This document shows positions 1-64,000 of a stretch of DNA of 64,000 nucleotides, piece after piece. This DNA is from Streptomyces sp. SLBN-118 (GTDB taxonomy: Bacteria > Actinomycetota > Actinomycetes > Streptomycetales > Streptomycetaceae): assembly GCF_006715635.1 (NCBI RefSeq), contig NZ_VFNP01000001.1, forward strand, positions 3,658,001-3,722,000. Direction: 5' to 3'. The number at the start of each line of letters is the position of its first letter. Position 1 is the first letter of the stretch. The position numbers and the translations under genes were made by a program. The notes below the pieces were generated by a model. That model ran no database searches, was not told the origin of the DNA, and was given only the letters and a program-made list of their open reading frames with translations.

Positions 1-105
1 CACCTATGCAGTTCTCAAGCAACTCCCAGCGCGGGGCCCCTCGTTGAGGCGAGCAATCCCGAACCAGAACCGCTCCTCCCTTGAGGGCGGCGTCGCACTT
101 ACAGA

Positions 106-127
106 TTGGACCGGTGGACCGGTCCAG
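106..127. promoter_or_regulatory. Operator-like palindromic repeat, copy 1
   Basis: Contains TGGACCGGTGGACCGGTCCA (107-126), built from repeated GGACCGG/CCGGTCC half-sites. The same motif recurs exactly 100 bp downstream and, inverted with two mismatches, in front of the GntR gene. Seen directly; that it is the operator of that GntR protein is inference. Otherwise nothing is recognisable in 1-244. Confidence 0.5.
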
Positions 128-205
128 TCAAGCAGTGAATTTGGAGTTGAGAGAAGGCGAGACGAGTTTGCGCAGCTCAGAGGGTATGACGGGGCATCAA
201 AAAAG

Positions 206-227
206 CTGGACCGGCGGACCGGTCCAG
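206..227. promoter_or_regulatory. Operator-like palindromic repeat, copy 2
   Basis: Near-identical to copy 1 (centre GCG instead of GTG), 22 bp, just beyond the 3' end of the GntR gene. The 100-bp spacing of the two copies is exact. It could control a gene to the left of the window. Confidence 0.5.
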
Positions 228-244
228 CTCCGTCGCGCGACCCT

Positions 245-961
245 CTACATCGCGTAGGTGTCTACCTGCTCGAAGAGTGCTGCGGGAGTGACGCCCTCCT
301 CGCAGACCAGCGGACGACCCTCTTGGTCATGCGCCGTGTGGAGGAGTACAGCGACCGCGCTTCCCTCCTCCACCCCCAATCGGTCCGCCTCCGTACCCGT
401 GGCGAGGCGCACGGTGGTGACATCTACTCCCTCGGCCGGGAACCGACCGGTCTGCCGACGGACATAGCGTGTCGTGCCCTCGGCGATCGGGGCCGTGTCG
501 GAGAGGCGGGGCGCCGCCTCTCCGATCTCAGGAGGGAACCACGCTTCCACGTAGCTATTCGGGGTTCCGTCCGGGAGTTGGAGGACGCGGACGCGTCGGA
601 GTGCCAGCACTCCGGAGGCGATTCGAAGCGCGTTGGCGACGCGGACGGGCGGCTCCGCCCAGTCGGGTTCGCCGATCCGTAGGAACGGCATCCCGCCCAG
701 GATGCGTGCCGACCCGGCCCGGCGGGCGCCGGCGGGGCGCGCTACGGGCGTCTCTGTGACGACGAAGCCGGTCCCCTGCTTGGCCACCACTACGCCGTCG
801 TTGCGCAGGACGTCTACGGCCTTGATGGCTGTGGCACGCGACACGTCCCACTGCTCGGCCAGGTCGCGGCCGGACGGGATGGTGTCGCCAGGGGCGAACT
901 CACCTGCGGCGATGCGGGCGCGCAGAGACTCGGCGATCTCTTCGTACTTCAGAACGGCCAT
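245..961 (-). CDS. GntR/HutC-family transcriptional regulator
   Basis: About 238 residues. The N-terminal 70 form a winged helix-turn-helix (YEEIAESLRARI, SRATAIKAVDVL, QGTGFVV), and the rest is a UTRA ligand-binding domain ending in HTAHDQEGRPLVCEEGV, the usual HutC pattern. Such proteins repress from an operator and release it on binding a small effector; the effector is not predictable here. The ATG at 961 is preferred over an in-frame ATG 14 codons upstream, because the longer version would run over the operator-like repeat and the N-terminus of family members normally begins just before the helix-turn-helix. It is divergent from the methyltransferase gene, with operator-like sequence between, so it probably controls both. 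Confidence 0.85.
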   Translation of the reverse strand: MAVLKYEEIAESLRARIAAGEFAPGDTIPSGRDLAEQWDVSRATAIKAVDVLRNDGVVVAKQGTGFVVTETPVARPAGARRAGSARILGGMPFLRIGEPDWAEPPVRVANALRIASGVLALRRVRVLQLPDGTPNSYVEAWFPPEIGEAAPRLSDTAPIAEGTTRYVRRQTGRFPAEGVDVTTVRLATGTEADRLGVEEGSAVAVLLHTAHDQEGRPLVCEEGVTPAALFEQVDTYAM

Positions 962-981
962 GGCTTCCTCTACCTCGCACG

Positions 982-1001
982 CTGGACTGGTCCACCGGTA
1001 C
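982..1001. promoter_or_regulatory. Operator-like site between gntR and methyltransferase genes
   Basis: On the minus strand it reads TGTACCGGTGGACCAGTCCA, matching copy 1 at 107-126 in 18 of 20 positions. It sits in the short divergent promoter region where the -35 of the methyltransferase promoter would be, a classic place for autoregulation. Confidence 0.55.
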
Positions 1002-1017
1002 ACACGATACTGCGAGC

Positions 1018-1890
1018 ATGTCGAATCTCGAATTGGCTCCCTCTGTGATGCGGTTCTACGGCGAGACAGTGAACGAGGACAGCCGCCTGCGCAGCTCGGC
1101 AGACGGCCGCATGGAGTTGGTCAGGACGCAAGAGCTCCTCCGACGCTTCTTGCCCCCCGCGCCGGCGCGCGTTCTCGACGTGGGAGGGGCGACTGGGATT
1201 CACGCTGAATGGCTCGTTAAGGACGGCTACGAAGTCACGCTTGTGGATCCGGTGCCGCGGCATGTCGAGACCGCCTCGGCCGTGTGCTCGGCGATCGTGG
1301 GGGACGCTCGTGATCTGCATGAGCCGGACGACAGTTTCGACGTAGTGCAGCTTCTTGGGCCTCTGTACCACCTGCCCGATCCCGAGGACCGGACTAGGGC
1401 GCTGGCCGAGGCCAACCGAGTGGTGAAGCCGGGTGGGTTGGTGGCTGCGGCGGCGATCAATCGGTACGCGTCGCTCTTCGAGCACGTCACGTATGCCCAC
1501 CTGCACACTGAGCGGATTCGGGATTCGGTTTCCGAGATCCTTGAGACGGCCGTCTACGACGGGGTACGCGGGTTCACTCTGTCGTACTTCCACCGCGCTG
1601 AAGAGCTGGTGGCGGAGTTGGTTGCCTCCGGTCTGGAGGACGTGCAGGTCTTCGGGATCGAAGGGCCTGCGTGGTCACTGGTGAAGGCAGCCGAGCAACA
1701 GCCGGGCGAAGGGCCGACGGACGACCTCATTGCGTCTGCCATGGAGGCAGCACGCATGGCGGAGCCGTACCCAGAGCTGCTAGCCGCCAGTTCGCACTTG
1801 CTCGCCGTGGGGCGGGCTCCCTACCCGGCGGCGTCTGCGGCGCCAACGGCGCCGCAGACTGCCGAGATCGGAAACTCTCACAATTCCTGA
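1018..1890 (+). CDS. Class I SAM-dependent methyltransferase
   Basis: 290 residues. The SAM-binding motif I, LDVGGATGIHA, is at about 53-63, with the acidic residue of motif II in LVDPVP (75-80) and a motif III region VVQLLGPLYHL. This is the methyltransf_11/25 fold found on small-molecule methyltransferases; the substrate cannot be read from sequence. No Shine-Dalgarno is visible; a GATACT -10-like hexamer ends about 7 bases before the ATG, so the transcript may be leaderless. The C-terminal 20 residues are low-complexity Ala/Pro. It ends before a strong two-way terminator and is divergent from the GntR gene. Confidence 0.85.
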   Translation: MSNLELAPSVMRFYGETVNEDSRLRSSADGRMELVRTQELLRRFLPPAPARVLDVGGATGIHAEWLVKDGYEVTLVDPVPRHVETASAVCSAIVGDARDLHEPDDSFDVVQLLGPLYHLPDPEDRTRALAEANRVVKPGGLVAAAAINRYASLFEHVTYAHLHTERIRDSVSEILETAVYDGVRGFTLSYFHRAEELVAELVASGLEDVQVFGIEGPAWSLVKAAEQQPGEGPTDDLIASAMEAARMAEPYPELLAASSHLLAVGRAPYPAASAAPTAPQTAEIGNSHNS

Positions 1891-1920
1891 CGGCGGTGCG
1901 GGCATACAGGCCAGAAAGGA

Positions 1921-1959
1921 ATTGATCAAGCCCGGGACCTAAGTCCCGGGCTTATCAAT
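1921..1959. terminator. Bidirectional terminator
   Basis: Perfect 11-bp stem (1928-1938 with 1943-1953), CTAA loop, extended by six more pairs across one bulge. It lies between convergent genes; the stop codon of the XRE-ImmA gene falls in the loop. Confidence 0.85.
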
Positions 1960-3123
1960 CTTGCTGCCAAATAGGGGGATCACGCCGTCTTGGCTATCCA
2001 CTTCTTGGGGCTCAAGAAATAGATCTTCACGTACGGGGGACCTTGCTGTCACTGTTCGAAAGATCCCCGGAGTTACCCGGGATTCTTTGGCCAATGAGAG
2101 TTCGTCCATCCCTACGCTCGACAGGATTTCCACCGCTTTGGGGTAGAGCGACGGTTGCTCCACGGCGGGCATCTCTCCTGGTTCGCGGCGGCGCCATCCC
2201 TTCGATGACAAATAGGCGACTGCGTTGCGATACGTCACGTCACTCATTACGCCGAGAGCCCTGGAGCGATACAGGAGAGCCTGAAGGCTTACCCCGTAAG
2301 TCTCCTTCAGGGTTGCGAGGATTCTCCAGTCTGCCTTGCTGGGCAAAAGATCGCGCAACTCATCCTCCGGGAGGAGGAGTTCAGCCGCGAATCGGTGAGC
2401 CTGGTTCTCGACTACCTTGCTCCCTGGTTCGGCATCCACATGCATCACGAGGTGCCCAATTTCGTGGGCGACATCGAAGCGCTGGCGGTAGTAATCTTCC
2501 TTGGCTGGATTCAATACCACCGTCGGCCTATAGCCGTCGTCAAAAGAGTAGGCGTCAACTGCGGCAGTTTGGGCGGGGCTGAACACCACCACGACGCCAT
2601 GGTTTTCCGCTAGGCGCACGAGGTGGCCGACCGGCCCTGAGCCGATGTCCCAGTGCTTGCGAAGAAGACGAGCCGCCTCCTCTGGGAGCGTGCTCGACTC
2701 GTCTTCCACGTCGACGCTTAGCCGCGGCAGATTGGGTTCCGGGAACTCGACGTGCCGTTCGAGAGCGGCGCCCACATCTCCAGAGATCACTCCGTACGCG
2801 AAGGCTTGATCTCGCGCCAACTGCGTCGTCGAACGCAATGAGCGAAAGTGAGGTACGGAGTCGCTAGCTGTCGATTGGTGGGGGCCAGGGAGGAAGAAAC
2901 CCGGATCCACTCCAAGCGTCAGGCATAGCTGAGCAACTGTCGCGGGCGCTGGGCGCTTCGTGTTGTTTTCATACGCTGCGACAGCGGTAGCACTTTTGTC
3001 GATTTTCGTTGCGAGTGCGTTCTTCCTTAGGCCGATCAGCTGTCGCGCGAGCGTCAAACGTCGTCCGTCGAAGAGGCGAGAGGCGTCACTAACCTGCACA
3101 TCTGTGCGGCGTGAGGAATCCAT
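1939..3123 (-). CDS. XRE-family regulator fused to ImmA/IrrE metallopeptidase domain
   Basis: 394 residues. An XRE helix-turn-helix occupies about residues 22-78 (LARQLIGLRKNALATKI through YENNTKRPAP). An ImmA/IrrE zinc-protease domain follows, with the HEIGH motif at 220-224 and a downstream glutamate segment AHRFAAELLLPE. In known relatives (Bacillus ImmA, DdrO-cleaving IrrE) the protease cleaves a repressor and switches on a mobile element or stress regulon; fusion to its own DNA-binding domain suggests self- or partner-cleavage. The gene follows the unknown gene at 3142-3975 by 18 bp, so they are probably co-transcribed. It could equally be the antitoxin/regulator of a two-gene defence or addiction module. 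Confidence 0.85.
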   Translation of the reverse strand: MDSSRRTDVQVSDASRLFDGRRLTLARQLIGLRKNALATKIDKSATAVAAYENNTKRPAPATVAQLCLTLGVDPGFFLPGPHQSTASDSVPHFRSLRSTTQLARDQAFAYGVISGDVGAALERHVEFPEPNLPRLSVDVEDESSTLPEEAARLLRKHWDIGSGPVGHLVRLAENHGVVVVFSPAQTAAVDAYSFDDGYRPTVVLNPAKEDYYRQRFDVAHEIGHLVMHVDAEPGSKVVENQAHRFAAELLLPEDELRDLLPSKADWRILATLKETYGVSLQALLYRSRALGVMSDVTYRNAVAYLSSKGWRRREPGEMPAVEQPSLYPKAVEILSSVGMDELSLAKESRVTPGIFRTVTARSPVREDLFLEPQEVDSQDGVIPLFGSKIDKPGT

Positions 3124-3141
3124 GACTATCCACTCGTTTCA

Positions 3142-3975
3142 TTACTTGTCGTTCTCTCCCGACGCCTGGCGACGCTCTCCGCTCCCTTCCGACGACTGAC
3201 GGCGAAGGCGAACGGGTGCGTCCTGGATGCCGGACAATCCGGGACGAGGGTCGGGCGAAGTGGGAATCGGTACCGAATTGGGAGTACCCGGTTCGGCTGC
3301 AAGTAGATCATGCTTCCAGTACCAGGCATCTCCGCCCCCACGATTCAAACGAGAGCGCCCCAAGTAAAGTTCTCGGATGTTCAGCTCTCGTTCAATGCTG
3401 TGGGCGACGATGAGCGTTGTCGCGTTGAGCTCCGCGTTCTCTTCCCTCAGTGCCTGGATGGTGGCGGCGAGCGACTCGGCCTCGTCCTCCCAAAGGGTGG
3501 GGTGAGGGTCCAGCCACCCTGGTGGCTTCCCCTGAGACGCAACACGCTGCTTGGTGGGGCTCTTCTGGGGCCACGGGATGCGATTGCTCTCCCCGAACAC
3601 GAACGACGTGAGCAGGATCCGCCAATCCCCACACCGCCACCCCGGCGACTGATTGAGGTCGGACCAGACGACTGCGCCTGGGGCAATGAGCGGCATCTTG
3701 CGGTGCTCGCCCGGTGCCAGTCCGGCGGCCACGAGGTCCAGGCCGGCTGAGGCAGACTCGGGTGAGTCCACGCTGTGCTTCCCCGTGGAGAACGCTCGGT
3801 GCAGTCTGTCAACGAAGAGCTTGTGGGCGGTAGATCCGACCCAGCCCTGATCATGCCCCGTGTCGGGGTCGTAGTCCTCCATGGTGCGTCGGTAGGCCGA
3901 CGCGCTAGCCCATGTGAGGGTCGCGAGAACACCACTGGACTCAAGGTCCTCAAGCGCATCCTGCTGTTCGCTCAT
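3142..3975 (-). CDS. Unknown protein, partner of XRE-ImmA protein
   Basis: 277 residues, no family recognised. A predicted soluble protein with a helical, charged stretch around residues 164-195 (EDEAESLAATIQALREENAEL, possible short coiled coil) and a proline/arginine-rich disordered C-terminus. It is the first gene of a two-gene unit with the XRE-ImmA gene (18 bp gap). By analogy with XRE-ImmA pairs it may be the effector whose expression or activity the downstream protein controls; that is inference only. Confidence 0.7.
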   Translation of the reverse strand: MSEQQDALEDLESSGVLATLTWASASAYRRTMEDYDPDTGHDQGWVGSTAHKLFVDRLHRAFSTGKHSVDSPESASAGLDLVAAGLAPGEHRKMPLIAPGAVVWSDLNQSPGWRCGDWRILLTSFVFGESNRIPWPQKSPTKQRVASQGKPPGWLDPHPTLWEDEAESLAATIQALREENAELNATTLIVAHSIERELNIRELYLGRSRLNRGGGDAWYWKHDLLAAEPGTPNSVPIPTSPDPRPGLSGIQDAPVRLRRQSSEGSGERRQASGENDK

Positions 3976-4002
3976 GCCGCATGACTATACCTCATCCCAG
4001 TA

Positions 4003-4054
4003 AGTAGTGCGTAAAAATAAACCTGGCGCATGGAGTAGTGCGTTCAAGTGAACC
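4003..4054. promoter_or_regulatory. Direct repeats in divergent promoter region
   Basis: Two 21-bp units beginning AGTAGTGCGT and ending AACC (4003-4023, 4034-4054), identical at 17 of 21 positions and 31 bp apart, about three helical turns. They lie between the divergent genes at 3975 and 4061 and are good candidates for XRE-ImmA binding sites. Confidence 0.5.
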
Positions 4055-4060
4055 GAACAT

Positions 4061-4630
4061 GTGACCTATTCCGAGCTGAACCTATCGTCTTGCTGGCCGG
4101 CCCACCAGTGCCCCGCCTCTGCTCGTGCCGACGGCCTGGCATCGATCCTCGACGTTGGTGACAGTCGTGGCATTCGCCTGATCCACGGCGTGAGCGCCTG
4201 CGACTATGTGGTCATGTCGAAGCCTGGAATGCCTCTCCAAGCCGCGCTCATTCCCGACTGCACCAAGCCAGAAGCCCACCGTGCTGCCTACAAAACAGCC
4301 AAGGCCAACGACGCGATCTTTGTGTGCATTGCTCGCCAAGGGGAGCGCTGGAAGGTGCAGCTTGACGCCATGGCCAGCCGCAAGCCCTACGTACCGGATC
4401 AGGCGATGACCGTCCTGCAATCCGCGGCTGAAGCGCTGGTGTTGGACGGCACCGTGGAGCAGGCCAACATTGGAGCTGACTACATCTCCATGTGGCCGAT
4501 CGAGACCGAAGAGAGGGCGCGCGAGATCGGAGCCGCGTTCCACGCCGCAATGTACGGTCTCCAGCTCCTACACATCGCAGCTCCGGGCCAGCCGGAACCG
4601 TCGCCGCCTCGGCCAGGAGGGGGCCGGTGA
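4061..4630 (+). CDS. Unknown protein
   Basis: 189 residues with a GTG start. No family recognised. It looks soluble, with alternating hydrophobic stretches (ACDYVVMSKPGMPLQAALI, NDAIFVCIARQGERWKV) and a proline/glycine-rich tail (PSPPRPGGGR). Codon use has high third-position GC like its neighbours, supporting a real gene. It is divergent from the two-gene XRE-ImmA unit, sharing the promoter region that holds the direct repeats, so it may belong to the same regulon. Confidence 0.6.
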   Translation: MTYSELNLSSCWPAHQCPASARADGLASILDVGDSRGIRLIHGVSACDYVVMSKPGMPLQAALIPDCTKPEAHRAAYKTAKANDAIFVCIARQGERWKVQLDAMASRKPYVPDQAMTVLQSAAEALVLDGTVEQANIGADYISMWPIETEERAREIGAAFHAAMYGLQLLHIAAPGQPEPSPPRPGGGR

Positions 4631-4794
4631 CATCAATCCTTGACATCAACGTGGGCGCACAGCAACGCACGGCGACAGCCTCGGAGCCTCACCCCGCTGG
4701 TCGGTCTGTGCAGCTCGGTCCTTGCGCTTGAGTGATCCGTAGCGACGCTGCACCCGCCTACGGAACAGATGCGCCGCACGCCATGCCACATACC

Positions 4795-4848
4795 CTCGGA
4801 CGGCCCCGTCCACCGCGGGCGGGCTGGGCCGTCGGTGGGCCGTCCGAG
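4795..4848. terminator. Long stem-loop in gene-poor gap 4631-5055
   Basis: 12-bp perfect arms (4795-4806, 4837-4848) with a 30-nt GC-rich loop. It may terminate the gene ending at 4630. Apart from this and the 14-bp repeats at 5031-5072 no gene is convincing in 4631-5055. Confidence 0.5.
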
Positions 4849-5030
4849 GGCGGCCAACGACGACAGATGACGACAGTCGATAACAGCCCTCCCCCTGCTC
4901 AGAGAGCGCGCCTTGAGTGCCGACGCAGGTGCTCATCCGCGAACGTGAGTTGAGCAACTCCAGAGCTTCGCCACCTCGCCACCGCGCAGGGGACGCCGGA
5001 CGGTGTCTGCCGAACACCCCTGAACCGCTG

Positions 5031-5072
5031 AACCGCGTCGTCCGAACCGCGTCGTCTAAACCGTGTCGTCCG
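5031..5072. repeat. 14-bp tandem repeat, three copies
   Basis: Units AACCGCGTCGTCCG, AACCGCGTCGTCTA and AACCGTGTCGTCCG lie head to tail across the 3' end of the phosphatase gene; the stop codon is in the second unit. A slippage origin that shifted the stop is plausible. Confidence 0.6.
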
Positions 5073-7776
5073 CCCAAAGCGTGCCGTCCACGCTGCCGTC
5101 CGATCCGGGCAGCGCCAGCTCCGCCCAGATGACCTTGCCCTCGGGGGTGTAGCGGGTGCCCCAGCGCTCAGCCATCTGCGCGACCAGGAACAGACCTCGG
5201 CCGCCTTCGTCCATCGTGGCCGCATACCGCAGATGGGGCGAGGTGCTGCTGCCGTCGGCCACCTCGCAGGTCAGGGTGCGATCGTGCAGCAGTTGCATGG
5301 TGACCGGTGCGGAGCCGTAGCGGATGGCATTGGTGATCAGCTCGCTGAGCACCAGCTCCATGGCGAACGCGAGCTCGGACAGACCCCAGTCGTCCAGCTT
5401 CTCGGCCACGGCGGCGCGCATGCCCGCCACGGCGGCGGGATCCAGCGGCACGTCCCAGACGGCGACGCGGTCGCGCGGGATCGCCCGTGTGCGGGCGATG
5501 AGCAGCGCCACATCGTCCTTCGGCCGACTGGGCAGGAGCTCGTCGAGCACCGCCTGACAGCTCTCGTCCGGCGACCGGTCGGGATGGGACTCCAACGCCT
5601 TGCTCAGCATCTCCATCCCCACGTCGATGTCCCGGCTGCGGTCCTCGATGAGCCCGTCGGTGTACAGGACGAGTTGCGTGCCCTCCTCCAGCTCCAGTTC
5701 GGCGGTCTCGAACGGCATACCACCGAGGCCCAGGGGCGGCCCGGCCGGAAGATCGGGGAACGACACACTGCCGTCACGGTGGACCAGCGCGGGCAGGGGG
5801 TGCCCGGCCCGCGCCATGACGCAGCGGCGGGAGACGGGATCGTAGACCGCGTACAGACAGGTGGCGCCCATGACCCCCGCACCCGCGGCAGCCCCCTCCT
5901 CCTCCTGGTCGATCCGCCCGACCACGTCGTCGAGGTGGTTGAGGATTTCGTCGGGCGGCAGGTCGAGCGTGGAGAAGTTGTGCACCGCCGTACGCAGCCG
6001 TCCCATCGTGGCCGCCGCGTGCAGGCCGTGGCCGACGACATCCCCGACGACCAGCGCCACGCGGCTGCCCGGAAGCGGGATCACGTCGAACCAGTCGCCG
6101 CTCACCCCGGACAGCGCGGGCAGATAGCGGTGGGCGACATCGAGGGCACTCTGCTCGGGCAGGGCCCGCGGGAGCAGGCTGCGTTGAAGGGCGACGGCCA
6201 GGGTGTGCTCACGGGTGTAGCGGCGCGCGTTGTCGATGCTGACTGCCGCCCGGGCGACCAGTTCCTCGGCCAGGGAGACGTCTTCTTCCTCGAACGGCTG
6301 CGGCTTTTCCGAGCGCCAGAAGTTGGTCATGCCGAGGGTGACGCCCCGCGCCTGGAGGGGCACCGTGATCAGCGAATGGATGCCGTAGTCGATGATCATC
6401 CGTGTCCGCTCCGGGTCCTGGGCATGCCAGCCGGACTCGGCGGACAGGTCGGGAACCAGCTCCGAGAGGCCACTGCCGAAGCCCCGTGCCTGCGGTGTGG
6501 AGGGGAGGAAGTCGATCAGGCGGTCGAGTTCGTAGAGGGGATGGTCGTCCCGGATGCCGTGGACGGCGGTGCGGCGCATGTCGGCGCCCGTACCTCCCGG
6601 CTCCTCCCCCCGCAGAACCGGATCGGCCAGATCGACGGTGACGAAGTCGGCGAATCGCGGGACCGCCACCCTTGCCAGTTCCTCGGCAGTTCGCACCACG
6701 TCGAGCGTGGTTCCGATGCGCAGACCGGCGTCGTACAGCAGTTTCAGCCGCTCACGGGCCACCTCCGCCTTGCCGTCCAGCGCCCGCAGCTCCGTGGAGT
6801 CACGCAAGGTCACGACCGTCCCCGCGGGGCCGCCCTGCCGGTCCGTGGGCCGCTGGTTCACCGCGAGCAACCGCTCCCCGGCCAGATGCACCTCGTCCGT
6901 CGCCACCCGGCCGGAGGCCAGCAGCTCCACCGTGGAGGGTTCGAGGCTGGGCAGATCCGAGATGTGCCGCCCTTCGGCGTCGGGCGGCAGATCCAGCAGT
7001 CGCATGGCCTCGTCGTTGGCCAGCAGCAGCTGACCGTCGTTGTCGACGATGAGCACACCCTCGCGGACGGAGTGCAGCACGGCGTCGTGATGCTCGTACA
7101 TGCGGGTCATCTCGGCCGGGCCCAGACGGTGGGTCTGCCGCCGAAGCCGCCTGGCCACCAGCGCCGTCCCGGCAGTGGACAGGGCGAGCGCGGCCGCTCC
7201 GGCACCGAGGATGATCGGCAGCTGCCTGTCCACCACACTGGTCACGTTCTTGACCTTCAGGCCGGCGGACACCAGGGCCACGACGTTGCCCTTGACGTCG
7301 CGGATGGGGACGGTCGCCTGTACCTCGTGGCCGAGCGGGCCATGGACGCTCTCGGTGTACACGCGTCCGGCCAGCGAGGGTTCGATCTTGCCGACGAACC
7401 TCTTTCCGATCCGGTCCGGCTTGGGATGCGTGTAGCGGATCCCCTTCGTGTCCATCACCACGATGAAGTCGACGCCGGCCGCCCTCCGCCCCGCCTCGGT
7501 GAGAGGCTGCAGCACCTTCGAGGGCTGAGGGGCCTTCAGCGCGGCCAGAACGCCCGGAGAGTGCGCAAACGTCTGTGCGACGGCAATGGAACGGCGCTTC
7601 GCCTCCGAGCTGCTGTCGAACCGGGACTGCAGCACAAGCGCGAGCACCGCGGTCGCCACAAGCAGCACAACCAGAGCCACCTGCAGCATGAAGACCTGTC
7701 CGGCAACGCTCCGGGGGTGCTTGTCGGTCAGTGACCGAACCGGTGCGCTCCGGAGTCGGTCGGAGCGTTTGAGCAC
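5056..7776 (-). CDS. Membrane sensor SpoIIE-type PP2C phosphatase with anti-sigma kinase-like domain
   Basis: 906 residues with a GTG start after AGAAAGG. Order: transmembrane helix (about 31-52), extracellular Cache/CitA-type sensor domain containing FIVVMDTKGIRYTHP, second helix (about 188-208), PAS domain (about 235-330), GAF domain (about 355-520), SpoIIE phosphatase domain (SGDWFDV, GDVVGHGLHAA, LYTDGLIEDR) and a C-terminal HATPase_c domain (LVLSELITNAIRYG, DEGGRGLFL). Members of this family dephosphorylate anti-anti-sigma factors, and the HATPase domain can phosphorylate or bind them, so one protein may set both arms of a partner switch in response to an external signal. No sigma or anti-sigma gene is adjacent. 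Confidence 0.92.
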   Translation of the reverse strand: MLKRSDRLRSAPVRSLTDKHPRSVAGQVFMLQVALVVLLVATAVLALVLQSRFDSSSEAKRRSIAVAQTFAHSPGVLAALKAPQPSKVLQPLTEAGRRAAGVDFIVVMDTKGIRYTHPKPDRIGKRFVGKIEPSLAGRVYTESVHGPLGHEVQATVPIRDVKGNVVALVSAGLKVKNVTSVVDRQLPIILGAGAAALALSTAGTALVARRLRRQTHRLGPAEMTRMYEHHDAVLHSVREGVLIVDNDGQLLLANDEAMRLLDLPPDAEGRHISDLPSLEPSTVELLASGRVATDEVHLAGERLLAVNQRPTDRQGGPAGTVVTLRDSTELRALDGKAEVARERLKLLYDAGLRIGTTLDVVRTAEELARVAVPRFADFVTVDLADPVLRGEEPGGTGADMRRTAVHGIRDDHPLYELDRLIDFLPSTPQARGFGSGLSELVPDLSAESGWHAQDPERTRMIIDYGIHSLITVPLQARGVTLGMTNFWRSEKPQPFEEEDVSLAEELVARAAVSIDNARRYTREHTLAVALQRSLLPRALPEQSALDVAHRYLPALSGVSGDWFDVIPLPGSRVALVVGDVVGHGLHAAATMGRLRTAVHNFSTLDLPPDEILNHLDDVVGRIDQEEEGAAAGAGVMGATCLYAVYDPVSRRCVMARAGHPLPALVHRDGSVSFPDLPAGPPLGLGGMPFETAELELEEGTQLVLYTDGLIEDRSRDIDVGMEMLSKALESHPDRSPDESCQAVLDELLPSRPKDDVALLIARTRAIPRDRVAVWDVPLDPAAVAGMRAAVAEKLDDWGLSELAFAMELVLSELITNAIRYGSAPVTMQLLHDRTLTCEVADGSSTSPHLRYAATMDEGGRGLFLVAQMAERWGTRYTPEGKVIWAELALPGSDGSVDGTLWADDTV

Positions 7777-7837
7777 ATTGCCTTTCTAACACAACGCAGG
7801 CAACAGGCTTTCCGGGCGCGGCGAAGCCCGGCTGCGA

Positions 7838-9076
7838 TCAGCGCGCGTTGATCAGCTGGTCAACGGCCTTGCGGATCGAGTCCTCGCGTTTGCAGAAGGA
7901 GAAACGGACCAGCCAGGCCGGAGCGTTCGCGCTGAGGTAGAACGCCGACGTCGGGATGGCTACGACACCTGCGCGCTCCGGCAGCATCCGGCAGAACTCG
8001 ACCCCGTCCGCGTATCCCCACGGCCGCACGTCCGCCTGCACGAAATAGCCGGCATCCGCGCGGAAGGGCCTCAGTCCGGCCTCGGCCAGGCCGCCGCTCA
8101 GCAGGTCGCGGTTCGCGCGCAGCGTGTCCCGCAGACCGGCCGCCCACTCCTCCACCGAGCCGAGTGCCTGCGCCAGCGCTTCCTGGTACGGAGTACCCGA
8201 GGCGTACGTCAGGAACTGCTTGGCCGCGCCCACCGCGGCGACGAGCGGCGCCGGTCCGCAGACCCAACCGATCTTCCAGCCCGTCGTGTTGAAGGTCTTG
8301 CCCGCCGAGGAGATGACCACCGTCCTCGCCCGCATGCCCGGCACAGCGGCAATGGACCGATGGCGCGCGCCGTCGCTGTAGACGAGGTGTTCGTAGACCT
8401 CGTCCGTGATCACCGTCAGCGCGTGCTCACGGCACACGTCCGCGACCGCTTCGAGCTCCTCGGCCTTGAAGACCATGCCCGTGGGGTTGTGCGGGGTGTT
8501 GAGGATCAGCACCCGGGTACGCGGGGAAACGGCCGCGCGCAGTGCGTCCGTGTCGAGGGCGAACCCGTCGCCGTCGAGGACGAGGGGAACGGCGACCAAC
8601 CGTGCGCCGGCGAGGCGGGCATCGGCGGCGTAGGCGTCGTAGCAGGGGTCGAAGGCGATGACCTCGTCCCCTGGATCGCAGAGCGCCAGCAGCGCTGCGG
8701 CAAGGGCTTCCGTTGCACCCGTCGTCACCAGCACCTCGCCCTGAGGCCGGTAGTCGAGGCCGTACCGACGCAGCTGATGAGCGGCGACGGCCTCGCGCAG
8801 CGCGGGGAATCCATGGGCCGGCGGGTACTGGTTGCTGCCCGCGAGCACGGCATCCGCCACGCCCTTGAGCAGCACGGGCGGACTGGCCAGCTCCGGCACC
8901 CCTTGCCCGAGATTCACGGCCCCGGTACTCCGCGCCAGCTCCGTCATCTCGGTGAAGATCGACGTGCCCATGCCGTGTACCCGGGCCGCAGGACTCCAGC
9001 CCGCCGAGCCCACGACGCCGCGCGCATCAGCCGTCTCTGCCGTGTTCATGCGATCCCGCTTTCCCGAGTCCGTCAT
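7838..9076 (-). CDS. PLP-dependent class I/II aminotransferase
   Basis: 412 residues. Typical fold-type I features: LNTPHNPTG, the TDEVYEHLVYSD segment whose Asp contacts the pyridine nitrogen, the Schiff-base lysine in SSAGKTFNTTGWKIGW, and the C-terminal arginine in WLVRFSFCK. It most resembles the kynurenine aminotransferase/glutamine transaminase K and N-succinyldiaminopimelate aminotransferase group; the amino acid used cannot be decided. A second ATG nine codons downstream (9049), with an upstream purine-rich stretch, is an alternative start. Monocistronic by spacing. Confidence 0.9.
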   Translation of the reverse strand: MTDSGKRDRMNTAETADARGVVGSAGWSPAARVHGMGTSIFTEMTELARSTGAVNLGQGVPELASPPVLLKGVADAVLAGSNQYPPAHGFPALREAVAAHQLRRYGLDYRPQGEVLVTTGATEALAAALLALCDPGDEVIAFDPCYDAYAADARLAGARLVAVPLVLDGDGFALDTDALRAAVSPRTRVLILNTPHNPTGMVFKAEELEAVADVCREHALTVITDEVYEHLVYSDGARHRSIAAVPGMRARTVVISSAGKTFNTTGWKIGWVCGPAPLVAAVGAAKQFLTYASGTPYQEALAQALGSVEEWAAGLRDTLRANRDLLSGGLAEAGLRPFRADAGYFVQADVRPWGYADGVEFCRMLPERAGVVAIPTSAFYLSANAPAWLVRFSFCKREDSIRKAVDQLINAR

Positions 9077-9191
9077 CAGGAGATCCGGCTCTCACGATAG
9101 GCAAGAGCAGGCACTGCATGCGCTGGACGAGTGGTGGAGAACAGCGCCGTCGAGCGTGTCGGCAGCGACCGCCGGCTCTCGCGACAACACA

Positions 9192-9237
9192 AGCCCGGCC
9201 GAGAGCGGCGGTCGGTGACCGTCGCACTGGCCGGGCT
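9192..9237. terminator. Probable terminator after ybjN-like gene
   Basis: 9-bp stem AGCCCGGCC/GGCCGGGCT with a 28-nt loop, downstream of the minus-strand gene ending at 9301. Confidence 0.5.
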
Positions 9238-9300
9238 GTCGTCGGTCTTATGCGGGGCGCATCTGCTGACGCTGTCCCCGATCACGCGCTGAACGAGCGG

Positions 9301-9846
9301 TCAGGCGTCGTCGGCAGGCTTCTCGTCGGCGGGCGTCCCGTCCGCCGTCTCCAGGCCGAACTGCTCCGCGAGCCACTTGTCGAACTCGATGGCGGCACGG
9401 ACCCAGCTGACCGTCGAGGAGACGAAGTGCTCCAGGCTGACACCCGTGCCGATCAGCATCTGGGCCTCGCCGATGAGGCGGATGGTGGGGCCGTCCTCCT
9501 CCTCGTCGTGCAGGTGGGTGTAGACCTTCGGCCACAGGGTGCGGCGGTTCCAGTCGTCGACCGCGTCGAGGATCTTCGCCTTGTCCTCGACGTCGTGCGG
9601 ACGGTCGTAGAAGGTTCGCACGGAGAAGACCTGCTGGTCGGCCTCGCCGCGGAACATGAAGTACGTACGGAATTCCTCCCACGGCGCCGCGAGGTCACCC
9701 TCGTCGTCGACGACGTACTTCAGTTCCATCTGGTCGAGGAGCTGCTTGACCAGGTCCTGGTCGGGAACGACGGGGCCCGCCGGTCCTGCGGCCTGAGGCT
9801 GGGGCTGGCCCCCGAAATTCGGAATCGAGGACGGATCGATGGTCAC
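9301..9846 (-). CDS. YbjN-domain protein
   Basis: About 181 residues from the GTG at 9846, which has GAAGGG nine bases upstream; a longer frame to 9906 lacks such a site. The core (LLDQMELKYVVDDEGDLAAP, VFSVRTFYDRPHDVEDKAKIL) fits the YbjN family, small soluble proteins with a type III secretion chaperone-like fold found next to many actinobacterial housekeeping genes; the molecular role is not settled. The tail is acidic. In Streptomyces chromosomes this gene commonly lies between clpB and an aminotransferase. Confidence 0.8.
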   Translation of the reverse strand: MTIDPSSIPNFGGQPQPQAAGPAGPVVPDQDLVKQLLDQMELKYVVDDEGDLAAPWEEFRTYFMFRGEADQQVFSVRTFYDRPHDVEDKAKILDAVDDWNRRTLWPKVYTHLHDEEEDGPTIRLIGEAQMLIGTGVSLEHFVSSTVSWVRAAIEFDKWLAEQFGLETADGTPADEKPADDA

Positions 9847-9961
9847 CGTGGATTTCCCTTCGTACGGTTCCTGCCATCCTCCCCCATGTCGGGCGGGGGC
9901 TGGCAACCCCCACCCGACGGGTCCGCTCGTGGCGTAGACCGAGTTGGCCCTTACAGCGGCC

Positions 9962-12580
9962 TTACAGCGTCTTTCCCGTGGCCAGGCCGGTCTGTCCGGT
10001 GGCCGGGCCGACCATCAGGCCGTCCCCGAAACGGTCCACCCGCACCGTGTCGCCGTCCGTGACCTCGCCCGCGAGGATCTCCTTCGCGAGCCGGTCGCCG
10101 ATCGCGGTCTGCACCAGACGGCGCAGCGGGCGCGCGCCGTACGCCGGGTCCATGCCCTCCTCTGCCAGCCACTCCAGCGCCTGGGGAGTGACCTCCAGCG
10201 CCAGCCGGCGCTCGGCCAGCCGCTTGGCGAGGCGGCCGATCAGCAGCTCGGCGATCCGGCTCAGCTCCTCCTTGTTCAGCGCGGAGAAGACCACCAGGTC
10301 GTCGAGCCGGTTGAGGAACTCCGGCTTGAAGGAGGCCCGCACGATCTCGAGGACCTGCTGCTTCTTCTCCTCGTCGCTGGTGAGCGGCTCGACCAGATAC
10401 TGGCTGCCGAGGTTCGACGTCAGGACCAGGATGGTGTTGCGGAAGTCCACCGTCCGCCCCTGGCCGTCGGTCAGCCGCCCGTCGTCGAGTACCTGCAGCA
10501 GGATGTCGAACACCTCGGGGTGCGCCTTCTCCACCTCGTCGAGCAGGACGACGGAGTACGGGCGCCTGCGGACGGCCTCGGTGAGCTGGCCGCCCTCCTC
10601 GTAGCCGACGTAACCGGGAGGGGCGCCGACGAGGCGGGCGACGGAGTGCTTCTCGCCGTACTCCGACATGTCGATACGGACCATCGCCCGCTCGTCGTCG
10701 AACAGGAAGTCGGCGAGCGCCTTGGCCAGTTCGGTCTTGCCGACACCGGTCGGGCCGAGGAAGAGGAACGAGCCGGTGGGCCGGTCGGGGTCGGCGATGC
10801 CGGCGCGCGTCCTGCGTACCGCGTCGGACACGGCCCGGACGGCCTCGGTCTGGCCGATCAGCCGCTTGCCCAGCTCCTCCTCCATCCGCAGCAGCTTCTG
10901 AGTCTCGCCCTCCAGGAGCCGTCCGGCCGGAATACCGGTCCAGGAGGCGACCACATCGGCGATGTCGTCGGGGCCGACCTCTTCCTTGACCATGGTGTCC
11001 CTGGCGGCCTCCTGCTCGGCCTCGGAGGCTTCCTCCAGCTCACGCTCCAGGGCCGGGATCTCCCCGTACAGCAGCTGGGAGGCGGTGTCGAAGTCGCCGT
11101 CGCGCTGGGCCCTTTCGGCCTGGCCGCGCAGGTCGTCGAGCTTCTCCTTCAGCTCACCGACGCGGTTGAGGCCCTGCTTCTCCTTCTCCCAGCGCGCCGT
11201 GAGACCGCGCAGTTCCTCCTCCTTGTCGGCGAGGTCGCGGCGCAGCTTCTCCAGGCGCTGCCTGGAGCCGGGGTCGGTCTCGTTCTTGAGCGCGAGCTCC
11301 TCCATCTTCAGCCGGTCGACGGCGCGCTGCAGCTCGTCGATCTCGACCGGCGAGGAATCGATCTCCATCCGCAGCCGGGAGGCGGACTCGTCGACGAGGT
11401 CGATGGCCTTGTCCGGCAGGAAGCGCGAGGTGATGTACCGGTCGGAGAGCGTCGCGGCGGCAACCAGCGCGCTGTCCGCGATCTGCACCTTGTGGTGGGC
11501 CTCGTAGCGGCCCTTGAGCCCGCGCAGGATCGCGATCGTGTCCTCGACGGTCGGCTCGTCGACCAGCACCTGCTGGAAGCGCCGCTCCAGGGCCGCGTCC
11601 TTCTCGATCCGCTCGCGGTACTCGTCCAGGGTGGTGGCGCCGACCATGCGCAGCTCGCCGCGCGCCAGCATCGGCTTGAGCATGTTGCCCGCGTCCATGG
11701 ACGAGTCGCCGCCGGCGCCCGCGCCCACCACGGTGTGCAGCTCGTCGATGAAGGTGATGATCTGGCCGTCGCTCTCCTTGATCTCGGAAAGGACGGTCTT
11801 GAGCCGTTCCTCGAACTCGCCGCGGTACTTCGCACCCGCGACCATCGCACCGAGGTCCAGCGAGACGAGCCGCTTGTTCTTCAGGGACTCGGGGACGTCG
11901 CCCTTGACGATGCGCTGCGCGAGCCCTTCGACGACGGCGGTCTTGCCGACACCGGGCTCACCGATCAGCACCGGGTTGTTCTTGGTGCGGCGGGACAGCA
12001 CCTGGACGACCCGGCGGATCTCCTGGTCCCGGCCGATGACCGGGTCGAGCTTGCCCTCCCGGGCGGCCGCGGTGAAGTCCGTACCGAACTTCTCCAGTGC
12101 CTTGTACTGACCCTCGGGGTCGGGAGTGGTCACCCGGCGCCCTCCCCTCACCGTCTCGAACGCGTCCAGCAGCTTCTTCGCCGTGGCCCCCTGCCGGTCC
12201 AGCACCTCGCCGGCCTGCCCGCCCTTGGCTGCGATGCCGATGAGCAGGTGCTCGGTGGACAGGTACTCGTCCCCCAGCTCCTTGGCCCGCCGTTCGGCAT
12301 CGGCGACGACCGCCAGCAGCTCCCGGTTGGGCTGAGGCGGGGCGACGGTCGAGCCGGTCACGCTGGGCTGTGCCGCAAGCACCCGTTCGGCTCCGGCACG
12401 CACGGCCACCTGGTCCGCCTCGACGGCGGCCAGCAGATCGACGATGTTCTCGTTGTCCTCGCCCGCGAGCAGCGCGAGCAGCAGATGCGCTGGGGTCAGG
12501 TCGGGATGCCCGGCGGACACCGCCCGGCTGGTGGCGGCGTTGAGCGCATCCCGGCTCTTGTTGGTCAGCTCGGCGTCCAC
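9962..12580 (-). CDS. clpB: ATP-dependent disaggregase ClpB
   Basis: 872 residues from the GTG at 12580, which has GGAGGAGA just upstream and gives the standard N-terminus ([12 protein letters not shown]). Order: Clp N-domain (1-145), first AAA+ domain with Walker A GEPGVGKT and Walker [10 protein letters not shown], middle coiled-coil domain rich in Glu/Lys/Arg, second AAA+ domain with GPTGVGKT and [12 protein letters not shown]. No ClpP-binding loop is expected in ClpB. It works with DnaK to pull proteins out of aggregates in the cytosol. The HAIR repeat at 12645-12663 puts it under HspR control, with hspR about 2.5 kb away. Confidence 0.97.
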
Positions 12581-12644
12581 TGCGGTCTCTCCTCCTCGAA
12601 GGCAGGGCGTTTCCCTCACACTGACTCATTCAGCGTGCACAAAG

Positions 12645-12663
12645 TTGAGTCTATTCCACTCAA
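12645..12663. promoter_or_regulatory. HAIR operator for HspR upstream of clpB
   Basis: TTGAGT-N7-ACTCAA, the HspR inverted repeat, 65 bp upstream of the clpB start. Matches the established consensus CTTGAGT-N7-ACTCAAG in all but the outermost bases. Confidence 0.9.
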
Positions 12664-12700
12664 TCTAGTGAACGGTAGCGTCCGCCGGTAGGTTCCGGGC

Positions 12701-13105
12701 ATGGCCATCGATCCGCGCAACCCCGACGCGTCCTTCCTCAGCTTCTGGCGTGAGTACCACATGTCCACACTGACGACACCGCGCCAGGACGGCACCCCTC
12801 ACGTTGTCGCGGTCGGCGTCACGTACGACCCGGAGGGCGGATTCGCCCGCGTCATCACCAATAAGCACAGCCACAAGGTGGCCAACCTCCTGGCCGCGGG
12901 CCCGGAGGGGGCGCCGGTCGCGGTCTGCCAGGTCGACAAGGGGCGCTGGGCGACCCTGGAGGGCCGCGCGAGGGTCCGTGCGGAGCCCGAGCTCATCGCG
13001 GACGCGGTGGAGCGTTACGCGGAACGCTACGGGCGCACACCGGCCCCGAATCCGGACCGGGTGCTGATCGAGATCACCCTGACGCGGGCGATGGGCCGGG
13101 CGTAG
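12701..13105 (+). CDS. PPOX-class (pyridoxamine 5'-phosphate oxidase-fold) protein
   Basis: 134 residues. The split-barrel flavin/F420-binding fold is shown by STLTTPRQDGTPHVVAVGV, NKHSHKVANLL and WATLEGRARV. Actinobacterial relatives of this size bind F420 or FMN and act on unknown substrates. It is divergent from clpB and followed by a strong two-way terminator. Confidence 0.85.
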   Translation: MAIDPRNPDASFLSFWREYHMSTLTTPRQDGTPHVVAVGVTYDPEGGFARVITNKHSHKVANLLAAGPEGAPVAVCQVDKGRWATLEGRARVRAEPELIADAVERYAERYGRTPAPNPDRVLIEITLTRAMGRA

Positions 13106-13145
13106 GGAACACATCCCCGTGCCGGAGCCTTCCGTACGGGAAAAG

Positions 13146-13190
13146 CACAGCGGCGCCATCGCGTTTCAGGTCCACGATGGCGCCGCTGTG
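13146..13190. terminator. Bidirectional terminator
   Basis: Perfect 16-bp stem with a 13-nt loop (arms 13146-13161 and 13175-13190), between convergent genes. Confidence 0.9.
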
Positions 13191-13232
13191 TGGGGGAAGC
13201 ACCTGAGCGATTTACAACGACGGGGGAACCGC

Positions 13233-13553
13233 TCAGGCACTGCGGGGGGTGGCGGTGGTGGTGTCGGGCTCGACCAACTGGTGATCGCGTTGATCGAGAT
13301 TGACGAAAATCATGCCGTACCGGATGGCACAGCGGACGGGCTGCGGAGCTCCACGGGGCCGGCGAAGGCACCGATACGCGCGGACGTCTTCGTCCTCCTC
13401 GCGCGCCACGACGATCGGCTCTCCGAAGAGGGTGACCATCAACGAGTCGCCACGGTGGGGGATTGCCGTGACGAGGTCGATGAAATGCCACCCCGATCGA
13501 TAAGCCGTAGCCATCTCGCGCCGGAAGACCCGGTCGTCCGGTGGAACGGTCAT
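13233..13553 (-). CDS. Rieske-fold-like protein lacking the Fe-S ligands
   Basis: 106 residues. The order of elements follows the N-terminal Rieske domain of ring-hydroxylating oxygenases: YRSGWHFIDL, then GEPIVVAREEDEDVRAYRC, then CAIRYGMIFVNLD. At the positions where a Rieske protein has CxH and CxxH, this one reads CLRRPRGA and CAIRYG, so both histidines are absent and no 2Fe-2S cluster is expected. The start ATG overlaps the stop of the GEPSWG-peptide gene (13550-13553), indicating translational coupling. It may have kept a binding role, for example holding the peptide or a partner enzyme. Assignment by eye; an unrelated beta fold is possible. Confidence 0.55.
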   Translation of the reverse strand: MTVPPDDRVFRREMATAYRSGWHFIDLVTAIPHRGDSLMVTLFGEPIVVAREEDEDVRAYRCLRRPRGAPQPVRCAIRYGMIFVNLDQRDHQLVEPDTTTATPRSA

Positions 13554-13864
13554 GCGTCCGTGCGGGCCGGAGCGACGCCCCAGGAGGGCTCACCTGGCGT
13601 ACCCGCGGCGTCAGCCGGAGCGACACCCCATGAAGGCTCACCGGGAGTGCCCGACGCGTCCGCCGGAGCGGCAACACCCCAGGAGGGCTCACCGGGCGTT
13701 CCGGCCACAGCATCAGTGGGAGCGAAGCCCCACGACGGTTCCCCAGGAGCTGCCGTCACCGCGCCGGCGGGAGAGCTACCCCAGGAGGGCTCACCGGAGG
13801 CCACCGCACCGAGCGCGGCCGCCGCTATGGCAAGAGCACAAAGAGCACGTAGCGTCCTAGACAT
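13550..13864 (-). CDS. Secreted repeat peptide with five GEPSWG motifs
   Basis: 104 residues from the ATG at 13864, with GGTGGAG upstream. A Sec-type signal peptide (MSRTLR, hydrophobic Ala/Leu core, cleavage near AVA-SG at 21-23) is followed at once by five copies of GEPSWG at residues 24-29, 41-46, 58-63, 75-80 and 91-96. The period is 17,17,17,16 residues, with the linker Gly-Thr-Pro before and Val-Ala-Pro-Ala-Asp-Ala after. No cysteine is in the mature part. Tandem identical cores separated by regular linkers are typical of multi-core ribosomal peptide precursors, though a simple cell-wall repeat protein is possible. Coupled by a 4-bp overlap to the Rieske-like gene; divergent from a LuxR-type regulator. 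Confidence 0.8.
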   Translation of the reverse strand: MSRTLRALCALAIAAAALGAVASGEPSWGSSPAGAVTAAPGEPSWGFAPTDAVAGTPGEPSWGVAAPADASGTPGEPSWGVAPADAAGTPGEPSWGVAPARTDA

Positions 13865-13990
13865 GGGTGATCTCCACCTCTTTTGATCATTCCTCCTCCC
13901 CCGCGCATAAGACGATGTCTCACTCCGAACGCTTGCACCAGCGACGGCAGGCATCATGTTCCTGTAATGCAGGAGCCTGAGGGGGTGCAT

Positions 13991-14974
13991 ATGCCATCTA
14001 ATGAGGGCGAAACGGGACACCCTCACGCAGACGGCGAGCTGTGCGAAGCGGGGAAAAGTCTCTACATCACCGCACTGCGCACCGGACGTATAGCCCGGTC
14101 AGAGGCGGAATCAACACCCTGCCTCTTCGATCTCGCCCTGCTGCACCCGGATCCCGACGACGCTCAGTGGCTCCGACCGGTCCCGCCGACCACTGCGCTG
14201 ACACAGCTGATACACCCCATTGAGCGGGAGATCCAAGAGCGCCGACGACGAACTGTCGCTCTGACCGATGCTCTTGAGCCATTCATGGCGTTCACCGCTC
14301 AGAACTCCACCGTCCCACAAGGAATTACCGTCCTCGAGGGCCTCAACCGCATCAACACAACCCTCGACCAAGTCACCGCAGACTGCACCGAGGAGCTTCT
14401 CACGGTCCAGCCCGGCAGCGGGCGACAGCCGCACATCCTCGAAAAGGCCCTGCGCCGCGTGGAACCGCTGATCGACCGCGGTGTCCGTATGCGCACGCTC
14501 TACCAGCACACAGCCCGCCACCACCCCGCCACGCTCGCCTACATGGAGCAGGTGGGGCCCTCCGGCGTGGAGGTGCGCACGCTGGAGGAGATCATCGACC
14601 GGCTGATCATCGTGGACCGGAGGGTGGCCTTCATTCCGGCGAGCAGCGACCGGCTGTCCGCACTGGAGCTGCGGCACAAGGGCATAGTCGAGTATCTGGT
14701 CGGCGTCTTCGAGCAGTTCTGGCTCCACGGCAACCCGTGGGAGGAACCGATCTCGTACGGACCGGACCTCGACGGCATCACCGGCATCCAGCGCTCGATC
14801 GCAAAACTGCTGGTCGAAGGCCATGTGGACGAGGCGATCGCGCGCCGGCTCGGGATGAATGTCCGTACCTGCCGAGCCCATATCGCCAAGCTGGGCTCGT
14901 CGTTGGGCAGCGGCAGCCGGACCCAGCTGGGCTATCTGATCGCCCAGTCGGGAATCCTTGAACACGAGTCCTGA
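13991..14974 (+). CDS. LuxR-type response regulator-like transcriptional activator (TrmB/PLD-like sensor)
   Basis: 327 residues from the ATG at 13991, with GAGGGGG upstream. The C-terminus is a LuxR/GerE-like helix-turn-helix (LLVEGHVDEAIARRLGM, RTCRAHIAKLGSSLG). The middle, GVRMRTLYQHTARHHP to LIIVDRRVAFIPA, has the phospholipase D-like layout seen in TrmB-related regulators. There is no phosphoacceptor receiver domain. It is divergent from the GEPSWG gene pair across 126 bp, so it is the natural candidate to control it. A protein with the same layout is at 62482-63477. Confidence 0.85.
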   Translation: MPSNEGETGHPHADGELCEAGKSLYITALRTGRIARSEAESTPCLFDLALLHPDPDDAQWLRPVPPTTALTQLIHPIEREIQERRRRTVALTDALEPFMAFTAQNSTVPQGITVLEGLNRINTTLDQVTADCTEELLTVQPGSGRQPHILEKALRRVEPLIDRGVRMRTLYQHTARHHPATLAYMEQVGPSGVEVRTLEEIIDRLIIVDRRVAFIPASSDRLSALELRHKGIVEYLVGVFEQFWLHGNPWEEPISYGPDLDGITGIQRSIAKLLVEGHVDEAIARRLGMNVRTCRAHIAKLGSSLGSGSRTQLGYLIAQSGILEHES

Positions 14975-14995
14975 ACCTGACCGAAACCCATATAC

Positions 14996-15039
14996 CGAAG
15001 GGGCGGTGCGGCAACTCGCGTTGCTGCACCGCCCCTTCG
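14996..15039. terminator. Bidirectional terminator
   Basis: 20-bp perfect stem (14996-15015 with 15020-15039) with a TCGC loop between the convergent regulator and hspR. Confidence 0.9.
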
Positions 15040-15053
15040 GGCCGAGACATGGC

Positions 15054-15497
15054 CTATTCGGAACGCTTGGGCCGCCAGACCACCAGCGCGCTCGCCTGCT
15101 GCACATCCTGGTACGGCACGAGATCGCGCCGGTAGGAGGCATGCACCTGAGCCTCGCGCTGCTGCATCGCCACAGCCGCTCCCTCGACCGCGGCCGACAG
15201 CTCGGCAACCCTTTGCTGAAGCGCAGCGACCTGGTTCTCCAGTTCGATGATGCGCTTGATTCCGGCCAGGTTGATGCCCTCGTCCTGCGACAACTGCTGG
15301 ACGGTGCGCAGCAGTTCGATGTCCCGGGCACTGTAGCGTCGGCCCCGTCCGGCGGTGCGGCCGGGGGAGACAAGACCGAGCCGGTCGTACTGCCGCAGCG
15401 TCTGCGGATGCAATCCCGAGAGCTGGGCCGCCACCGAAATGACGTACACCGGCGACTCGTCGGTCAGTTCGTAGGGGTTGCGGCGACGACCGTCCAT
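15054..15497 (-). CDS. hspR: Heat-shock repressor HspR (MerR family)
   Basis: 147 residues from the ATG at 15497, one base after the dnaJ stop. MerR-type DNA-binding domain (YVISVAAQLSGLHPQTLRQYDRLGL, GRRYSARDIELLR), then a coiled-coil dimer helix (IIELENQVAALQQRVAEL). HspR binds HAIR repeats with DnaK as co-repressor and represses the dnaK operon and clpB. It is the last gene of the operon it controls. Confidence 0.95.
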   Translation of the reverse strand: MDGRRRNPYELTDESPVYVISVAAQLSGLHPQTLRQYDRLGLVSPGRTAGRGRRYSARDIELLRTVQQLSQDEGINLAGIKRIIELENQVAALQQRVAELSAAVEGAAVAMQQREAQVHASYRRDLVPYQDVQQASALVVWRPKRSE

Positions 15498-15498
15498 C

Positions 15499-16683
15499 TC
15501 ATGCTCCCTTCGCGGCCTGGAACAGCTCGGCCCGCGGGTCCTCGTCCGCTGTGGCTTCGCGGTAGGCCTCCAGCGCTTCCTTCGCCTTGTCGCCGAGCTC
15601 CTTGGGGATCGCGACCTCGACGGTGACCAGCAGGTCGCCACGGGTGCCGTCCTTGCGGACCGCGCCCTTGCCGCGCGCACGCATCGTACGGCCGTTGGGT
15701 GTCCCCGCGGGCAGCTTCAGCGTGACCGGCGGACCGCCGAGCGTCGGCACCTTCACCTCGCCGCCGAGCGCCGCCTCCGTGAAGGTGACGGGCACGGTGA
15801 CTGTGAGGTTGTCGCCCTTGCGGCCGAAGACCGGGTGGGAGTCGACATGCACGACGACGTACAAGTCGCCCCCAGGGCCGCCCCGTTCGCCCGGGGCTCC
15901 CTTGCCGCGCAGCCGGATCCGCTGGCCGTCGGAGACGCCCGCAGGGATCCGGACCTGCATCGTGCGGGAGGAGCGGGCGCGCCCGCTGCCCTTGCAGACC
16001 TCGCAGGGGTCCTGCGCGATCAGCCCGCGGCCCTTGCAGTCCACGCACGGGTCGGTGAGCGAGAAGGAGCCGCTGCCGCCGCGCGAGACCTGGCCGGTGC
16101 CGACACAGGTCGGACACACGCGCGGCGTGCCGTTCTTGTCGCCGGTGCCCGAACAGGCCTTGCAGGCGGCCGAGCTGGACATCCGCAGCGGGACCGTGGC
16201 TCCGTCGACCGCCTCGGTGAAGCTGAGCGTCACCTCGGACTCGATGTCCTGGCCACGGCGCGGCTGGGTACGCGTACCCGGTCCGGCGCCGCGGTTGAAC
16301 AGCCCGCCGAAGACATCGCCGAGACCGCCGCCGAAGCCGCCGGCGCCCCCTTGAGCGCCGCCCGGGGCGCCGCCGAAGAGGTCGCCCAGGTCGAAGTTGA
16401 AGGAGCCGCCGGGCCCGCCCGGCGCACCGGCGCGGAAGCCACCGTTGCCGAAGAGTGCGCGCGCCTCGTCGTACTCCTTGCGCCGCTTGGGGTCGCCGAG
16501 GATGTCATTGGCCTCGGAGATCTCCTTGAAGCGCTCCTCCGCCCTGGCGTCGCCCTTGTTGGCGTCCGGGTGGAACTCGCGGGCGAGCTTCCGGTACGCC
16601 TTCTTGATCTCGGCCTCGGTGGCGTCCTTGGGGACGCCGAGGACCTTGTAGTAGTCCTTCTCGACGAAGTCCTTCGTACTCAT
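15499..16683 (-). CDS. dnaJ: Co-chaperone DnaJ
   Basis: 394 residues. The J domain is at about 10-72 with the HPD motif in FHPDANKGD, followed by a Gly/Phe-rich linker. Four zinc-finger CxxCxGxG motifs follow (CKACSGTG, CPTCVGTG, CVDCKGRG, CEVCKGSG), then C-terminal substrate-binding domains. It stimulates the ATPase of DnaK and delivers clients. Third gene of dnaK-grpE-dnaJ-hspR; the paralogue common in Streptomyces (dnaJ2) is not in this window. Confidence 0.96.
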   Translation of the reverse strand: MSTKDFVEKDYYKVLGVPKDATEAEIKKAYRKLAREFHPDANKGDARAEERFKEISEANDILGDPKRRKEYDEARALFGNGGFRAGAPGGPGGSFNFDLGDLFGGAPGGAQGGAGGFGGGLGDVFGGLFNRGAGPGTRTQPRRGQDIESEVTLSFTEAVDGATVPLRMSSSAACKACSGTGDKNGTPRVCPTCVGTGQVSRGGSGSFSLTDPCVDCKGRGLIAQDPCEVCKGSGRARSSRTMQVRIPAGVSDGQRIRLRGKGAPGERGGPGGDLYVVVHVDSHPVFGRKGDNLTVTVPVTFTEAALGGEVKVPTLGGPPVTLKLPAGTPNGRTMRARGKGAVRKDGTRGDLLVTVEVAIPKELGDKAKEALEAYREATADEDPRAELFQAAKGA

Positions 16684-16713
16684 CGACGTCCCTCCTTCCG
16701 GACCATCGTCGGA

Positions 16714-19319
<2,606 letters not shown>

Positions 19320-19462
19320 TTATCCGGCTCTTACCTGCAGCCCGCCCCCGGACCTGCGCCCCCACGTCCGCCGCAGCGCGTGGCGCACCCCTTCGCGGCG
19401 ACCCGCGTCTGGGAGAGTCATAGCCGCAAAAAGCGGTCAATTGAGCCAAAGGGCGTGCGTCC

Positions 19463-19984
19463 ATGCCTGCGAAGCGAGCCATCGACCTGACGGGCAGCCT
19501 GCTCCTGCTACTGCTCCTGTCCCCCGTGCTGCTCACCCTCGCCGCCGCGGTCGCCTCGACCACCGGCGGCCCGCTCCTGACCCGCCGCGACAGGACGGGC
19601 CTTGGCGGTTCCACGTTTGCGATGCTGTCGTTCCGTACGACACCGGCCTCGCCCGCGGGACGGCTGCTGCGCCGCCACTTCCTGGACAATCTGCCGCAGC
19701 TGATCAATGTCGTACGCGGGGAGATGTCGCTCGTGGGCCCCCGGCCGCTGCCGCCCGGGCAGGACGCCTCCGTCGCGGGGCGGGCCCGTCTCGGCGTGCG
19801 CCCCGGAATGACGGGGCTGTGGCAGATCAGCGGCCGCTCAGAGCTCCCCTGGGAGGAAATGGGTGTGCTCGACCTGCATTATGTGGAGCAGTATTGGCTG
19901 GGACTGGACCTGTTGATCCTGGTCCGGACCCTGCCGATCGCGATCGCCGGACGCCGCGCGGCCCGTCCGGTCAGGCTTGCCTGA
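19463..19984 (+). CDS. Bacterial sugar transferase (polyprenyl-phosphate sugar-1-phosphate transferase family)
   Basis: 173 residues, shorter than the 200-470 of most relatives. An N-terminal hydrophobic helix (LTGSLLLLLLLSPVLL) serves as membrane anchor. The catalytic core has LDNLPQLINVVRGEMSLVGP and RPGMTGLWQISGR, the hallmark motifs of WcaJ/PssY-like enzymes that start exopolysaccharide or glycan synthesis by loading a sugar phosphate on undecaprenyl phosphate. The usual early KFRSM segment is replaced by MLSFRT, so activity is not certain. Isolated from any glycan cluster here. Confidence 0.85.
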   Translation: MPAKRAIDLTGSLLLLLLLSPVLLTLAAAVASTTGGPLLTRRDRTGLGGSTFAMLSFRTTPASPAGRLLRRHFLDNLPQLINVVRGEMSLVGPRPLPPGQDASVAGRARLGVRPGMTGLWQISGRSELPWEEMGVLDLHYVEQYWLGLDLLILVRTLPIAIAGRRAARPVRLA

Positions 19985-20113
19985 GCGACACAGATCACCG
20001 GCTGCGCGGCTACAGTGCGGCGGCATAAGTGGGTACTCTCAGCACGGACTGAATAAGTTACCGCTTAGTAGACTGTCGAGATTCCCCACCCTCGCAGGCC
20101 CGAGGAGCCCCAA

Positions 20114-22384
20114 ATGCAACTCGCCGCGATCATCGTGTCGCTGGTCCTGACCGTGGTCGGCGTTGCGCTCATCGCCCGAGCCGTCGCGCAGATCTACCGC
20201 TTCGTGAAGCTCGGTCAGCCGGTCCCGGCAGGCAGCCGCACCGACGACCCGAAGCAGCGCACGATCACCCTGGTCAAGGAGTTCCTCGGCCACACCCGGA
20301 TGAACCGGTGGGGGATCGTGGGCTTCGCCCACTGGTTCGTCGCGATCGGCTTCCTGACGCTCCCGCCGACTCTTGCGCAGGCGTACGGCCAGCTCTTCGA
20401 GGCGGACTGGACTCTGCCCGTCATCGGCGGATTCCTGCCGTTCGAGATGTACATCGAGTTCATCGGCATCATGACCGTCGTCGGCATCGTCGTGCTGATG
20501 GCGATCCGGCTGCTCAACCTGCCCTCGCGAGCCGGCCGCAAGTCGCGCTTCGCGGGCTCCAAGGCCTGGCAGGCGTACTTCGTCGAGTACGTCATCCTCA
20601 CGATCGGCCTCGCGATCCTCGCCCTGCGTGGGCTCGAGGGCGCGATCCACCACATCGAGGGCTACGAACCCGCGTACTTCGTCTCGTACCCCCTGGTCCT
20701 GGCCTTCAAGGGACTGAGCGTCCCCACGCTCCAGACGCTGATCTACTTCACCGCGATGATCAAGATCGGCACCTCGCTGATCTGGATGATCACGGTCTCG
20801 CTCAACACCAACATGGGTGTCGCCTGGCACCGCTTCCTCGGCTTCCCGAACATCTGGTTCAAGCGGAACGCCGACGGCTCCACCGCTCTCGGCGCCCTGC
20901 AGCCGATGACCAGCGGCGGCAAGGAGATCGACTTCGAGGACCCGGGCGAGGACGACGTCTTCGGCGTCTCCCAGGTCGAGCAGTTCTCCTGGAAGGGCAT
21001 CCTCGACTTCTCCACGTGCACCGAGTGCGGCCGCTGCCAGTCGCAGTGCCCGGCCTGGAACACCGGAAAGCCGCTGTCCCCCAAGCTCCTGATCATGTCG
21101 CTGCGCGACCACGCGCACGCCAAGGCCCCGTATCTGCTGGCCGGCGGCGGCAAGACGATGGAGGGCGAGGAGAAGGCGTCCGCCGAGGCTCTGGGGGACG
21201 TCCCCGCGGCCGCTCTCGCCGAGGCCGAGCGCCCCCTGATCGGGACGCTGGAGGAGAACGGCGTCATCGACCCGGACGTCCTGTGGTCCTGCACCACCTG
21301 CGGTGCGTGCGTGGAGCAGTGCCCGGTCGACATCGAGCACATCGACCACATCGTCGACATGCGCCGCTACCAGGTGATGATCGAGTCCGCGTTCCCGTCC
21401 GAGGCGGGCACGATGCTCAAGAACCTGGAGAAGAAGGGCAACCCCTGGGGGCTCGCCAAGAAGCAGCGCGTGGAGTGGACCAAGGAGGTCGACTTCGAGG
21501 TCCCGATCGTCGGCAAGGACGTCGAGGACCTCAGCGAGGTCGACTACCTGTACTGGGTCGGCTGCGCGGGTGCCCTGGAGGACCGGGCCAAGAAGACCAC
21601 CAAGGCCTTCGCGGAGCTGCTGCACATCGCGGGCGTGAAGTTCGCGATCATGGGCGGCGACGAGAAGTGCACGGGTGACTCCGCCCGGCGCCTGGGCAAT
21701 GAGCCGCTGTTCCAGCAGCTCGGCCAGGAGAACGTGGCCATGCTGAACATGGCCTACGGAGAAGACGACGAGGACGAGACGACCAAGAAGCCCAAGTCGT
21801 CGAAGAAGATCGTCGCGACCTGCCCGCACTGCTTCAACACGATCGCGAACGAATACCCGCAGCTGGGCGGCGAGTTCGAGGTCATCCACCACACACAGCT
21901 GCTCCAGCACCTCATCGACGAGGGCAAGCTCATTCCGGTGACGCCGGTCGAGGGTCTGATCACGTACCACGACCCCTGCTACCTGGGCCGCCACAACAAG
22001 GTCTACACGCCGCCGCGCGAGATCATGTCCGCCGTCCCGGGCCTGCGCCAGCAGGAGATGCACCGTCACAAGGAGCGCGGCTTCTGCTGTGGCGCCGGTG
22101 GCGCGCGCATGTGGATGGAGGAGCGGATCGGCAAGCGCATCAACACCGAGCGTGTGGACGAGGCTCTTTCGCTGAACCCGGACATCGTCTCGACCGCCTG
22201 CCCGTTCTGCCTCGTCATGCTGACGGACTCCGTCAACGGCAAGAAGAACGACGGCAAGGCGAAGGAGAGCCTGCAGGTCGTGGATGTCGCGCAGCTGCTG
22301 CTCGACTCGGTGAAGACACCTCCGGCCGAGCCCGCTGGTGAGGCCGAGTCGGAGGACACACCGGAACCCGAGCCGGTGAAGTAG
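20114..22384 (+). CDS. Membrane Fe-S oxidoreductase (heterodisulfide reductase-like)
   Basis: 756 residues. Five N-terminal membrane helices resemble the cytochrome b-type NarI/HdrE subunit. Two 4Fe-4S motifs follow (CTECGRCQSQCP and CTTCGACVEQCP), then two CCG-type domains (WVGCAGALE, CPHCFNTI, DPCYLGRHN, CCGAGGARMW) as in HdrD/GlpC. This fusion is widespread and highly conserved in actinobacteria and probably links quinone to a cytosolic thiol or electron-transfer partner such as an acyl-CoA dehydrogenase chain; the substrate is unproven. The tail is acidic and disordered. A stem-loop terminator follows. Confidence 0.9.
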   Translation: MQLAAIIVSLVLTVVGVALIARAVAQIYRFVKLGQPVPAGSRTDDPKQRTITLVKEFLGHTRMNRWGIVGFAHWFVAIGFLTLPPTLAQAYGQLFEADWTLPVIGGFLPFEMYIEFIGIMTVVGIVVLMAIRLLNLPSRAGRKSRFAGSKAWQAYFVEYVILTIGLAILALRGLEGAIHHIEGYEPAYFVSYPLVLAFKGLSVPTLQTLIYFTAMIKIGTSLIWMITVSLNTNMGVAWHRFLGFPNIWFKRNADGSTALGALQPMTSGGKEIDFEDPGEDDVFGVSQVEQFSWKGILDFSTCTECGRCQSQCPAWNTGKPLSPKLLIMSLRDHAHAKAPYLLAGGGKTMEGEEKASAEALGDVPAAALAEAERPLIGTLEENGVIDPDVLWSCTTCGACVEQCPVDIEHIDHIVDMRRYQVMIESAFPSEAGTMLKNLEKKGNPWGLAKKQRVEWTKEVDFEVPIVGKDVEDLSEVDYLYWVGCAGALEDRAKKTTKAFAELLHIAGVKFAIMGGDEKCTGDSARRLGNEPLFQQLGQENVAMLNMAYGEDDEDETTKKPKSSKKIVATCPHCFNTIANEYPQLGGEFEVIHHTQLLQHLIDEGKLIPVTPVEGLITYHDPCYLGRHNKVYTPPREIMSAVPGLRQQEMHRHKERGFCCGAGGARMWMEERIGKRINTERVDEALSLNPDIVSTACPFCLVMLTDSVNGKKNDGKAKESLQVVDVAQLLLDSVKTPPAEPAGEAESEDTPEPEPVK

Positions 22385-22405
22385 TTCCTGGAAGACTGCG
22401 AAGCT

Positions 22406-22452
22406 ACAGAAGCGGCCGGATCTGCCTCGGGGGCAGAACCGGCCGCTTCTGT
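22406..22452. terminator. Terminator after Fe-S oxidoreductase gene
   Basis: Perfect 14-bp stem ACAGAAGCGGCCGG with its complement and a 19-nt loop (arms 22406-22419 and 22439-22452). Confidence 0.9.
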
Positions 22453-22593
22453 CCGCAGGTTGCCGTTCATGTCGTCGATCCGCCTGCTGGGATAACCATT
22501 GACCGGCGATCGCGCCGCAGCCATTGCCCTGACGCGAGCGCCGAACGAGCATCATGAGGCGGCCGATGACGATCGAGACGGACGAGGTGGGTT

Positions 22594-23694
22594 GTGCGGA
22601 CAGGACTGGGGCACGCGGCGACGATCGCGGCCTGCGCCTGCGTGGTACTGCTGGCGGGCTGCACAAGCACCCCCGAGCCGGAGCGGCCCGCGCCCGCCAA
22701 GAACGGCGACACCGCACCGCTCGCCGCCCGGGCGGGCGCGCTGCCCGTCCCCCACGGCAGGGGGAGCCGCGTCCCTGCCGACTTCAACGGCGACGGCCAC
22801 CGAGACCTCGTTCTGAACGACCTGGTCAAGGCCCCCGGTGACAGCCACGGCGACGACGCGGGCATCGGCGTCGTCTACGGCACGGCGAGCCCCCGCGTCC
22901 TCGACCCGTCCGTACGCCGCCTCCTCACCCCGCGGGCCAACGCCGCGCCTGTCGGGGGCACCATCCCCGCCGCCTTCGACGCCGAGGCCGCCTGCGACCT
23001 CGACAAGGACGGCTTCTCCGACCTGATCGTGGCCACCGACCCGCCGTACGACGGCATCGGCCGCCCACCCGTACCGCTCCAGGTCCTCTTCGGCTCCCCG
23101 GCCGGGCTCGCGGGCAAGGCGGTCGTCCTGCGCATCCCCGAGCAGGCCCGTTACGGAAACGAGTGGCCCGACCACCCCGTCTGCGGCGACTTCGACGGCG
23201 ACGGCTCCACCGACCTGGCAGTCACCGCGTCCGCGGGCCGAGTCAGCTTCCTGCGCGGTCCCTTCACCCGCACCGGCGCCCCCCGCGCGGCCACAGCCCC
23301 GGCCGAGGGCGGCGGCCCCGCGCTGTCCGCACCCTCCCCCCGGCCCGATGTCAACGACGACGGCTACGACGACCTGGTGGTCTCCACCCGCGCCCCCGAG
23401 CCGGGCGCGGCGGCCAAGGGCAAGGTGCTGCTCGGCGGCCCCGGGGGCCCCGGCCGCGCGGGCGGCCGCTATGTCTTCACCGCCGTGCCCCTCCCGCCGT
23501 CACCCGCCCTGCGTGCGGGCGAGACGAGCCCGGTGACCGACGTGCTGCAGTACGCGGACTTCGACGGCGACAAGCGCCCCGACCTGGTCACTCGTACGCA
23601 CAGGGGCGAGCGGGCGGATGTGGTGGCCCTGTACCCGGCCTCGGCGCGGACGGCAGCGCTGCTCACCTTCAGCACGTCGGTCTTCCTGCACTGA
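22594..23694 (+). CDS. FG-GAP/VCBS-repeat lipoprotein
   Basis: 366 residues with a GTG start. Lipoprotein signal peptide with lipobox LLAGC at about 19-23. It has at least five calcium-type repeats with DxNxDGxxD cores (DFNGDGHRDLVL, DLDKDGFSDLIV, DFDGDGSTDLAV, DVNDDGYDDLVV, DFDGDKRPDLVT), as in integrin-like beta propellers. Likely a surface-exposed, Ca-dependent scaffold or binding protein; ligand unknown. Spacing suggests its own transcript. Confidence 0.9.
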   Translation: MRTGLGHAATIAACACVVLLAGCTSTPEPERPAPAKNGDTAPLAARAGALPVPHGRGSRVPADFNGDGHRDLVLNDLVKAPGDSHGDDAGIGVVYGTASPRVLDPSVRRLLTPRANAAPVGGTIPAAFDAEAACDLDKDGFSDLIVATDPPYDGIGRPPVPLQVLFGSPAGLAGKAVVLRIPEQARYGNEWPDHPVCGDFDGDGSTDLAVTASAGRVSFLRGPFTRTGAPRAATAPAEGGGPALSAPSPRPDVNDDGYDDLVVSTRAPEPGAAAKGKVLLGGPGGPGRAGGRYVFTAVPLPPSPALRAGETSPVTDVLQYADFDGDKRPDLVTRTHRGERADVVALYPASARTAALLTFSTSVFLH

Positions 23695-23824
23695 GCCGGG
23701 TGCACCGGACCCGCCCGGCTGCCCCTCCTCGATCCCCTAGGGGATGTCACAGGTCGGCAGCAAAGACCTGTGCGTTCCCCGAGCGCGGGCACGTCACTCT
23801 CCGGGAACAGGTACGTTCGATTAC

Positions 23825-24715
23825 GTGGCTGGATTCAGGATCGGACGCGGCCGGGACAACCGCACGCAGCAGCAGCAACCGCAGCAGGCACCGCCGCCGC
23901 CCTACCGGGGCGGAGGCGGCCGTGCGGCTGGGCCGTACGGGCAGCAGCAACAACCGCCGCAGTGGCCCCAGGCGGGCAGCGGCCACCAACAGCAGCACCC
24001 CCAGGGCCCGTACGGCGAACCTGAGTACTTCGGCGACCCGTACCAGCAGCAGCCCCCGCACGCCGACCCTTATGCCAACAACCCTGGCCACACGCAGGCG
24101 TTCGGCATCAACGAGGACCCGTACGGCGACGGGGCGACCTACCGCGCGGGCGCTGCGCCGACCGCGCCGACGGGCCCGCGGCTGCACTGGAAGCAGCTGC
24201 TGAGCGGCATCGTGCTGCGCCCTGGCCCGACGTTCTGGCAGATGCGCGACTACCCCGTGTGGGGCCCGGCGCTGATCGTCACGTTCCTCTACGGCCTGCT
24301 CGCGCTCTTCGGCTTCGACAAGGCCCGCGAGGAGACGATCAACGCGACGATCTCCACGGCCATTCCGTACGTCCTGACGACGGCGGTGGCGTTCGTCATC
24401 GGCGGCCTGATCCTGGGCGCGGTGACCCACACCCTGGCCCGCCAGCTCGGCGGCGACGGCGCCTGGCAGCCGACGGTCGCCCTCTCCATGCTGATCGTGT
24501 CCATCACGGACGCGCCCCGCCTGGTGTTCGCGCTCTTCCTGGGCGGCGAGAACTCCCTGGTCCAACTGCTGGGCTGGGCAACCTGGCTGGCGGCGGGTGC
24601 GCTGTTCACATCGATGGTGAGCAAGTCGCACGACCTGCCGTGGCCGAAGGCGCTGGGGGCGTCGGCGATCCAGTTGATCGCGCTGCTGTCGATCATCAAG
24701 CTGGGCACGATCTGA
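23825..24715 (+). CDS. Yip1-family membrane protein
   Basis: About 296 residues from the GTG at 23825. The first 110 residues are Gln/Pro/Gly-rich and disordered (runs of QQQQ and PPP). The rest is a Yip1-type domain with five membrane helices, beginning WKQLLSGIVLRPGPTFWQMRDYPVWGP. Function in bacteria is unknown; the eukaryotic relatives act in vesicle traffic. Convergent with the broken phosphoribosyltransferase gene, with a strong terminator between. Confidence 0.85.
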   Translation: MAGFRIGRGRDNRTQQQQPQQAPPPPYRGGGGRAAGPYGQQQQPPQWPQAGSGHQQQHPQGPYGEPEYFGDPYQQQPPHADPYANNPGHTQAFGINEDPYGDGATYRAGAAPTAPTGPRLHWKQLLSGIVLRPGPTFWQMRDYPVWGPALIVTFLYGLLALFGFDKAREETINATISTAIPYVLTTAVAFVIGGLILGAVTHTLARQLGGDGAWQPTVALSMLIVSITDAPRLVFALFLGGENSLVQLLGWATWLAAGALFTSMVSKSHDLPWPKALGASAIQLIALLSIIKLGTI

Positions 24716-24723
24716 GCCGAGAC

Positions 24724-24758
24724 ATGCGCAGGGGCCCCCGGCCGGGGCCCCTGCGCAT
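24724..24758. terminator. Bidirectional terminator
   Basis: 15-bp perfect stem with a 5-nt loop between converging genes. Confidence 0.9.
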
Positions 24759-24770
24759 GCCCGCGTCAGG

Positions 24771-25083
24771 TCAGGCGTCGAGAACCTGCCCGCTGCCCTG
24801 CACGACGGGCTTTTCCACGCTCCACGGGAAGTTGATCCACTCATCGGTGCGCTTCCAGACGTACTCGCACTTCACGAGGGACTGCGACTTCTCGTAGATG
24901 ACGGCACTGCGCACCTCGGCGACATGGTCGACGCAGAAGTCGTGCACGAGTTTGAGCGTCTTGCCGGTGTCTGCGACATCGTCGGCGATGAGGATTTTCT
25001 TGTCGGAGAAGTCGATGGCGTTCGGCACCGGCGCGAGCATGACCGGCATCTCCAGCGTCGTCCCACGCCCGTGTAGAACACAT
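24771..25083 (-). pseudogene. Phosphoribosyltransferase, 3' part
   Basis: Encodes the C-terminal part of a PRPP-dependent phosphoribosyltransferase. The PRPP loop is ILIADDVADTGKTL, and the end is WINFPWSVEKPVVQGSG. Upstream of residue MPVMLAPVPNA the frame is broken by one missing base. The preceding codons in the next frame read FYTGVG, which in intact relatives continues directly into TTLEMPV. The 5' 32 codons of the gene are 1.95 kb away next to dcd (27038-27136). The gene has been split by an integrated element and part of the middle (about 35 codons) is lost, so it is dead unless translated from the internal ATG at 25049. Confidence 0.8.
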
Positions 25084-25110
25084 TAGAGCCGAGAGACGCA
25101 ATCACCAGGC

Positions 25111-25125
25111 AATATGCCGGAGATT
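25111..25125. repeat. Left end repeat of relic element (att-like)
   Basis: AATATGCCGGAGATT; the same 15 bases with one change flank the other side of the insertion at 27024-27038, as expected for attL/attR of a site-specific element. Confidence 0.5.
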
Positions 25126-25174
25126 GCGCCTCAACTCAGCACCTACTCAGCACACTCGACTGAGTCAGCACCAC

Positions 25175-25753
25175 CTACGCCGAGCGGATGCGGCTCAGCG
25201 ACTCGGACAGATCACGGGCGACAGCCAGAGCAACGGCGCCCTTGATCCGCTCCTCAGCACCCGGCAGCAGATGCACATACACCTGCTCCGTGGTCTTACT
25301 GCTGGCGTGCCCCATCCAGACTGCCAGCTCCGCCATGGGGACTCCCGCCGCCATGGCGACCGAGGCGAAGTAGTGCCGCAACGACTTGGGCGTGAGGCCC
25401 CGGTGCTCAAGCCCAGCAACCTCGATCGCCTTGTTCCACCTGTCCGCGAACGTCGTACGCGAGGGAAAGCGTTCCGCGAACGTCTCGGACTCGTAGAACC
25501 AGCCTTCCTCACCCCAGGTGTCGTACGTCGCGATGTGGGCACGCCAGGCTTCGTCAGTGATCTCGGGAACCGGGACACGGCGACCAGTCCGAGACCACTT
25601 CACATCTTCCCGGATCGCCGTTCCCCGCCCGGCACCGTCATTGGCCCCGAACGTGGAGAGCTGGGCATTGATCGTGGCGAACCCCGCCTTCTGCTCCCAC
25701 TTCTGTTCGCACATCGCGAGCGCTTCGCCCACGCGCAATCCGCACCCCGCCAT
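25175..25753 (-). pseudogene. Tyrosine integrase, catalytic C-terminal part
   Basis: About 190 residues of catalytic domain: box I arginine in GCGLRVGEAL, box II SLRHYFASVAMAAGV, GH in VWMGHAS and the nucleophile in TTEQVYVHLLP. The N-terminal arm-binding and core-binding domains are missing; the reading frame runs straight into transposase sequence at about 25760. It sits at the left end of the relic element, the position an AICE integrase takes. Confidence 0.8.
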
Positions 25754-25774
25754 GCTCCACACGGCCGACCGGCC

Positions 25775-26065
25775 GACAACGGCTCCTGCTACAAGTCCCA
25801 CCTCTGGCGCAACTCCCTTGCAGCACAGGGGATTTCACACAAGCGGACCCGTCCCTACCGACCCCAGACCAACGGCAAGGTGGAGAGGTTCAACCGCACC
25901 CTCCTGGACGAATGGGCCTACGCACAGCCCTACCGGACCGAGACCGAACGACGCGACGCCTACCCCGCCTGGCTGCACACCTACAATCACCACCGCGGAC
26001 ACACCGCACTCAAGGGCCAGCCACCCGCCAGCCGCGTCCCCGACCTCACGGGTCAATACACCTAG
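25775..26065 (+). pseudogene. IS481-type transposase, C-terminal fragment
   Basis: 97 codons of the retroviral-type integrase core: DNGSCYKSHLW, THKRTRPYRPQTNGKVER-like segment and YNHHRGHTALKGQPPASR. The N-terminal two thirds and the first catalytic Asp are absent. Its insertion appears to have removed the front of the neighbouring integrase gene. Confidence 0.8.
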
Positions 26066-26089
26066 GCGAAGGACACCCCAGGTGGTCAC

Positions 26090-26730
26090 CGAGCCGGGAG
26101 CGCGGGATGCCTGCCGACGAGGCGAGGTGGCGCCGCACGGCGGGGTGAACCGGTCCCACAGCCGCCCGGCGTGCGCGTGCCACAGCACATGCCCGGCGTA
26201 GTCGTAGCAGTCGGCACACAGCGGCAGGCCGACCAGGTGGTCAACGTCGACGTGCACCAGGCCGCAGCCGGAGCGGGCGCCCTTGGCCGCAGCGCGGAGC
26301 ATCCCGGCGGGGATGACGGCGCTCCCCGTCGCGGACGCGATGCACGGGACCGAAGGACGGGGCAGTGATGGTGACGAACAGCCGGGGGCCGCTCGCGCAC
26401 CGCATTCGGGATGCCCTTGCCGCCGGACAGGCCCGCCCGCACGGCCTGGAAGGTGTCTCCGGCGTGCAGGTGGGAACAGGGCTCGCAAACCGAGGCACGG
26501 CGGTTACGGCACCGCACCGCCAGCCGCTCACCAGGTTCCCCGGCGGTCGAGTAGGACGAGATCGCCTCACCGGCTACGGCATTGTGGGTGATCGTGGAGC
26601 GGACAGGTAGACCGGACGGGCACAGCCCCCGATGGTTTGATCTGTTCCAGCCAGGGCGAGAACTGAGGGTCATTGACAAGACGGACGATGTCCCGGTCGG
26701 CATCCGAGAGCAGCGGGCGGCTTCCGTGAG
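26090..26730 (-). pseudogene. AICE replication initiator (RepSA-like), frameshifted relic
   Basis: Fragments in three frames line up in order with the intact Rep at 29753-31138. They are LSDADRDIVRLVNDPQFSPW, then CRNRRASVCEPCSHLHAGDTF and LSGGKGIPNAV, then RLFVTITAPSFGPVH, then CADCYDYAGHVLWHAHAGRLW. At least two frameshifts and loss of the catalytic C-terminal half make it inactive. The gap 26731-27023 holds no gene I can recognise. Confidence 0.75.
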
Positions 26731-27023
26731 GATGCTTGCGCCTTGTGCCGCAGACCGGTCGGGAAGCGGAGCGGAAAGCGTTCCGGACCTGTGTCAGAAA
26801 CTGTCTTCACTTCTTCCAGGGCACCAGGCGCCCGCGGCCACAAGCGACCAGGAGTCGTGATCCAGTTCCGCGCACTCCGCCTTGCCCGTGCCGTTCCCGT
26901 GGACTGCGGCCCGTGGCTCGCATCCTCCAGAACCGTCGACCACCGATCCGGCGGGGACTGTGCGCCGGACCGCCACAGGGCCGGGCCACACGAACTACAG
27001 GAGCCGACCGAGCCTCGCTTATC

Positions 27024-27038
27024 AATACGCCGGAGATT
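27024..27038. repeat. Right end repeat of relic element (att-like)
   Basis: AATACGCCGGAGATT, partner of 25111-25125. The stop codon that ends the 5' phosphoribosyltransferase fragment lies on its edge. Confidence 0.5.
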
Positions 27039-27136
27039 CAGTCCGGCTCGTAACCGTCGTCGGCGATGGCCTGCGCGAGCTGGCGGATCGCGCCGCCGAA
27101 CTTCTCGTACGTCAGGTTCTCCCGTACCTCAGCCAT
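27038..27136 (-). pseudogene. Phosphoribosyltransferase, 5' part
   Basis: 32 codons starting MAEVRENLTYEKFGGAI and stopping right after DDGYEPD at the junction with the relic element. It begins 3 bases after the dcd stop, so dcd and this gene were once one operon. The rest of the gene is at 24771-25083. Confidence 0.75.
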
Positions 27137-27139
27137 GGC

Positions 27140-27715
27140 TCACACCTGCGTCCGGTGGAAATTCTGGAAGGACCGCGAGGCGGTCGGTCCCCGCTGCCCC
27201 TGGTAGCGCGAGCCGTAGCGCTCGCTCCCGTACGGGAACTCGGCCGGTGAGCTCAGCCGGAACATGCACAGCTGGCCGATCTTCATCCCCGGCCAGAGCT
27301 TGATGGGCAGCGTGGCGAGATTCGACAGCTCGAGCGTGACGTGCCCGGAGAACCCCGGGTCGATGAAGCCGGCGGTGGAGTGCGTGACCAGACCGAGCCG
27401 GCCCAGACTGGACTTCCCCTCGAGCCGCGATGCGAGATCGTCCGGCAGCGAGATGACTTCGTACGTCGAGGCGAGGACGAACTCCCCGGGGTGCAGGATG
27501 AAGGGCTCATCGCCCTCGGGCTCGACGAGCCTCGTCAGATCGGCCTGCTCGACGGCGGGGTCGATGTGCGGATAGCGGTGGTTCTCGAACACCCGGAAGT
27601 AGCGGTCCAGCCGCACGTCGATGCTCGAGGGCTGCACCATGGTCTCGTCGTACGGGTCGATACGGACCCGCCCGGCGTCGATCTCGGCCCGGATGTCCTT
27701 GTCTGAGAGAAGCAC
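27140..27715 (-). CDS. dcd: dCTP deaminase
   Basis: 191 residues from the GTG at 27715, giving the family N-terminus [12 protein letters not shown]. Catalytic and trimer motifs: [33 protein letters not shown] with the catalytic Ser/Arg, and [11 protein letters not shown] with the catalytic Glu replaced region as in the Streptomyces enzymes. Deaminates dCTP to dUTP for dTMP synthesis; some actinobacterial forms are bifunctional and also cleave dUTP, which is not decidable here. Full length. Confidence 0.95.
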
Positions 27716-27832
27716 GTCCTGAGGATACGCAGAGTGCACGGGCCCACCCCAATCGGACGGCCCCGTGCGCTCCTCTCCGTACGCTCTCAGTGCCTCTCCC
27801 TGACGTTCCGCTGCGTCCCCGCAGACGACCCG

Positions 27833-27997
27833 CTACCGCTTGGCGGGCTCCACGGGCACGACGCTGCGCAGCCGCGCACAGCGCGGACACCGGATGAGCC
27901 GACCGGGCCCGATCCGATCGGCGCCGAGCTGCTGCATCGGGAACGAAGCGGTACTGAAGACGTGCCCCTCGGCACAGCGGACGACGGTGCGCTCCAT
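27833..27997 (-). CDS. Small zinc-ribbon-like protein
   Basis: 54 residues starting MERTVVRCAEGHVFST. Two Cys pairs/sites (RCAEGH and RCPRCARLR) suggest one zinc ribbon. Very similar short proteins are found across Streptomyces, which supports a real gene; its role is unknown. Start ATG chosen because it is the only one giving the Cys-containing N-terminus. 28005-28262 beyond it has no gene. Confidence 0.75.
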   Translation of the reverse strand: MERTVVRCAEGHVFSTASFPMQQLGADRIGPGRLIRCPRCARLRSVVPVEPAKR

Positions 27998-28262
27998 CAA
28001 GTCCATCGGGTCCCTTCCCCAACCAAATGCGGACGAACCGCCACATTAGAGGATGAAGGGCACGGGGTCGCACGCGGCACTCCGCCTTTCAACGGTAGCC
28101 TCAACTCCCGTGCCCCGCAGTCACATCCGGCCTTCGGGAGGACGCGGGATCAGGCCCTGGATCAGGGGCCCCGGGACAGCGCAAAGGCCCCGCGGCGAAA
28201 TACACCGGGGGCCAGCAATGGGGTACAGTGTGCGACGATGCGGTGCCGGTCACGGCCGCTAC

Positions 28263-28336
28263 GCGGGTGTAGTTTAATGGTAGAACATGAGCTTCCCAAG
28301 CTCAGAGCGCGGGTTCGATTCCCGTCACCCGCTCCA
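28263..28336 (+). tRNA. tRNA-Gly(CCC)
   Basis: 74 nt including an encoded CCA. Acceptor GCGGGTG/CACCCGC, anticodon loop TTCCCAA with CCC at 28295-28297, T-loop GGTTCGATTCC. Its 3' 44 bases are the attachment core of the integrative element and recur at 46115-46158. Confidence 0.95.
28293..28336. other. attL of the integrative element (44-bp core)
   Basis: From the anticodon loop to the CCA of tRNA-Gly; identical to 46115-46158. Integration regenerates the 3' end of the tRNA, so the gene stays functional. Confidence 0.9.
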
Positions 28337-28340
28337 TGGA

Positions 28341-28369
28341 AAAGCCCCAGGCCAGCGGCCCGGGGCTTT
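28341..28369. terminator. Terminator after tRNA-Gly
   Basis: AAAGCCCC/GGGGCTTT stem followed by a T-rich run. A related stem follows the second core copy at 46164-46190. Confidence 0.8.
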
Positions 28370-28387
28370 GTTGTTGTCTAGACCGGT

Positions 28388-29548
28388 CTAAGCGTCTCGT
28401 GCCAGATCCGTGCCAGATGCTTGATCGTCCGGCTTCTTGCGCTGCCCACGGACCAGCTGGTCAAGCCCAGCAGCAACCTCCTTCTGGCGCTCCAGATCCG
28501 AGTGCTGGTAGATCAGCGCGGCACGCTCCGTGGACTGCCCGGCACGCACCATCGTGTCCTTGAGCGTCGCCCCGGATCGGGTCGTGAGGGTGTGCCCGGT
28601 GTGACGAAGATCGTAGAAGCGGAAACCCTCCGGCAGGCCGACCTTCGCTCTGGCCTTGCGCCACTTCCGCCCGAAGGTCGAGCGCCGGAACGGCTTGCCC
28701 TTCTCCCCCACGAACAACAGTCCGTCCGGACCCCTTTCGGCGTACCAGTCGAGGTGCCGCCGCAGCTCGATATACAGAAAGGCCGGCAGGACCACGAGTC
28801 GCTTGCCTGCCTCGGACTTGGTCGGCCCTTCAGCCCGCTTGCCGGAGGTCAGCTCCGGAGCAGCCTGCCGGACGCGAACGGTCAGGTTGTCGAGGTCCAC
28901 ATCTTTTCGGCGGAGCTCGGCCTGTTCCTCAGGTCGGAGCGGTCCGTATGCGCCGAGGTAGACCATCAGGCGCCAGCGAAGCCCGAGTGGGTTGGCAAGC
29001 GCGTCGACCTGGTCGACTGAGGCGACCGGCCGTTCCGCCGCGGACTCCTTTCCCGCTCCCCGGATACGGCATGGGTTCCTGCGGATCAGCTCATCCTCGA
29101 CGGCTGTCTCCAAGATGGCTTTGAAGAGTCGATAGCTCTTGGCGACTGTGGTCTCGGCACCGGTCGTGTCGAGACGTTCTGAACGCCAGCTCCGCACACG
29201 CGGCGCGGTGATCTGGTCGAGGTCGAGGTCCCCGAAGGCGGGAAGGATGTGCAGCCGTAGCAGCCGCCTATACAGCTCATCCGTGGTGTCGGAGAGCCGA
29301 CGCTCCTTGACCCAGCGAAGCGCGTACTCCTCGACATTGACGGCACCAGCGTCTGGGTCCTGCCAATCGCCCCGTCGGATCTCGGTCTGCTTTTCGGCAA
29401 GCCAGTCGTCAGCGTCACGGGCAGTCTCGAAGGTCTCGGGAGCAGGCCGCATCACATCGTCTGCCCCGGGATAGCGAGCCTGGTATCGACCGGACGGCAG
29501 CTTCCGTACCGCACCGAACGTGCGTCGCCTGCCCTTCTTGTTGGCCAT
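28388..29548 (-). CDS. int: AICE site-specific tyrosine integrase
   Basis: 386 residues. N-terminal arm-binding region, SAM-like core-binding domain (about 70-160), catalytic domain with box I arginine in GPLRPEEQAELRR (R205), box II YDLRHTG (R315, H316) and nucleophile Y347 in ALIYQHSD. Two usual residues differ: the first His of box II is Tyr and the GH/W position is Gln (AGQS). The related relic at 48570 also has AGQS, so this may be a feature of the lineage. It lies next to attL, ends 52 bp from the core, and its start overlaps the xis stop by one base. Confidence 0.93.
   Translation of the reverse strand: MANKKGRRRTFGAVRKLPSGRYQARYPGADDVMRPAPETFETARDADDWLAEKQTEIRRGDWQDPDAGAVNVEEYALRWVKERRLSDTTDELYRRLLRLHILPAFGDLDLDQITAPRVRSWRSERLDTTGAETTVAKSYRLFKAILETAVEDELIRRNPCRIRGAGKESAAERPVASVDQVDALANPLGLRWRLMVYLGAYGPLRPEEQAELRRKDVDLDNLTVRVRQAAPELTSGKRAEGPTKSEAGKRLVVLPAFLYIELRRHLDWYAERGPDGLLFVGEKGKPFRRSTFGRKWRKARAKVGLPEGFRFYDLRHTGHTLTTRSGATLKDTMVRAGQSTERAALIYQHSDLERQKEVAAGLDQLVRGQRKKPDDQASGTDLARDA
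28398..28418. other. Arm-type integrase sites near attL
   Basis: Two copies of CGTGCCAGAT exactly 11 bp apart, inside the element next to attL. The same pair is near attR at 45986-46006, as expected for arm-type binding sites. Confidence 0.6.
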
Positions 29549-29760
29549 CAGGCCGCCCTCCCGTAGCGAGAGCGCCGACGACGAACCGGCTGAACAGTGT
29601 TGGCATCGATGAATGCCGCCAGAGCACCTTCAGGGATGCGGACATGCCGACCGACCCTCACGAAGGTCACACGTCGTTCGGCAATCAGGCGACGAGGGAA
29701 GCGCTCGCTCGTGCCCAGCCGCTCGGCAGCCTGCGCGACTGTGAGAAGCCGCTCAGCCAT
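29548..29760 (-). CDS. xis: AICE excisionase
   Basis: 70 residues from the ATG at 29760. MerR-like winged helix-turn-helix (LLTVAQAAERLGTSERFPRR, RVGRHVRIPEGAL) followed by a basic tail, the usual AICE Xis form. It overlaps the end of rep by 8 bp and int by one base, so rep-xis-int is one operon as in pSAM2. Xis bends att DNA and steers the integrase to excision. Confidence 0.9.
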   Translation of the reverse strand: MAERLLTVAQAAERLGTSERFPRRLIAERRVTFVRVGRHVRIPEGALAAFIDANTVQPVRRRRSRYGRAA

Positions 29761-31138
29761 GAGTGGGTTCTCCTTCCGTGCCGAGAGCGGGAGCAAGCGA
29801 GGCGGATAGCCATTCCTCGCCACGGGTCATGCCGATACCGGCGAAAGCCCAGTGGGCGACGACGTATGTCGTCTCCTCGTCCTGGTCGACCTCGACGGAA
29901 CGGAATTCCTCGGGCAGAGCCGCGAGCGCTTGGGCGCGCCTCCATTCCGCTCGGGCATTGCGCAGAGCGCCGAGGGTGGTCGAGTAGCGGCGCGTCTTGG
30001 TCGAGAAGTGGCCGCGGAAACCGAGCATGTGGGCCCAGGCCCTCAGCCGCAGCTCAGCCAGATCCTTGCGCGCGCCGAGCAGCCAGGCCGTGCGGATCAT
30101 CTGTCGGGCGTGGTCCGTGATGCGCGCATGGGCGAGCTCGGCAAGGAACTTGATCGGCCGGTCCAGGGTCCCGGTCGCTGCCTCAGCACCTTTCGTGGCG
30201 TACTTGGCGATGTAGGCGGCCACGGCCCGTTCGGTCAGTTCGGCCGGGCCCTCGAAGTCGGCGGAGCGGATCGGACGTACGTCGAGCTGCCGACCGAACC
30301 TGAAGGCGTGGGGCCGGCCGTCGACCATGGGCCCGCTGACGGCCGCATGCCGAGCGGCGCCGCGAATCGCGTCGGTCAGCAACTCAGCCGTTGCCCAGGC
30401 CGGAGGGAAGCTCTGGCTACCCTCCGGGCCGTCGATACGGATCACGGCGTGGAAGTGGACCGCGCCGCGTTTCTGGTACTCGGCGACCTTGGCGAACGAG
30501 ACTCGGGCGGCTTTCGGGAAGTCGCGCTGGGTGAGCCCGGCGCGCTTGGCAATCTCTCGGCGCAGGTAGCTAGAGAAGCGCCTCCAGAGCATCCCCGCGT
30601 GGGCATTCCAGAGCACTGAGGCTTCGTAGTCGTACGTTGCCGGGTCGAGCGGCACGCCGAGTACGTCGTCGTCCTGGTCGTGCAGCAGGCCGCAGCGGCA
30701 GGGCCGTACGGTTCCGCGCCGATCGGTGGGCCGGTTGTGGACGGGCCCGAAGCCGGGCGCCGTGAACGTTGCGAACACCCTTGGGTGTTGGGCGACCGTC
30801 TCAGCGTTGCCCTTGCCGCCGCGCAGTCCGGCGGTGATCAGCTGGTAGGTGTCCCGACGGTAGACCTCTGCGCAGGCCGCGCAGCGGGTCGCCCGGCGGT
30901 TGTTGCAGCGCACGAGGAGATGGCCGGCCGGGAGCTCTGCCGAGTCGAGGTGGTGCAGGACCCGGCCGATCTCACCCGTTCGCGGGTTGAGTTCGTGTTC
31001 GATGCGGTGGCCGTTGAGCCGTACGGGGTGTGTGCAGCCGCCGAGGCCGCGAAGTTGGCGGACAAGAGCAGGCATGTTGCCGAGTGCAGCGAGCCCGCCC
31101 AGGTCCTTGAGCGGAGGCGCAGTGTGTCCGGTAGTAAT
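29753..31138 (-). CDS. AICE replication initiator (RepSA family)
   Basis: 461 residues if started at the ATT at 31138, 440 if at the ATG at 31075. The family normally has an extra N-terminal segment (LKDLGGLAAL here), and AAAGGA lies 7 bases before the ATT, while no ribosome site precedes the ATG. So the rare ATT start is favoured; the base change should be confirmed. Features: cysteine-rich N-terminus (CNNRRATRCAACAEVYR), conserved GFGPVH, and the rolling-circle metal motif GAVHFHAVIRIDG. It replicates the excised element by rolling circle. Confidence 0.88.
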   Translation of the reverse strand: MTTGHTAPPLKDLGGLAALGNMPALVRQLRGLGGCTHPVRLNGHRIEHELNPRTGEIGRVLHHLDSAELPAGHLLVRCNNRRATRCAACAEVYRRDTYQLITAGLRGGKGNAETVAQHPRVFATFTAPGFGPVHNRPTDRRGTVRPCRCGLLHDQDDDVLGVPLDPATYDYEASVLWNAHAGMLWRRFSSYLRREIAKRAGLTQRDFPKAARVSFAKVAEYQKRGAVHFHAVIRIDGPEGSQSFPPAWATAELLTDAIRGAARHAAVSGPMVDGRPHAFRFGRQLDVRPIRSADFEGPAELTERAVAAYIAKYATKGAEAATGTLDRPIKFLAELAHARITDHARQMIRTAWLLGARKDLAELRLRAWAHMLGFRGHFSTKTRRYSTTLGALRNARAEWRRAQALAALPEEFRSVEVDQDEETTYVVAHWAFAGIGMTRGEEWLSASLAPALGTEGEPTHG

Positions 31139-31174
31139 GGAGCTGTCCTTTCGACAGTGGTTGGGAGGGTCAGT

Positions 31175-31225
31175 GCCTGCCGGGGCGGCGGGATGCTTGG
31201 CGGTATCGAGGCCGCCCCGGCAGGC
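31175..31225. terminator. Stem-loop between spd-like gene and rep
   Basis: 15-bp perfect arms GCCTGCCGGGGCGGC/complement with a 21-nt loop. It may attenuate read-through from the transfer operon into rep. Confidence 0.7.
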
Positions 31226-31228
31226 CGG

Positions 31229-31531
31229 TCAGCGCGTTCGTGCGCTGCTGAGCAGGGAGCGCAGCACCAGGGCTGCGATGGAGACGGACACGGCCGTTAT
31301 GGCGACCGTGGCCAGGAGTGCGGTCAGCACGACGCCGACCACGAGGACGGCCGCGACCGCTCCGACGCCGAGGCCCACGTACGGCGCGACCGGGCGGGCA
31401 GGGGAAGCCACCGGAGCGTGCTGGCAGGCGCATACGGGGGCGGTGTGGTGCCGCTCGGCGGGTAGCGCCGAGGTGATGAGGTGCGCGGTCGGGACAGGCG
31501 GAGCGTCGGGCAGTTTCGGGCGGAGCAGCAC
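31229..31531 (-). CDS. AICE membrane protein (Spd-like)
   Basis: 100 residues. A cysteine-containing N-terminus and two hydrophobic helices (GLGVGAVAAVLVVGVVLTA and VAITAVSVSIAALVL). AICEs and Streptomyces plasmids encode small Spd membrane proteins that help the element spread between hyphal compartments; assignment rests on size, position and topology. Confidence 0.7.
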   Translation of the reverse strand: MLLRPKLPDAPPVPTAHLITSALPAERHHTAPVCACQHAPVASPARPVAPYVGLGVGAVAAVLVVGVVLTALLATVAITAVSVSIAALVLRSLLSSARTR

Positions 31532-31544
31532 GGCAGTTCTCCTC

Positions 31545-31739
31545 TCATTTGTTGGTGCCGTTGACGACGTCGACTCCGGAGCGCGTGCCGGATTCGATCG
31601 CCGGGGCGAGGAAGGTCTGAGAGAGCCAGAAGCCGAAGAGGGCGATCACGACGGCGACCCACAGGCGGATGCCGAGGAACTTGATCGCGGCCCAGGCGAT
31701 GACGCCGAGGACGAAGACGAGCGGCAGACTCACGGTCAC
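31545..31739 (-). CDS. Small AICE membrane protein
   Basis: 64 residues from the GTG at 31739, preceded by GAGGAG. Two membrane helices (LPLVFVLGVIAWAAIKFL, VAVVIALFGFWLSQTFL) and a short polar tail. It overlaps no neighbour and lies within the transfer operon; probably another Spd-type protein. Confidence 0.75.
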   Translation of the reverse strand: MTVSLPLVFVLGVIAWAAIKFLGIRLWVAVVIALFGFWLSQTFLAPAIESGTRSGVDVVNGTNK

Positions 31740-31749
31740 AAGAGGCTCC

Positions 31750-31941
31750 TCAGCGGACGGAACAGCGGTGAGTACGGGCAGCCAGTTCGGCGGCGGCTCG
31801 ACTGTCGAAGTCGGTGGAGAAGCCGCAGCGGGGAGCCGTGCAGGCGGCGGTGTGCTTCTCGCGGCCACGGCCGTCGTAGTACGTCCCGACCTGGACCGGG
31901 CCGACGCGGATCACGCGTCGGAAGCGCGGCTGTGCGGGCAT
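31750..31941 (-). CDS. Mobile element transfer protein (SpdA-like)
   Basis: 63 residues starting MPAQPRFRRVIRVGPV. Contains CTAPRCGF and a terminal HRC, a probable small zinc-binding fold, with high similarity in pattern to the short transfer protein present in most Streptomyces AICEs. Its ATG lies inside the end of the 31911-32123 gene, typical of tight coupling. Confidence 0.75.
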   Translation of the reverse strand: MPAQPRFRRVIRVGPVQVGTYYDGRGREKHTAACTAPRCGFSTDFDSRAAAELAARTHRCSVR

Positions 31942-32123
31942 GAGTGGGTCCCTTCCTGGGTGAGTTGGGCGGTGTGGTCGATGAGCCAGCGGCGGATCTC
32001 GGCGGCTTCCTGCTCGTCGGCGCTGAGGATCACGGGCTCGGCAAGGAGCACGGCTTCGACGAAGTGGTTCTGGCGGGTGAGTTCGGCCGCGCGCTTGAGC
32101 GTGCGGAGCGTGGACGGACGCAA
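31911..32123 (-). CDS. Small AICE protein, unknown
   Basis: 70 residues starting at a TTG with AAGGAA six bases upstream. Helical, acidic (RRWLIDHTAQLTQEG) with no recognised domain. The 31-bp overlap with the next gene and the common strand place it in the transfer operon. Confidence 0.6.
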   Translation of the reverse strand: MRPSTLRTLKRAAELTRQNHFVEAVLLAEPVILSADEQEAAEIRRWLIDHTAQLTQEGTHSCPHSRASDA

Positions 32124-32140
32124 CGGCGTTTCCTTGTCGG

Positions 32141-32752
32141 TCAGGTGAGTTGGGCGGCGATGGCATCGGCGAGCGGCAGCGGGACACCGAGCCGGGCGCG
32201 AAGCGTCGCGGTGTCGATCGGAGCTCCCGTGCGGGTGCGGTGTTCTGCCGCGACCTTTCGGGCGTGGTCGACGAGAGCGGCCGGGGGCTGAGCAGCGGTA
32301 CGGGGCACTTCGGGAGCCGCGGGCAGCGCGGGTGACTCCGGCTCGACAGGGAGCACCGGGTCCGGTCCCGCGACCGCTTCCGTACGGTCATTGGCCCCGT
32401 GTGCGAGGAGCGTGCCGCCGAGGAAGGCAACCGCTGGCCAACCGGCCACGGTGATGCGGAGCCACGCCGGAACGTTGTCGAGGTCGAGCAGTCCCGCGGT
32501 GGCCACGTTCGCCCCGAGGCTCGCGGCGATGGCCACCAAGAACCACGACCATCCGGCTGCCCGGGACTCCCCCGACCTCAGTCGCTTCCAGGCGGCGACC
32601 ATCAGCAGGTCGACGCTGACCGGATAGGCCCACGCCTTCCAACCGTCCTGGCCAGCTGCCACGGCCAGGTCATGAAGGTGCGCGAAAGAGAGCGCGGCGG
32701 CGATGACCGCCTGGATCAGGACGGCGTCGACGCGGACGGGCAGCGCTCGCAC
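32141..32752 (-). CDS. DUF2637-domain membrane protein
   Basis: 203 residues from the GTG at 32752, which has GGAGG seven bases upstream; a longer GTG frame lacks this. Four N-terminal membrane helices (from AVLIQAVIAAALSF to WPAVAFLGGTLLAHG), a Pro-rich linker and a C-terminal helix-turn-helix-like region (TATLRARLGVPLPLADAI). DUF2637 proteins accompany TraSA/TraB in AICEs and are called Spd in some; they probably act at the hyphal membrane during transfer. Confidence 0.8.
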   Translation of the reverse strand: MRALPVRVDAVLIQAVIAAALSFAHLHDLAVAAGQDGWKAWAYPVSVDLLMVAAWKRLRSGESRAAGWSWFLVAIAASLGANVATAGLLDLDNVPAWLRITVAGWPAVAFLGGTLLAHGANDRTEAVAGPDPVLPVEPESPALPAAPEVPRTAAQPPAALVDHARKVAAEHRTRTGAPIDTATLRARLGVPLPLADAIAAQLT

Positions 32753-32830
32753 GGCAGGACCTCCGGTTTGGGGGCATGGCGGGGTAGGGACTCGGCGCGA
32801 TGCGGTCACGCCAGCCGGGGGATTGAGCGC

Positions 32831-34171
32831 TCAGCCCGCCGGACTCAGCTCGGCCGAGGCGTAGGGCCGGAAGGACTCCAGCGCCGGTATGTGCGGGGCG
32901 AGATGCGCCGAGTCGCGGCAGGTAGCCGCGGCATCGGCGAGGGAAAGGTACGGCGTACGAATGCGGGACCAGCCGCCGGACGAGTCGCCGACGACCGCGA
33001 CCCCAGGCACTTCGGGAGCGATGGCGGAAGCGACGTACACCGCCTCAGGAGCGATGTCGCCCAGCGCCATCTTGGCCGACGCCTCGTCGTTCACGCGGTG
33101 GCAGACGCGGCCAGTGAGCTGGGCCCGGAGCATGGTCGCCCCCTTGCCCAGTTCGGCCCCGAAGCGCTGTCCGCAGACCTCCAAGTAGATGCCCGCGGCC
33201 CGTCCGAGCTGGGCGAGGCGGATGAGCTGGGTGACCATCTCGTCGCGCCGTTCCTCGTCCTTGCGGGTGGCGACGAGGAACAGTTCCGCGACCTCGTCGA
33301 CGAAGAGCACGATCGGGGCCGGTCGTTCGTCGTCAGGCAAGCCCCATATGTCGGAGGTGATCTCCTCGTCCCGGACGCCGGGCGGGACGCTCTGCCGGGC
33401 CCGGATCAGGTCGTAGCGGTCCTCCATTTCCTGTACGAGTACGGGCAGCAGCTCGGCGGCCTCATCGGGGTCCGTGGCCAAGGCCGAGAGCCGAGGCGCG
33501 AAGGGAGCGAGCTCCACACCGCGCTTGCAGTCGATGCCGACGAGCGCCACGGGCTGAGCCGCCAGCGCCGCCAGCAGGTTGCGAAGGAACATGGACTTCC
33601 CCGAGAGCGTGGCTCCGAGGACCAGTTGGTGAGGGATGGCTCGGTAGTCGCGTACGAACGGCGTGGCGTCCTCCCTCAGCGCCACGGGTACGGCGAGAAG
33701 GTCTCGCACCACGCGGCGCGGCATCTTCACGTCCCGCAGGACATCGAATCCGACGAGCCGCAGTTCGACGACGCCCGGTTTGATGCTCCGGACGTGTACG
33801 GCGTGAACGCCCCAGGCGTGGCGAAGCCGTTCGCACGAGGCAGCCACATCCGCCGGCTCCTGCCCGGGAGCGAGACGGAGCCGTAACCGGAGCCCCGTCG
33901 CGGTCGGGCGGACCAGACCGCGACGGGGAGGGACCGGGCGTACTTCGCGGCGAGTGGTCGCCCTGACGGCCAGCGCCCGCAGACGGGACGGCGGAACCGT
34001 GAGCCCGCACGCATCCATGGTGGAGCCGTACGAGACCAGCAGCCGGGCCGTCGAGAGGGGCAGGCCGACCATGGACCAGTAGACCGCGGGGTGAGCCTTG
34101 CGGGCGTAGGCCACCCCTCCAACGGCGGTGAGTGTTCCCCCGAGTTCGGCGAGCGTCACCAGGTCAGCCAC
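32831..34171 (-). CDS. traSA: FtsK/SpoIIIE-type DNA translocase (AICE conjugal transfer protein)
   Basis: 446 residues from the GTG at 34171, with AGGAGG upstream. N-terminal hydrophobic segment, then an FtsK-type ATPase with Walker A GATLSGKS and Walker B IVLFVDEVAEL. In Streptomyces this single protein moves double-stranded DNA between cells at hyphal contacts. Directly downstream of the 34176-34526 gene (4 bp gap). Confidence 0.9.
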   Translation of the reverse strand: MADLVTLAELGGTLTAVGGVAYARKAHPAVYWSMVGLPLSTARLLVSYGSTMDACGLTVPPSRLRALAVRATTRREVRPVPPRRGLVRPTATGLRLRLRLAPGQEPADVAASCERLRHAWGVHAVHVRSIKPGVVELRLVGFDVLRDVKMPRRVVRDLLAVPVALREDATPFVRDYRAIPHQLVLGATLSGKSMFLRNLLAALAAQPVALVGIDCKRGVELAPFAPRLSALATDPDEAAELLPVLVQEMEDRYDLIRARQSVPPGVRDEEITSDIWGLPDDERPAPIVLFVDEVAELFLVATRKDEERRDEMVTQLIRLAQLGRAAGIYLEVCGQRFGAELGKGATMLRAQLTGRVCHRVNDEASAKMALGDIAPEAVYVASAIAPEVPGVAVVGDSSGGWSRIRTPYLSLADAAATCRDSAHLAPHIPALESFRPYASAELSPAG

Positions 34172-34175
34172 GGGA

Positions 34176-34526
34176 TCAGACCTCCTGCCCGGCCGGGTAC
34201 GCGCCGGGAGCGATGGCAGCCGCACGGAAGGCGATGCCATGTCGTGCTTGACCGTTGAAGACGCTCTCCCACGGGCGGGCGACCAGGCCCGGCAGCGAGA
34301 CGGGCGCACCCACGGCGAGCCCATCCATGACGCCGCTCTGCGGAACGGTCACCGAGATCAGAGATGACTCCCCCTGATCGATGTAGACGACGCCGATCGT
34401 CATCAGAGCCTCGCCGGTTACGGCGTCCTTGGCGATCTCACCGGTCTGCCGGTCGCGCAGCTTCGGCGCCGGAGCCTCGGTCATCAGGATCGTTGCCGTC
34501 GAGGTGTCGATTCGCATCACACGCAC
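34176..34526 (-). CDS. SCO3933-family regulatory protein
   Basis: 116 residues starting MRVMRIDTSTATILM. The pattern (KLRDRQTGEIAKDAVTG, VTVPQSGV, LPGLVARPWE) matches the short protein that precedes traSA in many AICEs. It is thought to regulate replication or transfer; the mechanism is unknown. First gene of the transfer operon, downstream of two repeated operator-like boxes. Confidence 0.7.
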   Translation of the reverse strand: MRVMRIDTSTATILMTEAPAPKLRDRQTGEIAKDAVTGEALMTIGVVYIDQGESSLISVTVPQSGVMDGLAVGAPVSLPGLVARPWESVFNGQARHGIAFRAAAIAPGAYPAGQEV

Positions 34527-34565
34527 TGAAAGTTCTCCTCTGTGTGGATACCTGCCAGCACCTGA

Positions 34566-34617
34566 CAGGTTGACTTAGCAAGTTCGAAGGTAGAGATGCC
34601 AGGTTGACTTGTCAAGT
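34566..34617. promoter_or_regulatory. Operator-like direct repeats, transfer operon promoter
   Basis: CAGGTTGACTTAGCAAGT (34566-34583) and CAGGTTGACTTGTCAAGT (34600-34617), 34 bp apart, in the promoter of the minus-strand transfer operon. The inner sequence GGTTGACTTAGCA is also present, inverted, in front of the GntR gene (35405-35419). Confidence 0.65.
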
Positions 34618-34655
34618 GATTCAAGTGCCTTGCTGGACTGATCAGTTGGGGGATC

Positions 34656-35384
34656 TCAGGCGAGCCGGTAGGTGTCTTCGAGTTCCTGCCGGTCCGCCGG
34701 CAGCAGCACATCGGTCACCTGGAGAGCCTGCCCGGACGCGTCGAAGGCCACGACAAGCACGCTGAGCAGCGGGCCCCCGGCAGCCATGCCGAGAAGGCCG
34801 CTCTCCTCCTTGGTCGCCAGCCGCGCGGAAACGCGCTCCGTCACGTGGTCGAAGCGCACACGCTTCCGCGACTCCAGGTGCTCGCGGAGGCCACCCTGAA
34901 TCGGCGCGGGACCGGCAAGGTCCGTACCGTCGACCAGACTTGCAGGGAAGTACGACGAGGCCAGCTCGACCGGTTCGCCCTCATCCTCGATCAGCAGCCG
35001 CCGCACGAGGATCTTGGCCCGCTTGGGCACGCCGAGCAGCGAAGCCACACGCGGAGGCACAGGCACTTCTCTCACCTCGGCCAGCCGGCCCGCAGCTTGG
35101 GACTCGTCCCGCTCCAGCGCTTCGCGACCGCGCCGGGCCTTCTGCTCGACCGCTTCCGGCTGGCCGCGCACGATGGTGCCGTACCCCTGCCGGGACTCAA
35201 GCCACCCATCCCGCTTGAGGAGTTCGAGGGCCCGAACGACCGTCGGGCGCGACATGCCGAAGGCTTGAACGAGCTGATTCTCACTGGGGATGACGGTGCC
35301 GGGAGGGTACGTTCCGTCCTCGATCCGACCCTGGAGCGTCTGCGCCAACCGCACGTACTTGGGTGCAGCCACTTCGTACGCCAT
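34656..35384 (-). CDS. KorSA-like GntR/HutC transcriptional repressor
   Basis: 242 residues from the ATG at 35384 (MAYEVAAPKYVRLAQ). Winged helix-turn-helix (SENQLVQAFGMSRPTVVRAL) and a UTRA domain. Its place next to the transfer operon, with shared operator-like boxes at both promoters, matches KorSA, the repressor that keeps pSAM2 transfer genes silent. An upstream in-frame start adding six residues is possible. Confidence 0.85.
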   Translation of the reverse strand: MAYEVAAPKYVRLAQTLQGRIEDGTYPPGTVIPSENQLVQAFGMSRPTVVRALELLKRDGWLESRQGYGTIVRGQPEAVEQKARRGREALERDESQAAGRLAEVREVPVPPRVASLLGVPKRAKILVRRLLIEDEGEPVELASSYFPASLVDGTDLAGPAPIQGGLREHLESRKRVRFDHVTERVSARLATKEESGLLGMAAGGPLLSVLVVAFDASGQALQVTDVLLPADRQELEDTYRLA

Positions 35385-35404
35385 AGCCCCCACCAAGCAC
35401 AATC

Positions 35405-35419
35405 TGCTAAGTCAACCAG
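35405..35419. promoter_or_regulatory. Operator-like site upstream of korSA-like gene
   Basis: TGCTAAGTCAACCAG, the inverted copy of the box at 34568-34580; suggests autoregulation. Confidence 0.6.
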
Positions 35420-35467
35420 TTAACTTGCGTGCTAGCATACTCCGCTCGTTGCACGTGAAACAGCCCG

Positions 35468-35911
35468 TCAGCCCTTCCAAGCACCGTCAACCAAGAACGA
35501 CACCACCGTGCCGCCGAAGGGACTGGGCCCGGCGCTCCACGAGTCCGACAGCTCATTGACCAGGCAGAGTCCGCGCCCGTGCGCTTCGTCGGCGGTCGGC
35601 TGCCGCATCCTGACGTGCGCCGGAAATCCGGGATTGTGGACGTCGACCCGCAGGGCCTCGTTCACGCGCCACCACTCGACGCGCACCCGCCACTCGTCCT
35701 CCGCCTCCCCGTACAAGATCGCGTTGGTGACGAGTTCGGAGATCATCAAGACGCAGTCGTCGAGCGAGCACGACAGGTCGTACGGATCCAAAAACTTCCG
35801 AAACCATCGCCGGGCCCGGGCGACCGATTCGGGTTCCGGGTAGAGGGTCATGCGACCGATCGAGACCGGGCCGGGGCCCGATTCTTCACGGCGGTCATCG
35901 GCATCAGTCAT
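35468..35911 (-). CDS. Anti-sigma factor-like ATP-binding protein (HATPase_c)
   Basis: 147 residues. The Bergerat-type fold is shown by VLMISELVTNAILYG (N box), DVHNPG and GRGLCLVNELSDSW (G boxes). Streptomyces carry many such RsbW/SpoIIAB-like proteins; a cognate anti-anti-sigma factor is not nearby. The start overlaps the end of the zinc-finger gene by 4 bp, so it is in a two-gene operon on the AICE. It could influence host regulation on transfer, which is speculative. Confidence 0.85.
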   Translation of the reverse strand: MTDADDRREESGPGPVSIGRMTLYPEPESVARARRWFRKFLDPYDLSCSLDDCVLMISELVTNAILYGEAEDEWRVRVEWWRVNEALRVDVHNPGFPAHVRMRQPTADEAHGRGLCLVNELSDSWSAGPSPFGGTVVSFLVDGAWKG

Positions 35912-36099
35912 GCGCTTCGCTGCTCCCTACCGGTGCCGTCACAGTCGAGACAGCGCCGCTTGGACGTAGTGCGAGCGCGACCGTCAGCCGCGGATGCCGC
36001 CAGGGCCGAGCGGGAACCTACGCGCTTCCAGCCTCGGCCCCGGCAACCTACGCATGGCGCATGCGCGTTGCGCGCTAACCCTGCGCCGTCTTTGATCAC
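35908..36099 (-). CDS. Small DnaJ-type zinc-finger protein
   Basis: 63 residues from the GTG at 36099, with GGAAGGGG upstream. Two CxxCxGxG-like motifs (CVGCRGRG near residue 20 and CLDCDGTG at the end) form the same pair used in the DnaJ zinc finger, without a J domain. Likely folds around one zinc. Part of the AICE, co-transcribed with the ATP-binding gene and preceded by two AGTGGC-N4-GCCACT sites. Confidence 0.65.
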   Translation of the reverse strand: MIKDGAGLARNAHAPCVGCRGRGWKRVGSRSALAASAADGRARTTSKRRCLDCDGTGREQRSA

Positions 36100-36112
36100 G
36101 TCCGCGCCCCTT

Positions 36113-36158
36113 CCAGTAAGTGGCCTTAGCCACTTACTGGATAGTGGCATTGGCCACT
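36113..36158. promoter_or_regulatory. Two GntR-type operators AGTGGC-N4-GCCACT
   Basis: A 12-bp perfect palindrome arm pair (36113-36140) containing AGTGGC-CTTA-GCCACT, followed by AGTGGC-ATTG-GCCACT (36143-36158). Immediately upstream of the zinc-finger gene start; spaced about 26 bp centre to centre. Related half-sites lie before the GntR gene at 36955-36977. Confidence 0.65.
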
Positions 36159-36197
36159 TGGAGCGCGCAAGTGGTTCGCAGACAGCGCCACAGGTTT

Positions 36198-36938
36198 CTA
36201 CGTGATCGGGTAGCCCTGCTCGAAGGCCCAACGCCCAGGCGGGTAGGTCGCTTCGGCGAACTCAAGCGGACGATCCTGCATGTCAAAGACGATGTGATGC
36301 ACGATCAACACGGCGGAAGCGGCAGACAAATTGAGGTCGGCCGCCTCTTCCTCGGTGGCCACTCGGGCACACATCCGATCCTCGGCGTAACTGCCTTGAC
36401 GTCCCGTCATGCCCTCGACGTACATCAACGTGCCCTCCTGAATCCGGTCCGGCTCCAAGAGCTTGGGCGCCCGCTCACCCACCACGGCAGCGAACCACGA
36501 GGTAGAGAGCGTGATCGGCCCGGACTCGTTGCTGGTCACCCGCCGGCGATGCACGGCGCGAGTGCCGGTTGTCAGGTTCAGCGCCTCGGCGACGTAGTCG
36601 GGGGCGTCGAGCCAACCCGCCGAGGTGATGACCGCGTACTCGCCCGCCGTATAGATCTTGCCTGTCTGCCGGGCACGGCCGTACAACTCACGTGCACGCC
36701 GGTTCACTTGAAGGCCGCGGACGTACGTCCCCGATCCCTGCCGCTTCTCGACGAGGCCCTGATGACTCAGGGCTTCCAACGACCGAGCAGCGGTCGGCCG
36801 CGACACGTTCCAGTCGGCCGCCAGCTGCCTCTCCGACGGAACCTCGTCCCCCGGCCTCAAGTCACCGCGCAAGATCTGATCGCGGATGTGATGCGCGATC
36901 TGCAGGTACTTGGGCTGGGTCTCTTCGATCTGCGGCAT
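36198..36938 (-). CDS. GntR/HutC-family transcriptional regulator
   Basis: 246 residues. Helix-turn-helix (SERQLAADWNVSRPTAARSL) and UTRA domain (LIVHHIVFDMQDRPLEFAEATY). The third GntR regulator in this window and the second on the AICE. AGTGGC/GCCACT sites lie both downstream of it (before 36099) and upstream (36955-36977), in the region shared with the DUF1152 gene. It probably controls its own gene, the two-gene zinc-finger/ATPase unit and DUF1152. Confidence 0.88.
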   Translation of the reverse strand: MPQIEETQPKYLQIAHHIRDQILRGDLRPGDEVPSERQLAADWNVSRPTAARSLEALSHQGLVEKRQGSGTYVRGLQVNRRARELYGRARQTGKIYTAGEYAVITSAGWLDAPDYVAEALNLTTGTRAVHRRRVTSNESGPITLSTSWFAAVVGERAPKLLEPDRIQEGTLMYVEGMTGRQGSYAEDRMCARVATEEEAADLNLSAASAVLIVHHIVFDMQDRPLEFAEATYPPGRWAFEQGYPIT

Positions 36939-36954
36939 CCGAGCCCCTTCCCTA

Positions 36955-36977
36955 AGTGGCTATTACCTCTGGCCACT
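36955..36977. promoter_or_regulatory. GntR operator half-sites, divergent promoter
   Basis: AGTGGC and GCCACT separated by 11 bp, plus another AGTGGCC at 36986-36992 overlapping the first codons of the DUF1152 gene. TATAGG at about 36977-36982 is a -10 candidate for that gene. Confidence 0.5.
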
Positions 36978-36986
36978 ATAGGGTGA

Positions 36987-38114
36987 GTGGCCAGGCAGGT
37001 ACCCCGTACGCTGACGCGGGTGACGCGCTTGATCGTGGCAGCAGGTGGAGGGGGCGACGCAGTCGCCGCCGCAATGCTCGACGCCGCTTTGTACGGCGTC
37101 GAGGGCCGAGCGGTGGTCTTCACGTACGCGTGGGATCGCCTTCTGGTCGACCCGGTCCCGGGCCCACGAGGACCGGCAAGCTTCACCGGCCTGCACCCTC
37201 TGACGAGAAGCGTCCAGGTGGTACCTGGCGATGCCCGTCCGGTAGCTCCGGCAGGCTCGACCCTCCCGCGGCTCGCCGCGGAGCTCCCGCAGACATTCGC
37301 CCTCATCGACCCGCATCACGGTGCCGAGGGCATCACGCGCCAGCTCGAAGAGCTCATCCAGCAACTGGAGCCCGAGTCGATCGACCTCCTGGACGTCGGA
37401 GGCGACATCCTCGCCCGCGGCGACGAGCCGACATTGCGCAGCCCACTGGCCGACGCCCTCACGCTCGCGGCCTGCTGCCAAGTCAACGCACCCGTACGGC
37501 TCCTGGTCGCAGGCCCCGGCCTCGACGGCGAGATCCCGACCGACGACCTACGCGACCGCATAGGCCCCACGATCTTGACCCTCACAGCCGAGCACGTGGA
37601 GTCGGTGACCTCGGTCCTGGAATGGCACCCCTCGGAAGCAACGGCCATGCTCGCGGCCACAGCCCGAGGGGTCCGCGGCCTGTGCGAAGTCAGAGACGCC
37701 GGCCTCCCGGTCCCCCTCACCGACGAGGGCCCCACCATCCACGAAGCGGACCTGGACGACGCCCTCACCCGCAACGAGCTGGCACGCGCCATCCTCACAA
37801 CGGAAACCCTCGACGAGGTCGAGCACCGCAGCCGCGAAATCTGCGGCTACTCCGAAATCGACTACGAACGCAACAAGGCCAGTTGGCTCGGCACCCAGCC
37901 AGAGCAGAAGCTCGACCCCGAGACGACCCTCCGCCAACTCGACCAGTTCGAGGCCGAAGCCCGCGCACGCGGAATCACCCACACGACATTCCGCCGCCTC
38001 ACCGAAGCCCTCGAACTCAACGGCAAACAGCGCCAAGACCTCAGAGCCCTCCTGCTCAACAGCCGTCCTGAGCAGTACCAAGCCCCGCTCTGGCACATCC
38101 CACCTGCCGCCTGA
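36987..38114 (+). CDS. DUF1152-family protein
   Basis: 375 residues from a GTG; a second GTG at 37020 gives the common N-terminus VTRLIVAAGGGGDAV. The glycine-rich start (AAGGGGDAVAAAML) and LLDVGGDIL and DPHHGAEGI segments match DUF1152, a family with a likely nucleotide/phosphate-binding Rossmann-like start and unknown function. It is divergent from the GntR gene under apparent GntR control and may be leaderless. A truncated copy of its last 44 codons is present at 46327-46461, so related elements carry the same gene at the same position. Cargo rather than a transfer function. Confidence 0.8.
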   Translation: MARQVPRTLTRVTRLIVAAGGGGDAVAAAMLDAALYGVEGRAVVFTYAWDRLLVDPVPGPRGPASFTGLHPLTRSVQVVPGDARPVAPAGSTLPRLAAELPQTFALIDPHHGAEGITRQLEELIQQLEPESIDLLDVGGDILARGDEPTLRSPLADALTLAACCQVNAPVRLLVAGPGLDGEIPTDDLRDRIGPTILTLTAEHVESVTSVLEWHPSEATAMLAATARGVRGLCEVRDAGLPVPLTDEGPTIHEADLDDALTRNELARAILTTETLDEVEHRSREICGYSEIDYERNKASWLGTQPEQKLDPETTLRQLDQFEAEARARGITHTTFRRLTEALELNGKQRQDLRALLLNSRPEQYQAPLWHIPPAA

Positions 38115-38304
38115 GTAACAACTTTCTTCACGGGTTCAAGGCGCCGCGCAAGCGCGGCGCGCGCCGCAGCCCCCGGCTGCGGGCGTGCCTTTGTCTTCGC
38201 CCGGCTGCCCCCAGCCGGGCGGCGGCGCACCGAGCGCGGAGCCAACCGTCAGAGAAAGGCCGGCACGTGGCTGGGGCGGTCGGCTCCACGGCTTTAGGCA
38301 GCCA

Positions 38305-38413
38305 CCATGGGGCGAGCCTCGAAGATCATGGCCCCGATCGGGCAATTGCGGGCAGGCGAGGAGCCAGCCCGATTCGCGGCCAGCGTAAGGGGCCATGATC
38401 TCTCGCCCCATGG
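38305..38413. repeat. Large imperfect inverted repeat
   Basis: Arms CCATGGGGCGAG...AGATCATGGCCCC (38305-38335) and GGGGCCATGATCT...CGCCCCATGG (38389-38413) enclose 53 nt. Occupies the intergenic 38115-38461, otherwise without genes. Candidate replication or transfer locus of the AICE, or a strong terminator for the DUF1152 gene. Confidence 0.6.
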
Positions 38414-38461
38414 CAGCTCCCGCCCAAAGCCGCTACGCCGACCGCGCGTTATCCTCGCCGC

Positions 38462-38671
38462 GTGACCAGCTACGTGTTCGAGTTGACCTGGGGAGTGCTC
38501 GCGCTGGTCGGCGGGGGAATCCTGGCGACCAATGTGTGGGGCGCGGCTGAGCGGCTTCAGTCAATGTCCTACGCGTACCGATCATGGCCCGGGAGTGCCA
38601 CTACGTGCCGAGTACTCGGAGGCGCATTCATGATCATTGGTGTCGGCACGCTTGCTGCTACGGCGTTCTAG
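38462..38671 (+). CDS. Small membrane protein
   Basis: 69 residues from a GTG. Two hydrophobic helices (WGVLALVGGGILATNVWG near the start and VLGGAFMIIGVGTLAATAF at the end) joined by a Ser/Tyr/Arg-rich loop. No family recognised. Lies to the right of the inverted repeat, before the second set of att-like repeats. Confidence 0.6.
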   Translation: MTSYVFELTWGVLALVGGGILATNVWGAAERLQSMSYAYRSWPGSATTCRVLGGAFMIIGVGTLAATAF

Positions 38672-38761
38672 AACCGATCAGAAGATGGCCGTGCCCTTCC
38701 CGTGCCCGTTCGGTCGGGAAACAGCGGGGAGCCGCGGTCGCTGGCGGACAAGGCTCGTGAG

Positions 38762-38798
38762 AACGGCCCCTGACCAAGTTGCCTGGTCAGGGGCCGTT
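38762..38798. terminator. Stem-loop terminator
   Basis: 15-bp perfect stem with a 7-nt loop, directly downstream (minus strand) of the tRNA-like sequence, suggesting that the tRNA-like unit is or was transcribed. Confidence 0.75.
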
Positions 38799-38806
38799 TA
38801 CCTGCC

Positions 38807-38886
38807 GTGGGTGTGGGATTTGAACCCACGGTGACATCGCTGCCACGACGGTCTTCAAGACCGCCGGGCAATCATATTGCCCACCC
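38807..38886 (-). tRNA. tRNA-like sequence with long variable arm; att-like copy 1
   Basis: On the minus strand: stem GGGCAA/TTGCCC where a D-arm would be, 7-nt loop CTTGAAG reading TGA (Ser) at the anticodon positions, a 6-bp variable arm GTGGCA/TGTCAC and T-arm GTGGGTTCAAATCCCAC. The acceptor does not pair fully, so it is either a recombined tRNA remnant (Ser or SeC type) or not a working tRNA. 54 bp of it recur at 41673-41726 with one mismatch. Confidence 0.4.
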
Positions 38887-38904
38887 TCTCTGACCTGCAC
38901 GGTA

Positions 38905-38952
38905 GGCCCACACGAAGCGCTCTAAGAGACGACTGGCCCACACATGGCCCAC
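38905..38952. other. Arm-type repeat TGGCCCAC, left end of inner module
   Basis: TGGCCCACA (38934) and TGGCCCAC (38945), 11 bp apart, plus GGCCCACAC at 38905. The same pair is at 41555-41574 at the other end, in the layout expected of integrase arm sites. Confidence 0.5.
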
Positions 38953-39164
38953 GGGCCCTCAGGAATCCCCCTTCGAAACCTCTTACTTCGGCGGCCGTGC
39001 ATCTCGACTGAGCAGGCATCCACCGCTACGACGGCAGGCCGGGAAGCGCCACCCGGTTCGCGGCACCGTGCATCCGCAGCGTGTCTGGCCGCGTCGTATG
39101 CATCCACAGCGGTGCGCCAATGAGGATCCGGCTGACTCCGCCCATCTCAGGCTCGGTGCGGAAG

Positions 39165-39245
39165 TCCCCGGCGTTCCTTGCGGGGCAGCAGCGGCTCGAT
39201 CCGCTCCCGCAGGCCATCCGACACGATCCACGGCGAAGCCCCCAT
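39165..39245 (-). pseudogene. IS5-type transposase, N-terminal fragment
   Basis: About 27 codons starting MGASPWIVSDGLRERIEPLL followed by PRKERRG, the usual beginning of IS5-group transposases; then the frame is lost. The rest of 38953-39514 shows no convincing gene. Confidence 0.55.
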
Positions 39246-39514
39246 GCCCGGACAACGCTGAACCCCTGACGCGGACACGGTCACCAGGACCGATCGACCT
39301 CATTGTTCTAGCCGTTGTGATAGCCCGCCGGGTCGCGACGGGGGCGGCGGTTTTGCGCCACATCGACTTGAAATCGTCTATCTTTTCGCGCTTGTCCGGT
39401 GGATTGAGCAAGGGAACCTCTGCGATTGCTCAAATATGTTGATCATTCCGTCAAGATCGATAGTGTTCATTTCGCTTCACCGAACATGACGCTATGCACA
39501 TGGGGGAACATCAC

Positions 39515-40465
39515 ATGAAGCTCAAGAATTCGGCTCATGCCGCGCTGCTGACCACAGCGCTGATAGCCGGAACTGCGGCACCGGCCTTCGCCGCCGATGG
39601 CGGTCCCGCCGCCAATACTGCGGCCCAGGTCGTGGCCACAGTGCAGAACGCCACCGGCACCACGGACGTTGCCTCCGGCAGCACCACGGGCACGGTCATG
39701 TCAACGGATCGCGGGCTCGTCACCGTGACCACCCCCGCCAGCGCCGAGGGGCGGGTGACCGTGGCGGCTTCTGACGGCTCCAGGGTGACGATGTCCCTGC
39801 CCGCAGCGGTCGACGCCGCAGGCACCACCTCAGCGGCTGGCACGACCGTCTATCCCAACGCGGCCGCGCACACCGACCTCGCCACACAGGCCACCGTCGA
39901 CGGGGGCGCCCGCGCCCTGGTCACCCTCAAGAACGCCGCCGCTCCTACCACTCAGCGCTTCGACCTCGGCCTGCCCGACGGCGCCACCCTGGTCGCCGAT
40001 GGAGCCGGCGGCTACGACATCGTCACTTCGGCGAACGGCGCAGGCGCTGTCACCCGCGGTCACGTAGACGCCCCCTGGGCAAAGGACGCGAACGGCAACT
40101 CCGTCCCCACGAGCTACAGCCTTGAAGGCAACACCCTCGTCCAGACCATCGAGACCGGCCCCGACACCGCCTACCCCGTGGTCGCCGACCCCCACTACAC
40201 CTGGGGCATCATCACCGGCACCGTGTACTTCAACAAGAAGGAGACCAAGCTCCTCGCCCTCGGCGGAACTGTCGTGTCCTGGATACCGAACCCGGCCGCG
40301 GTCGTCGGGGGCCGAAGCCTCGCGGTAATCGCGGGGGTCGCGGTTGCGGCCGATAAGTGCGTCAAGATCAAGGTCAACCCCGGGCTGGCAGTCCTTTCAC
40401 CGGCGGCAGCCGTGGCCGGAAGCGGCTATTACAGTGGCAAGAGCGGCGACGGATACTGCAAGTAA
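39515..40465 (+). CDS. Secreted protein of unknown function
   Basis: About 316 residues from the ATG at 39515 (GGGGGAA upstream). Clear signal peptide MKLKNSAHAALLTTALIAGT with cleavage after AFA. The mature part is rich in Ala/Thr/Gly with repeated beta-like stretches. It ends in a domain starting YPVVADPHYTWG with VYFNKKET and two late cysteines. Similar endings occur in various Streptomyces secreted proteins of unknown role. It is the first intact gene of the small module bounded by the tRNA-like repeats and shows cargo-like isolation. Confidence 0.8.
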   Translation: MKLKNSAHAALLTTALIAGTAAPAFAADGGPAANTAAQVVATVQNATGTTDVASGSTTGTVMSTDRGLVTVTTPASAEGRVTVAASDGSRVTMSLPAAVDAAGTTSAAGTTVYPNAAAHTDLATQATVDGGARALVTLKNAAAPTTQRFDLGLPDGATLVADGAGGYDIVTSANGAGAVTRGHVDAPWAKDANGNSVPTSYSLEGNTLVQTIETGPDTAYPVVADPHYTWGIITGTVYFNKKETKLLALGGTVVSWIPNPAAVVGGRSLAVIAGVAVAADKCVKIKVNPGLAVLSPAAAVAGSGYYSGKSGDGYCK

Positions 40466-40577
40466 ACGGATACTGCAAGTAAACAGACCGCCAGCCGATT
40501 GATCCCGAAAAGGGAGCACGGCTGAACGTGATGGCCGGATAGACACATCTCGGCTTCCGATTTTGAAAGGTTGCGGA

Positions 40578-40844
40578 ATGGATGCTCTAACCGTTCTGGC
40601 GTCGGCCGCTTTCGGCTCCACCGTGTATCTCACGACTTTCTCGGCTGTGAGATGGCTGAACCAGCTGACGTCGCGCACTAAGGTCGTGGGCCTTGTGGTG
40701 ATCGGCATGGTTCTGTGCGCAGTTATCGGAGTAGTCGCGTACGCGAGCCAGAGCGTCGCGGTCGGATTTATCGTGGGTGCCGGCATTACGCCGCCCGTAC
40801 ACCGGTGGATCCTGCAACGACGCAGGCACGTCGCCAGTTCCTGA
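40578..40844 (+). CDS. Small membrane protein
   Basis: 88 residues starting MDALTVLASAAFGS. Three hydrophobic stretches (ALTVLASAAFGSTVYL, VVGLVVIGMVLCAVIGVVAYA, VAVGFIVGAGI) and a basic C-terminus. Lies 112 bp after the secreted protein gene in the same direction; might be functionally linked, for example as an immunity or anchoring partner, but this is only context. Confidence 0.65.
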   Translation: MDALTVLASAAFGSTVYLTTFSAVRWLNQLTSRTKVVGLVVIGMVLCAVIGVVAYASQSVAVGFIVGAGITPPVHRWILQRRRHVASS

Positions 40845-40940
40845 CCTTTCGGCGAACTCGAACCCCGCGGACCCGATACCTGTTCTGTCCACGGAGGTTG
40901 GGTGCGGTGACAGTGATTACCGTCTGGGGATCTTGAACGA

Positions 40941-41001
40941 GTGAGGGCCTTCCGGGTTCGGTGTGGATTGCGACGTCTACACCAGCCCGAAAGGCCCTCA
41001 C
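40941..41001. repeat. Perfect-ended hairpin, MITE- or IS-end-like
   Basis: GTGAGGGCCT at the left and its complement at the right with further imperfect pairing inside, 61 bp overall. Followed by AGCGGCTAACACAATGAG, which resembles IS5-group ends. Could be a terminator for 40844 or an IS remnant related to the fragment at 39165. Confidence 0.45.
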
Positions 41002-41087
41002 AGCGGCTAACACAATGAGTTGATCTGGCTGGCATGTCAGGCGCTACTAAGCCGACAGGCATGAACGACATCGCGTAGCGTCGTACC

Positions 41088-41582
41088 GTGCTGGCCCTCT
41101 TCGACCTGGATAACACTCTGATTGACCGCAGCGTCGGCCTGGAGGAATGGGCTCGCGGCTTTGTGCGCTTGCGCTCCCTGCCCCACGGTGCAGAAGCGTT
41201 CATCTGCGATCAACTCTGCGAGCGGGTGCACCCCGAGGACTTCGTGGATCTTCAGGCAGTGCTTGGTCTCGAAGACGACCCGGGCGACCTCTGGCACGAA
41301 TACGTCGAAGGCATCGCGCGCTCGGTGCGCTGCTTCCCTGGAGTCAAAGAAGGGCTCGAAGCACTGCGCGGCGCGGGATGGACTATCGGCATCGCGACGA
41401 ACGGCGTGGGCGACATCCAGCGGGCCAAGCTCGCTGAGACCGGTCTCGCCCCGCTCTTCGTCGGCATCTGCGTCTCGGGGGAGGTTGGGGTGCGGAAGCC
41501 GGAGCACCGTCTCTTCGAGGCCGCGGCGGCGGAGTGCGGTGTGGCGAGAGGTCCTGGCCCACAAATGGCCCACACGCCCTGA
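41088..41582 (+). pseudogene. HAD-family hydrolase, 3' truncated
   Basis: 164 residues with a GTG start. Motif I LFDLDNTLID, motif II region GIATNG and motif III lysine in GVRKPEHRLF are present. The frame then enters the TGGCCCAC arm repeats (41555) and stops, so the acidic motif IV that binds magnesium and the last 60-70 residues are missing. Probably inactive, cut at the right end of the inner module. Confidence 0.75.
41555..41574. other. Arm-type repeat TGGCCCAC, right end of inner module
   Basis: TGGCCCACA twice, 11 bp apart, mirroring 38934-38952. Confidence 0.5.
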
Positions 41583-41672
41583 TCAGACATGGGATACGGG
41601 CCGCTCGGGGTGAGACAAGGTGAACGCAGAGGGCGCGGCTCCGAAGTGGAGCCGCGCCCTCTGACCTGCGCG

Positions 41673-41726
41673 GTGGGTGTGGGATTTGAACCCACGGTGA
41701 CATCGCTGCCACGACGGTTTTCAAGA
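41673..41726. repeat. att-like copy 2 (tRNA-like T-arm and variable arm)
   Basis: 54 bp identical to 38807-38860 apart from one C-to-T change, same orientation, ending TTCAAGA. With copy 1 it bounds a 2.9-kb module that has no integrase. Confidence 0.65.
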
Positions 41727-41933
41727 TCGATGATGGGCTTGACTCGCCCATTGAGGAGACTCCGCCGACCTCTACATTCGCCGCGGGTCTGGCCCCACGA
41801 TGGCTGGGTCCTCAGTCCGGAGTCGAAACTCTGCGGATACGCCCAAGCTCTTGCGCGCGGCGATATAGAACGCATCACGCTTCTCCTGAAACTGCCTGAA
41901 TGCCTGCGTCCAGTCCTCCGATGTTCCCGAACG

Positions 41934-42317
41934 CTAGTCACGAGCGAACTGCTCCAGCACCCAAGCCTGGCGCTGTAGTGCTCTGGCCGCCGAAATGGTT
42001 CCGGAGTCTCCCATGAGGAGAACAGCCTCGAACGCGTAGCCGCGCTCAAGTTCGGCGTTCGCCAGCATCTCCAAACCGGTTTCCTGTGCGAGTGGCTGAG
42101 GGAGATCGAACAGTCCCTTGCCTGCGGCCAGACGCCCTGCCAAGGAGGTGAATTTCTTGATCGCGTCGGCGTACCGAAGGTAGGACTCCAGACGGCGTTC
42201 GTCCCATCGCGTCGAGAGCTGGCGGCGCCATCGCGATCTCTCCATTAGAGCTCCGCCTACGTAAGACGCTGCCGCGCCCACGAGCACGCCTATCAAGGTG
42301 AACAGTTGTCCCGACAT
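41934..42317 (-). CDS. Single-span membrane protein, unknown
   Basis: 127 residues from the ATG at 42317 (AGGGGGG upstream). One N-terminal membrane helix (LFTLIGVLVGAAASYVGGAL) and a basic, helical cytosolic part (MERSRWRRQLSTRWDERRLE). Arrangement resembles the opposite-strand gene at 42648-43175. Function unknown; accessory location within the integrative element. Confidence 0.6.
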   Translation of the reverse strand: MSGQLFTLIGVLVGAAASYVGGALMERSRWRRQLSTRWDERRLESYLRYADAIKKFTSLAGRLAAGKGLFDLPQPLAQETGLEMLANAELERGYAFEAVLLMGDSGTISAARALQRQAWVLEQFARD

Positions 42318-42381
42318 AGCCCCCCTGTCGTTCAGGTCGGTCCAGGGAGACCCTACTTGGGGCTCCAAGACCGAGGCGGCG

Positions 42382-42401
42382 CGTGCCACAGCCGTGCCAC
42401 A
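42382..42401. other. Arm-like repeat CGTGCCACA, two copies 11 bp apart
   Basis: Variant of the CGTGCCAGAT pairs at 28398 and 45986 with the same 11-bp spacing. The gap 42318-42635 has no gene. Confidence 0.4.
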
Positions 42402-42647
42402 TCATGCGGTCAACCACGGTCAAGGACGGTTCGCGGCAGTCCAGAGGCCCCGCCGAGCTGGGGATTCCCCGAACCTGTAATGACCTGCGTACTCTCGCCG
42501 CCCCGCACACCCGCCCTTACAAAGCAGTGATCATTGGCAATCCAGGCGCCATGCCATGGCGGCAAGTGAAACCGGCCTTTCCGCTAGCGTAACGGCGCTC
42601 TGGCGGCACAGGTTCGTCCGCGGTCTAATGCATCGGTGGACGCAGGC

Positions 42648-43175
42648 ATGGCGGGGCTCATCGGGGCGGCGGTGGCGGCGATCAGCGGACTCGGCGGAGG
42701 CGCCCTCACCCTCCTGGGGCAGTCCAAGCACCTGCGTCAGCAGCACGACCGAGACGGGGAACGCTGGCGGGATGGGACGCGTCTCGACGCCTACAGCAGC
42801 CTTCTCGCCTCCTCCAAGCAGCTCTCTAACGCGCTATGGAAAGCAGCCGACCAACTCAGGGATGCAGGCAGCAGCGCAGACGATTGTCAGACTCGTCATG
42901 AGGAAGCCCACGATGCCTGGACACAGTTCAGCGCCGCCGCAGCCAAGGTGAGCATTGCTGGTACACCAGCGGTCGCGGAGGCCGTCGATGTCCTCCGCGG
43001 GGCCATGTACAACTGGCAGATGGTTTGTACCGCGTGGACAAAGGCTGTCCTAGCCAACGATCAGACGGATTCCGAAAGCTTCAACAGGGACTTCGAGGCC
43101 GCTGCGGAAGCCAAGCATCCCGCCGACCGCGCGTTCGAGAGGGCCGCCCGCAAGACTCTCGGGATGGATGACTGA
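42648..43175 (+). CDS. Single-span membrane protein, unknown
   Basis: About 175 residues from the ATG at 42648 (a GTG four codons upstream is possible). N-terminal membrane helix (LIGAAVAAISGLGGGALTLLG) followed by a helical soluble part with many Ala/Asp/Gln residues. No family recognised. Same layout as the gene at 41934-42317, suggesting a related pair or lineage-specific accessory proteins. Confidence 0.6.
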   Translation: MAGLIGAAVAAISGLGGGALTLLGQSKHLRQQHDRDGERWRDGTRLDAYSSLLASSKQLSNALWKAADQLRDAGSSADDCQTRHEEAHDAWTQFSAAAAKVSIAGTPAVAEAVDVLRGAMYNWQMVCTAWTKAVLANDQTDSESFNRDFEAAAEAKHPADRAFERAARKTLGMDD

Positions 43176-43335
43176 GCAGGCTGTACCTGGCAGGGCTCCG
43201 ACGTGCCCGATCGAGCCGTGAAACGCCGTCAATAGCGGTCTTCGAAGCGCCCACACGAGCCGACGATCCGTCCCCCATCTGCTGGGGAGTGACGGCGAAA
43301 CGGCCCGCACCAAGGCGCGAGGTCCATCGGCCTAC

Positions 43336-43423
43336 GGTGGTTGTGGGGACTTGAGCCAATCGCCCCGGCCCACGGCAGCTCGTGCCATGACCGCTTTCAA
43401 GATCGTTGGTGGCTTGACTTGGG
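43336..43423. repeat. Degenerate att-like copy 3
   Basis: GGTGGTTGTGGGGACTTGAG and, further on, CTTTCAAGATCGTTGG and GGCTTGACT align in order with copy 2 and its right flank. Old recombination scar; 43176-43618 holds no gene. Confidence 0.4.
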
Positions 43424-43618
43424 CAGCCGCGCCCCTTGCCCGGACCCCTGCGGACTCGACGTTGCACCACCGGGGGACGGCTCGTACCGACAGGAGAATG
43501 GTCAGCGATGGGATTGTTTGAGCCAAACCCGGTGCCCTGTGCGGTGGCTGAACGAGGATGTACAGGCAGGTTGGCAACCTGTTGATCCATTGCCGAGGGC
43601 GAGGCGGAGGGTGCTGCT

Positions 43619-43975
43619 GTGCGCATCGAGGTGAGTGTAGAGGGCGGCGAAGACGACCTTCGTTCGCTGCACGGCTGGTTACGCGATGATCCAGATGTTC
43701 GCCGGACCGCCGATCTAACGCTCTTGGAGAGTCCAACTCGTCCGGGTGACATGGGTGCTGGGCTAGATCTTCTCCAATTGTTGACAGGCAACGGCTGGAG
43801 CGCGATTTCTTTCGCGATTGCCGTGGCCACATGGAGGCAGGCACGTCACCGGAACCCTCAAGTTACCGTGCGGCGTGGAGACACGGTCGTCGAGCTGTCC
43901 AACTGCAACGAAGCAGAGGTGCAGCGACTTATTGCATGGCTTGAGGAAGCAGACGGTGAAGGCAGGCATCAGTGA
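43619..43975 (+). CDS. EACC1-like small protein
   Basis: 118 residues. The arrangement SLHGWLRDDPDVRR, then PGDMGAGLDLLQLL, a hydrophobic helix GWSAISFAIAVATWRQAR and a beta-rich end (VTVRRGDTVVELS) fits the family called effector-associated constant component 1. In comparative studies this is encoded next to caspase-like and other effectors in actinobacterial NTP-dependent conflict systems. It is thought to be a signalling or membrane-linked adaptor. Its stop overlaps the caspase start (GTGA), so the two are co-translated. Confidence 0.65.
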   Translation: MRIEVSVEGGEDDLRSLHGWLRDDPDVRRTADLTLLESPTRPGDMGAGLDLLQLLTGNGWSAISFAIAVATWRQARHRNPQVTVRRGDTVVELSNCNEAEVQRLIAWLEEADGEGRHQ

Positions 43976-45132
43976 GCCGACTGCCTGATCCGGGTTCCTC
44001 ATGTGCGGTCTTAATCGGCACCAGTCTGTACGAGCACCTGGATTCTCTACCTGCAGTGGCAAACAACGTCTCATCGCTGGCTCGCGTACTCAGCGGGCCG
44101 ACCTCTTGGGGACTAGAGGCAGCGCGCTGCACTGTTGTCTCTGAGCCATCGAGCGGCACTGAAATTCTTGATGCCGTGGAGACGGCCGCCAGACTGGCAA
44201 GTGACACGTTGCTCGTGTACTACTCCGGGCACGGCCTCCAGACTCACCGTGGAGAGCTGTACCTGACCGTGTCGGGTTCCGTGCCAAGACGGGAGGACAC
44301 AGGCCTGCCTTACAGGCAGTTAAGGGACATGATCCTGAATGGCCAGGCCGAAAGGCATGTGGTCGTTCTCGACTGCTGTTTCAGCGGCAAGGCCCTCGGG
44401 ACAATGACCAGCTCTCCCGATCTGGTGGAGCACGCAGAGATTGAAGGGACCTACGTTCTGGCCGCAGCGCCAGAGAACAGGCTAGCCCTTGCTCCGCCGG
44501 GCGAGACGCACACTGCGTTCACCGGAGAACTGCTCGACGTCCTCTGGACAGGTATACCGGGTGGGCCACCACTGCTGGAGCTAGATGTCGTTTACACCCA
44601 TCTACGTAGAGCCCTAACGGCGAAGGGGCGTCCCACGCCACAGAAGCGCGACCGCAACACAGCCGGCCAGCTTGCTCTTGGCCACAATCCTGCCTATCGG
44701 CTGCCATCCTCGCTTGTGACCGACGGAGGATCAGGGAGCACCGATCTACCTTGGCCTGATCCAGAACATATTCGAACGGCTCAACAATTCATAGACGCAC
44801 TCTCGCAGGTTCGGCGCGTAAGCGGTATGAGGCAGATAGACATCAGTCGTCGTTCCGGCGGTCGCATCGCAACCAGTACCATAAGCCATCTCCTCAACAG
44901 GACTACGCTGCCGAGGAATTGGAAGACTCCATCCATCTATCTCTCGACATGCGGGATTCCTGCTGACCAACTTGCTGTTTGGGAAAGCGCCTGGGACCGG
45001 CTGCGGACCTACGAGATCGAAGTCGCTAAAGACGAGGCTCGAGAGCAAAAGGAAACGAGAGCGTCGACGGTCACGCGAGACGGCATCTGGCGCAAGCTGG
45101 CCCGACGCAACACACGCACTGGGGACCAATGA
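43972..45132 (+). CDS. Caspase-like peptidase (C14) with C-terminal helix-turn-helix
   Basis: 386 residues with a GTG start. The caspase-like domain spans about residues 10-240: catalytic His in YYSGHG (H87) and Cys in VVLDCCFSG (C136), preceded by the expected strand LLVYYSG. The C-terminal third holds an XRE-like helix-turn-helix (MRQIDISRRSGGRIATSTIS) and a basic tail. Bacterial caspase-like proteases act as suicide or cleavage effectors in defence. Fusion to a DNA-binding-like domain is less usual. Two TTA codons (44011, 44320) make translation dependent on the rare bldA tRNA-Leu. Cargo of the integrative element. Confidence 0.85.
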   Translation: MSRLPDPGSSCAVLIGTSLYEHLDSLPAVANNVSSLARVLSGPTSWGLEAARCTVVSEPSSGTEILDAVETAARLASDTLLVYYSGHGLQTHRGELYLTVSGSVPRREDTGLPYRQLRDMILNGQAERHVVVLDCCFSGKALGTMTSSPDLVEHAEIEGTYVLAAAPENRLALAPPGETHTAFTGELLDVLWTGIPGGPPLLELDVVYTHLRRALTAKGRPTPQKRDRNTAGQLALGHNPAYRLPSSLVTDGGSGSTDLPWPDPEHIRTAQQFIDALSQVRRVSGMRQIDISRRSGGRIATSTISHLLNRTTLPRNWKTPSIYLSTCGIPADQLAVWESAWDRLRTYEIEVAKDEAREQKETRASTVTRDGIWRKLARRNTRTGDQ

Positions 45133-45143
45133 CCTCGTGCGAC

Positions 45144-45368
45144 TCAGTGTGATGGAGAAAGAGTGGCGCTAGGTGACGTACGGGGATGCTCGGGCGAGGA
45201 GCCACTTTCCCCACTCCTGAACATCGTGTTCCATGCTGCGATTAGCAACAGAGCCCCAATGACCACAACCCAGGTCGAGGGCATCTTCGCACGCTTGGAC
45301 ACCGTTGGCTCGTTCACATAGTGTCCAGCGCGCCAGTGCCGCTTCCGGGCCTGTGCCATGGCCTCCAC
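45144..45368 (-). CDS. Possible small membrane protein
   Basis: Up to 74 residues with one membrane helix (STWVVVIGALLLIAAW), a basic N-terminus and a Ser/Pro-rich tail. The start is unclear; the purine-rich GGTGGAGG overlaps the candidate codons. No homology recognised. It faces the caspase gene; could be spurious. Confidence 0.4.
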   Translation of the reverse strand: MEAMAQARKRHWRAGHYVNEPTVSKRAKMPSTWVVVIGALLLIAAWNTMFRSGESGSSPEHPRTSPSATLSPSH

Positions 45369-45632
45369 CCCCAGTCAAGAGCCACCCACTGGCGAGCGAG
45401 TCTCGCAGAAGCTGTTTGGACCGTCAGACAGACGCGGATCCTGGGCCGAATAGCACTGCCCCATGGCGCAATGTTGATGCACCGACATTGACGTCAGGAG
45501 GACCAGACCCTGCAGAGCAGACCGAGCGGACGCAAGCCCCGAAGCACCTGATCTCTCATACGTCGCCTCGGCCTGCGCCTGACCGGCGAAAATTGCTGGG
45601 CCGGCGCGGCCTCGTTGGACCAGGATGCAGCC

Positions 45633-45956
45633 GTGACTTTCATGGTTGTTCGCGGGAGCGCCGAGAACGGGCCGTACCGCTGCCCTTGCTGCGGCTACAT
45701 CACCCTGGCCGAGCGTGGCGCGTTCGAGATCTGCGAGGTCTGCTATTGGGAGGACGACGGCCAGGACGAGCACGATGCCGACGAAGTCCGAGGCGGCCCG
45801 AATCACGATCTCAGCCTGAGGCAGGCACGTCAGAACTTCGAGGCGATCGGCGCGTGCAACGAATACTGCTGTCCGTTCGTACGCGTTCCACTGCCTGCGG
45901 AACACCCGGACAGCGGAAGCCTCTACGGAACAGGCACCCTCTACTCGTGGCCGTAA
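45633..45956 (+). CDS. CPCC-family cysteine-rich protein
   Basis: 107 residues from the GTG at 45633 (AGGA upstream). The family signature YRCPCCGYITL, then CEVCYWEDDGQDE and GPNHDLSLRQARQNF, gives a CxCC plus CxxC zinc-binding site. Members are small cytosolic proteins of unknown role, often seen next to toxin or immunity genes and in polymorphic-toxin arrays. Last intact cargo gene before attR. Confidence 0.85.
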   Translation: MTFMVVRGSAENGPYRCPCCGYITLAERGAFEICEVCYWEDDGQDEHDADEVRGGPNHDLSLRQARQNFEAIGACNEYCCPFVRVPLPAEHPDSGSLYGTGTLYSWP

Positions 45957-45985
45957 CCACAGCGCTGCGCTCACTCTCCCGCAGC

Positions 45986-46006
45986 CGTGCCAGATGCGTG
46001 CCAGAA
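45986..46006. other. Arm-type integrase sites near attR
   Basis: CGTGCCAGAT and CGTGCCAGAA 11 bp apart, inside the element about 110 bp left of the attR core, matching the pair beside attL. Confidence 0.6.
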
Positions 46007-46114
46007 CGAGGGGACAGCAGGGGTCATCCACAGTCATGACCGCACTGCCACGACGCATCATCGAAGTCGCCCTTGCGCAGGTCAGCGCGCCTACCGGATC
46101 GAATCGCACGGTGA

Positions 46115-46158
46115 TTCCCAAGCTCAGAGCGCGGGTTCGATTCCCGTCACCCGCTCCA
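46115..46158. other. attR of the integrative element (44-bp core)
   Basis: Exact copy of the 3' end of tRNA-Gly (28293-28336). Defines an element of about 17.8 kb. Confidence 0.9.
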
Positions 46159-46163
46159 CGACG

Positions 46164-46190
46164 AAGGCCCAGGTCATAGACCCGGGCCTT
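46164..46190. terminator. Stem-loop after attR core
   Basis: AAGGCCC/GGGCCTT stem followed by TTGTTTG; counterpart of the terminator after tRNA-Gly. Confidence 0.65.
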
Positions 46191-46209
46191 GTTTGTTGTC
46201 TGGACCACG

Positions 46210-46320
46210 CTAGGCGTCTCGTGCCCGTTGCGTGCCAGATGCGGTTTGATCCACTGCGCCACGCCGCTCACGTACCAGCCGGTCGAGACCGGCAGCCACC
46301 TCCCTCTGCCGCTCAAGGTC
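46210..46320 (-). pseudogene. AICE integrase, C-terminal relic
   Basis: Last 36 codons of a second integrase: DLERQREVAAGLDRLVRER and the ending ASGTQRARDA, against ASGTDLARDA in the live int. The rest is deleted. Lies beside the att core exactly as int lies beside attL. Confidence 0.8.
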
Positions 46321-46326
46321 GCATGC

Positions 46327-46461
46327 CACACCACGTTCCGCCGCATCACTGAGGCCCTTGGCCTCAACGGCAAGCAGCGCCAGGAGCTGCCAACTCTCTT
46401 GCTCAGCAGCCGACCAGAGCAGTACGCAGCCCCGCTCTGGCACATCCCACCAGGCGCCTGA
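46327..46461 (+). pseudogene. DUF1152 gene, 3' relic
   Basis: Last 44 codons (HTTFRRITEALGLNGKQRQ to PLWHIPPGA), over 75 percent identical by eye to the end of 36987-38114, and followed by the same TGAGTAACAACTT. Joined directly to the integrase relic by an internal deletion. Confidence 0.8.
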
Positions 46462-46546
46462 GTAACAACTTCACGGGTTCAGGGCGGCTCGCTCCGCTCG
46501 CCGAGCGCAGGCCCGGCACCCGGCCGGGCCTGCGCTCCCACCGCTG

Positions 46547-48130
46547 TCATGTGTCCGCTGCCTGGTAACCGGCAAGGAGTTGCTGCTCGCGCTCCCGCCT
46601 GGGGAAGAGGAAGAACACCAGGGCCGCCCCGACGAGGATGGAGATCAGCCCGGCGGCGTAGGACCAGTCGGAGCCGGACAGGAACGCCGACTTGGCCCCG
46701 GCGATGATCTGGCTCGAGTACTCCGGATATTGCTGGGCCACGTCCGCGGCGCTGGAGAACGACTTGGTGAGCTGATTCTCAACGCCGGTCGTGATCTGCT
46801 GCTTTTCAGGTGACTCTGCGACCGTGGCGGACACCGCCGAGGCGTAACCGGCGGTGAGCAGAGCCCCGAAGATCGACTGCATCATGGCGCCACCCAGGTC
46901 GCGTTGCAGGTCGGCGGTGCCCGAGGCCATTCCTGCCCTGCGGACGGGAACCGCGCCGGTGAGCGAATGCGAGGCCGGTGTGCCCGCGAACCCCACGCCG
47001 ATGCCGGTGAGGGCGTAGGCCAGACCGATTTGCCAGTAGGAGCTGTCCTCCCCCCAGAACAGGAGCATCCAGCCGAAGGCCAGGAAGAGGAACACGTAAC
47101 CGGTGAGCAGCGTGAAGCGGGCCCCCCGACTCTCGACCAGCTTGGCGGAGCGGGGAGCGACGAGGATCATGAGGACGACCGCTGGCAGGAACGCCGCCCC
47201 GGCGCTGAGTGTCGAGTAGCCGAGCACGTTCTGGAGATACTGCTGGCTCACAAAAGAGGAGCCCATCAGCGCGCCGAACACGATGATGCCGGCGCAGGCC
47301 GCGACCCAGAAGATCCGGCGGCCGGCAACGTGTAGGTCGTACAGGGGATTGAGCGCTCGGCGCTGCCGGATGCCGAAACCGATCGTGGCGACCAGCGCCA
47401 CGGCGCCCAGCACCAGGGCGAACTCTCCCTTGCCCGGAACGGGGGCGAAGTTGATGGCCAGAATCAGCGTGCCCACCAGGACAACCGACAGAGCCCCGCC
47501 AAGGTTGTCGACCGGACCGGTCGTCTCGTTCACGTGGCTGGGCACGAGGTACCAGGCCATTAGCAAGGCCACCACGGCCAGTGGCAGGGTGATCAGGAAG
47601 ACCGACCCCCACCAGAGGTTTTCGAGCAGCGCGCCCGCGACCAGCGGTCCGAGCGAGGCGATACCTCCGCCGAGCGCCGACCACAGCGCGATCGACTTGG
47701 TGCGACCGGGCCCCGACCATAGTGCCGCGATCAGCGCCAGCGTGGTCGGGTAGGCCATGCCCGCCGAGATGCCGCCGAGCACGCGGGCGGCGAACAAAAC
47801 GTCGTCCGAGGGTGCGTAGGCGGCAAGTAGACAGGCCGGGATCGACAGCGCCATGCCCAGGACGAGCATCAGCTTGCGTCCGTAGCGGTCACCGAGGGCG
47901 CCGAGGTAGAGAACCGAGGCGGCCAGGCCGAGCGAGTAGCCCACGGCGATCAGGTCCAGCGTCGTCTGCGAGGAATCGAAGTCCCGGCCGATCGAGGGAA
48001 GGGCCACATTGGCGACCGACAGGTTCAGGTTCGCGACCCCGGCCACGACGATCAGCGCGGTCAGCACCAGGCCTGACCGCGCCGGTGCCTCGGACCGGGC
48101 TTGCGAAAGCGTGCTCGCATCAGGGGGCAC
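46547..48130 (-). CDS. MFS drug:H+ antiporter (DHA2, 14 helices)
   Basis: 527 residues. 14 hydrophobic helices; motif A region LGALGDRYGRKLMLVLG and the motif C-like PASHSLTGAVP region of EmrB/QacA-type exporters. Exports antibiotics or other toxic hydrophobic compounds from the inner membrane using the proton gradient. No regulator is adjacent; the upstream gene is a truncated relic. Codon use is ordinary for the host. Confidence 0.9.
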   Translation of the reverse strand: MPPDASTLSQARSEAPARSGLVLTALIVVAGVANLNLSVANVALPSIGRDFDSSQTTLDLIAVGYSLGLAASVLYLGALGDRYGRKLMLVLGMALSIPACLLAAYAPSDDVLFAARVLGGISAGMAYPTTLALIAALWSGPGRTKSIALWSALGGGIASLGPLVAGALLENLWWGSVFLITLPLAVVALLMAWYLVPSHVNETTGPVDNLGGALSVVLVGTLILAINFAPVPGKGEFALVLGAVALVATIGFGIRQRRALNPLYDLHVAGRRIFWVAACAGIIVFGALMGSSFVSQQYLQNVLGYSTLSAGAAFLPAVVLMILVAPRSAKLVESRGARFTLLTGYVFLFLAFGWMLLFWGEDSSYWQIGLAYALTGIGVGFAGTPASHSLTGAVPVRRAGMASGTADLQRDLGGAMMQSIFGALLTAGYASAVSATVAESPEKQQITTGVENQLTKSFSSAADVAQQYPEYSSQIIAGAKSAFLSGSDWSYAAGLISILVGAALVFFLFPRREREQQLLAGYQAADT

Positions 48131-48141
48131 CGGTCACACCC

Positions 48142-48310
48142 TCATTCCTGCATGTGCCGGAGCGCCGCCAGCAGCCCGGAAAGCACGACCATCCGCATCG
48201 CCATGATGGCCAGGATCTGGGCGACGCCGACGTAGGCCACGCCAGTGCGAGCGCTCCAGGTGCGGAACCAGCCAGCCAGCCAGCCGAGGACGAAGAGGAC
48301 TGCTGCATGC
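48142..48310 (-). pseudogene. Small membrane protein, 3' fragment
   Basis: About 54 codons of good coding quality (VLFVLGWLAGWFRTW, GVAYVGVAQILAIMAMRM, ending LRHMQE) that lack any start; an in-frame stop lies just upstream. Probably cut by element-associated rearrangement. 48311-48569 shows no gene. Confidence 0.5.
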
Positions 48311-48569
48311 CTTCATCCCAATCGGCGGCGTGACACCGTGCAACGGATGCTGAGCCGTCCGTGTGCCACGGACGACGGAGGGATCGCGATCGGTGTCGCC
48401 GAGCAAGGGCCCCCGTCGTCGTCGCGGGGCGGCTGTCGAGGCTTGACGTGGTCGACTGCAAACCCCCATAGCGTGGCTGAGGCCGCTGGGGGTGTAGCGA
48501 GGCACACGCGTGCCTGACCTGTCGGCGAACCCGCCATCGTGGCTGACTGTCGTCGGCTGAGGGTACAGA

Positions 48570-48749
48570 CATCCTCGCGACTTCCTTGTGCCGCGCCAGG
48601 TCCGAGTGCGAATGGATCAGCGCGGCCTTCTCGGAAGACTGCCCGGCACGGACCATCGGGTTTCTGAACGTGGCGCCGGTCCGGGTCGCCAGGGTGTGCC
48701 CGATGTGACGAAGATCGTGGAACCGAAAGCCAGACCGCCCTCTGACGCG
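48570..48749 (-). pseudogene. AICE integrase catalytic fragment
   Basis: 60 codons: GFRFHDLRHIGHTLATR, RAGQSSEKAALIHSHSDLAR. Clearly the same family as the int at 28388, but the nucleophile Tyr is His (ALIH). Third integrase remnant in this region. Confidence 0.8.
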
Positions 48750-48816
48750 GTCCCGGGCCGTCGCGGGGCTAACACCGCGGCGGCTTGCGCCCCTGTGCAG
48801 CACTGGTTGGGAACGC

Positions 48817-50556
48817 CTAGCAGCGGGGCAGGGTGCCGCTCTCCTTGGTGAGTTTGGTGCTGTGGGCCCAGCCTTCGGTGTTCGTCCCATCGATACGGGC
48901 GTAGATCCACTTGTTGCCGTAGGCGTTGGTGATGTAGCAGTGGTAGTAGAGCTTCACACCGGTCTTTACCACGGTCACGTACTGGCATTCCGCGTACGGT
49001 CCGGTGTAGAGGTGGGACGTCTCGGCGAGGTACCCGTAGCCGTCGCCGCGGTTCTCGTGGGCCCAGCCGGTGCAGGCCGTCGACACCGGAGTGGGCTCCT
49101 TCACCGTCGGGCTGGGCTTGGTCTCTGAGGAGGCCGACGGGCTCTCGGTCGGCTTGTCGCCTTCGGCGCTGGGCTTCTTCGTGGGGCCCAGCTCCTCGTC
49201 CTCGTGACCGTCCGGCTCCTCCGAGGTCGACAGCTTCGAGGACGTTCCGGGAGAACTGGCGGACGACGGGGTGCTGCCCCCGGTCGGCCAAGGGCCGTCC
49301 GCGGGGGAGCCGACGCCGGGCGGCGTCGCCTGTGCGCCGTCCGTGGTCGTGGCGCCCTGTTGGGACGTCAGGGCGTAGGTGATGCCGGCGCCTGCGGCGA
49401 GGAGCACGACGGCGGCCGCTGCCGCGACGACGGTGCGGTTGCTGCGGCGCCGTGCGCGACGGGTTGCCGTCGGGCTCGTCTCGGGAGCGGGGACTCCGGC
49501 GTGGCTCGCGACCGGCGCGCCGTGCGGCGGCAGGTCGGGCTGCACGTAGCCGGCGCGCGGAGGCGAAGGCTGCGGGGCGGGCTGGGGGAACAGCGGGGGA
49601 CCGAACCCGGGGGCAGGTGCGGCGGCGGCAGCCCCGGGACCCACCGTGGGAGGGGGAGCGGGTGTCGGCGTCGGAGCGGCGGATGGGAAGTGCACCGTCC
49701 CGCCCGAGGCGACGCGCTCCAGCATGCCGCGCGCCTGTTCCGCGGTGGGCCGGTTCCCCGGCTCCTTCGCCATCAGCGCCTGGAGGACCGGCGTGAGGGG
49801 TCCCGCCCGGCGGGGCTCCGGCAGGGGCTCGGTGACGATCGCCGAAAGGGTGGACCACGCGGACGTGCGGCGGAACGGCGAACTGCCCTCCACGGCTGCG
49901 TAGAGCATCATGCCGAGCGACCAGATGTCCGACGCGGGACCGGGCTCCCTGCCCTGCGCGCGCTCCGGCGGCAAATAGTCGAGGGAACCGACGAGTTGAC
50001 CGCTCTGGGTCAGCTTGGCCATGGCGTCGTCGCCGGAGGCTTCCATGCTGGCGATGCCGAAATCGGTGAGCACGACCCTGCCGCCGTGCTCGATCAGCAC
50101 GTTTCCCGGCTTGACGTCCCGGTGGAGTACGCCGGCCCGGTGCGCGGCGTCGAGCGCGTCCATCAGCTTGGCGCCGATCGCGGCGGCTTCGTGCGGCTCC
50201 AGTGTGCCGCGCTCCTTCAGCACGTCGTCGAGCGAGGGCCCGTCGACGAGTTCCATGACGATGACCGGGAGGCCCCGCTCCTCGGTCACGTCGTGCACGG
50301 TGACCACGCCGCTGTGCCGGATACGGGCGGCGGCCTGCGCCTCTCGCTGCATCCGGGTCCGCACGTCGGCCAGTTCGGCTGCGGAGGTGTCGGTGAAAGC
50401 CCGCAGGACCTTGACGGCGACCTCTCGGTTCAGGAGTTCGTCCACCGCTCGGGCGACCACTCCCATGCCGCCGCGCCCGATCACGGAGGTCACCCGGTAA
50501 CGCCCGCCGAGTACCTTGCCCGTCAGCTCTCCGCCACGCGCTTCCCCCGCAGTCAC
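48817..50556 (-). CDS. Membrane serine/threonine protein kinase (PknB-like)
   Basis: 579 residues. The kinase domain spans about 19-280: GRGGMGVV glycine loop, VAVKVL lysine, HRDVKPGNV catalytic loop, DFGIA. A Pro/Ala-rich juxtamembrane region, one membrane helix (VVAAAAAVVLLAAGAGITYAL) and an extracellular Ser/Pro/Glu stalk follow. The C-terminal 90-residue domain has five cysteines (STACTGW, YAECQYV, YHCYIT, TLPRC) and no PASTA repeats. The extracytoplasmic end probably senses an envelope signal. The start is supported by the normal N-terminus of the kinase domain. Confidence 0.93.
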   Translation of the reverse strand: MTAGEARGGELTGKVLGGRYRVTSVIGRGGMGVVARAVDELLNREVAVKVLRAFTDTSAAELADVRTRMQREAQAAARIRHSGVVTVHDVTEERGLPVIVMELVDGPSLDDVLKERGTLEPHEAAAIGAKLMDALDAAHRAGVLHRDVKPGNVLIEHGGRVVLTDFGIASMEASGDDAMAKLTQSGQLVGSLDYLPPERAQGREPGPASDIWSLGMMLYAAVEGSSPFRRTSAWSTLSAIVTEPLPEPRRAGPLTPVLQALMAKEPGNRPTAEQARGMLERVASGGTVHFPSAAPTPTPAPPPTVGPGAAAAAPAPGFGPPLFPQPAPQPSPPRAGYVQPDLPPHGAPVASHAGVPAPETSPTATRRARRRSNRTVVAAAAAVVLLAAGAGITYALTSQQGATTTDGAQATPPGVGSPADGPWPTGGSTPSSASSPGTSSKLSTSEEPDGHEDEELGPTKKPSAEGDKPTESPSASSETKPSPTVKEPTPVSTACTGWAHENRGDGYGYLAETSHLYTGPYAECQYVTVVKTGVKLYYHCYITNAYGNKWIYARIDGTNTEGWAHSTKLTKESGTLPRC

Positions 50557-50787
50557 CGCACGCTCCGTTCCGTGGTTGTTCGTGAACCATCAATCCGAAG
50601 TCCTCAAGGGTAGAGGCAGGGGCGTGAGGGGAAGGCGGCGGCCGTGCGCAAGTATGTGGCTGCCCATCAGGGTTGTCGCCCGTGGCGGGCACGGCGGTCC
50701 TTTGGCCGTGCGAAAAAGGGCAGACTACGGGCCCGTGGGGGCAGCCGCACCAGCTCAGCAATGACGCAGAATGCGCCTGCACGGCGA

Positions 50788-50820
50788 GCGCACCAGATGC
50801 ACACGAGATGCGCACCAGAT
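50788..50820. repeat. Direct repeat GCGCACCAGAT, 22 bp apart
   Basis: Two exact 11-bp copies two helical turns apart in the gene-free region 50557-50906. Possibly protein-binding sites or another integrase-arm remnant. Confidence 0.4.
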
Positions 50821-50906
50821 AGGGCTGCGTTCAGTGTCGTTTCCACAGGTCAGCAGGCATGTCCGCCGGAAGCGGCCAGTGATTCCCAACCTGGCCGTCG
50901 ACACCG

Positions 50907-51311
50907 TCACCGCTCCGCTGTCGCTGGGCCGCAGCACGTGACCGCATAGCCAGGGGCCGTCCAAACATCCGGGCCGTGCGGCAGTTCCACGACCCGTGCT
51001 CCGGCGCCCTGCAGAAAGGCTGTCACGGCGCCCGCCCTTCGGTCGTCGAGGGAGAACACCCATGATCCGGGGATAAGGACCGTGTGGACGAGGCCCACCG
51101 ACGCGTGGGCGAGCAGCAGCCGCAGCTGGGGCTGAACCATCCGGTGCGAGACGCCATTGTCCAGGAAGACACGCGGGGCGAGGAGTCCGAGTATGTCTGC
51201 GTGCACCTCCAGCGCATGCACGTGGAGTGCCATGCGCCAGATGTCGTAGGGGAAGCAGCGCAGGTAAGCCGCGGTGAAGGTGCCGACCTGGTGGGTGTGG
51301 GTGCTGGTCAT
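50907..51311 (-). CDS. Unknown soluble protein
   Basis: 134 residues; ATG with AAGGAA seven bases upstream. No family recognised. Mixed hydrophobic core (AYLRCFPYDIWRMALHVHAL, LLLAHASVGLVHTVLIPGSW) and a Cys pair at the end (YAVTCCGP). Coding quality is good. No operon partner. Confidence 0.6.
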   Translation of the reverse strand: MTSTHTHQVGTFTAAYLRCFPYDIWRMALHVHALEVHADILGLLAPRVFLDNGVSHRMVQPQLRLLLAHASVGLVHTVLIPGSWVFSLDDRRAGAVTAFLQGAGARVVELPHGPDVWTAPGYAVTCCGPATAER

Positions 51312-51574
51312 GGGGCATTCCTTGCTGAGCGAAGAGCCGTGGCGGCCCTGCGATTCCCCTCGCTTTGTACCCGGAGCCCCGAAGGAGAGCCGGGATGACT
51401 GCCTACGCTCGGTGAGGGCGTGACTGTGAGTGTCCGACGTGGTGCCGCCTGGTGGGCGGCCATGGCCGGAGTGGCAATTGGCCGGGCCGTTGTCGCCGCG
51501 ATCAGCAGCGCTGACGGGCCTGCTCTCTCAGGGCCTTCCCGCAAACAAGGTTCCGCTTTGGAAGCGGGTGGTAG

Positions 51575-51599
51575 GCGGGTACGGCTCTGCCGTACCCGC
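51575..51599. terminator. Stem-loop
   Basis: GCGGGTACGG/CCGTACCCGC with a 5-nt loop, in the gene-poor stretch 51312-51994. Confidence 0.6.
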
Positions 51600-51689
51600 A
51601 CCACGGTCCACCTCTCAGAATGGACCGAACCTCGCAAAATGTCTAGACCACTGTAAATACTCCACCTCGCTTCCGTCGGAGCTGTACCC

Positions 51690-51857
51690 GGTGCCGGTCC
51701 GGAGCAGGCCGGCCGTCGCTCAGGACACGGCTTGGCCGACCGGATCGGCCAGGATCTCGACGTCGCTGCCGAGAACCGCGACCGGATCGAGAACATCGCC
51801 GACGCGGTGCGGGCGGGACTGGAAGAACGCGGCTGGCCTGTAAGGGCATTGGAATGA
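51690..51857 (+). pseudogene. 3' fragment of an unknown gene
   Basis: 56 codons of good coding quality ending DAVRAGLEERGWPVRALE; no start upstream in frame. Family not recognised. The surrounding 51312-51994 otherwise holds nothing I can support. Confidence 0.4.
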
Positions 51858-51994
51858 CCGCGCCACGAGGCGGCTCTCGGACCGGTGCGCGGATCCTCAC
51901 CGCGCAACCCGCGCCTCGTAGCCCCCGTGGCCTCGCGTGAGCACCGCTACGACCTCCGATGCGGGGACAGCGCTCGGGAGTGCGGTTGAAGGAT

Positions 51995-52555
51995 TCAGGG
52001 TTTGTCGGGGCTGATCGCCTTGGCCACTTCGCTCAGATCGTTGTTCAGCTGGTGATCGCGTCCGGGCAGCCGGTGCACCTGCGCCTGCGGAATCACGCGG
52101 GCGTAGAGGTCGGCATGCGACGGTGGGGCGGTCTCGTCCTCGAGTCCGTGGAACACATGGACCCGCGCGCCGTGCGGCAGCCTCGCGCCGAGGACGCCGG
52201 GCAGCTCGAACTCGTCGCCCGGCCAGCCGCCCCGGCCGACGAACGGGGCGGAGATCAGCAGGATCGCCGCGAGCCTGCGCTCCGGCGGCTGCTCGGCGAG
52301 CGCATGGATGAGGATCGTCCCGCCCACCGAATGGCCGGCCACGACCGCGCCGTCCTCCAGCTCCGCCAGCTCGCGCCGGATCGCCGGGCTCCATCGGGTG
52401 TAACTCGGGTCGCCCTCGCCGGGCATACGCGGGTAGCGGACTTCGTACTCGTCCCCGAGCTCTCGTCTCAGGCTGTCGACCAGCTTGTCGTCCCATGCGT
52501 CGTGCGCGCCCGCGCCGCCGCCCTGGATGAACAAGATCTGCTGAGTCCCTGTCAT
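51995..52555 (-). CDS. Alpha/beta hydrolase (RBBP9/YdeN-like)
   Basis: 186 residues from the ATG at 52555. Nucleophile elbow GHSVGG, early strand ILFIQGGG, and the late acid/His pair in GLEDETAP and PGRDHQLNND. Small serine hydrolase of unknown substrate, close to the RBBP9/YdeN branch. Confidence 0.85.
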   Translation of the reverse strand: MTGTQQILFIQGGGAGAHDAWDDKLVDSLRRELGDEYEVRYPRMPGEGDPSYTRWSPAIRRELAELEDGAVVAGHSVGGTILIHALAEQPPERRLAAILLISAPFVGRGGWPGDEFELPGVLGARLPHGARVHVFHGLEDETAPPSHADLYARVIPQAQVHRLPGRDHQLNNDLSEVAKAISPDKP

Positions 52556-52723
52556 GGCGATCGTCCTTCGCACCCTTGTAACGACTCGGCTCGGTTCCGC
52601 TGCCGGCCGGTGTCAACCCTGGCGGGCGAGGGTACGGCTGGTCGAGCGCCACGACGGTCTCGCCCCGCCCGGCCCAGGAATCCAGCCGGCACCCACGCGG
52701 AAATCCGAAGGGCCGATGTGAGG

Positions 52724-52745
52724 CCACGGTGACATCGCTGCCACG
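52724..52745. repeat. 22-bp scar of the tRNA-like repeat
   Basis: Identical to the variable-arm region of copies 1 and 2 (starts CCACGGTGACATCGC). Suggests that an element with the same core once ended here. Confidence 0.45.
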
Positions 52746-52901
52746 GCGCATCGAGCCGGCCGTCCACCACTGGCCCTTACGAGCTTGGCCAATCGCGGAG
52801 CCCAACCCGAGCACGAAGAGCAGCATGATGACTGCCGTTGCTGTCCCCATGACGGCAGTCTGCCGCCTCCTGGTGCGGCATAAGTCCCGGGCCCGCTGCG
52901 G

Positions 52902-53399
52902 TCACGCGCGGCGGCGCTGTTCGTGAACGGCCTTCATGAGGGCCTCGAAGGCGGACTCGGTGTCGCTGTCACGCGCGTCATCGATCGCCTCGAGAGCGGC
53001 CGCCGCGGCCTCACGAAGGTGGTGGGGAAGCCCTTCGGCGGCCGTGAGTTGGTAGGCGGCCTTACGGCGGGCCCGGCGCTCGGCGGCGTCTACGGCGTCG
53101 GGGCCGGACAGTGGAAAGACGGCGGTCCTGTACGCGGATATCCCCAGCACCACCATGTCCCCGATCCCGTCGGCGTACCCGAGCGCGGCAGCCTTCCCTT
53201 CTCCTTCCCGAATGGTTGCGATCATTCGGCGGCGGGAAAGGACCGTGGCCAGGGCGGCGCCCCCTCCCAGGGAGAGGGCGCAGGTGACGGCGAGGAACGG
53301 ACCGTCCCAGGCCAAGCCGGTGAGCCCTCCGAGGATCGTGAGCGCGACGGTCCATGCGGCCGCTGTCCGGGAGCTCATCTGCTCGGGCGTGGTGTCCAT
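52902..53399 (-). CDS. Two-helix membrane protein, unknown
   Basis: 165 residues from the ATG at 53399. Two close membrane helices (TAAAWTVALTILGGLTGLAW, FLAVTCALSLGGGAALATVL) and a long helical cytosolic part with Arg-rich stretch (AERRARRKAAYQL). No family recognised. Confidence 0.6.
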   Translation of the reverse strand: MDTTPEQMSSRTAAAWTVALTILGGLTGLAWDGPFLAVTCALSLGGGAALATVLSRRRMIATIREGEGKAAALGYADGIGDMVVLGISAYRTAVFPLSGPDAVDAAERRARRKAAYQLTAAEGLPHHLREAAAAALEAIDDARDSDTESAFEALMKAVHEQRRRA

Positions 53400-53828
53400 G
53401 GTGGAAGTGTCCCAGCCGGTACCGACAGCACCGGGACGGGGTGGACCGCCGGCCTCAGATCCCGGGCCGCTACTCCCCCTCCGGTCACGACGCCCGCGGG
53501 CACGTTGCCGCCATCGCACGTGTCGCATCTGACAAGGCCGTGACATTTCATGTGCCGCGCGGGAGGCCTCGAGGACCACCGGCTGAGCCCCGCACGGAAG
53601 CACCCTCTAGCCCGTTCGCCGTCCCGCCGGTGTTTCCTTCACCATGATCGTCTCTCCTCCGGTGACCTGCGTAAACGATCAAGCTTGAGCCTCCGCTACG
53701 CCTGCCCGGGTGACACATGTGTCGATGCGTCATGTTGCGAGGCTGACGGACTGTCGGTTGCCTCGTGAGCGGAGCACAGCAGAGGCGCCGCGCAGACAGG
53801 CCGGACACTGCTCCTTTGGAGGATTCTC

Positions 53829-54314
53829 ATGCGCAACACACGTGTTGGTGCGGGTATCGGCCTGGTTGTCGGTGCCCTCGCTCTGTCGGTCCCGGCCGCT
53901 GTCGCCGCCGATGGCTCAGGCATCCAGATCAGCCCGCGGAACGCCACCCCCGGCTCCACGGTCACCGTCAGTACCACCGCCTGCGGTACGGAGACCTACG
54001 GCAAGGGCGAGTCGGAGGCGGGAGGGGCGTTCCATCTGTTCAAAGGTGAGAGCAAGGGGGTGCTCACCGGCCAGTTCCAGGTCCCGGAAGAGACCGGGCC
54101 CGGCACCCACGCAGTCACCGTGAAGTGCCCTCCTCGGGTCAAGATCACCGATACGGTCGAGATCACGGCTCCCTCCCCCAGCGGCGCGGTTGACGCCGGT
54201 TTCGGGACCGACGGCAAGGGCACTCAGCTCGCCCTGGGCAGTGTGCTGCTCGCCGGAGCCGCAGCCGGGGGTGTGCTCAGGCTGCGCCGTCGGCCGAGCG
54301 GTCTCGGGCACTGA
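53829..54314 (+). CDS. Secreted protein with C-terminal membrane anchor, probable sortase-F partner
   Basis: 161 residues. Signal peptide ending AAVAADG, an Ig-like extracellular domain (ISPRNATPGSTVTVSTTACG) with two cysteines, then a hydrophobic helix LALGSVLLAGAAAGGVLRLRRR and a basic tail. That is the layout of sorting substrates, without a clear LPXTG. It lies 98 bp before the class F sortase gene on the same strand, so the pair is probably functional. Confidence 0.75.
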   Translation: MRNTRVGAGIGLVVGALALSVPAAVAADGSGIQISPRNATPGSTVTVSTTACGTETYGKGESEAGGAFHLFKGESKGVLTGQFQVPEETGPGTHAVTVKCPPRVKITDTVEITAPSPSGAVDAGFGTDGKGTQLALGSVLLAGAAAGGVLRLRRRPSGLGH

Positions 54315-54412
54315 CCGCCCAACTCCCGCCGCACCGGCCCCCGGACACCGCATCGGTCCGGGGGCTGCGCGGCCCCCACCCCACCCCGCCGCGAAGCAGA
54401 GGCTCAACCGCG

Positions 54413-55174
54413 ATGGAACCCGGGCACCAGACCACCCCGACCCCACACTCCTTCACCCCCTCGATCACGCTTCTGGCTTGGGCGCTGATCGCCGGCACGG
54501 CGCTGGTGATCAACGCGGCCGGCGACGAGAAGCCACCGCAGCCTTCGGCTGCCCAGGCCTTCCCCGCCGCTGTCCCGCCCGCTCCCAGCGGCAGCTTCCT
54601 GGCCGCGCTCCCCAACGTCCAGCCACTGCCCAACGTCCGGCCCCTGCTCACCGCCAAGCCACTGCCCAACGTCCGGCCCCTGCTCACCGCCAAGCCACTG
54701 CCCACCGTCAAGCCCCTGCCACCGTCGGATCCGGTCCGGCTCCGGGTTCCCGCCATCGATGTCGACGCCCCCATGACACGGCTCGGCCTCGACGCGGCGG
54801 GTGCTCTACGGCCCCCGCCCGCCGACAGCCCCGGCCTTGCCGGCTGGTACGGCGACGGCACGGCGCCCGGCTCGACGGGGACTGCCGTCACCACCGGGCA
54901 CGTGGACACGCGCGCCGGCCCCGCCGTCTTCCACGACCTCGGTGCCCTGACCAAGGGTGACACCATCGAGATCAGCCGGGCAGACCAGCGCACGGCGGTG
55001 TTCACCGTCGATGCCCTGGAGGTCTACGAGAAGAAGAAATTCCCTGACAAGAAGGTCTACGGCAGCTCCGGCCGGCCCGAACTGCGGCTGATCACCTGCG
55101 GCGGCGAGTACACCAAGAGCACCGGCTATCAGGGCAACCTCGTGGTCTACGCAACGCTGACCGCGGTGAAGTAG
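54413..55174 (+). CDS. Class F sortase
   Basis: 253 residues. One N-terminal membrane helix (ITLLAWALIAGTALVINAAG), a Pro-rich spacer with repeats of LPNVRPLLTAKP (about 66-103), and the sortase domain with catalytic His in TTGHVDT and Cys in LITCGGEY, and Arg in the usual downstream position uncertain. Class F enzymes are found in actinobacteria; they cleave or transfer substrate peptides at the cell surface. The preceding gene is the likely substrate. Confidence 0.88.
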   Translation: MEPGHQTTPTPHSFTPSITLLAWALIAGTALVINAAGDEKPPQPSAAQAFPAAVPPAPSGSFLAALPNVQPLPNVRPLLTAKPLPNVRPLLTAKPLPTVKPLPPSDPVRLRVPAIDVDAPMTRLGLDAAGALRPPPADSPGLAGWYGDGTAPGSTGTAVTTGHVDTRAGPAVFHDLGALTKGDTIEISRADQRTAVFTVDALEVYEKKKFPDKKVYGSSGRPELRLITCGGEYTKSTGYQGNLVVYATLTAVK

Positions 55175-55383
55175 CTGAACCACCCCGAGCGCTGCGCAAC
55201 TTCGGCCTTGCCGGTGTCAGCGACCGGGTGCCCGCACTGCGCTCTGGTCCTGGTGGACCGCTCGGCCTCGATGTTCGACCTCCCCAGCGCCAGGTCGCCT
55301 TCGTCGAAGGCCTGACTCCCCTGGTGCGAGGGGCTGCACCGCAGTTCCAGAGCAGCGTCAGGCGGTACGACGCGTGTGGCCCG

Positions 55384-56925
55384 TCAGTGGTGAGGTGGCG
55401 CGGGCAGCCAGCGGTCCAGGTGGCGGCACAGGCCGGACAGATCGCTTCCGCCCGCCCGGTAAGCGAGGTATCCGTCGGGGCGGACGAGGCCGTGAGCGAT
55501 GCCGGGCCAGGGGCCCCGGTCACCGAGGTGGTGAACGGTGACCAGTTCGCCTCTGCCCCGGCCGACGGCCGCCACCGCGTCGGGATCCCACACCTCACGC
55601 GGACCGCACAACAGCACGTGGTAGCCGGGAGGCGATGTCAGGGCCTGTAGTCCCGCGGGAGCGTCGGGCAGCCGGTCACCCGCGCGGGGGCCACCGCGCG
55701 GGTGACGGTTTCCCTCCTCGGTGAGCGGGCCCCGCCGGTAGTGGATGGCGAGCTCGGCGAGCGTACGGAACCCTCTGGCCCGCAGCGTGGTGAAGCGAAG
55801 CCCCAAGGGCATGAGGCGCGGGGCGAGTCGGGTCCTGGCACGGCGGATGACCGGGTTGCGGCTCGTGGCGATCCTGAAGGCGCGGTCGGTGAAGCGCAGC
55901 ACGTTCCGGCCAACCGGTGCGCGTTCGCTCTCGTACGTGTCGAGAAGCCGGTCGGGGGCGGCGCCCCGGCAGGTGAGGGCGAGTTTCCAGCCGAGGTTGA
56001 GCGCGTCCTGGATGCCGGTGTTCATGCCCTGGGCGCCGGCCGGGCTGTGGACATGGACCGCGTCGCCCGCGAGAAAGACACAGCCGGCACGGTAGTGGGC
56101 GGCGCCCCGCTTCTGCAGCCGGAACCGGGTCATCCAGACGGCGTCCCGAAGGCGCAGCCCGCCCCCCACGGCGCCCGCGTACCGGTCGGTGATCACCTGC
56201 AGCTGCTCCAGGCTCACCTCCTCGTCCGGTGCGTCCGGCGGGCTCATGGCGAGCATCCGCCAGGTGGCCGGTGTTTCCAGCGGGAAGAACAACAGCAGGC
56301 CGGCCTCGGAGAGACAGGCATGGGCGGCGCCGCGTTCGAGTCCGTCGACCTCCAGGTCCGCGAGCAGGAACGTCTGGGGGTAGGCGGAGCCCGCAAAGCC
56401 GATGCCCGCGAGGCCGCGTACGGTGCTGTGTGCGCCGTCGCAGCCGACGACGAAGCGGGCACGGACCGTTTCGGGCTCACCGTCGCCGTGACTCAACCGG
56501 CAGGTGACGTACGCGCCTTGTGGCGACAGGTCCCGCAGCACTGTGCCCCGCTCGACGGCCACACCCCGCTCGGCGAGATGCCCGCCGAGCACCGCCTCGG
56601 TCTCGGCCTGGGACAGAAACAGCAGATAGGGATACGGGGTGTCCGCCAAGCCGATGTCGAACAGCGGCAGCCGCAGCACCCGGCCCGGCGCATGCAGCCG
56701 CAGCTGCACCGCCCGATTGCCGCGCGCGACCAGTTCGTCCGTCACACCGAACCCTGCCAGCGCCTCCAGGGTGCGCGGCTGGATGGCCAGAGCGCGTGAC
56801 TCGCGCGCCCGGTCGAGGCTGCGGTCGATGATGCGGAAGCGGGTGCCGTACGCCCGTAGCTGAGCGGCCAGGGCCAGGCCCGTCGGGCCCGCGCCCACCA
56901 CCAGTACGTCCAGCGGTTCCGCCAT
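55384..56925 (-). CDS. FAD-dependent aromatic monooxygenase (PheA/TfdB family)
   Basis: 513 residues from the ATG at 56925. FAD-binding GAGPTGLALAAQLR near the start, the DG motif VGCDGAHSTVR, and the GD motif FLAGDAVHVHSP; C-terminal thioredoxin-like domain. Class A flavin hydroxylases of this kind hydroxylate phenols or polyketide aromatic rings with NAD(P)H and oxygen. No pathway genes adjoin, so the substrate is open. Confidence 0.9.
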   Translation of the reverse strand: MAEPLDVLVVGAGPTGLALAAQLRAYGTRFRIIDRSLDRARESRALAIQPRTLEALAGFGVTDELVARGNRAVQLRLHAPGRVLRLPLFDIGLADTPYPYLLFLSQAETEAVLGGHLAERGVAVERGTVLRDLSPQGAYVTCRLSHGDGEPETVRARFVVGCDGAHSTVRGLAGIGFAGSAYPQTFLLADLEVDGLERGAAHACLSEAGLLLFFPLETPATWRMLAMSPPDAPDEEVSLEQLQVITDRYAGAVGGGLRLRDAVWMTRFRLQKRGAAHYRAGCVFLAGDAVHVHSPAGAQGMNTGIQDALNLGWKLALTCRGAAPDRLLDTYESERAPVGRNVLRFTDRAFRIATSRNPVIRRARTRLAPRLMPLGLRFTTLRARGFRTLAELAIHYRRGPLTEEGNRHPRGGPRAGDRLPDAPAGLQALTSPPGYHVLLCGPREVWDPDAVAAVGRGRGELVTVHHLGDRGPWPGIAHGLVRPDGYLAYRAGGSDLSGLCRHLDRWLPAPPHH

Positions 56926-57095
56926 GGAGCCACCGTAATCCGGCCTCAGGCGCTGCGCAGCCCACAGCCGCAGCCTCGCTGGCATGAAGCTGCCCTTGGC
57001 CGTGCAGCATGTTGTCACCGAAACCCCTGTAACAGGCGCCCCGCCGCTGGCATTGTTTTCTCCGTAAGCGCGGTCCTGTGAATTCGGGGGAATCA

Positions 57096-57242
57096 ATGAG
57101 CGCCATGACCAGGCGTACTGCGCGACGCGTCAACTCATTTGCCGCGCCGCCTTTCTCGGCCGAAATAGCCTCGGCCCGCATTCCCTCGTTCGCCACGCAC
57201 TCCGTTCATCCGGCGCATGACCGGGTGAACGGGTGGCAGTGA
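57096..57242 (+). CDS. Possible small peptide gene upstream of the SDP-like operon
   Basis: 48 residues with GGGGG six bases upstream of the ATG. Arg-rich start (MSAMTRRTARRV), no signal peptide. 30 bp before the precursor gene in the same direction; either a leader or short peptide of the operon or chance. 56926-57095 is its probable promoter region. Confidence 0.35.
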   Translation: MSAMTRRTARRVNSFAAPPFSAEIASARIPSFATHSVHPAHDRVNGWQ

Positions 57243-57272
57243 CCGGACCGTAAAGAGAGAACAGGGGAAAAC

Positions 57273-57599
57273 ATGAAGAAGGCAATCGCCGCTGCCGGTA
57301 TCGCGCTCGGTGGCGCGGCTCTGGTGCTGTCCGTTCAGGGCTCGGCCCAGGCCGCTCCCGCGGCGCCCGTCCTGCAGCAGGCGTCCGTTGCCAAGGGTGG
57401 CCCGGATGCCGCCCCGATGTGGATCGGTTCCGTCGCCAAGATCGCCCAGAAGGCGTACGTCCACGGCAAGGCGGCGGCGGGTACCACCGCCCTGCGTCAG
57501 CAGGTCGGCAACATGACGAAGATCGCCAGCCTTGGTTCCGCTCCCAAGGACGGCATGAACGCCGGCACCCAGTCGGCAGAGACGATCTTCGACAAGTGA
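57273..57599 (+). CDS. Secreted peptide, SdpC-like position
   Basis: 108 residues. Strong signal peptide (MKKAIAAAGIALGGAALVLS, cleavage near AQA-AP) and a mature part of about 80 residues rich in Ala/Gly/Lys (SVAKIAQKAYVHGKAAAG), amphipathic and without cysteine. It directly precedes SdpA-like and HTTM genes. In Bacillus the product encoded by sdpC is trimmed to a toxic peptide by SdpA and SdpB. The lack of cysteines means no disulfide like that in SDP. Putative antimicrobial or signalling peptide. Confidence 0.7.
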   Translation: MKKAIAAAGIALGGAALVLSVQGSAQAAPAAPVLQQASVAKGGPDAAPMWIGSVAKIAQKAYVHGKAAAGTTALRQQVGNMTKIASLGSAPKDGMNAGTQSAETIFDK

Positions 57600-57610
57600 C
57601 GGCACACCGC

Positions 57611-58234
57611 ATGACCAGGAGGGCGGTGCTGCTTGTCGGCGCCGCCCTCCTGGGCCTTCATTTCCTCCTCGCCGCCTTCTCGCAGAGTCCCTACACCCCT
57701 GTGAAGCTGCGCTATTACGACGCGGTGAGCGACTATCTGAACCCCTATTTCGCACAGAACTGGATGCTTTTCGCGCCCGACCCGCTCGCCGACGACCGCG
57801 GAATTCTGGCCAGGGCGAAATGCCCGGACGGCAAGGTCACCGAGTACTACGACGTGACATCGCCCTACATTCACGCCGCACAGGACAGCCGGTTCTTCCC
57901 CTCCCGTATGTCACGACTGGTCGGCAGCAGCCTGCAGTCCATCTACAACTCGGACCCGCTGCTCGACCGGCTGCGCAAGTCGGAGAAGGAGAAGGAGAAG
58001 CCGGTTCTCCCGCTCATGCCGTACGAGAAGAGCTCACGCGAGGACGCCGTCCGCTTCCTCTCCCGGTACTCCATGACGCAGATGCCCCAGGCGTGCGGAG
58101 GCGATCCCCGCAGCATCCAGATCCGTATGTACGTCAGGGAGTTGCCGCCCTGGTCGAAGCGCAACGATCCGAGCGCGAAGGACAAGATCAGCGTGCAGGA
58201 CTTCGGCTGGCAGAAGGCAGGTGACCTGCGATGA
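57611..58234 (+). CDS. SdpA-like protein (DUF5819)
   Basis: 207 residues from the ATG at 57611. One N-terminal membrane helix (AVLLVGAALLGLHFLLAAF), then a soluble external domain with the conserved PYFAQNWMLFAPDP region. SdpA-type proteins work with SdpB to mature the SDP toxin. It overlaps the HTTM gene start by 4 bp (ATGA). Two cysteines (KCPDG, ACGG) could pair outside the membrane. Confidence 0.75.
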   Translation: MTRRAVLLVGAALLGLHFLLAAFSQSPYTPVKLRYYDAVSDYLNPYFAQNWMLFAPDPLADDRGILARAKCPDGKVTEYYDVTSPYIHAAQDSRFFPSRMSRLVGSSLQSIYNSDPLLDRLRKSEKEKEKPVLPLMPYEKSSREDAVRFLSRYSMTQMPQACGGDPRSIQIRMYVRELPPWSKRNDPSAKDKISVQDFGWQKAGDLR

Positions 58235-59256
58235 GCAACTCCGTCCCGCTGCTGGACAGATGGAGCAGCCACCCGGTGAGTGTGCTGGGCGTGTCCGGCA
58301 CGCGCGCCCTGATCGGCTTCGTCGGGCTCATGTTCTACGTCAGCCAGTACAGCGACCGCGGCTATCTCTTCGGGCCTGACGGCGTGTTCCCGTGGACGGA
58401 CTTTCTGGCCGCCCTCGACCGGGACGGCACCTTCAGCCTCTATGCGCTGAGCGGCTCGGGAGCCTGGTTCGAACTCGTCTACCACATCGGGCTGCTGAGT
58501 GCCCTGGCCGTCACTTTCGGCGTGGGCGGCCGCCCCGTGCTGATCATGCACTGGGTGCTGCTGTGGTCCGTCTACCAGCGTCAGCCGCTCATCCTCGACG
58601 GCGGCGACAATCTCGCCTACCTCGTCATCCCGATGCTCGTGCTGACCCGCTGCTACGACCGTCTCTCGCTGTCCACCGGACTCGCCGCGCGCTGGACCCG
58701 GCGGATTCCGGAAGGCCTCAGAGCGCTGCAGGCTCCTCTGCACAACCTGGGCGTTCTGGCCATCGCCACCCAGATCTGTCTGGTGTACGTCACCAGCGGC
58801 CTGTACAAGGTGCAGGGCAAGCTGTGGCAGGACGGGACGGCGCTCTTCTACATCATGCGCATTCCCGAGTTCTCGTTGCCGGGTGTGTCCGACCTGGTCT
58901 ACGGCAACGACATGCTGGTCTTCGCCGGCACCTACTCGACGACCTTCTTCCTGGTGTACTTCCCACTCGGCATCCTGGTACCACGGCTGCGCCCATGGGC
59001 CGCCGTCGCGTCCATCGGATTCCATGTCTCCATCGGATTCTTCATGGGGCTCACCGGCTTCGCCCTGACGATGGTGGCGTGTGACCTCATCTTCCTGAGC
59101 CGGCCGCTCGGAGAGGCCCTGGCCTTCGCGACCCGCGCCAACACTCGGATCGAGCGGTCCGTGCGCGCATGGCGGGAGGGGCGGACACAACAGGAACGGC
59201 CGGAAGAACACGCCGGGAACGCGACCGCCGCGAGCGCGATGGAAAATACTGGCTGA
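58231..59256 (+). CDS. HTTM-domain membrane protein, SdpB-like
   Basis: 341 residues, about eight membrane helices. The HTTM domain, first defined in vitamin K-dependent carboxylases and SdpB, is shown by RALIGFVGLMFYVSQY and the SGLYKVQGKLWQDG region. With the SdpA-like gene it forms the conserved pair of SDP-type operons. Cytosolic basic tail at the end. Expected to process or export the 57273 peptide. Confidence 0.8.
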   Translation: MSNSVPLLDRWSSHPVSVLGVSGTRALIGFVGLMFYVSQYSDRGYLFGPDGVFPWTDFLAALDRDGTFSLYALSGSGAWFELVYHIGLLSALAVTFGVGGRPVLIMHWVLLWSVYQRQPLILDGGDNLAYLVIPMLVLTRCYDRLSLSTGLAARWTRRIPEGLRALQAPLHNLGVLAIATQICLVYVTSGLYKVQGKLWQDGTALFYIMRIPEFSLPGVSDLVYGNDMLVFAGTYSTTFFLVYFPLGILVPRLRPWAAVASIGFHVSIGFFMGLTGFALTMVACDLIFLSRPLGEALAFATRANTRIERSVRAWREGRTQQERPEEHAGNATAASAMENTG

Positions 59257-59327
59257 TCGTCAGGCGGCCTCCTCTGGACCGCCTTTCTGATCCAACCCAT
59301 GGCAATACGCGAACGGTGGAGTCAACT

Positions 59328-59825
59328 GTGGCAATGGTCGGACTGTTCTGCATCACCGAGGACGAGGTCCATCTCGGTGCACCCCCTTGCGAGTCGGGCC
59401 CCGGGGTCCGGGTGGCCGCCGCGGGCCTGGAGGCGGTGGGGCCTCAGTCCGGCAGCTGGACGTGGGCCGACCTCAGCTCGGTCACCGTCGTCGGGGTACC
59501 GGCGAAGAACACTCCCGGCCGACAGCTGTCGATGACACTGGACCTGGTGCTCGGGGCCATGGGTCTCGGCGGACCGGAGAGTCCTCCTGAGATGACCGTA
59601 CGGGTCGAAGTATCCGACGGCATGACCGAATTGGTGGCGCACTCGGCGGCGGCAGGTGCGTACACCCATCGTGAGGTGGAGCTGTCCCATCAGGTGCTGG
59701 ACCGCTTCGTCACCGGGACTCTCAGCCCGGCCGTCCTCACTGACTGGTGCCGTACGCACGGCGACCGGAAGAGTCCCCGCCCGGCCGAACGTGAGGCCGT
59801 TCTCGAGCAGTGGGCGCAGTCCTGA
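59328..59825 (+). CDS. Unknown protein in SDP-like operon
   Basis: 165 residues from the GTG at 59328 (GGTGGAG upstream); alternative starts at 59316 or 59334. Begins VAMVGLFCITEDEVHLGAP; the centre is beta-rich and the end helical (LDRFVTGTLSPAVLTDWC). No family recognised. The stop overlaps the next start by one base, indicating coupling. Confidence 0.65.
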   Translation: MAMVGLFCITEDEVHLGAPPCESGPGVRVAAAGLEAVGPQSGSWTWADLSSVTVVGVPAKNTPGRQLSMTLDLVLGAMGLGGPESPPEMTVRVEVSDGMTELVAHSAAAGAYTHREVELSHQVLDRFVTGTLSPAVLTDWCRTHGDRKSPRPAEREAVLEQWAQS

Positions 59826-60727
59826 TGGCGGCCCTGTCCCTGCGACCCGTCCCCGTCTGCGTGCTCAGCGGCTCGGCCCCGCCGCTGGCCGAGCACGGTC
59901 ACGATCCGGCCGCCTATGTCGAGATCGGCTCCCTGACCAAGGTACTCACCGGCACCGCACTGATACGCATGGCCCGTGCGGGCCTGCTCGGCCTCGACGA
60001 CACGGTGGAGCAATGGCTCCCGGCAGTGCCCGGATCGGGGATCACCCTGCGGATGCTGGCAGCCCACACATCCGGCCTGCCACGACTGCCGCCCGGTCCG
60101 ACCGGCCGCGACCCCTACGCCGCCTTCGACGAGGACGCGCTCCGGACCGTCCTCGGCCGACTCGCCGAGGTCGTCGTACGGCCACCGGGAGCGCAGGAGG
60201 AGTACTCCAACCTCGGTTACGCCGTGCTCGGTGCGGCCCTGGTGTCCGCGGCCGGGCTGCCCTACGAGGACGTGGTGCGTGAACACGTGCTCGCGCCGCT
60301 GGGGGTGGACGAGGTCACCGCCCACCCGCCCGCCGACCGGCTGCTGGGCGCACGGAACCTGTTCGGCCGGGAACGAGCCCGGTGGACCATGGACGGGCCG
60401 ATCCTGCCCGCGGGCGGACTGTGGGCCACGCCCCGAGCACTGGCGACCGTCGTCACCGAGCTGCTGCTCGAGCGCGCGCTGGGCGAACCGGCGCCGTCCT
60501 GGCAGTCGGCCGGACCGCTGTTGTGGCACAACGGGGCGACCCGCGATGCCTCGGCCTTCACCGGAGTGTTCCCGGACACGGGGAACTGGGTCCTGGTGCA
60601 CCGGCTCGGCGGATCATCCGCCCGTACGGACAAAATCGGCCTCGACCGGCTCGCCGCCGCTTCCGCCGCTGCCACCACTGCCGCCGCAAAGAACACCTCC
60701 GAACTGCCCGAAGACGAACGCACATGA
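59825..60727 (+). CDS. Beta-lactamase-fold serine hydrolase
   Basis: 300 residues. Motif SLTK (SxxK), YSN (YxN) and HNGA. No signal peptide, so it is probably cytosolic, unlike penicillin-binding proteins. Class C beta-lactamase/esterase fold; could act as an amidase or esterase on a peptide or lipid. Starts in the stop of 59328-59825 and its stop overlaps the next gene. Confidence 0.85.
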   Translation: MAALSLRPVPVCVLSGSAPPLAEHGHDPAAYVEIGSLTKVLTGTALIRMARAGLLGLDDTVEQWLPAVPGSGITLRMLAAHTSGLPRLPPGPTGRDPYAAFDEDALRTVLGRLAEVVVRPPGAQEEYSNLGYAVLGAALVSAAGLPYEDVVREHVLAPLGVDEVTAHPPADRLLGARNLFGRERARWTMDGPILPAGGLWATPRALATVVTELLLERALGEPAPSWQSAGPLLWHNGATRDASAFTGVFPDTGNWVLVHRLGGSSARTDKIGLDRLAAASAAATTAAAKNTSELPEDERT

Positions 60728-62205
60728 CCCAGATCGACGCCGCAGTGGTCGGCACCGGCCCCAACGGACTCGCGGCGGCCGTCACGCTGGCCCGAGCGGG
60801 CCTGCGGGTGGAACTGTACGAACGCGCCGACGACATCGGCGGCGGACTGCGCAGCGAGGCGCTCTTCGACAAGGACGTCGTGCACGACATCTGCGCCGCG
60901 GTGCATCCCATGGCCGCGGCCTCGCCCTTCTTCCGCGAGTTCGACCTGGGCACGCGCGGTGTCGCACTGCTGAACCCCGAGATCAGCTACGCGCATCCGC
61001 TCGACGACGGCCGCGCAGCGCTCGCCCACCACGACCTCGACGCCACCTGCGCGGAGCTCGGGCCGGACGGAAAGCGCTGGCGCCGCCTGATGCGGCCCCT
61101 GCTCGACCACAGCGCGGGCGTCGTCGACCTCATTCTCTCGGGGGGACGGTCCCTGCCCCGCGACCCGATCGCCCCGCTCGTGCTGTCCCCGCGGGTCGTG
61201 CGGCACTCCACCTCACTGGGCGGTTTCCGGGGGGAGGAAGCGGCGGCGCTGCTCACAGGTGTGGCCGCACATGCGATGGGCCCGCTTCCCTCCATCGCCT
61301 CCGGAGCCGTCGCGATGCTGCTCGGCCACCTGGCGCACGGGTCGGGGTGGCCGCTGCCGAGGGGCGGAAGTGTGCGCATCGCGGAGGCGCTGGCCGCTGA
61401 CATCACGGCGCACGGCGGCCGCTTCCACACCGGTACGCCCGTCACCGACCTGCGCCAACTGCGCCATGCCAGAACGGTGTTCCTCGACACCAGCCCCAAG
61501 GGCTTCCTCGCGCTCGCCGCTTCCCGGCTGCCCACCCGGTACGCCCGTGCGCTGGCCGCCTTCCGCTACGGCCCCGGCGCGGCCAAGGTCGACTTCCTGG
61601 TCTCGGAACCGATCCCGTGGCGCAATCCCGCGGTGGGGCGGGCCGGCACCGTACATCTCGGCGGTACCCGTGCCGAGATGGTGCGCCAGGAAGGACTCAC
61701 AGCGCGTGGTGTGCCGACCGGCGAGCCGTTCGTCCTGGTCACGGATCCCTCGGTCACGGATCCTGGCCGGGCACGGCAGGGCAGGCGTCCGGTGTGGGCC
61801 TACGCTCATGTGCCCAACGGCGACACACGTGACCCGATCGCGCTCGTACGGTCCCGGATCGAGCGGTACGCCCCCGGCTTCGGCGACACGGTCATCGCTC
61901 AACGGGCGATCTCGGCGGCCGAATACGAGTCGTACAACCCCAATTACGTGGGCGGCGACATCGGCGCCGGCGCGATGACTCTCACCCAGTCGCTCCTGCG
62001 GCCGGTGCCGCGCCTGGACCCGTACCGCACTCCCCTGCGTGGGGTGTACCTGTGCTCGGCATCGACGCCGCCCGGCCCCAGCGTGCACGGCATGTCCGGT
62101 TACTTGGCGGCTCTTTCGGCTCTCCGCCGTGAGTTCGGCGTCCCTCGGGCGCCGGGCCTTGCCCTGTCCCCCGCGCCGCTTGCTCCCCCCAGAGCGACGC
62201 GGTGA
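60724..62205 (+). CDS. FAD/NAD(P)-dependent oxidoreductase (phytoene desaturase-like)
   Basis: 493 residues. Starts with a dinucleotide-binding motif VVGTGPNGLAAAVTLARAG and ERADDIGGG; the end has CSASTPPGPSVHGMSGYLAA, the usual C-terminal FAD motif of CrtI/amine oxidase-type enzymes. Substrate unknown. Translationally coupled to genes on both sides (ATGA, GTGA overlaps), which ties it to the peptide operon. Confidence 0.85.
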   Translation: MTQIDAAVVGTGPNGLAAAVTLARAGLRVELYERADDIGGGLRSEALFDKDVVHDICAAVHPMAAASPFFREFDLGTRGVALLNPEISYAHPLDDGRAALAHHDLDATCAELGPDGKRWRRLMRPLLDHSAGVVDLILSGGRSLPRDPIAPLVLSPRVVRHSTSLGGFRGEEAAALLTGVAAHAMGPLPSIASGAVAMLLGHLAHGSGWPLPRGGSVRIAEALAADITAHGGRFHTGTPVTDLRQLRHARTVFLDTSPKGFLALAASRLPTRYARALAAFRYGPGAAKVDFLVSEPIPWRNPAVGRAGTVHLGGTRAEMVRQEGLTARGVPTGEPFVLVTDPSVTDPGRARQGRRPVWAYAHVPNGDTRDPIALVRSRIERYAPGFGDTVIAQRAISAAEYESYNPNYVGGDIGAGAMTLTQSLLRPVPRLDPYRTPLRGVYLCSASTPPGPSVHGMSGYLAALSALRREFGVPRAPGLALSPAPLAPPRATR

Positions 62206-62444
62206 GCTCCTCGCAGGAGGGAACCACACAGATCGTTCTGGTCCGGCAGCAGGCAGCCGCCGCCCCGGGCGCGATCGCTGCCGTCCGGCTGCTCGGCGTG
62301 CTGCCGCCGGACTGGGCCTGCACCTGGGACGTCGCGGACGACCTGATCACACTGCGCGTCCGCATACCGGGTGGCGGAGGCGGGAAGGCGGCGGCCTCCG
62401 TCGTGGCGGACCGCGCGCCCGCGGGCTGGTCCGCACCCCGGTGA
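62202..62444 (+). CDS. Small unknown protein at operon end
   Basis: 80 residues; GTG start overlaps the previous stop. Contains QIVLVRQQAAAAPGAIAAV and a Gly-rich loop (PGGGGGKAAA). No family recognised; high coding quality. Last gene of the operon. Confidence 0.55.
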   Translation: MSSSQEGTTQIVLVRQQAAAAPGAIAAVRLLGVLPPDWACTWDVADDLITLRVRIPGGGGGKAAASVVADRAPAGWSAPR

Positions 62445-62481
62445 ACCGGGGGCGGCCCGCCCGACAACACATCCGCGCCGA

Positions 62482-63477
62482 TCAGATCCAGCCGCGTTCG
62501 CGGGCCACGAGGGCGGCGTGCGGGCGGCTCGATGCGCCGAGAAGCCTCAGCAGTTCGGCGACATGCCGCCGATAGGTCCGTATCGAGATTCCCAGGGCCC
62601 GTGCACCGATCTCGTCCTTGTGGCCCTGGCACATCCACTGCAGCACACGCCGTTCGATGTCTCCGGGACCGGGCCCGTCGTCGGCGCCGGCCTGGCCGTC
62701 GACGCTGCCGGAAAGGTCCTCGGCCTGGTCCCAGATCTTCTCGAAGAGGGCCACGATGCTGGCGACCAGGCCTTCCTCATGGGCCAGCAGGGCGCCTCTG
62801 GTGGTGTCGGCGGGGTCCCTGGGCACCAGGGCTGCACGCCGGTCGTAGACAAGGATGCGCTCCGAGACATCCTCCGCCACCCGTATCACGGCGCCCTGCG
62901 CCGCCAACTCGCGCAGATAGTCCAGGGTCGGCGGGTGTTCGAGCGCCTCCTTGCGGACAACGCTGCGCATGCGCACGCCACGGCGCAGACAGCGCTGGTC
63001 GAGCCGGCGGGCGCGGGAGATGTTCTCGGGCGTGAGGGCCGTGTGGGGCTCGACGGAGAGGATCTCCTCCCGCGCGAAGAACGCCAGGTCGTCGATCCTG
63101 TTACGGATCTGCGGCAGGCTCTGCAGCCGCTCCACTCCATGCGGTGCGACGGCCTTCGGCCCCTGCTCGGTGCGGAGTTCGGAGACCAGGTGACGGGACC
63201 GGATGACGTGTTCGAACTCCTTGTGCAGCTCGCGCAGGCGCAGTTCGGTGAGGCGATCGACCGCGGTCTCGGGACTCACGGCCGACAGCAGATTGGATTC
63301 GGTACGGCTCAGTACTCCGACCGCGCACAGCCGGTTGACCGACTCGCGGGCCTGGTGCGGGGATATCTCCAGAAGCAGGTGGATGTCGTCGTCGGAGGTT
63401 CCCGGATTCCGCAAGAAGTGTCGATAAATCGCCTCTTCCGTTTGTGACAGCCCAAAAACAGCCATGCTTGTGCTCAC
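62482..63477 (-). CDS. LuxR-type regulator with TrmB-like N-terminus
   Basis: 331 residues from the GTG at 63477, with GGGAAG upstream; an ATG at 63465 is alternative. An N-terminal winged helix (TEEAIYRHFLRNPGTSDDDI), a middle PLD-like region (RGVRMRSVVRKEALEHP to ILVYDRRAALVPRD) and a C-terminal LuxR/GerE helix-turn-helix (RRVLQWMCQGHKDEIGARALGIS). The same layout as the 13991 regulator. Faces the end of the SDP-like operon, so likely its controller. Confidence 0.85.
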   Translation of the reverse strand: MSTSMAVFGLSQTEEAIYRHFLRNPGTSDDDIHLLLEISPHQARESVNRLCAVGVLSRTESNLLSAVSPETAVDRLTELRLRELHKEFEHVIRSRHLVSELRTEQGPKAVAPHGVERLQSLPQIRNRIDDLAFFAREEILSVEPHTALTPENISRARRLDQRCLRRGVRMRSVVRKEALEHPPTLDYLRELAAQGAVIRVAEDVSERILVYDRRAALVPRDPADTTRGALLAHEEGLVASIVALFEKIWDQAEDLSGSVDGQAGADDGPGPGDIERRVLQWMCQGHKDEIGARALGISIRTYRRHVAELLRLLGASSRPHAALVARERGWI

Positions 63478-63616
63478 TGAGTCTTCCCCCTGGAACAATG
63501 TGGCGGCTCGCTCGCCGTGCTCGCTGGTCAGGCGGGCGCGGCCCGCTGCGGGTCGCTGTTCGATCCGCGAGTCTAATCGCGCACGGGGCACGTGCAGGCA
63601 CAGCATGAGGTAAATC

Positions 63617-64000
63617 ATGATCATGCCCCTGCTCGTCGGAACCTCGGGATGGCAGTACAAGGACTGGCGCGGCGTTCTGTATCCCTCCAAGCAACCCCAG
63701 CGGCTGTGGCTGGAGGAGTACGCCGGACAGTTCGCCACCGTGGAGAACAACAACGCCTTCTACCGGCTTCCCACGACGGACAACTTCGCCTCCTGGCGGG
63801 AACGGACGCCCGAAGGGTTCGTCATGGCGGTCAAGGCCAGCCGCTATCTGACCCATCTGAAGCGGCTGCACGACCCCGAGGAGCCCGTACGCCGGCTCAT
63901 GGACCGCGCCGAGGGCCTCGGCGACCGGCTCGGGCCCGTCCTGCTTCAACTGCCCCCCAACTTCCGGGAGGACATCGCGGCTCTGGACGCCTGCCTCGGC
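63617..64000 (+). CDS. DUF72/YecE-family protein, runs off the window
   Basis: First 128 codons (MIMPLLVGTSGWQYKDW, RLWLEEYAGQFATVENNNAFYRLP, VLLQLPPNF). TIM-barrel family of unknown function, common in actinobacteria. ATG at 63617 has GAGGTAA six bases upstream; a later ATG at 63623 is possible. Shares the divergent region 63478-63616 with the regulator. Confidence 0.9.
   Translation, partial: MIMPLLVGTSGWQYKDWRGVLYPSKQPQRLWLEEYAGQFATVENNNAFYRLPTTDNFASWRERTPEGFVMAVKASRYLTHLKRLHDPEEPVRRLMDRAEGLGDRLGPVLLQLPPNFREDIAALDACLG

Follow-up and report, generated by a model that had tools for sequence, protein, structure and literature searches.

How does a Streptomyces cell use a small, apparently exported protein built of short identical repeats, and which of the genes packed around it deals with those repeats? 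The question is raised by the window analysed here, a stretch of 64,000 nucleotides from Streptomyces sp. SLBN-118 (contig NZ_VFNP01000001.1), where we find in order clpB, an F420-type PPOX gene, a Rieske-like gene, the gene of the repeat protein, a divergent LuxR-type regulator and then hspR-dnaJ-grpE-dnaK. The repeat protein gene (13550..13864 on the minus strand, stop codon included, with its ATG at 13864) encodes 104 residues of exported type, with a signal-like N-terminus followed by five copies of the core GEPSWG, which start at residues 24, 41, 58, 75 and 91, at spacings of 17, 17, 17 and 16. These cores correspond to residues 24-29 (13778..13795), 41-46 (13727..13744), 58-63 (13676..13693), 75-80 (13625..13642) and 91-96 (13577..13594), all on the minus strand. 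The stop of this gene overlaps, through an ATGA, the start of the gene for a cluster-less Rieske-like protein of 106 residues (13233..13553, minus strand), and on the other side a receptor-regulator of 327 residues, with a TrmB/phospholipase-D-like sensor domain and a LuxR-type (GerE) helix-turn-helix, is divergently encoded at 13991..14974 (plus strand). The initial annotation had described the near-periodic product, the overlap and the divergent regulator, all of which were confirmed, and had taken the repeats for the cores of a ribosomally made peptide, released or modified at Trp/Ser and bound by the Rieske-like protein. Its repeats, their linkage and the ligand-less Rieske fold stood up to comparison; core binding by the Rieske-like protein and Trp/Ser modification gained no support from it. 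An F420-dependent PPOX-class oxidoreductase, with a TIGR03618 match just above the cut-off, is encoded between clpB and the cassette (12701-13105, plus strand), and upstream of clpB there is an inverted repeat, TTGAGT-N7-ACTCAA (12645-12663), which fits the HspR-binding HAIR motif. Both an Rfam search of positions 13000-15100 and a plasmid search returned zero matches.

Linkage, spread and variation of the cassette

All loci compared here were retrieved through the Rieske-like gene. Among them, a [DE]xxW protein adjoins the Rieske-like gene and the divergent regulator in 99 of the 99 parsed loci of a first set, and the motif is found in 76 of the 80 loci of a second set of named records, with a variant in the other four; the repeats thus proved to be real, conserved and discrete cores across related loci, with the Rieske-like gene conserved beside them. 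Within the genus, the Rieske-like protein was matched in 254 of 295 genomes at E <= 1e-3, with 243 matches better than 1e-50 and eleven weak ones. Four of the eleven weak-match genomes (G047, G050, G105 and G184) carry the regulator, in three or four tandem copies, and at E <= 1e-70 the regulator is absent from the other seven (0/7) and from the Rieske-less genomes examined (0/20, out of 41 without a Rieske-like match). Receptor and Rieske-like gene are jointly absent in the genomes tested, and a candidate peptide gene and candidate receptor occur in about five sixths of the species sampled. A class-wide scan for the Rieske-like protein at E <= 1e-10 covered 296 genomes from 114 genera; the 23 genomes that matched belong to a single genus, that of the window, so that there were no relatives outside the genus to use. 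The Rieske-like genes of S. violaceoruber and of a record named Kitasatospora aureofaciens NRRL B-2183 (L177) are 98% identical, and the name of the latter may be wrong.

In related Streptomyces loci the core is nearly always [D/E]-x-x-W, present in 1-10 copies and usually in one version per protein (a single version is used by 126 of the 135 proteins having more than one motif). Exceptions across the 100 fetched (99 parsed) and 80 named-record loci are NxxW in three loci and ITEW in one. The core differs between species, with 31 versions among 173 loci; thirty loci, the window's included, already contain GEPSWG, GEPSWE, GEPTWE, GDIGWD, DSGWD, DVGWG, DLGWD, DTGWG, GDIAWN, DPGWH and others. The Rieske-like protein of S. 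venezuelae, SVEN_3427, matches the one encoded in L027, a locus with GEPSWE cores. The 173 receptor/core pairs come from 98 of the 100 loci of the first fetched set (window's own included) and 75 of the 80 named-record loci, and they amount to 98 effective sequences at 90% identity, some species occurring in both sets. Left out were L055, whose Rieske motif was unmatched by the pattern, L126, whose regulator match covers about half of the query, L213, L214, L218 and L220, which are without [DE]xxW, and L254, with a weak receptor match; the cores of L054, L066, L101 and L146 were assigned by hand.

When the window is compared with locus L076, the proteins differ by 38% for the receptor, 1% for the Rieske-like protein, 4% for DnaJ and 5.5% for HspR. 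Nucleotide identity is about 0.85-0.9 in the hspR/dnaJ part, 0.91 in the Rieske-like gene and 0.72-0.87 on the PPOX side, and it drops to about 0.6-0.7 over most of the receptor and to 0.3 over part of the peptide region. Core and receptor are hypervariable between conserved flanks, an arrangement that resembles pherotype loci, and either swapping or fast divergence would fit such a hypervariable cassette.

Receptor residues that track the core

Both sequence profile and structure model describe the regulator as TrmB/TrmBL2-like, with a phospholipase-D-like (PLD) effector domain behind a winged-helix-like N-terminus and a GerE helix-turn-helix (NarL-type HTH), the closest solved relatives of the sensor part including 5box and 2f5t. 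Its matches to TrmBL2/PLD and NarL-type HTH place it outside the TPR-repeat receptor class of the RRNPP systems, and an autoinducer-binding domain had no Pfam match in the window regulator nor among the 15 families matched by 74 sequences. Over the 173 pairs, core position 2 is tracked most closely by receptor columns 136 and 157, both with a normalised mutual information of 0.63, the next column reaching 0.37. In the window these residues are Leu136 (14396..14398) and Val157 (14459..14461, both on the plus strand), which jointly track a Pro. Receptors with Met136/Asp157 have Ser at core position 2 in 65 of 65 cases, those with Val136/Asp157 have Thr in 41 of 41, Val136/Ser157 goes with Val in 10 of 10, and Leu136 accompanied by Val, Met or Leu157 goes with Pro in 29 of 29. 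Val136/Gly157 receptors go with Ile (18), Leu (8) or Val (1), hence with Ile or Leu in 26 of 27, the Val core residue of L105 being a miss of the code within the 173; the one Ala136/Ala157 receptor (n=1) has Leu. Asp157 is lost where core position 2 is aliphatic or Pro. The code is chemically sensible: Asp157 accompanies a hydroxyl side chain, and of the two hydroxyl residues Met136 occurs with Ser, the smaller, and Val136 with Thr, the larger.

Core position 3 is tracked by residues 145 and 153 (Arg145, 14423..14425, and Ala153, 14447..14449, plus strand, in the window), with a best normalised mutual information of 0.29 for the regulator. Ser145 goes with Lys/Arg in 7 of 7 cases and Phe/Tyr145 with His in 5 of 5, whereas Gly153 is found with bulky residues (Val, Thr, Ile or His in 67 of 72) and Ala/Ser153 with small ones (Gly or Ala in 52 of 54). 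This second code is looser, Ser at position 3 occurring 18 times with Gly153 and 22 times with Ala153. Residues 149, 153 and 157 are one turn apart on a single predicted helix (147-162), so that neighbouring core residues could lie along it. A code for core position 1 (D or E) was also considered and rejected, as it follows clade only.

Because these same 173 pairs served to choose the pocket columns, prediction with close relatives excluded is no blind test of them. When receptors at least 75% identical are excluded, columns 136 and 157 predict position 2 in 86% of cases against 59% from the nearest whole receptor and 21% from 60 random column pairs (best 61%), and five pocket columns predict position 3 in 57% against 20% from the nearest receptor and 20% at random (best 35%). 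A receptor tree was obtained by a quick method from the alignment with columns 130-165 and 175-215 removed. On it, core position 2 shows 21 changes and the 136/157 state likewise 21, the mean of 100 permutations being 94.5 and their minimum 86; for the 120 columns having 6-25 changes, 0.37 is the highest value outside 136 and 157. Column 136 splits Ser from Thr at position 2 in 106 of 106 cases, the next best column in 85 of 106. There are 13 independent Ser/Thr pairs on the best tree and 5 on well-supported branches, where 5 of 5 agree (sign test p 0.06). Moreover, in the seven listed close receptor pairs differing at position 2, all of them Ser/Thr, the Met136/Val136 change is always present. 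The Pro class corresponds to a single change on the receptor tree.

Beyond the 173 pairs, the code held in 10 of 11 further loci with a clear core, namely those with DPAWD (L307, L309), DPTWG (L308, L310), DLGWN (L311), DTIWS (L277), NSSWP (L213, L218), NTGWP (L220) and DLGWD (L254). These ten matches are not independent, since L307 is similar to L309 and L308 to L310, and the DTIWS core of L277 is also that of L185 among the 173. The miss is L312, with a Val/Ser receptor and an Ile core (DIAW/DISW); L214 combines a degenerate core, ITEWP, with a Leu/Asp receptor, a pair outside the code's coverage. In paralogous systems the code held in 6 of 7, DTGW peptides going with Ile/Asp (four) or Val/Asp (two), so that Ile replaces Val136 in four of the six matches, and the miss is L038, where a DPNW peptide accompanies a Val/Asp receptor. 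Identity to the window's regulator, where measured, is 35-38% for the paralogous ones of L036, L148 and L150, and 30% for that of L038. Altogether, the covariation of the sequences points to the divergent regulator, and not to the Rieske-like protein, as the partner that tracks the core, and we hold it highly probable that the regulator recognises it; the gene treated as incidental by the initial annotation is the one co-varying with the repeats.

The window's genome also contains an exported-type peptide with DTGWG twice (L278, 2529-2675, minus strand) and another with DPNWD twice (L279, 2275-2484, minus strand), in both cases with a related regulator encoded divergently. The window itself has a second gene for a regulator of this broad family (62482-63753, minus strand; 29% identical over the matched part), and no DxxW peptide was found within 1.5 kb of it. 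Within that same distance, just 5 of 29 paralogue loci of other genomes proved to have a DxxW peptide, as did 2 of the 9 in the window's genome, so that the ligand of most regulators in the wider family may be a different one.

A proposed route from pro-peptide to signal

The reading that we consider likely for the whole cassette is a pherotype-like signalling system, where an exported pro-peptide would give a released [D/E]xxW peptide sensed by a cytoplasmic regulator. Beyond the gene linkage, core diversity, receptor residue code and hypervariable core and receptor computed above, we infer a series of steps comprising secretion, proteolytic release, re-import, direct binding, a DNA target and an output. 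The product of the small gene would be exported as a pro-peptide and cut to free short [D/E]-x-x-W(-x) peptides (here EPSWG or GEPSWG), which would re-enter the cell, probably through a general oligopeptide permease. The peptide would then bind the TrmB/phospholipase-D-like domain of the divergent LuxR-type regulator, with core residue 2 sitting against receptor residues 136 and 157 and core residue 3 against 145, 149 and 153. In turn, the regulator would control target genes and, probably, the divergent promoter pair through a conserved inverted repeat. As happens with pherotypes, core and receptor would have evolved in step, giving many species-specific forms, and the Rieske-like protein would be a conserved accessory that does not read the variable core.

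Regarding the release of the peptide, the core was counted in 177 proteins (from 179, with L146 and L214 left out), 132 of which have at least two copies and 45 a single one. It lies at the very C-terminus in 58 of them and straight after an AxA/VxA stretch, which suits signal peptidase, in 36. Taken with the single-core members, the C-terminal cores and this signal-peptidase-like context suggest that what is released is the core, which probably acts as a released signal. The same counts bear on an alternative in which the repeat protein stays uncleaved, either membrane-anchored or intracellular, and sequesters the regulator as a multivalent ligand by means of its DxxW cores, an anti-activator with no extracellular signal. 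Since it needs no more than a contact between core and receptor, this alternative accounts for the residue code just as well, a higher avidity would follow from the repeated cores, and the locus showed no exporter, protease or importer dedicated to the peptide, just as the initial annotation had remarked for an adjacent protease or transporter. What makes this alternative unlikely is the signal-like N-terminus seen by eye in those relatives inspected, together with the C-terminal and AxA/VxA-preceded cores expected for release, the proteins with one core and a species-specific diversification that suits a signal shared between cells.

A multi-core RiPP, with cores modified at Trp/Ser, the Rieske-like protein bound to the precursor and the PPOX protein or a remote enzyme as the modifier, would account for the tandem cores with linkers of many relatives, for the invariant Trp and for a conserved small partner gene that overlaps the precursor gene, and a PPOX-class oxidoreductase does neighbour the cassette in 94 of the 99 parsed loci. 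The Rieske fold of the partner was borne out by profile and model comparison (model pLDDT 74), and so was the lack of its CxH and CxxH cluster ligands, with Arg64 and Pro66 replacing Cys and His and the second ligand stretch skipped in the alignment. Binding of the core by this protein found no support, as the normalised mutual information of its columns peaks at 0.26 with position 2, where the regulator reaches 0.63, and at 0.09 with position 3, where the regulator reaches 0.29. Neither did modification at Trp/Ser, the one conserved neighbouring enzyme being the F420-type PPOX oxidoreductase, whose gene is convergent on the other strand and has no room between the Rieske-like gene and clpB in L177 and L180; moreover, the window's genome has one Rieske-like match against three DxxW/regulator pairs. 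With a ligand-less protein that does not track the core, and with single-core members for which multi-core logic is not required, the RiPP was rejected as the main explanation, and we regard it as quite improbable, its odds having been raised slightly on account of the conserved PPOX neighbour. A secreted structural or antimicrobial repeat protein, with the regulator merely riding along and the correlation due to the shared ancestry of linked genes, is very improbable. Core and receptor are adjacent and inherited together, and core versions need 34 changes on a receptor tree that included the pocket columns against 47 on the Rieske-like plus PPOX tree (93 loci), as linkage alone would give, yet linkage predicts a diffuse correlation whereas two columns lie far above all others, with a signal that holds when close relatives are excluded, recurs in paralogues at about 35-38% identity where measured and fits side-chain chemistry.

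Coming back to the signalling cassette, our guess is that the Rieske-like protein plays an accessory part, either at the receptor or in processing; the PPOX gene could be either unrelated to the cassette or another accessory. The C-terminal ATPRSA tail of the Rieske-like protein (13236-13253, minus strand) is near-invariant, the preceding stretch varying in length and sequence, and it may be a docking or degradation tag. As a candidate operator, a conserved inverted repeat TCCTG-N5-CAGGA is present in the divergent intergenic region (13954..13980, no strand). With a simple pattern, TCCTG-N5/6-CAGGA was found between the peptide and receptor genes in 145 of 179 loci, with N6 in most relatives, and the repeat is visible in most of the aligned rows inspected; it may be the binding site of the regulator. 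A strict inverted-repeat pattern gave 6 sites in the genome versus 5 in a reversed control, without enrichment, and we therefore assign no regulon. With a different gap and two mismatches allowed, a related pattern had 2 matches in the window (3.1 expected), neither of them at the site, whose gap is five bases.

Comparison with known systems and possible output

In Phr/Rap, PapR/PlcR and other RRNPP systems of the Firmicutes, the gene of an exported pro-peptide lies beside that of a cytoplasmic receptor, the signal is linear and very short, and the pairs are species-specific. The Streptomyces cassette is alike in that a small exported pro-peptide gene (export judged by eye) adjoins a receptor-regulator gene, and its signal would likewise be very short and linear, in species-specific peptide-receptor pairs. 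The RRNPP receptor, however, is a TPR protein, whereas the Streptomyces one joins a TrmB/PLD-like domain to a LuxR helix-turn-helix, and the Streptomyces core is [D/E]xxW, often in tandem copies. A cassette that would work like RRNPP systems with another type of receptor is not filed under them. The agr/ComX pherotype loci are hypervariable signal-receptor cassettes between conserved flanking genes, as is the one described here, which differs in having no recognised processing enzyme or sensor kinase and in its linear tetra- or pentapeptide core. With LuxR solos and AHL receptors the regulator shares the C-terminal GerE helix-turn-helix, but its sensor is TrmB/PLD-like and their autoinducer-binding domain has no Pfam match in it. 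As for archaeal TrmB/TrmBL2, structures 5box and 2f5t are among the closest relatives of the sensor part, although 2f5t is titled a sugar-binding domain, whereas the Streptomyces ligand would be a peptide and a GerE domain is added. The best reading is that of a pherotype-like system outside the RRNPP, agr and AHL families.

The best known Streptomyces signals are small molecules. Peptide signals have been suspected too, as in the case of BldK, which, according to passages of PMC9640686, imports a 655-Da peptide in S. coelicolor, in a kind of signalling where the peptide may differ between strains. The core-sized peptides computed here, of about 517-728 Da, would also be Streptomyces peptide signals, and none of them has a mass matching 655; the passages of PMC9640686 on the 655-Da peptide do not name it. 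The listings and abstract openings searched, from a library short of preprints and most subscription journals, contained no account of a peptide signalling system like this one. Tentatively, one could go further and conceive a genus-wide pherotype system, in which the exported pro-peptides of most Streptomyces species would yield [D/E]xxW(x) signals, and PLD-domain LuxR regulators, as a new receptor class, would read them through a simple residue-to-residue code, with cassettes diversifying or swapping to separate species, extra tandem receptors listening to other species and an output that restrains antibiotic production. The long-sought peptides that BldK-type permeases import may be among such signals, though we would not give this extended picture even chances. 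The specificity code is explicit enough for a test with one substitution and a synthetic peptide.

A possible output comes from the S. coelicolor group, where the order (L180, S. tendae) is hspR, a lipoprotein-like gene, LuxR C, LuxR B, LuxR A, peptide, Rieske-like gene and clpB, an order that L277 shows from hspR to the Rieske-like gene. We take clpB to be SCO3661 and hspR to be SCO3668. In the part of PMC3282765 that lists them, SCO3665 has 327 residues and SCO3666 has 394, sizes that fit LuxR B (327 residues in L180) and LuxR C (a 397-codon frame in L277), respectively. SCO3664 is thus probably LuxR A, the receptor, a mapping that we infer. In the portion of PMC6585502 dealing with it, a transposon insertion in SCO3664, called a regulator, is among the mutants with a >50-fold increased actinorhodin, and 12 of 16 regulator mutants were complemented, a count given for the whole set rather than for SCO3664. 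Such insertion data, as excerpted, suggest that SCO3664, probably this receptor, restrains antibiotic production. Should the output indeed be antibiotic production, silent gene clusters could be awakened by supplying a defined short peptide or by blocking it.

Three regulators each are found in L177, L179, L180 and L277, all of the S. coelicolor group, whose regulators B and C carry the pairs Leu/Asp and Val/Ala, with no matching local peptide seen. On the other hand, L307, L308, L309 and L310 have three or four tandem receptor genes beside one peptide, plus a divergent Rieske-like protein, and some of these extra receptors carry other 136/157 pairs (e.g., Phe/Val), possibly for other peptides.
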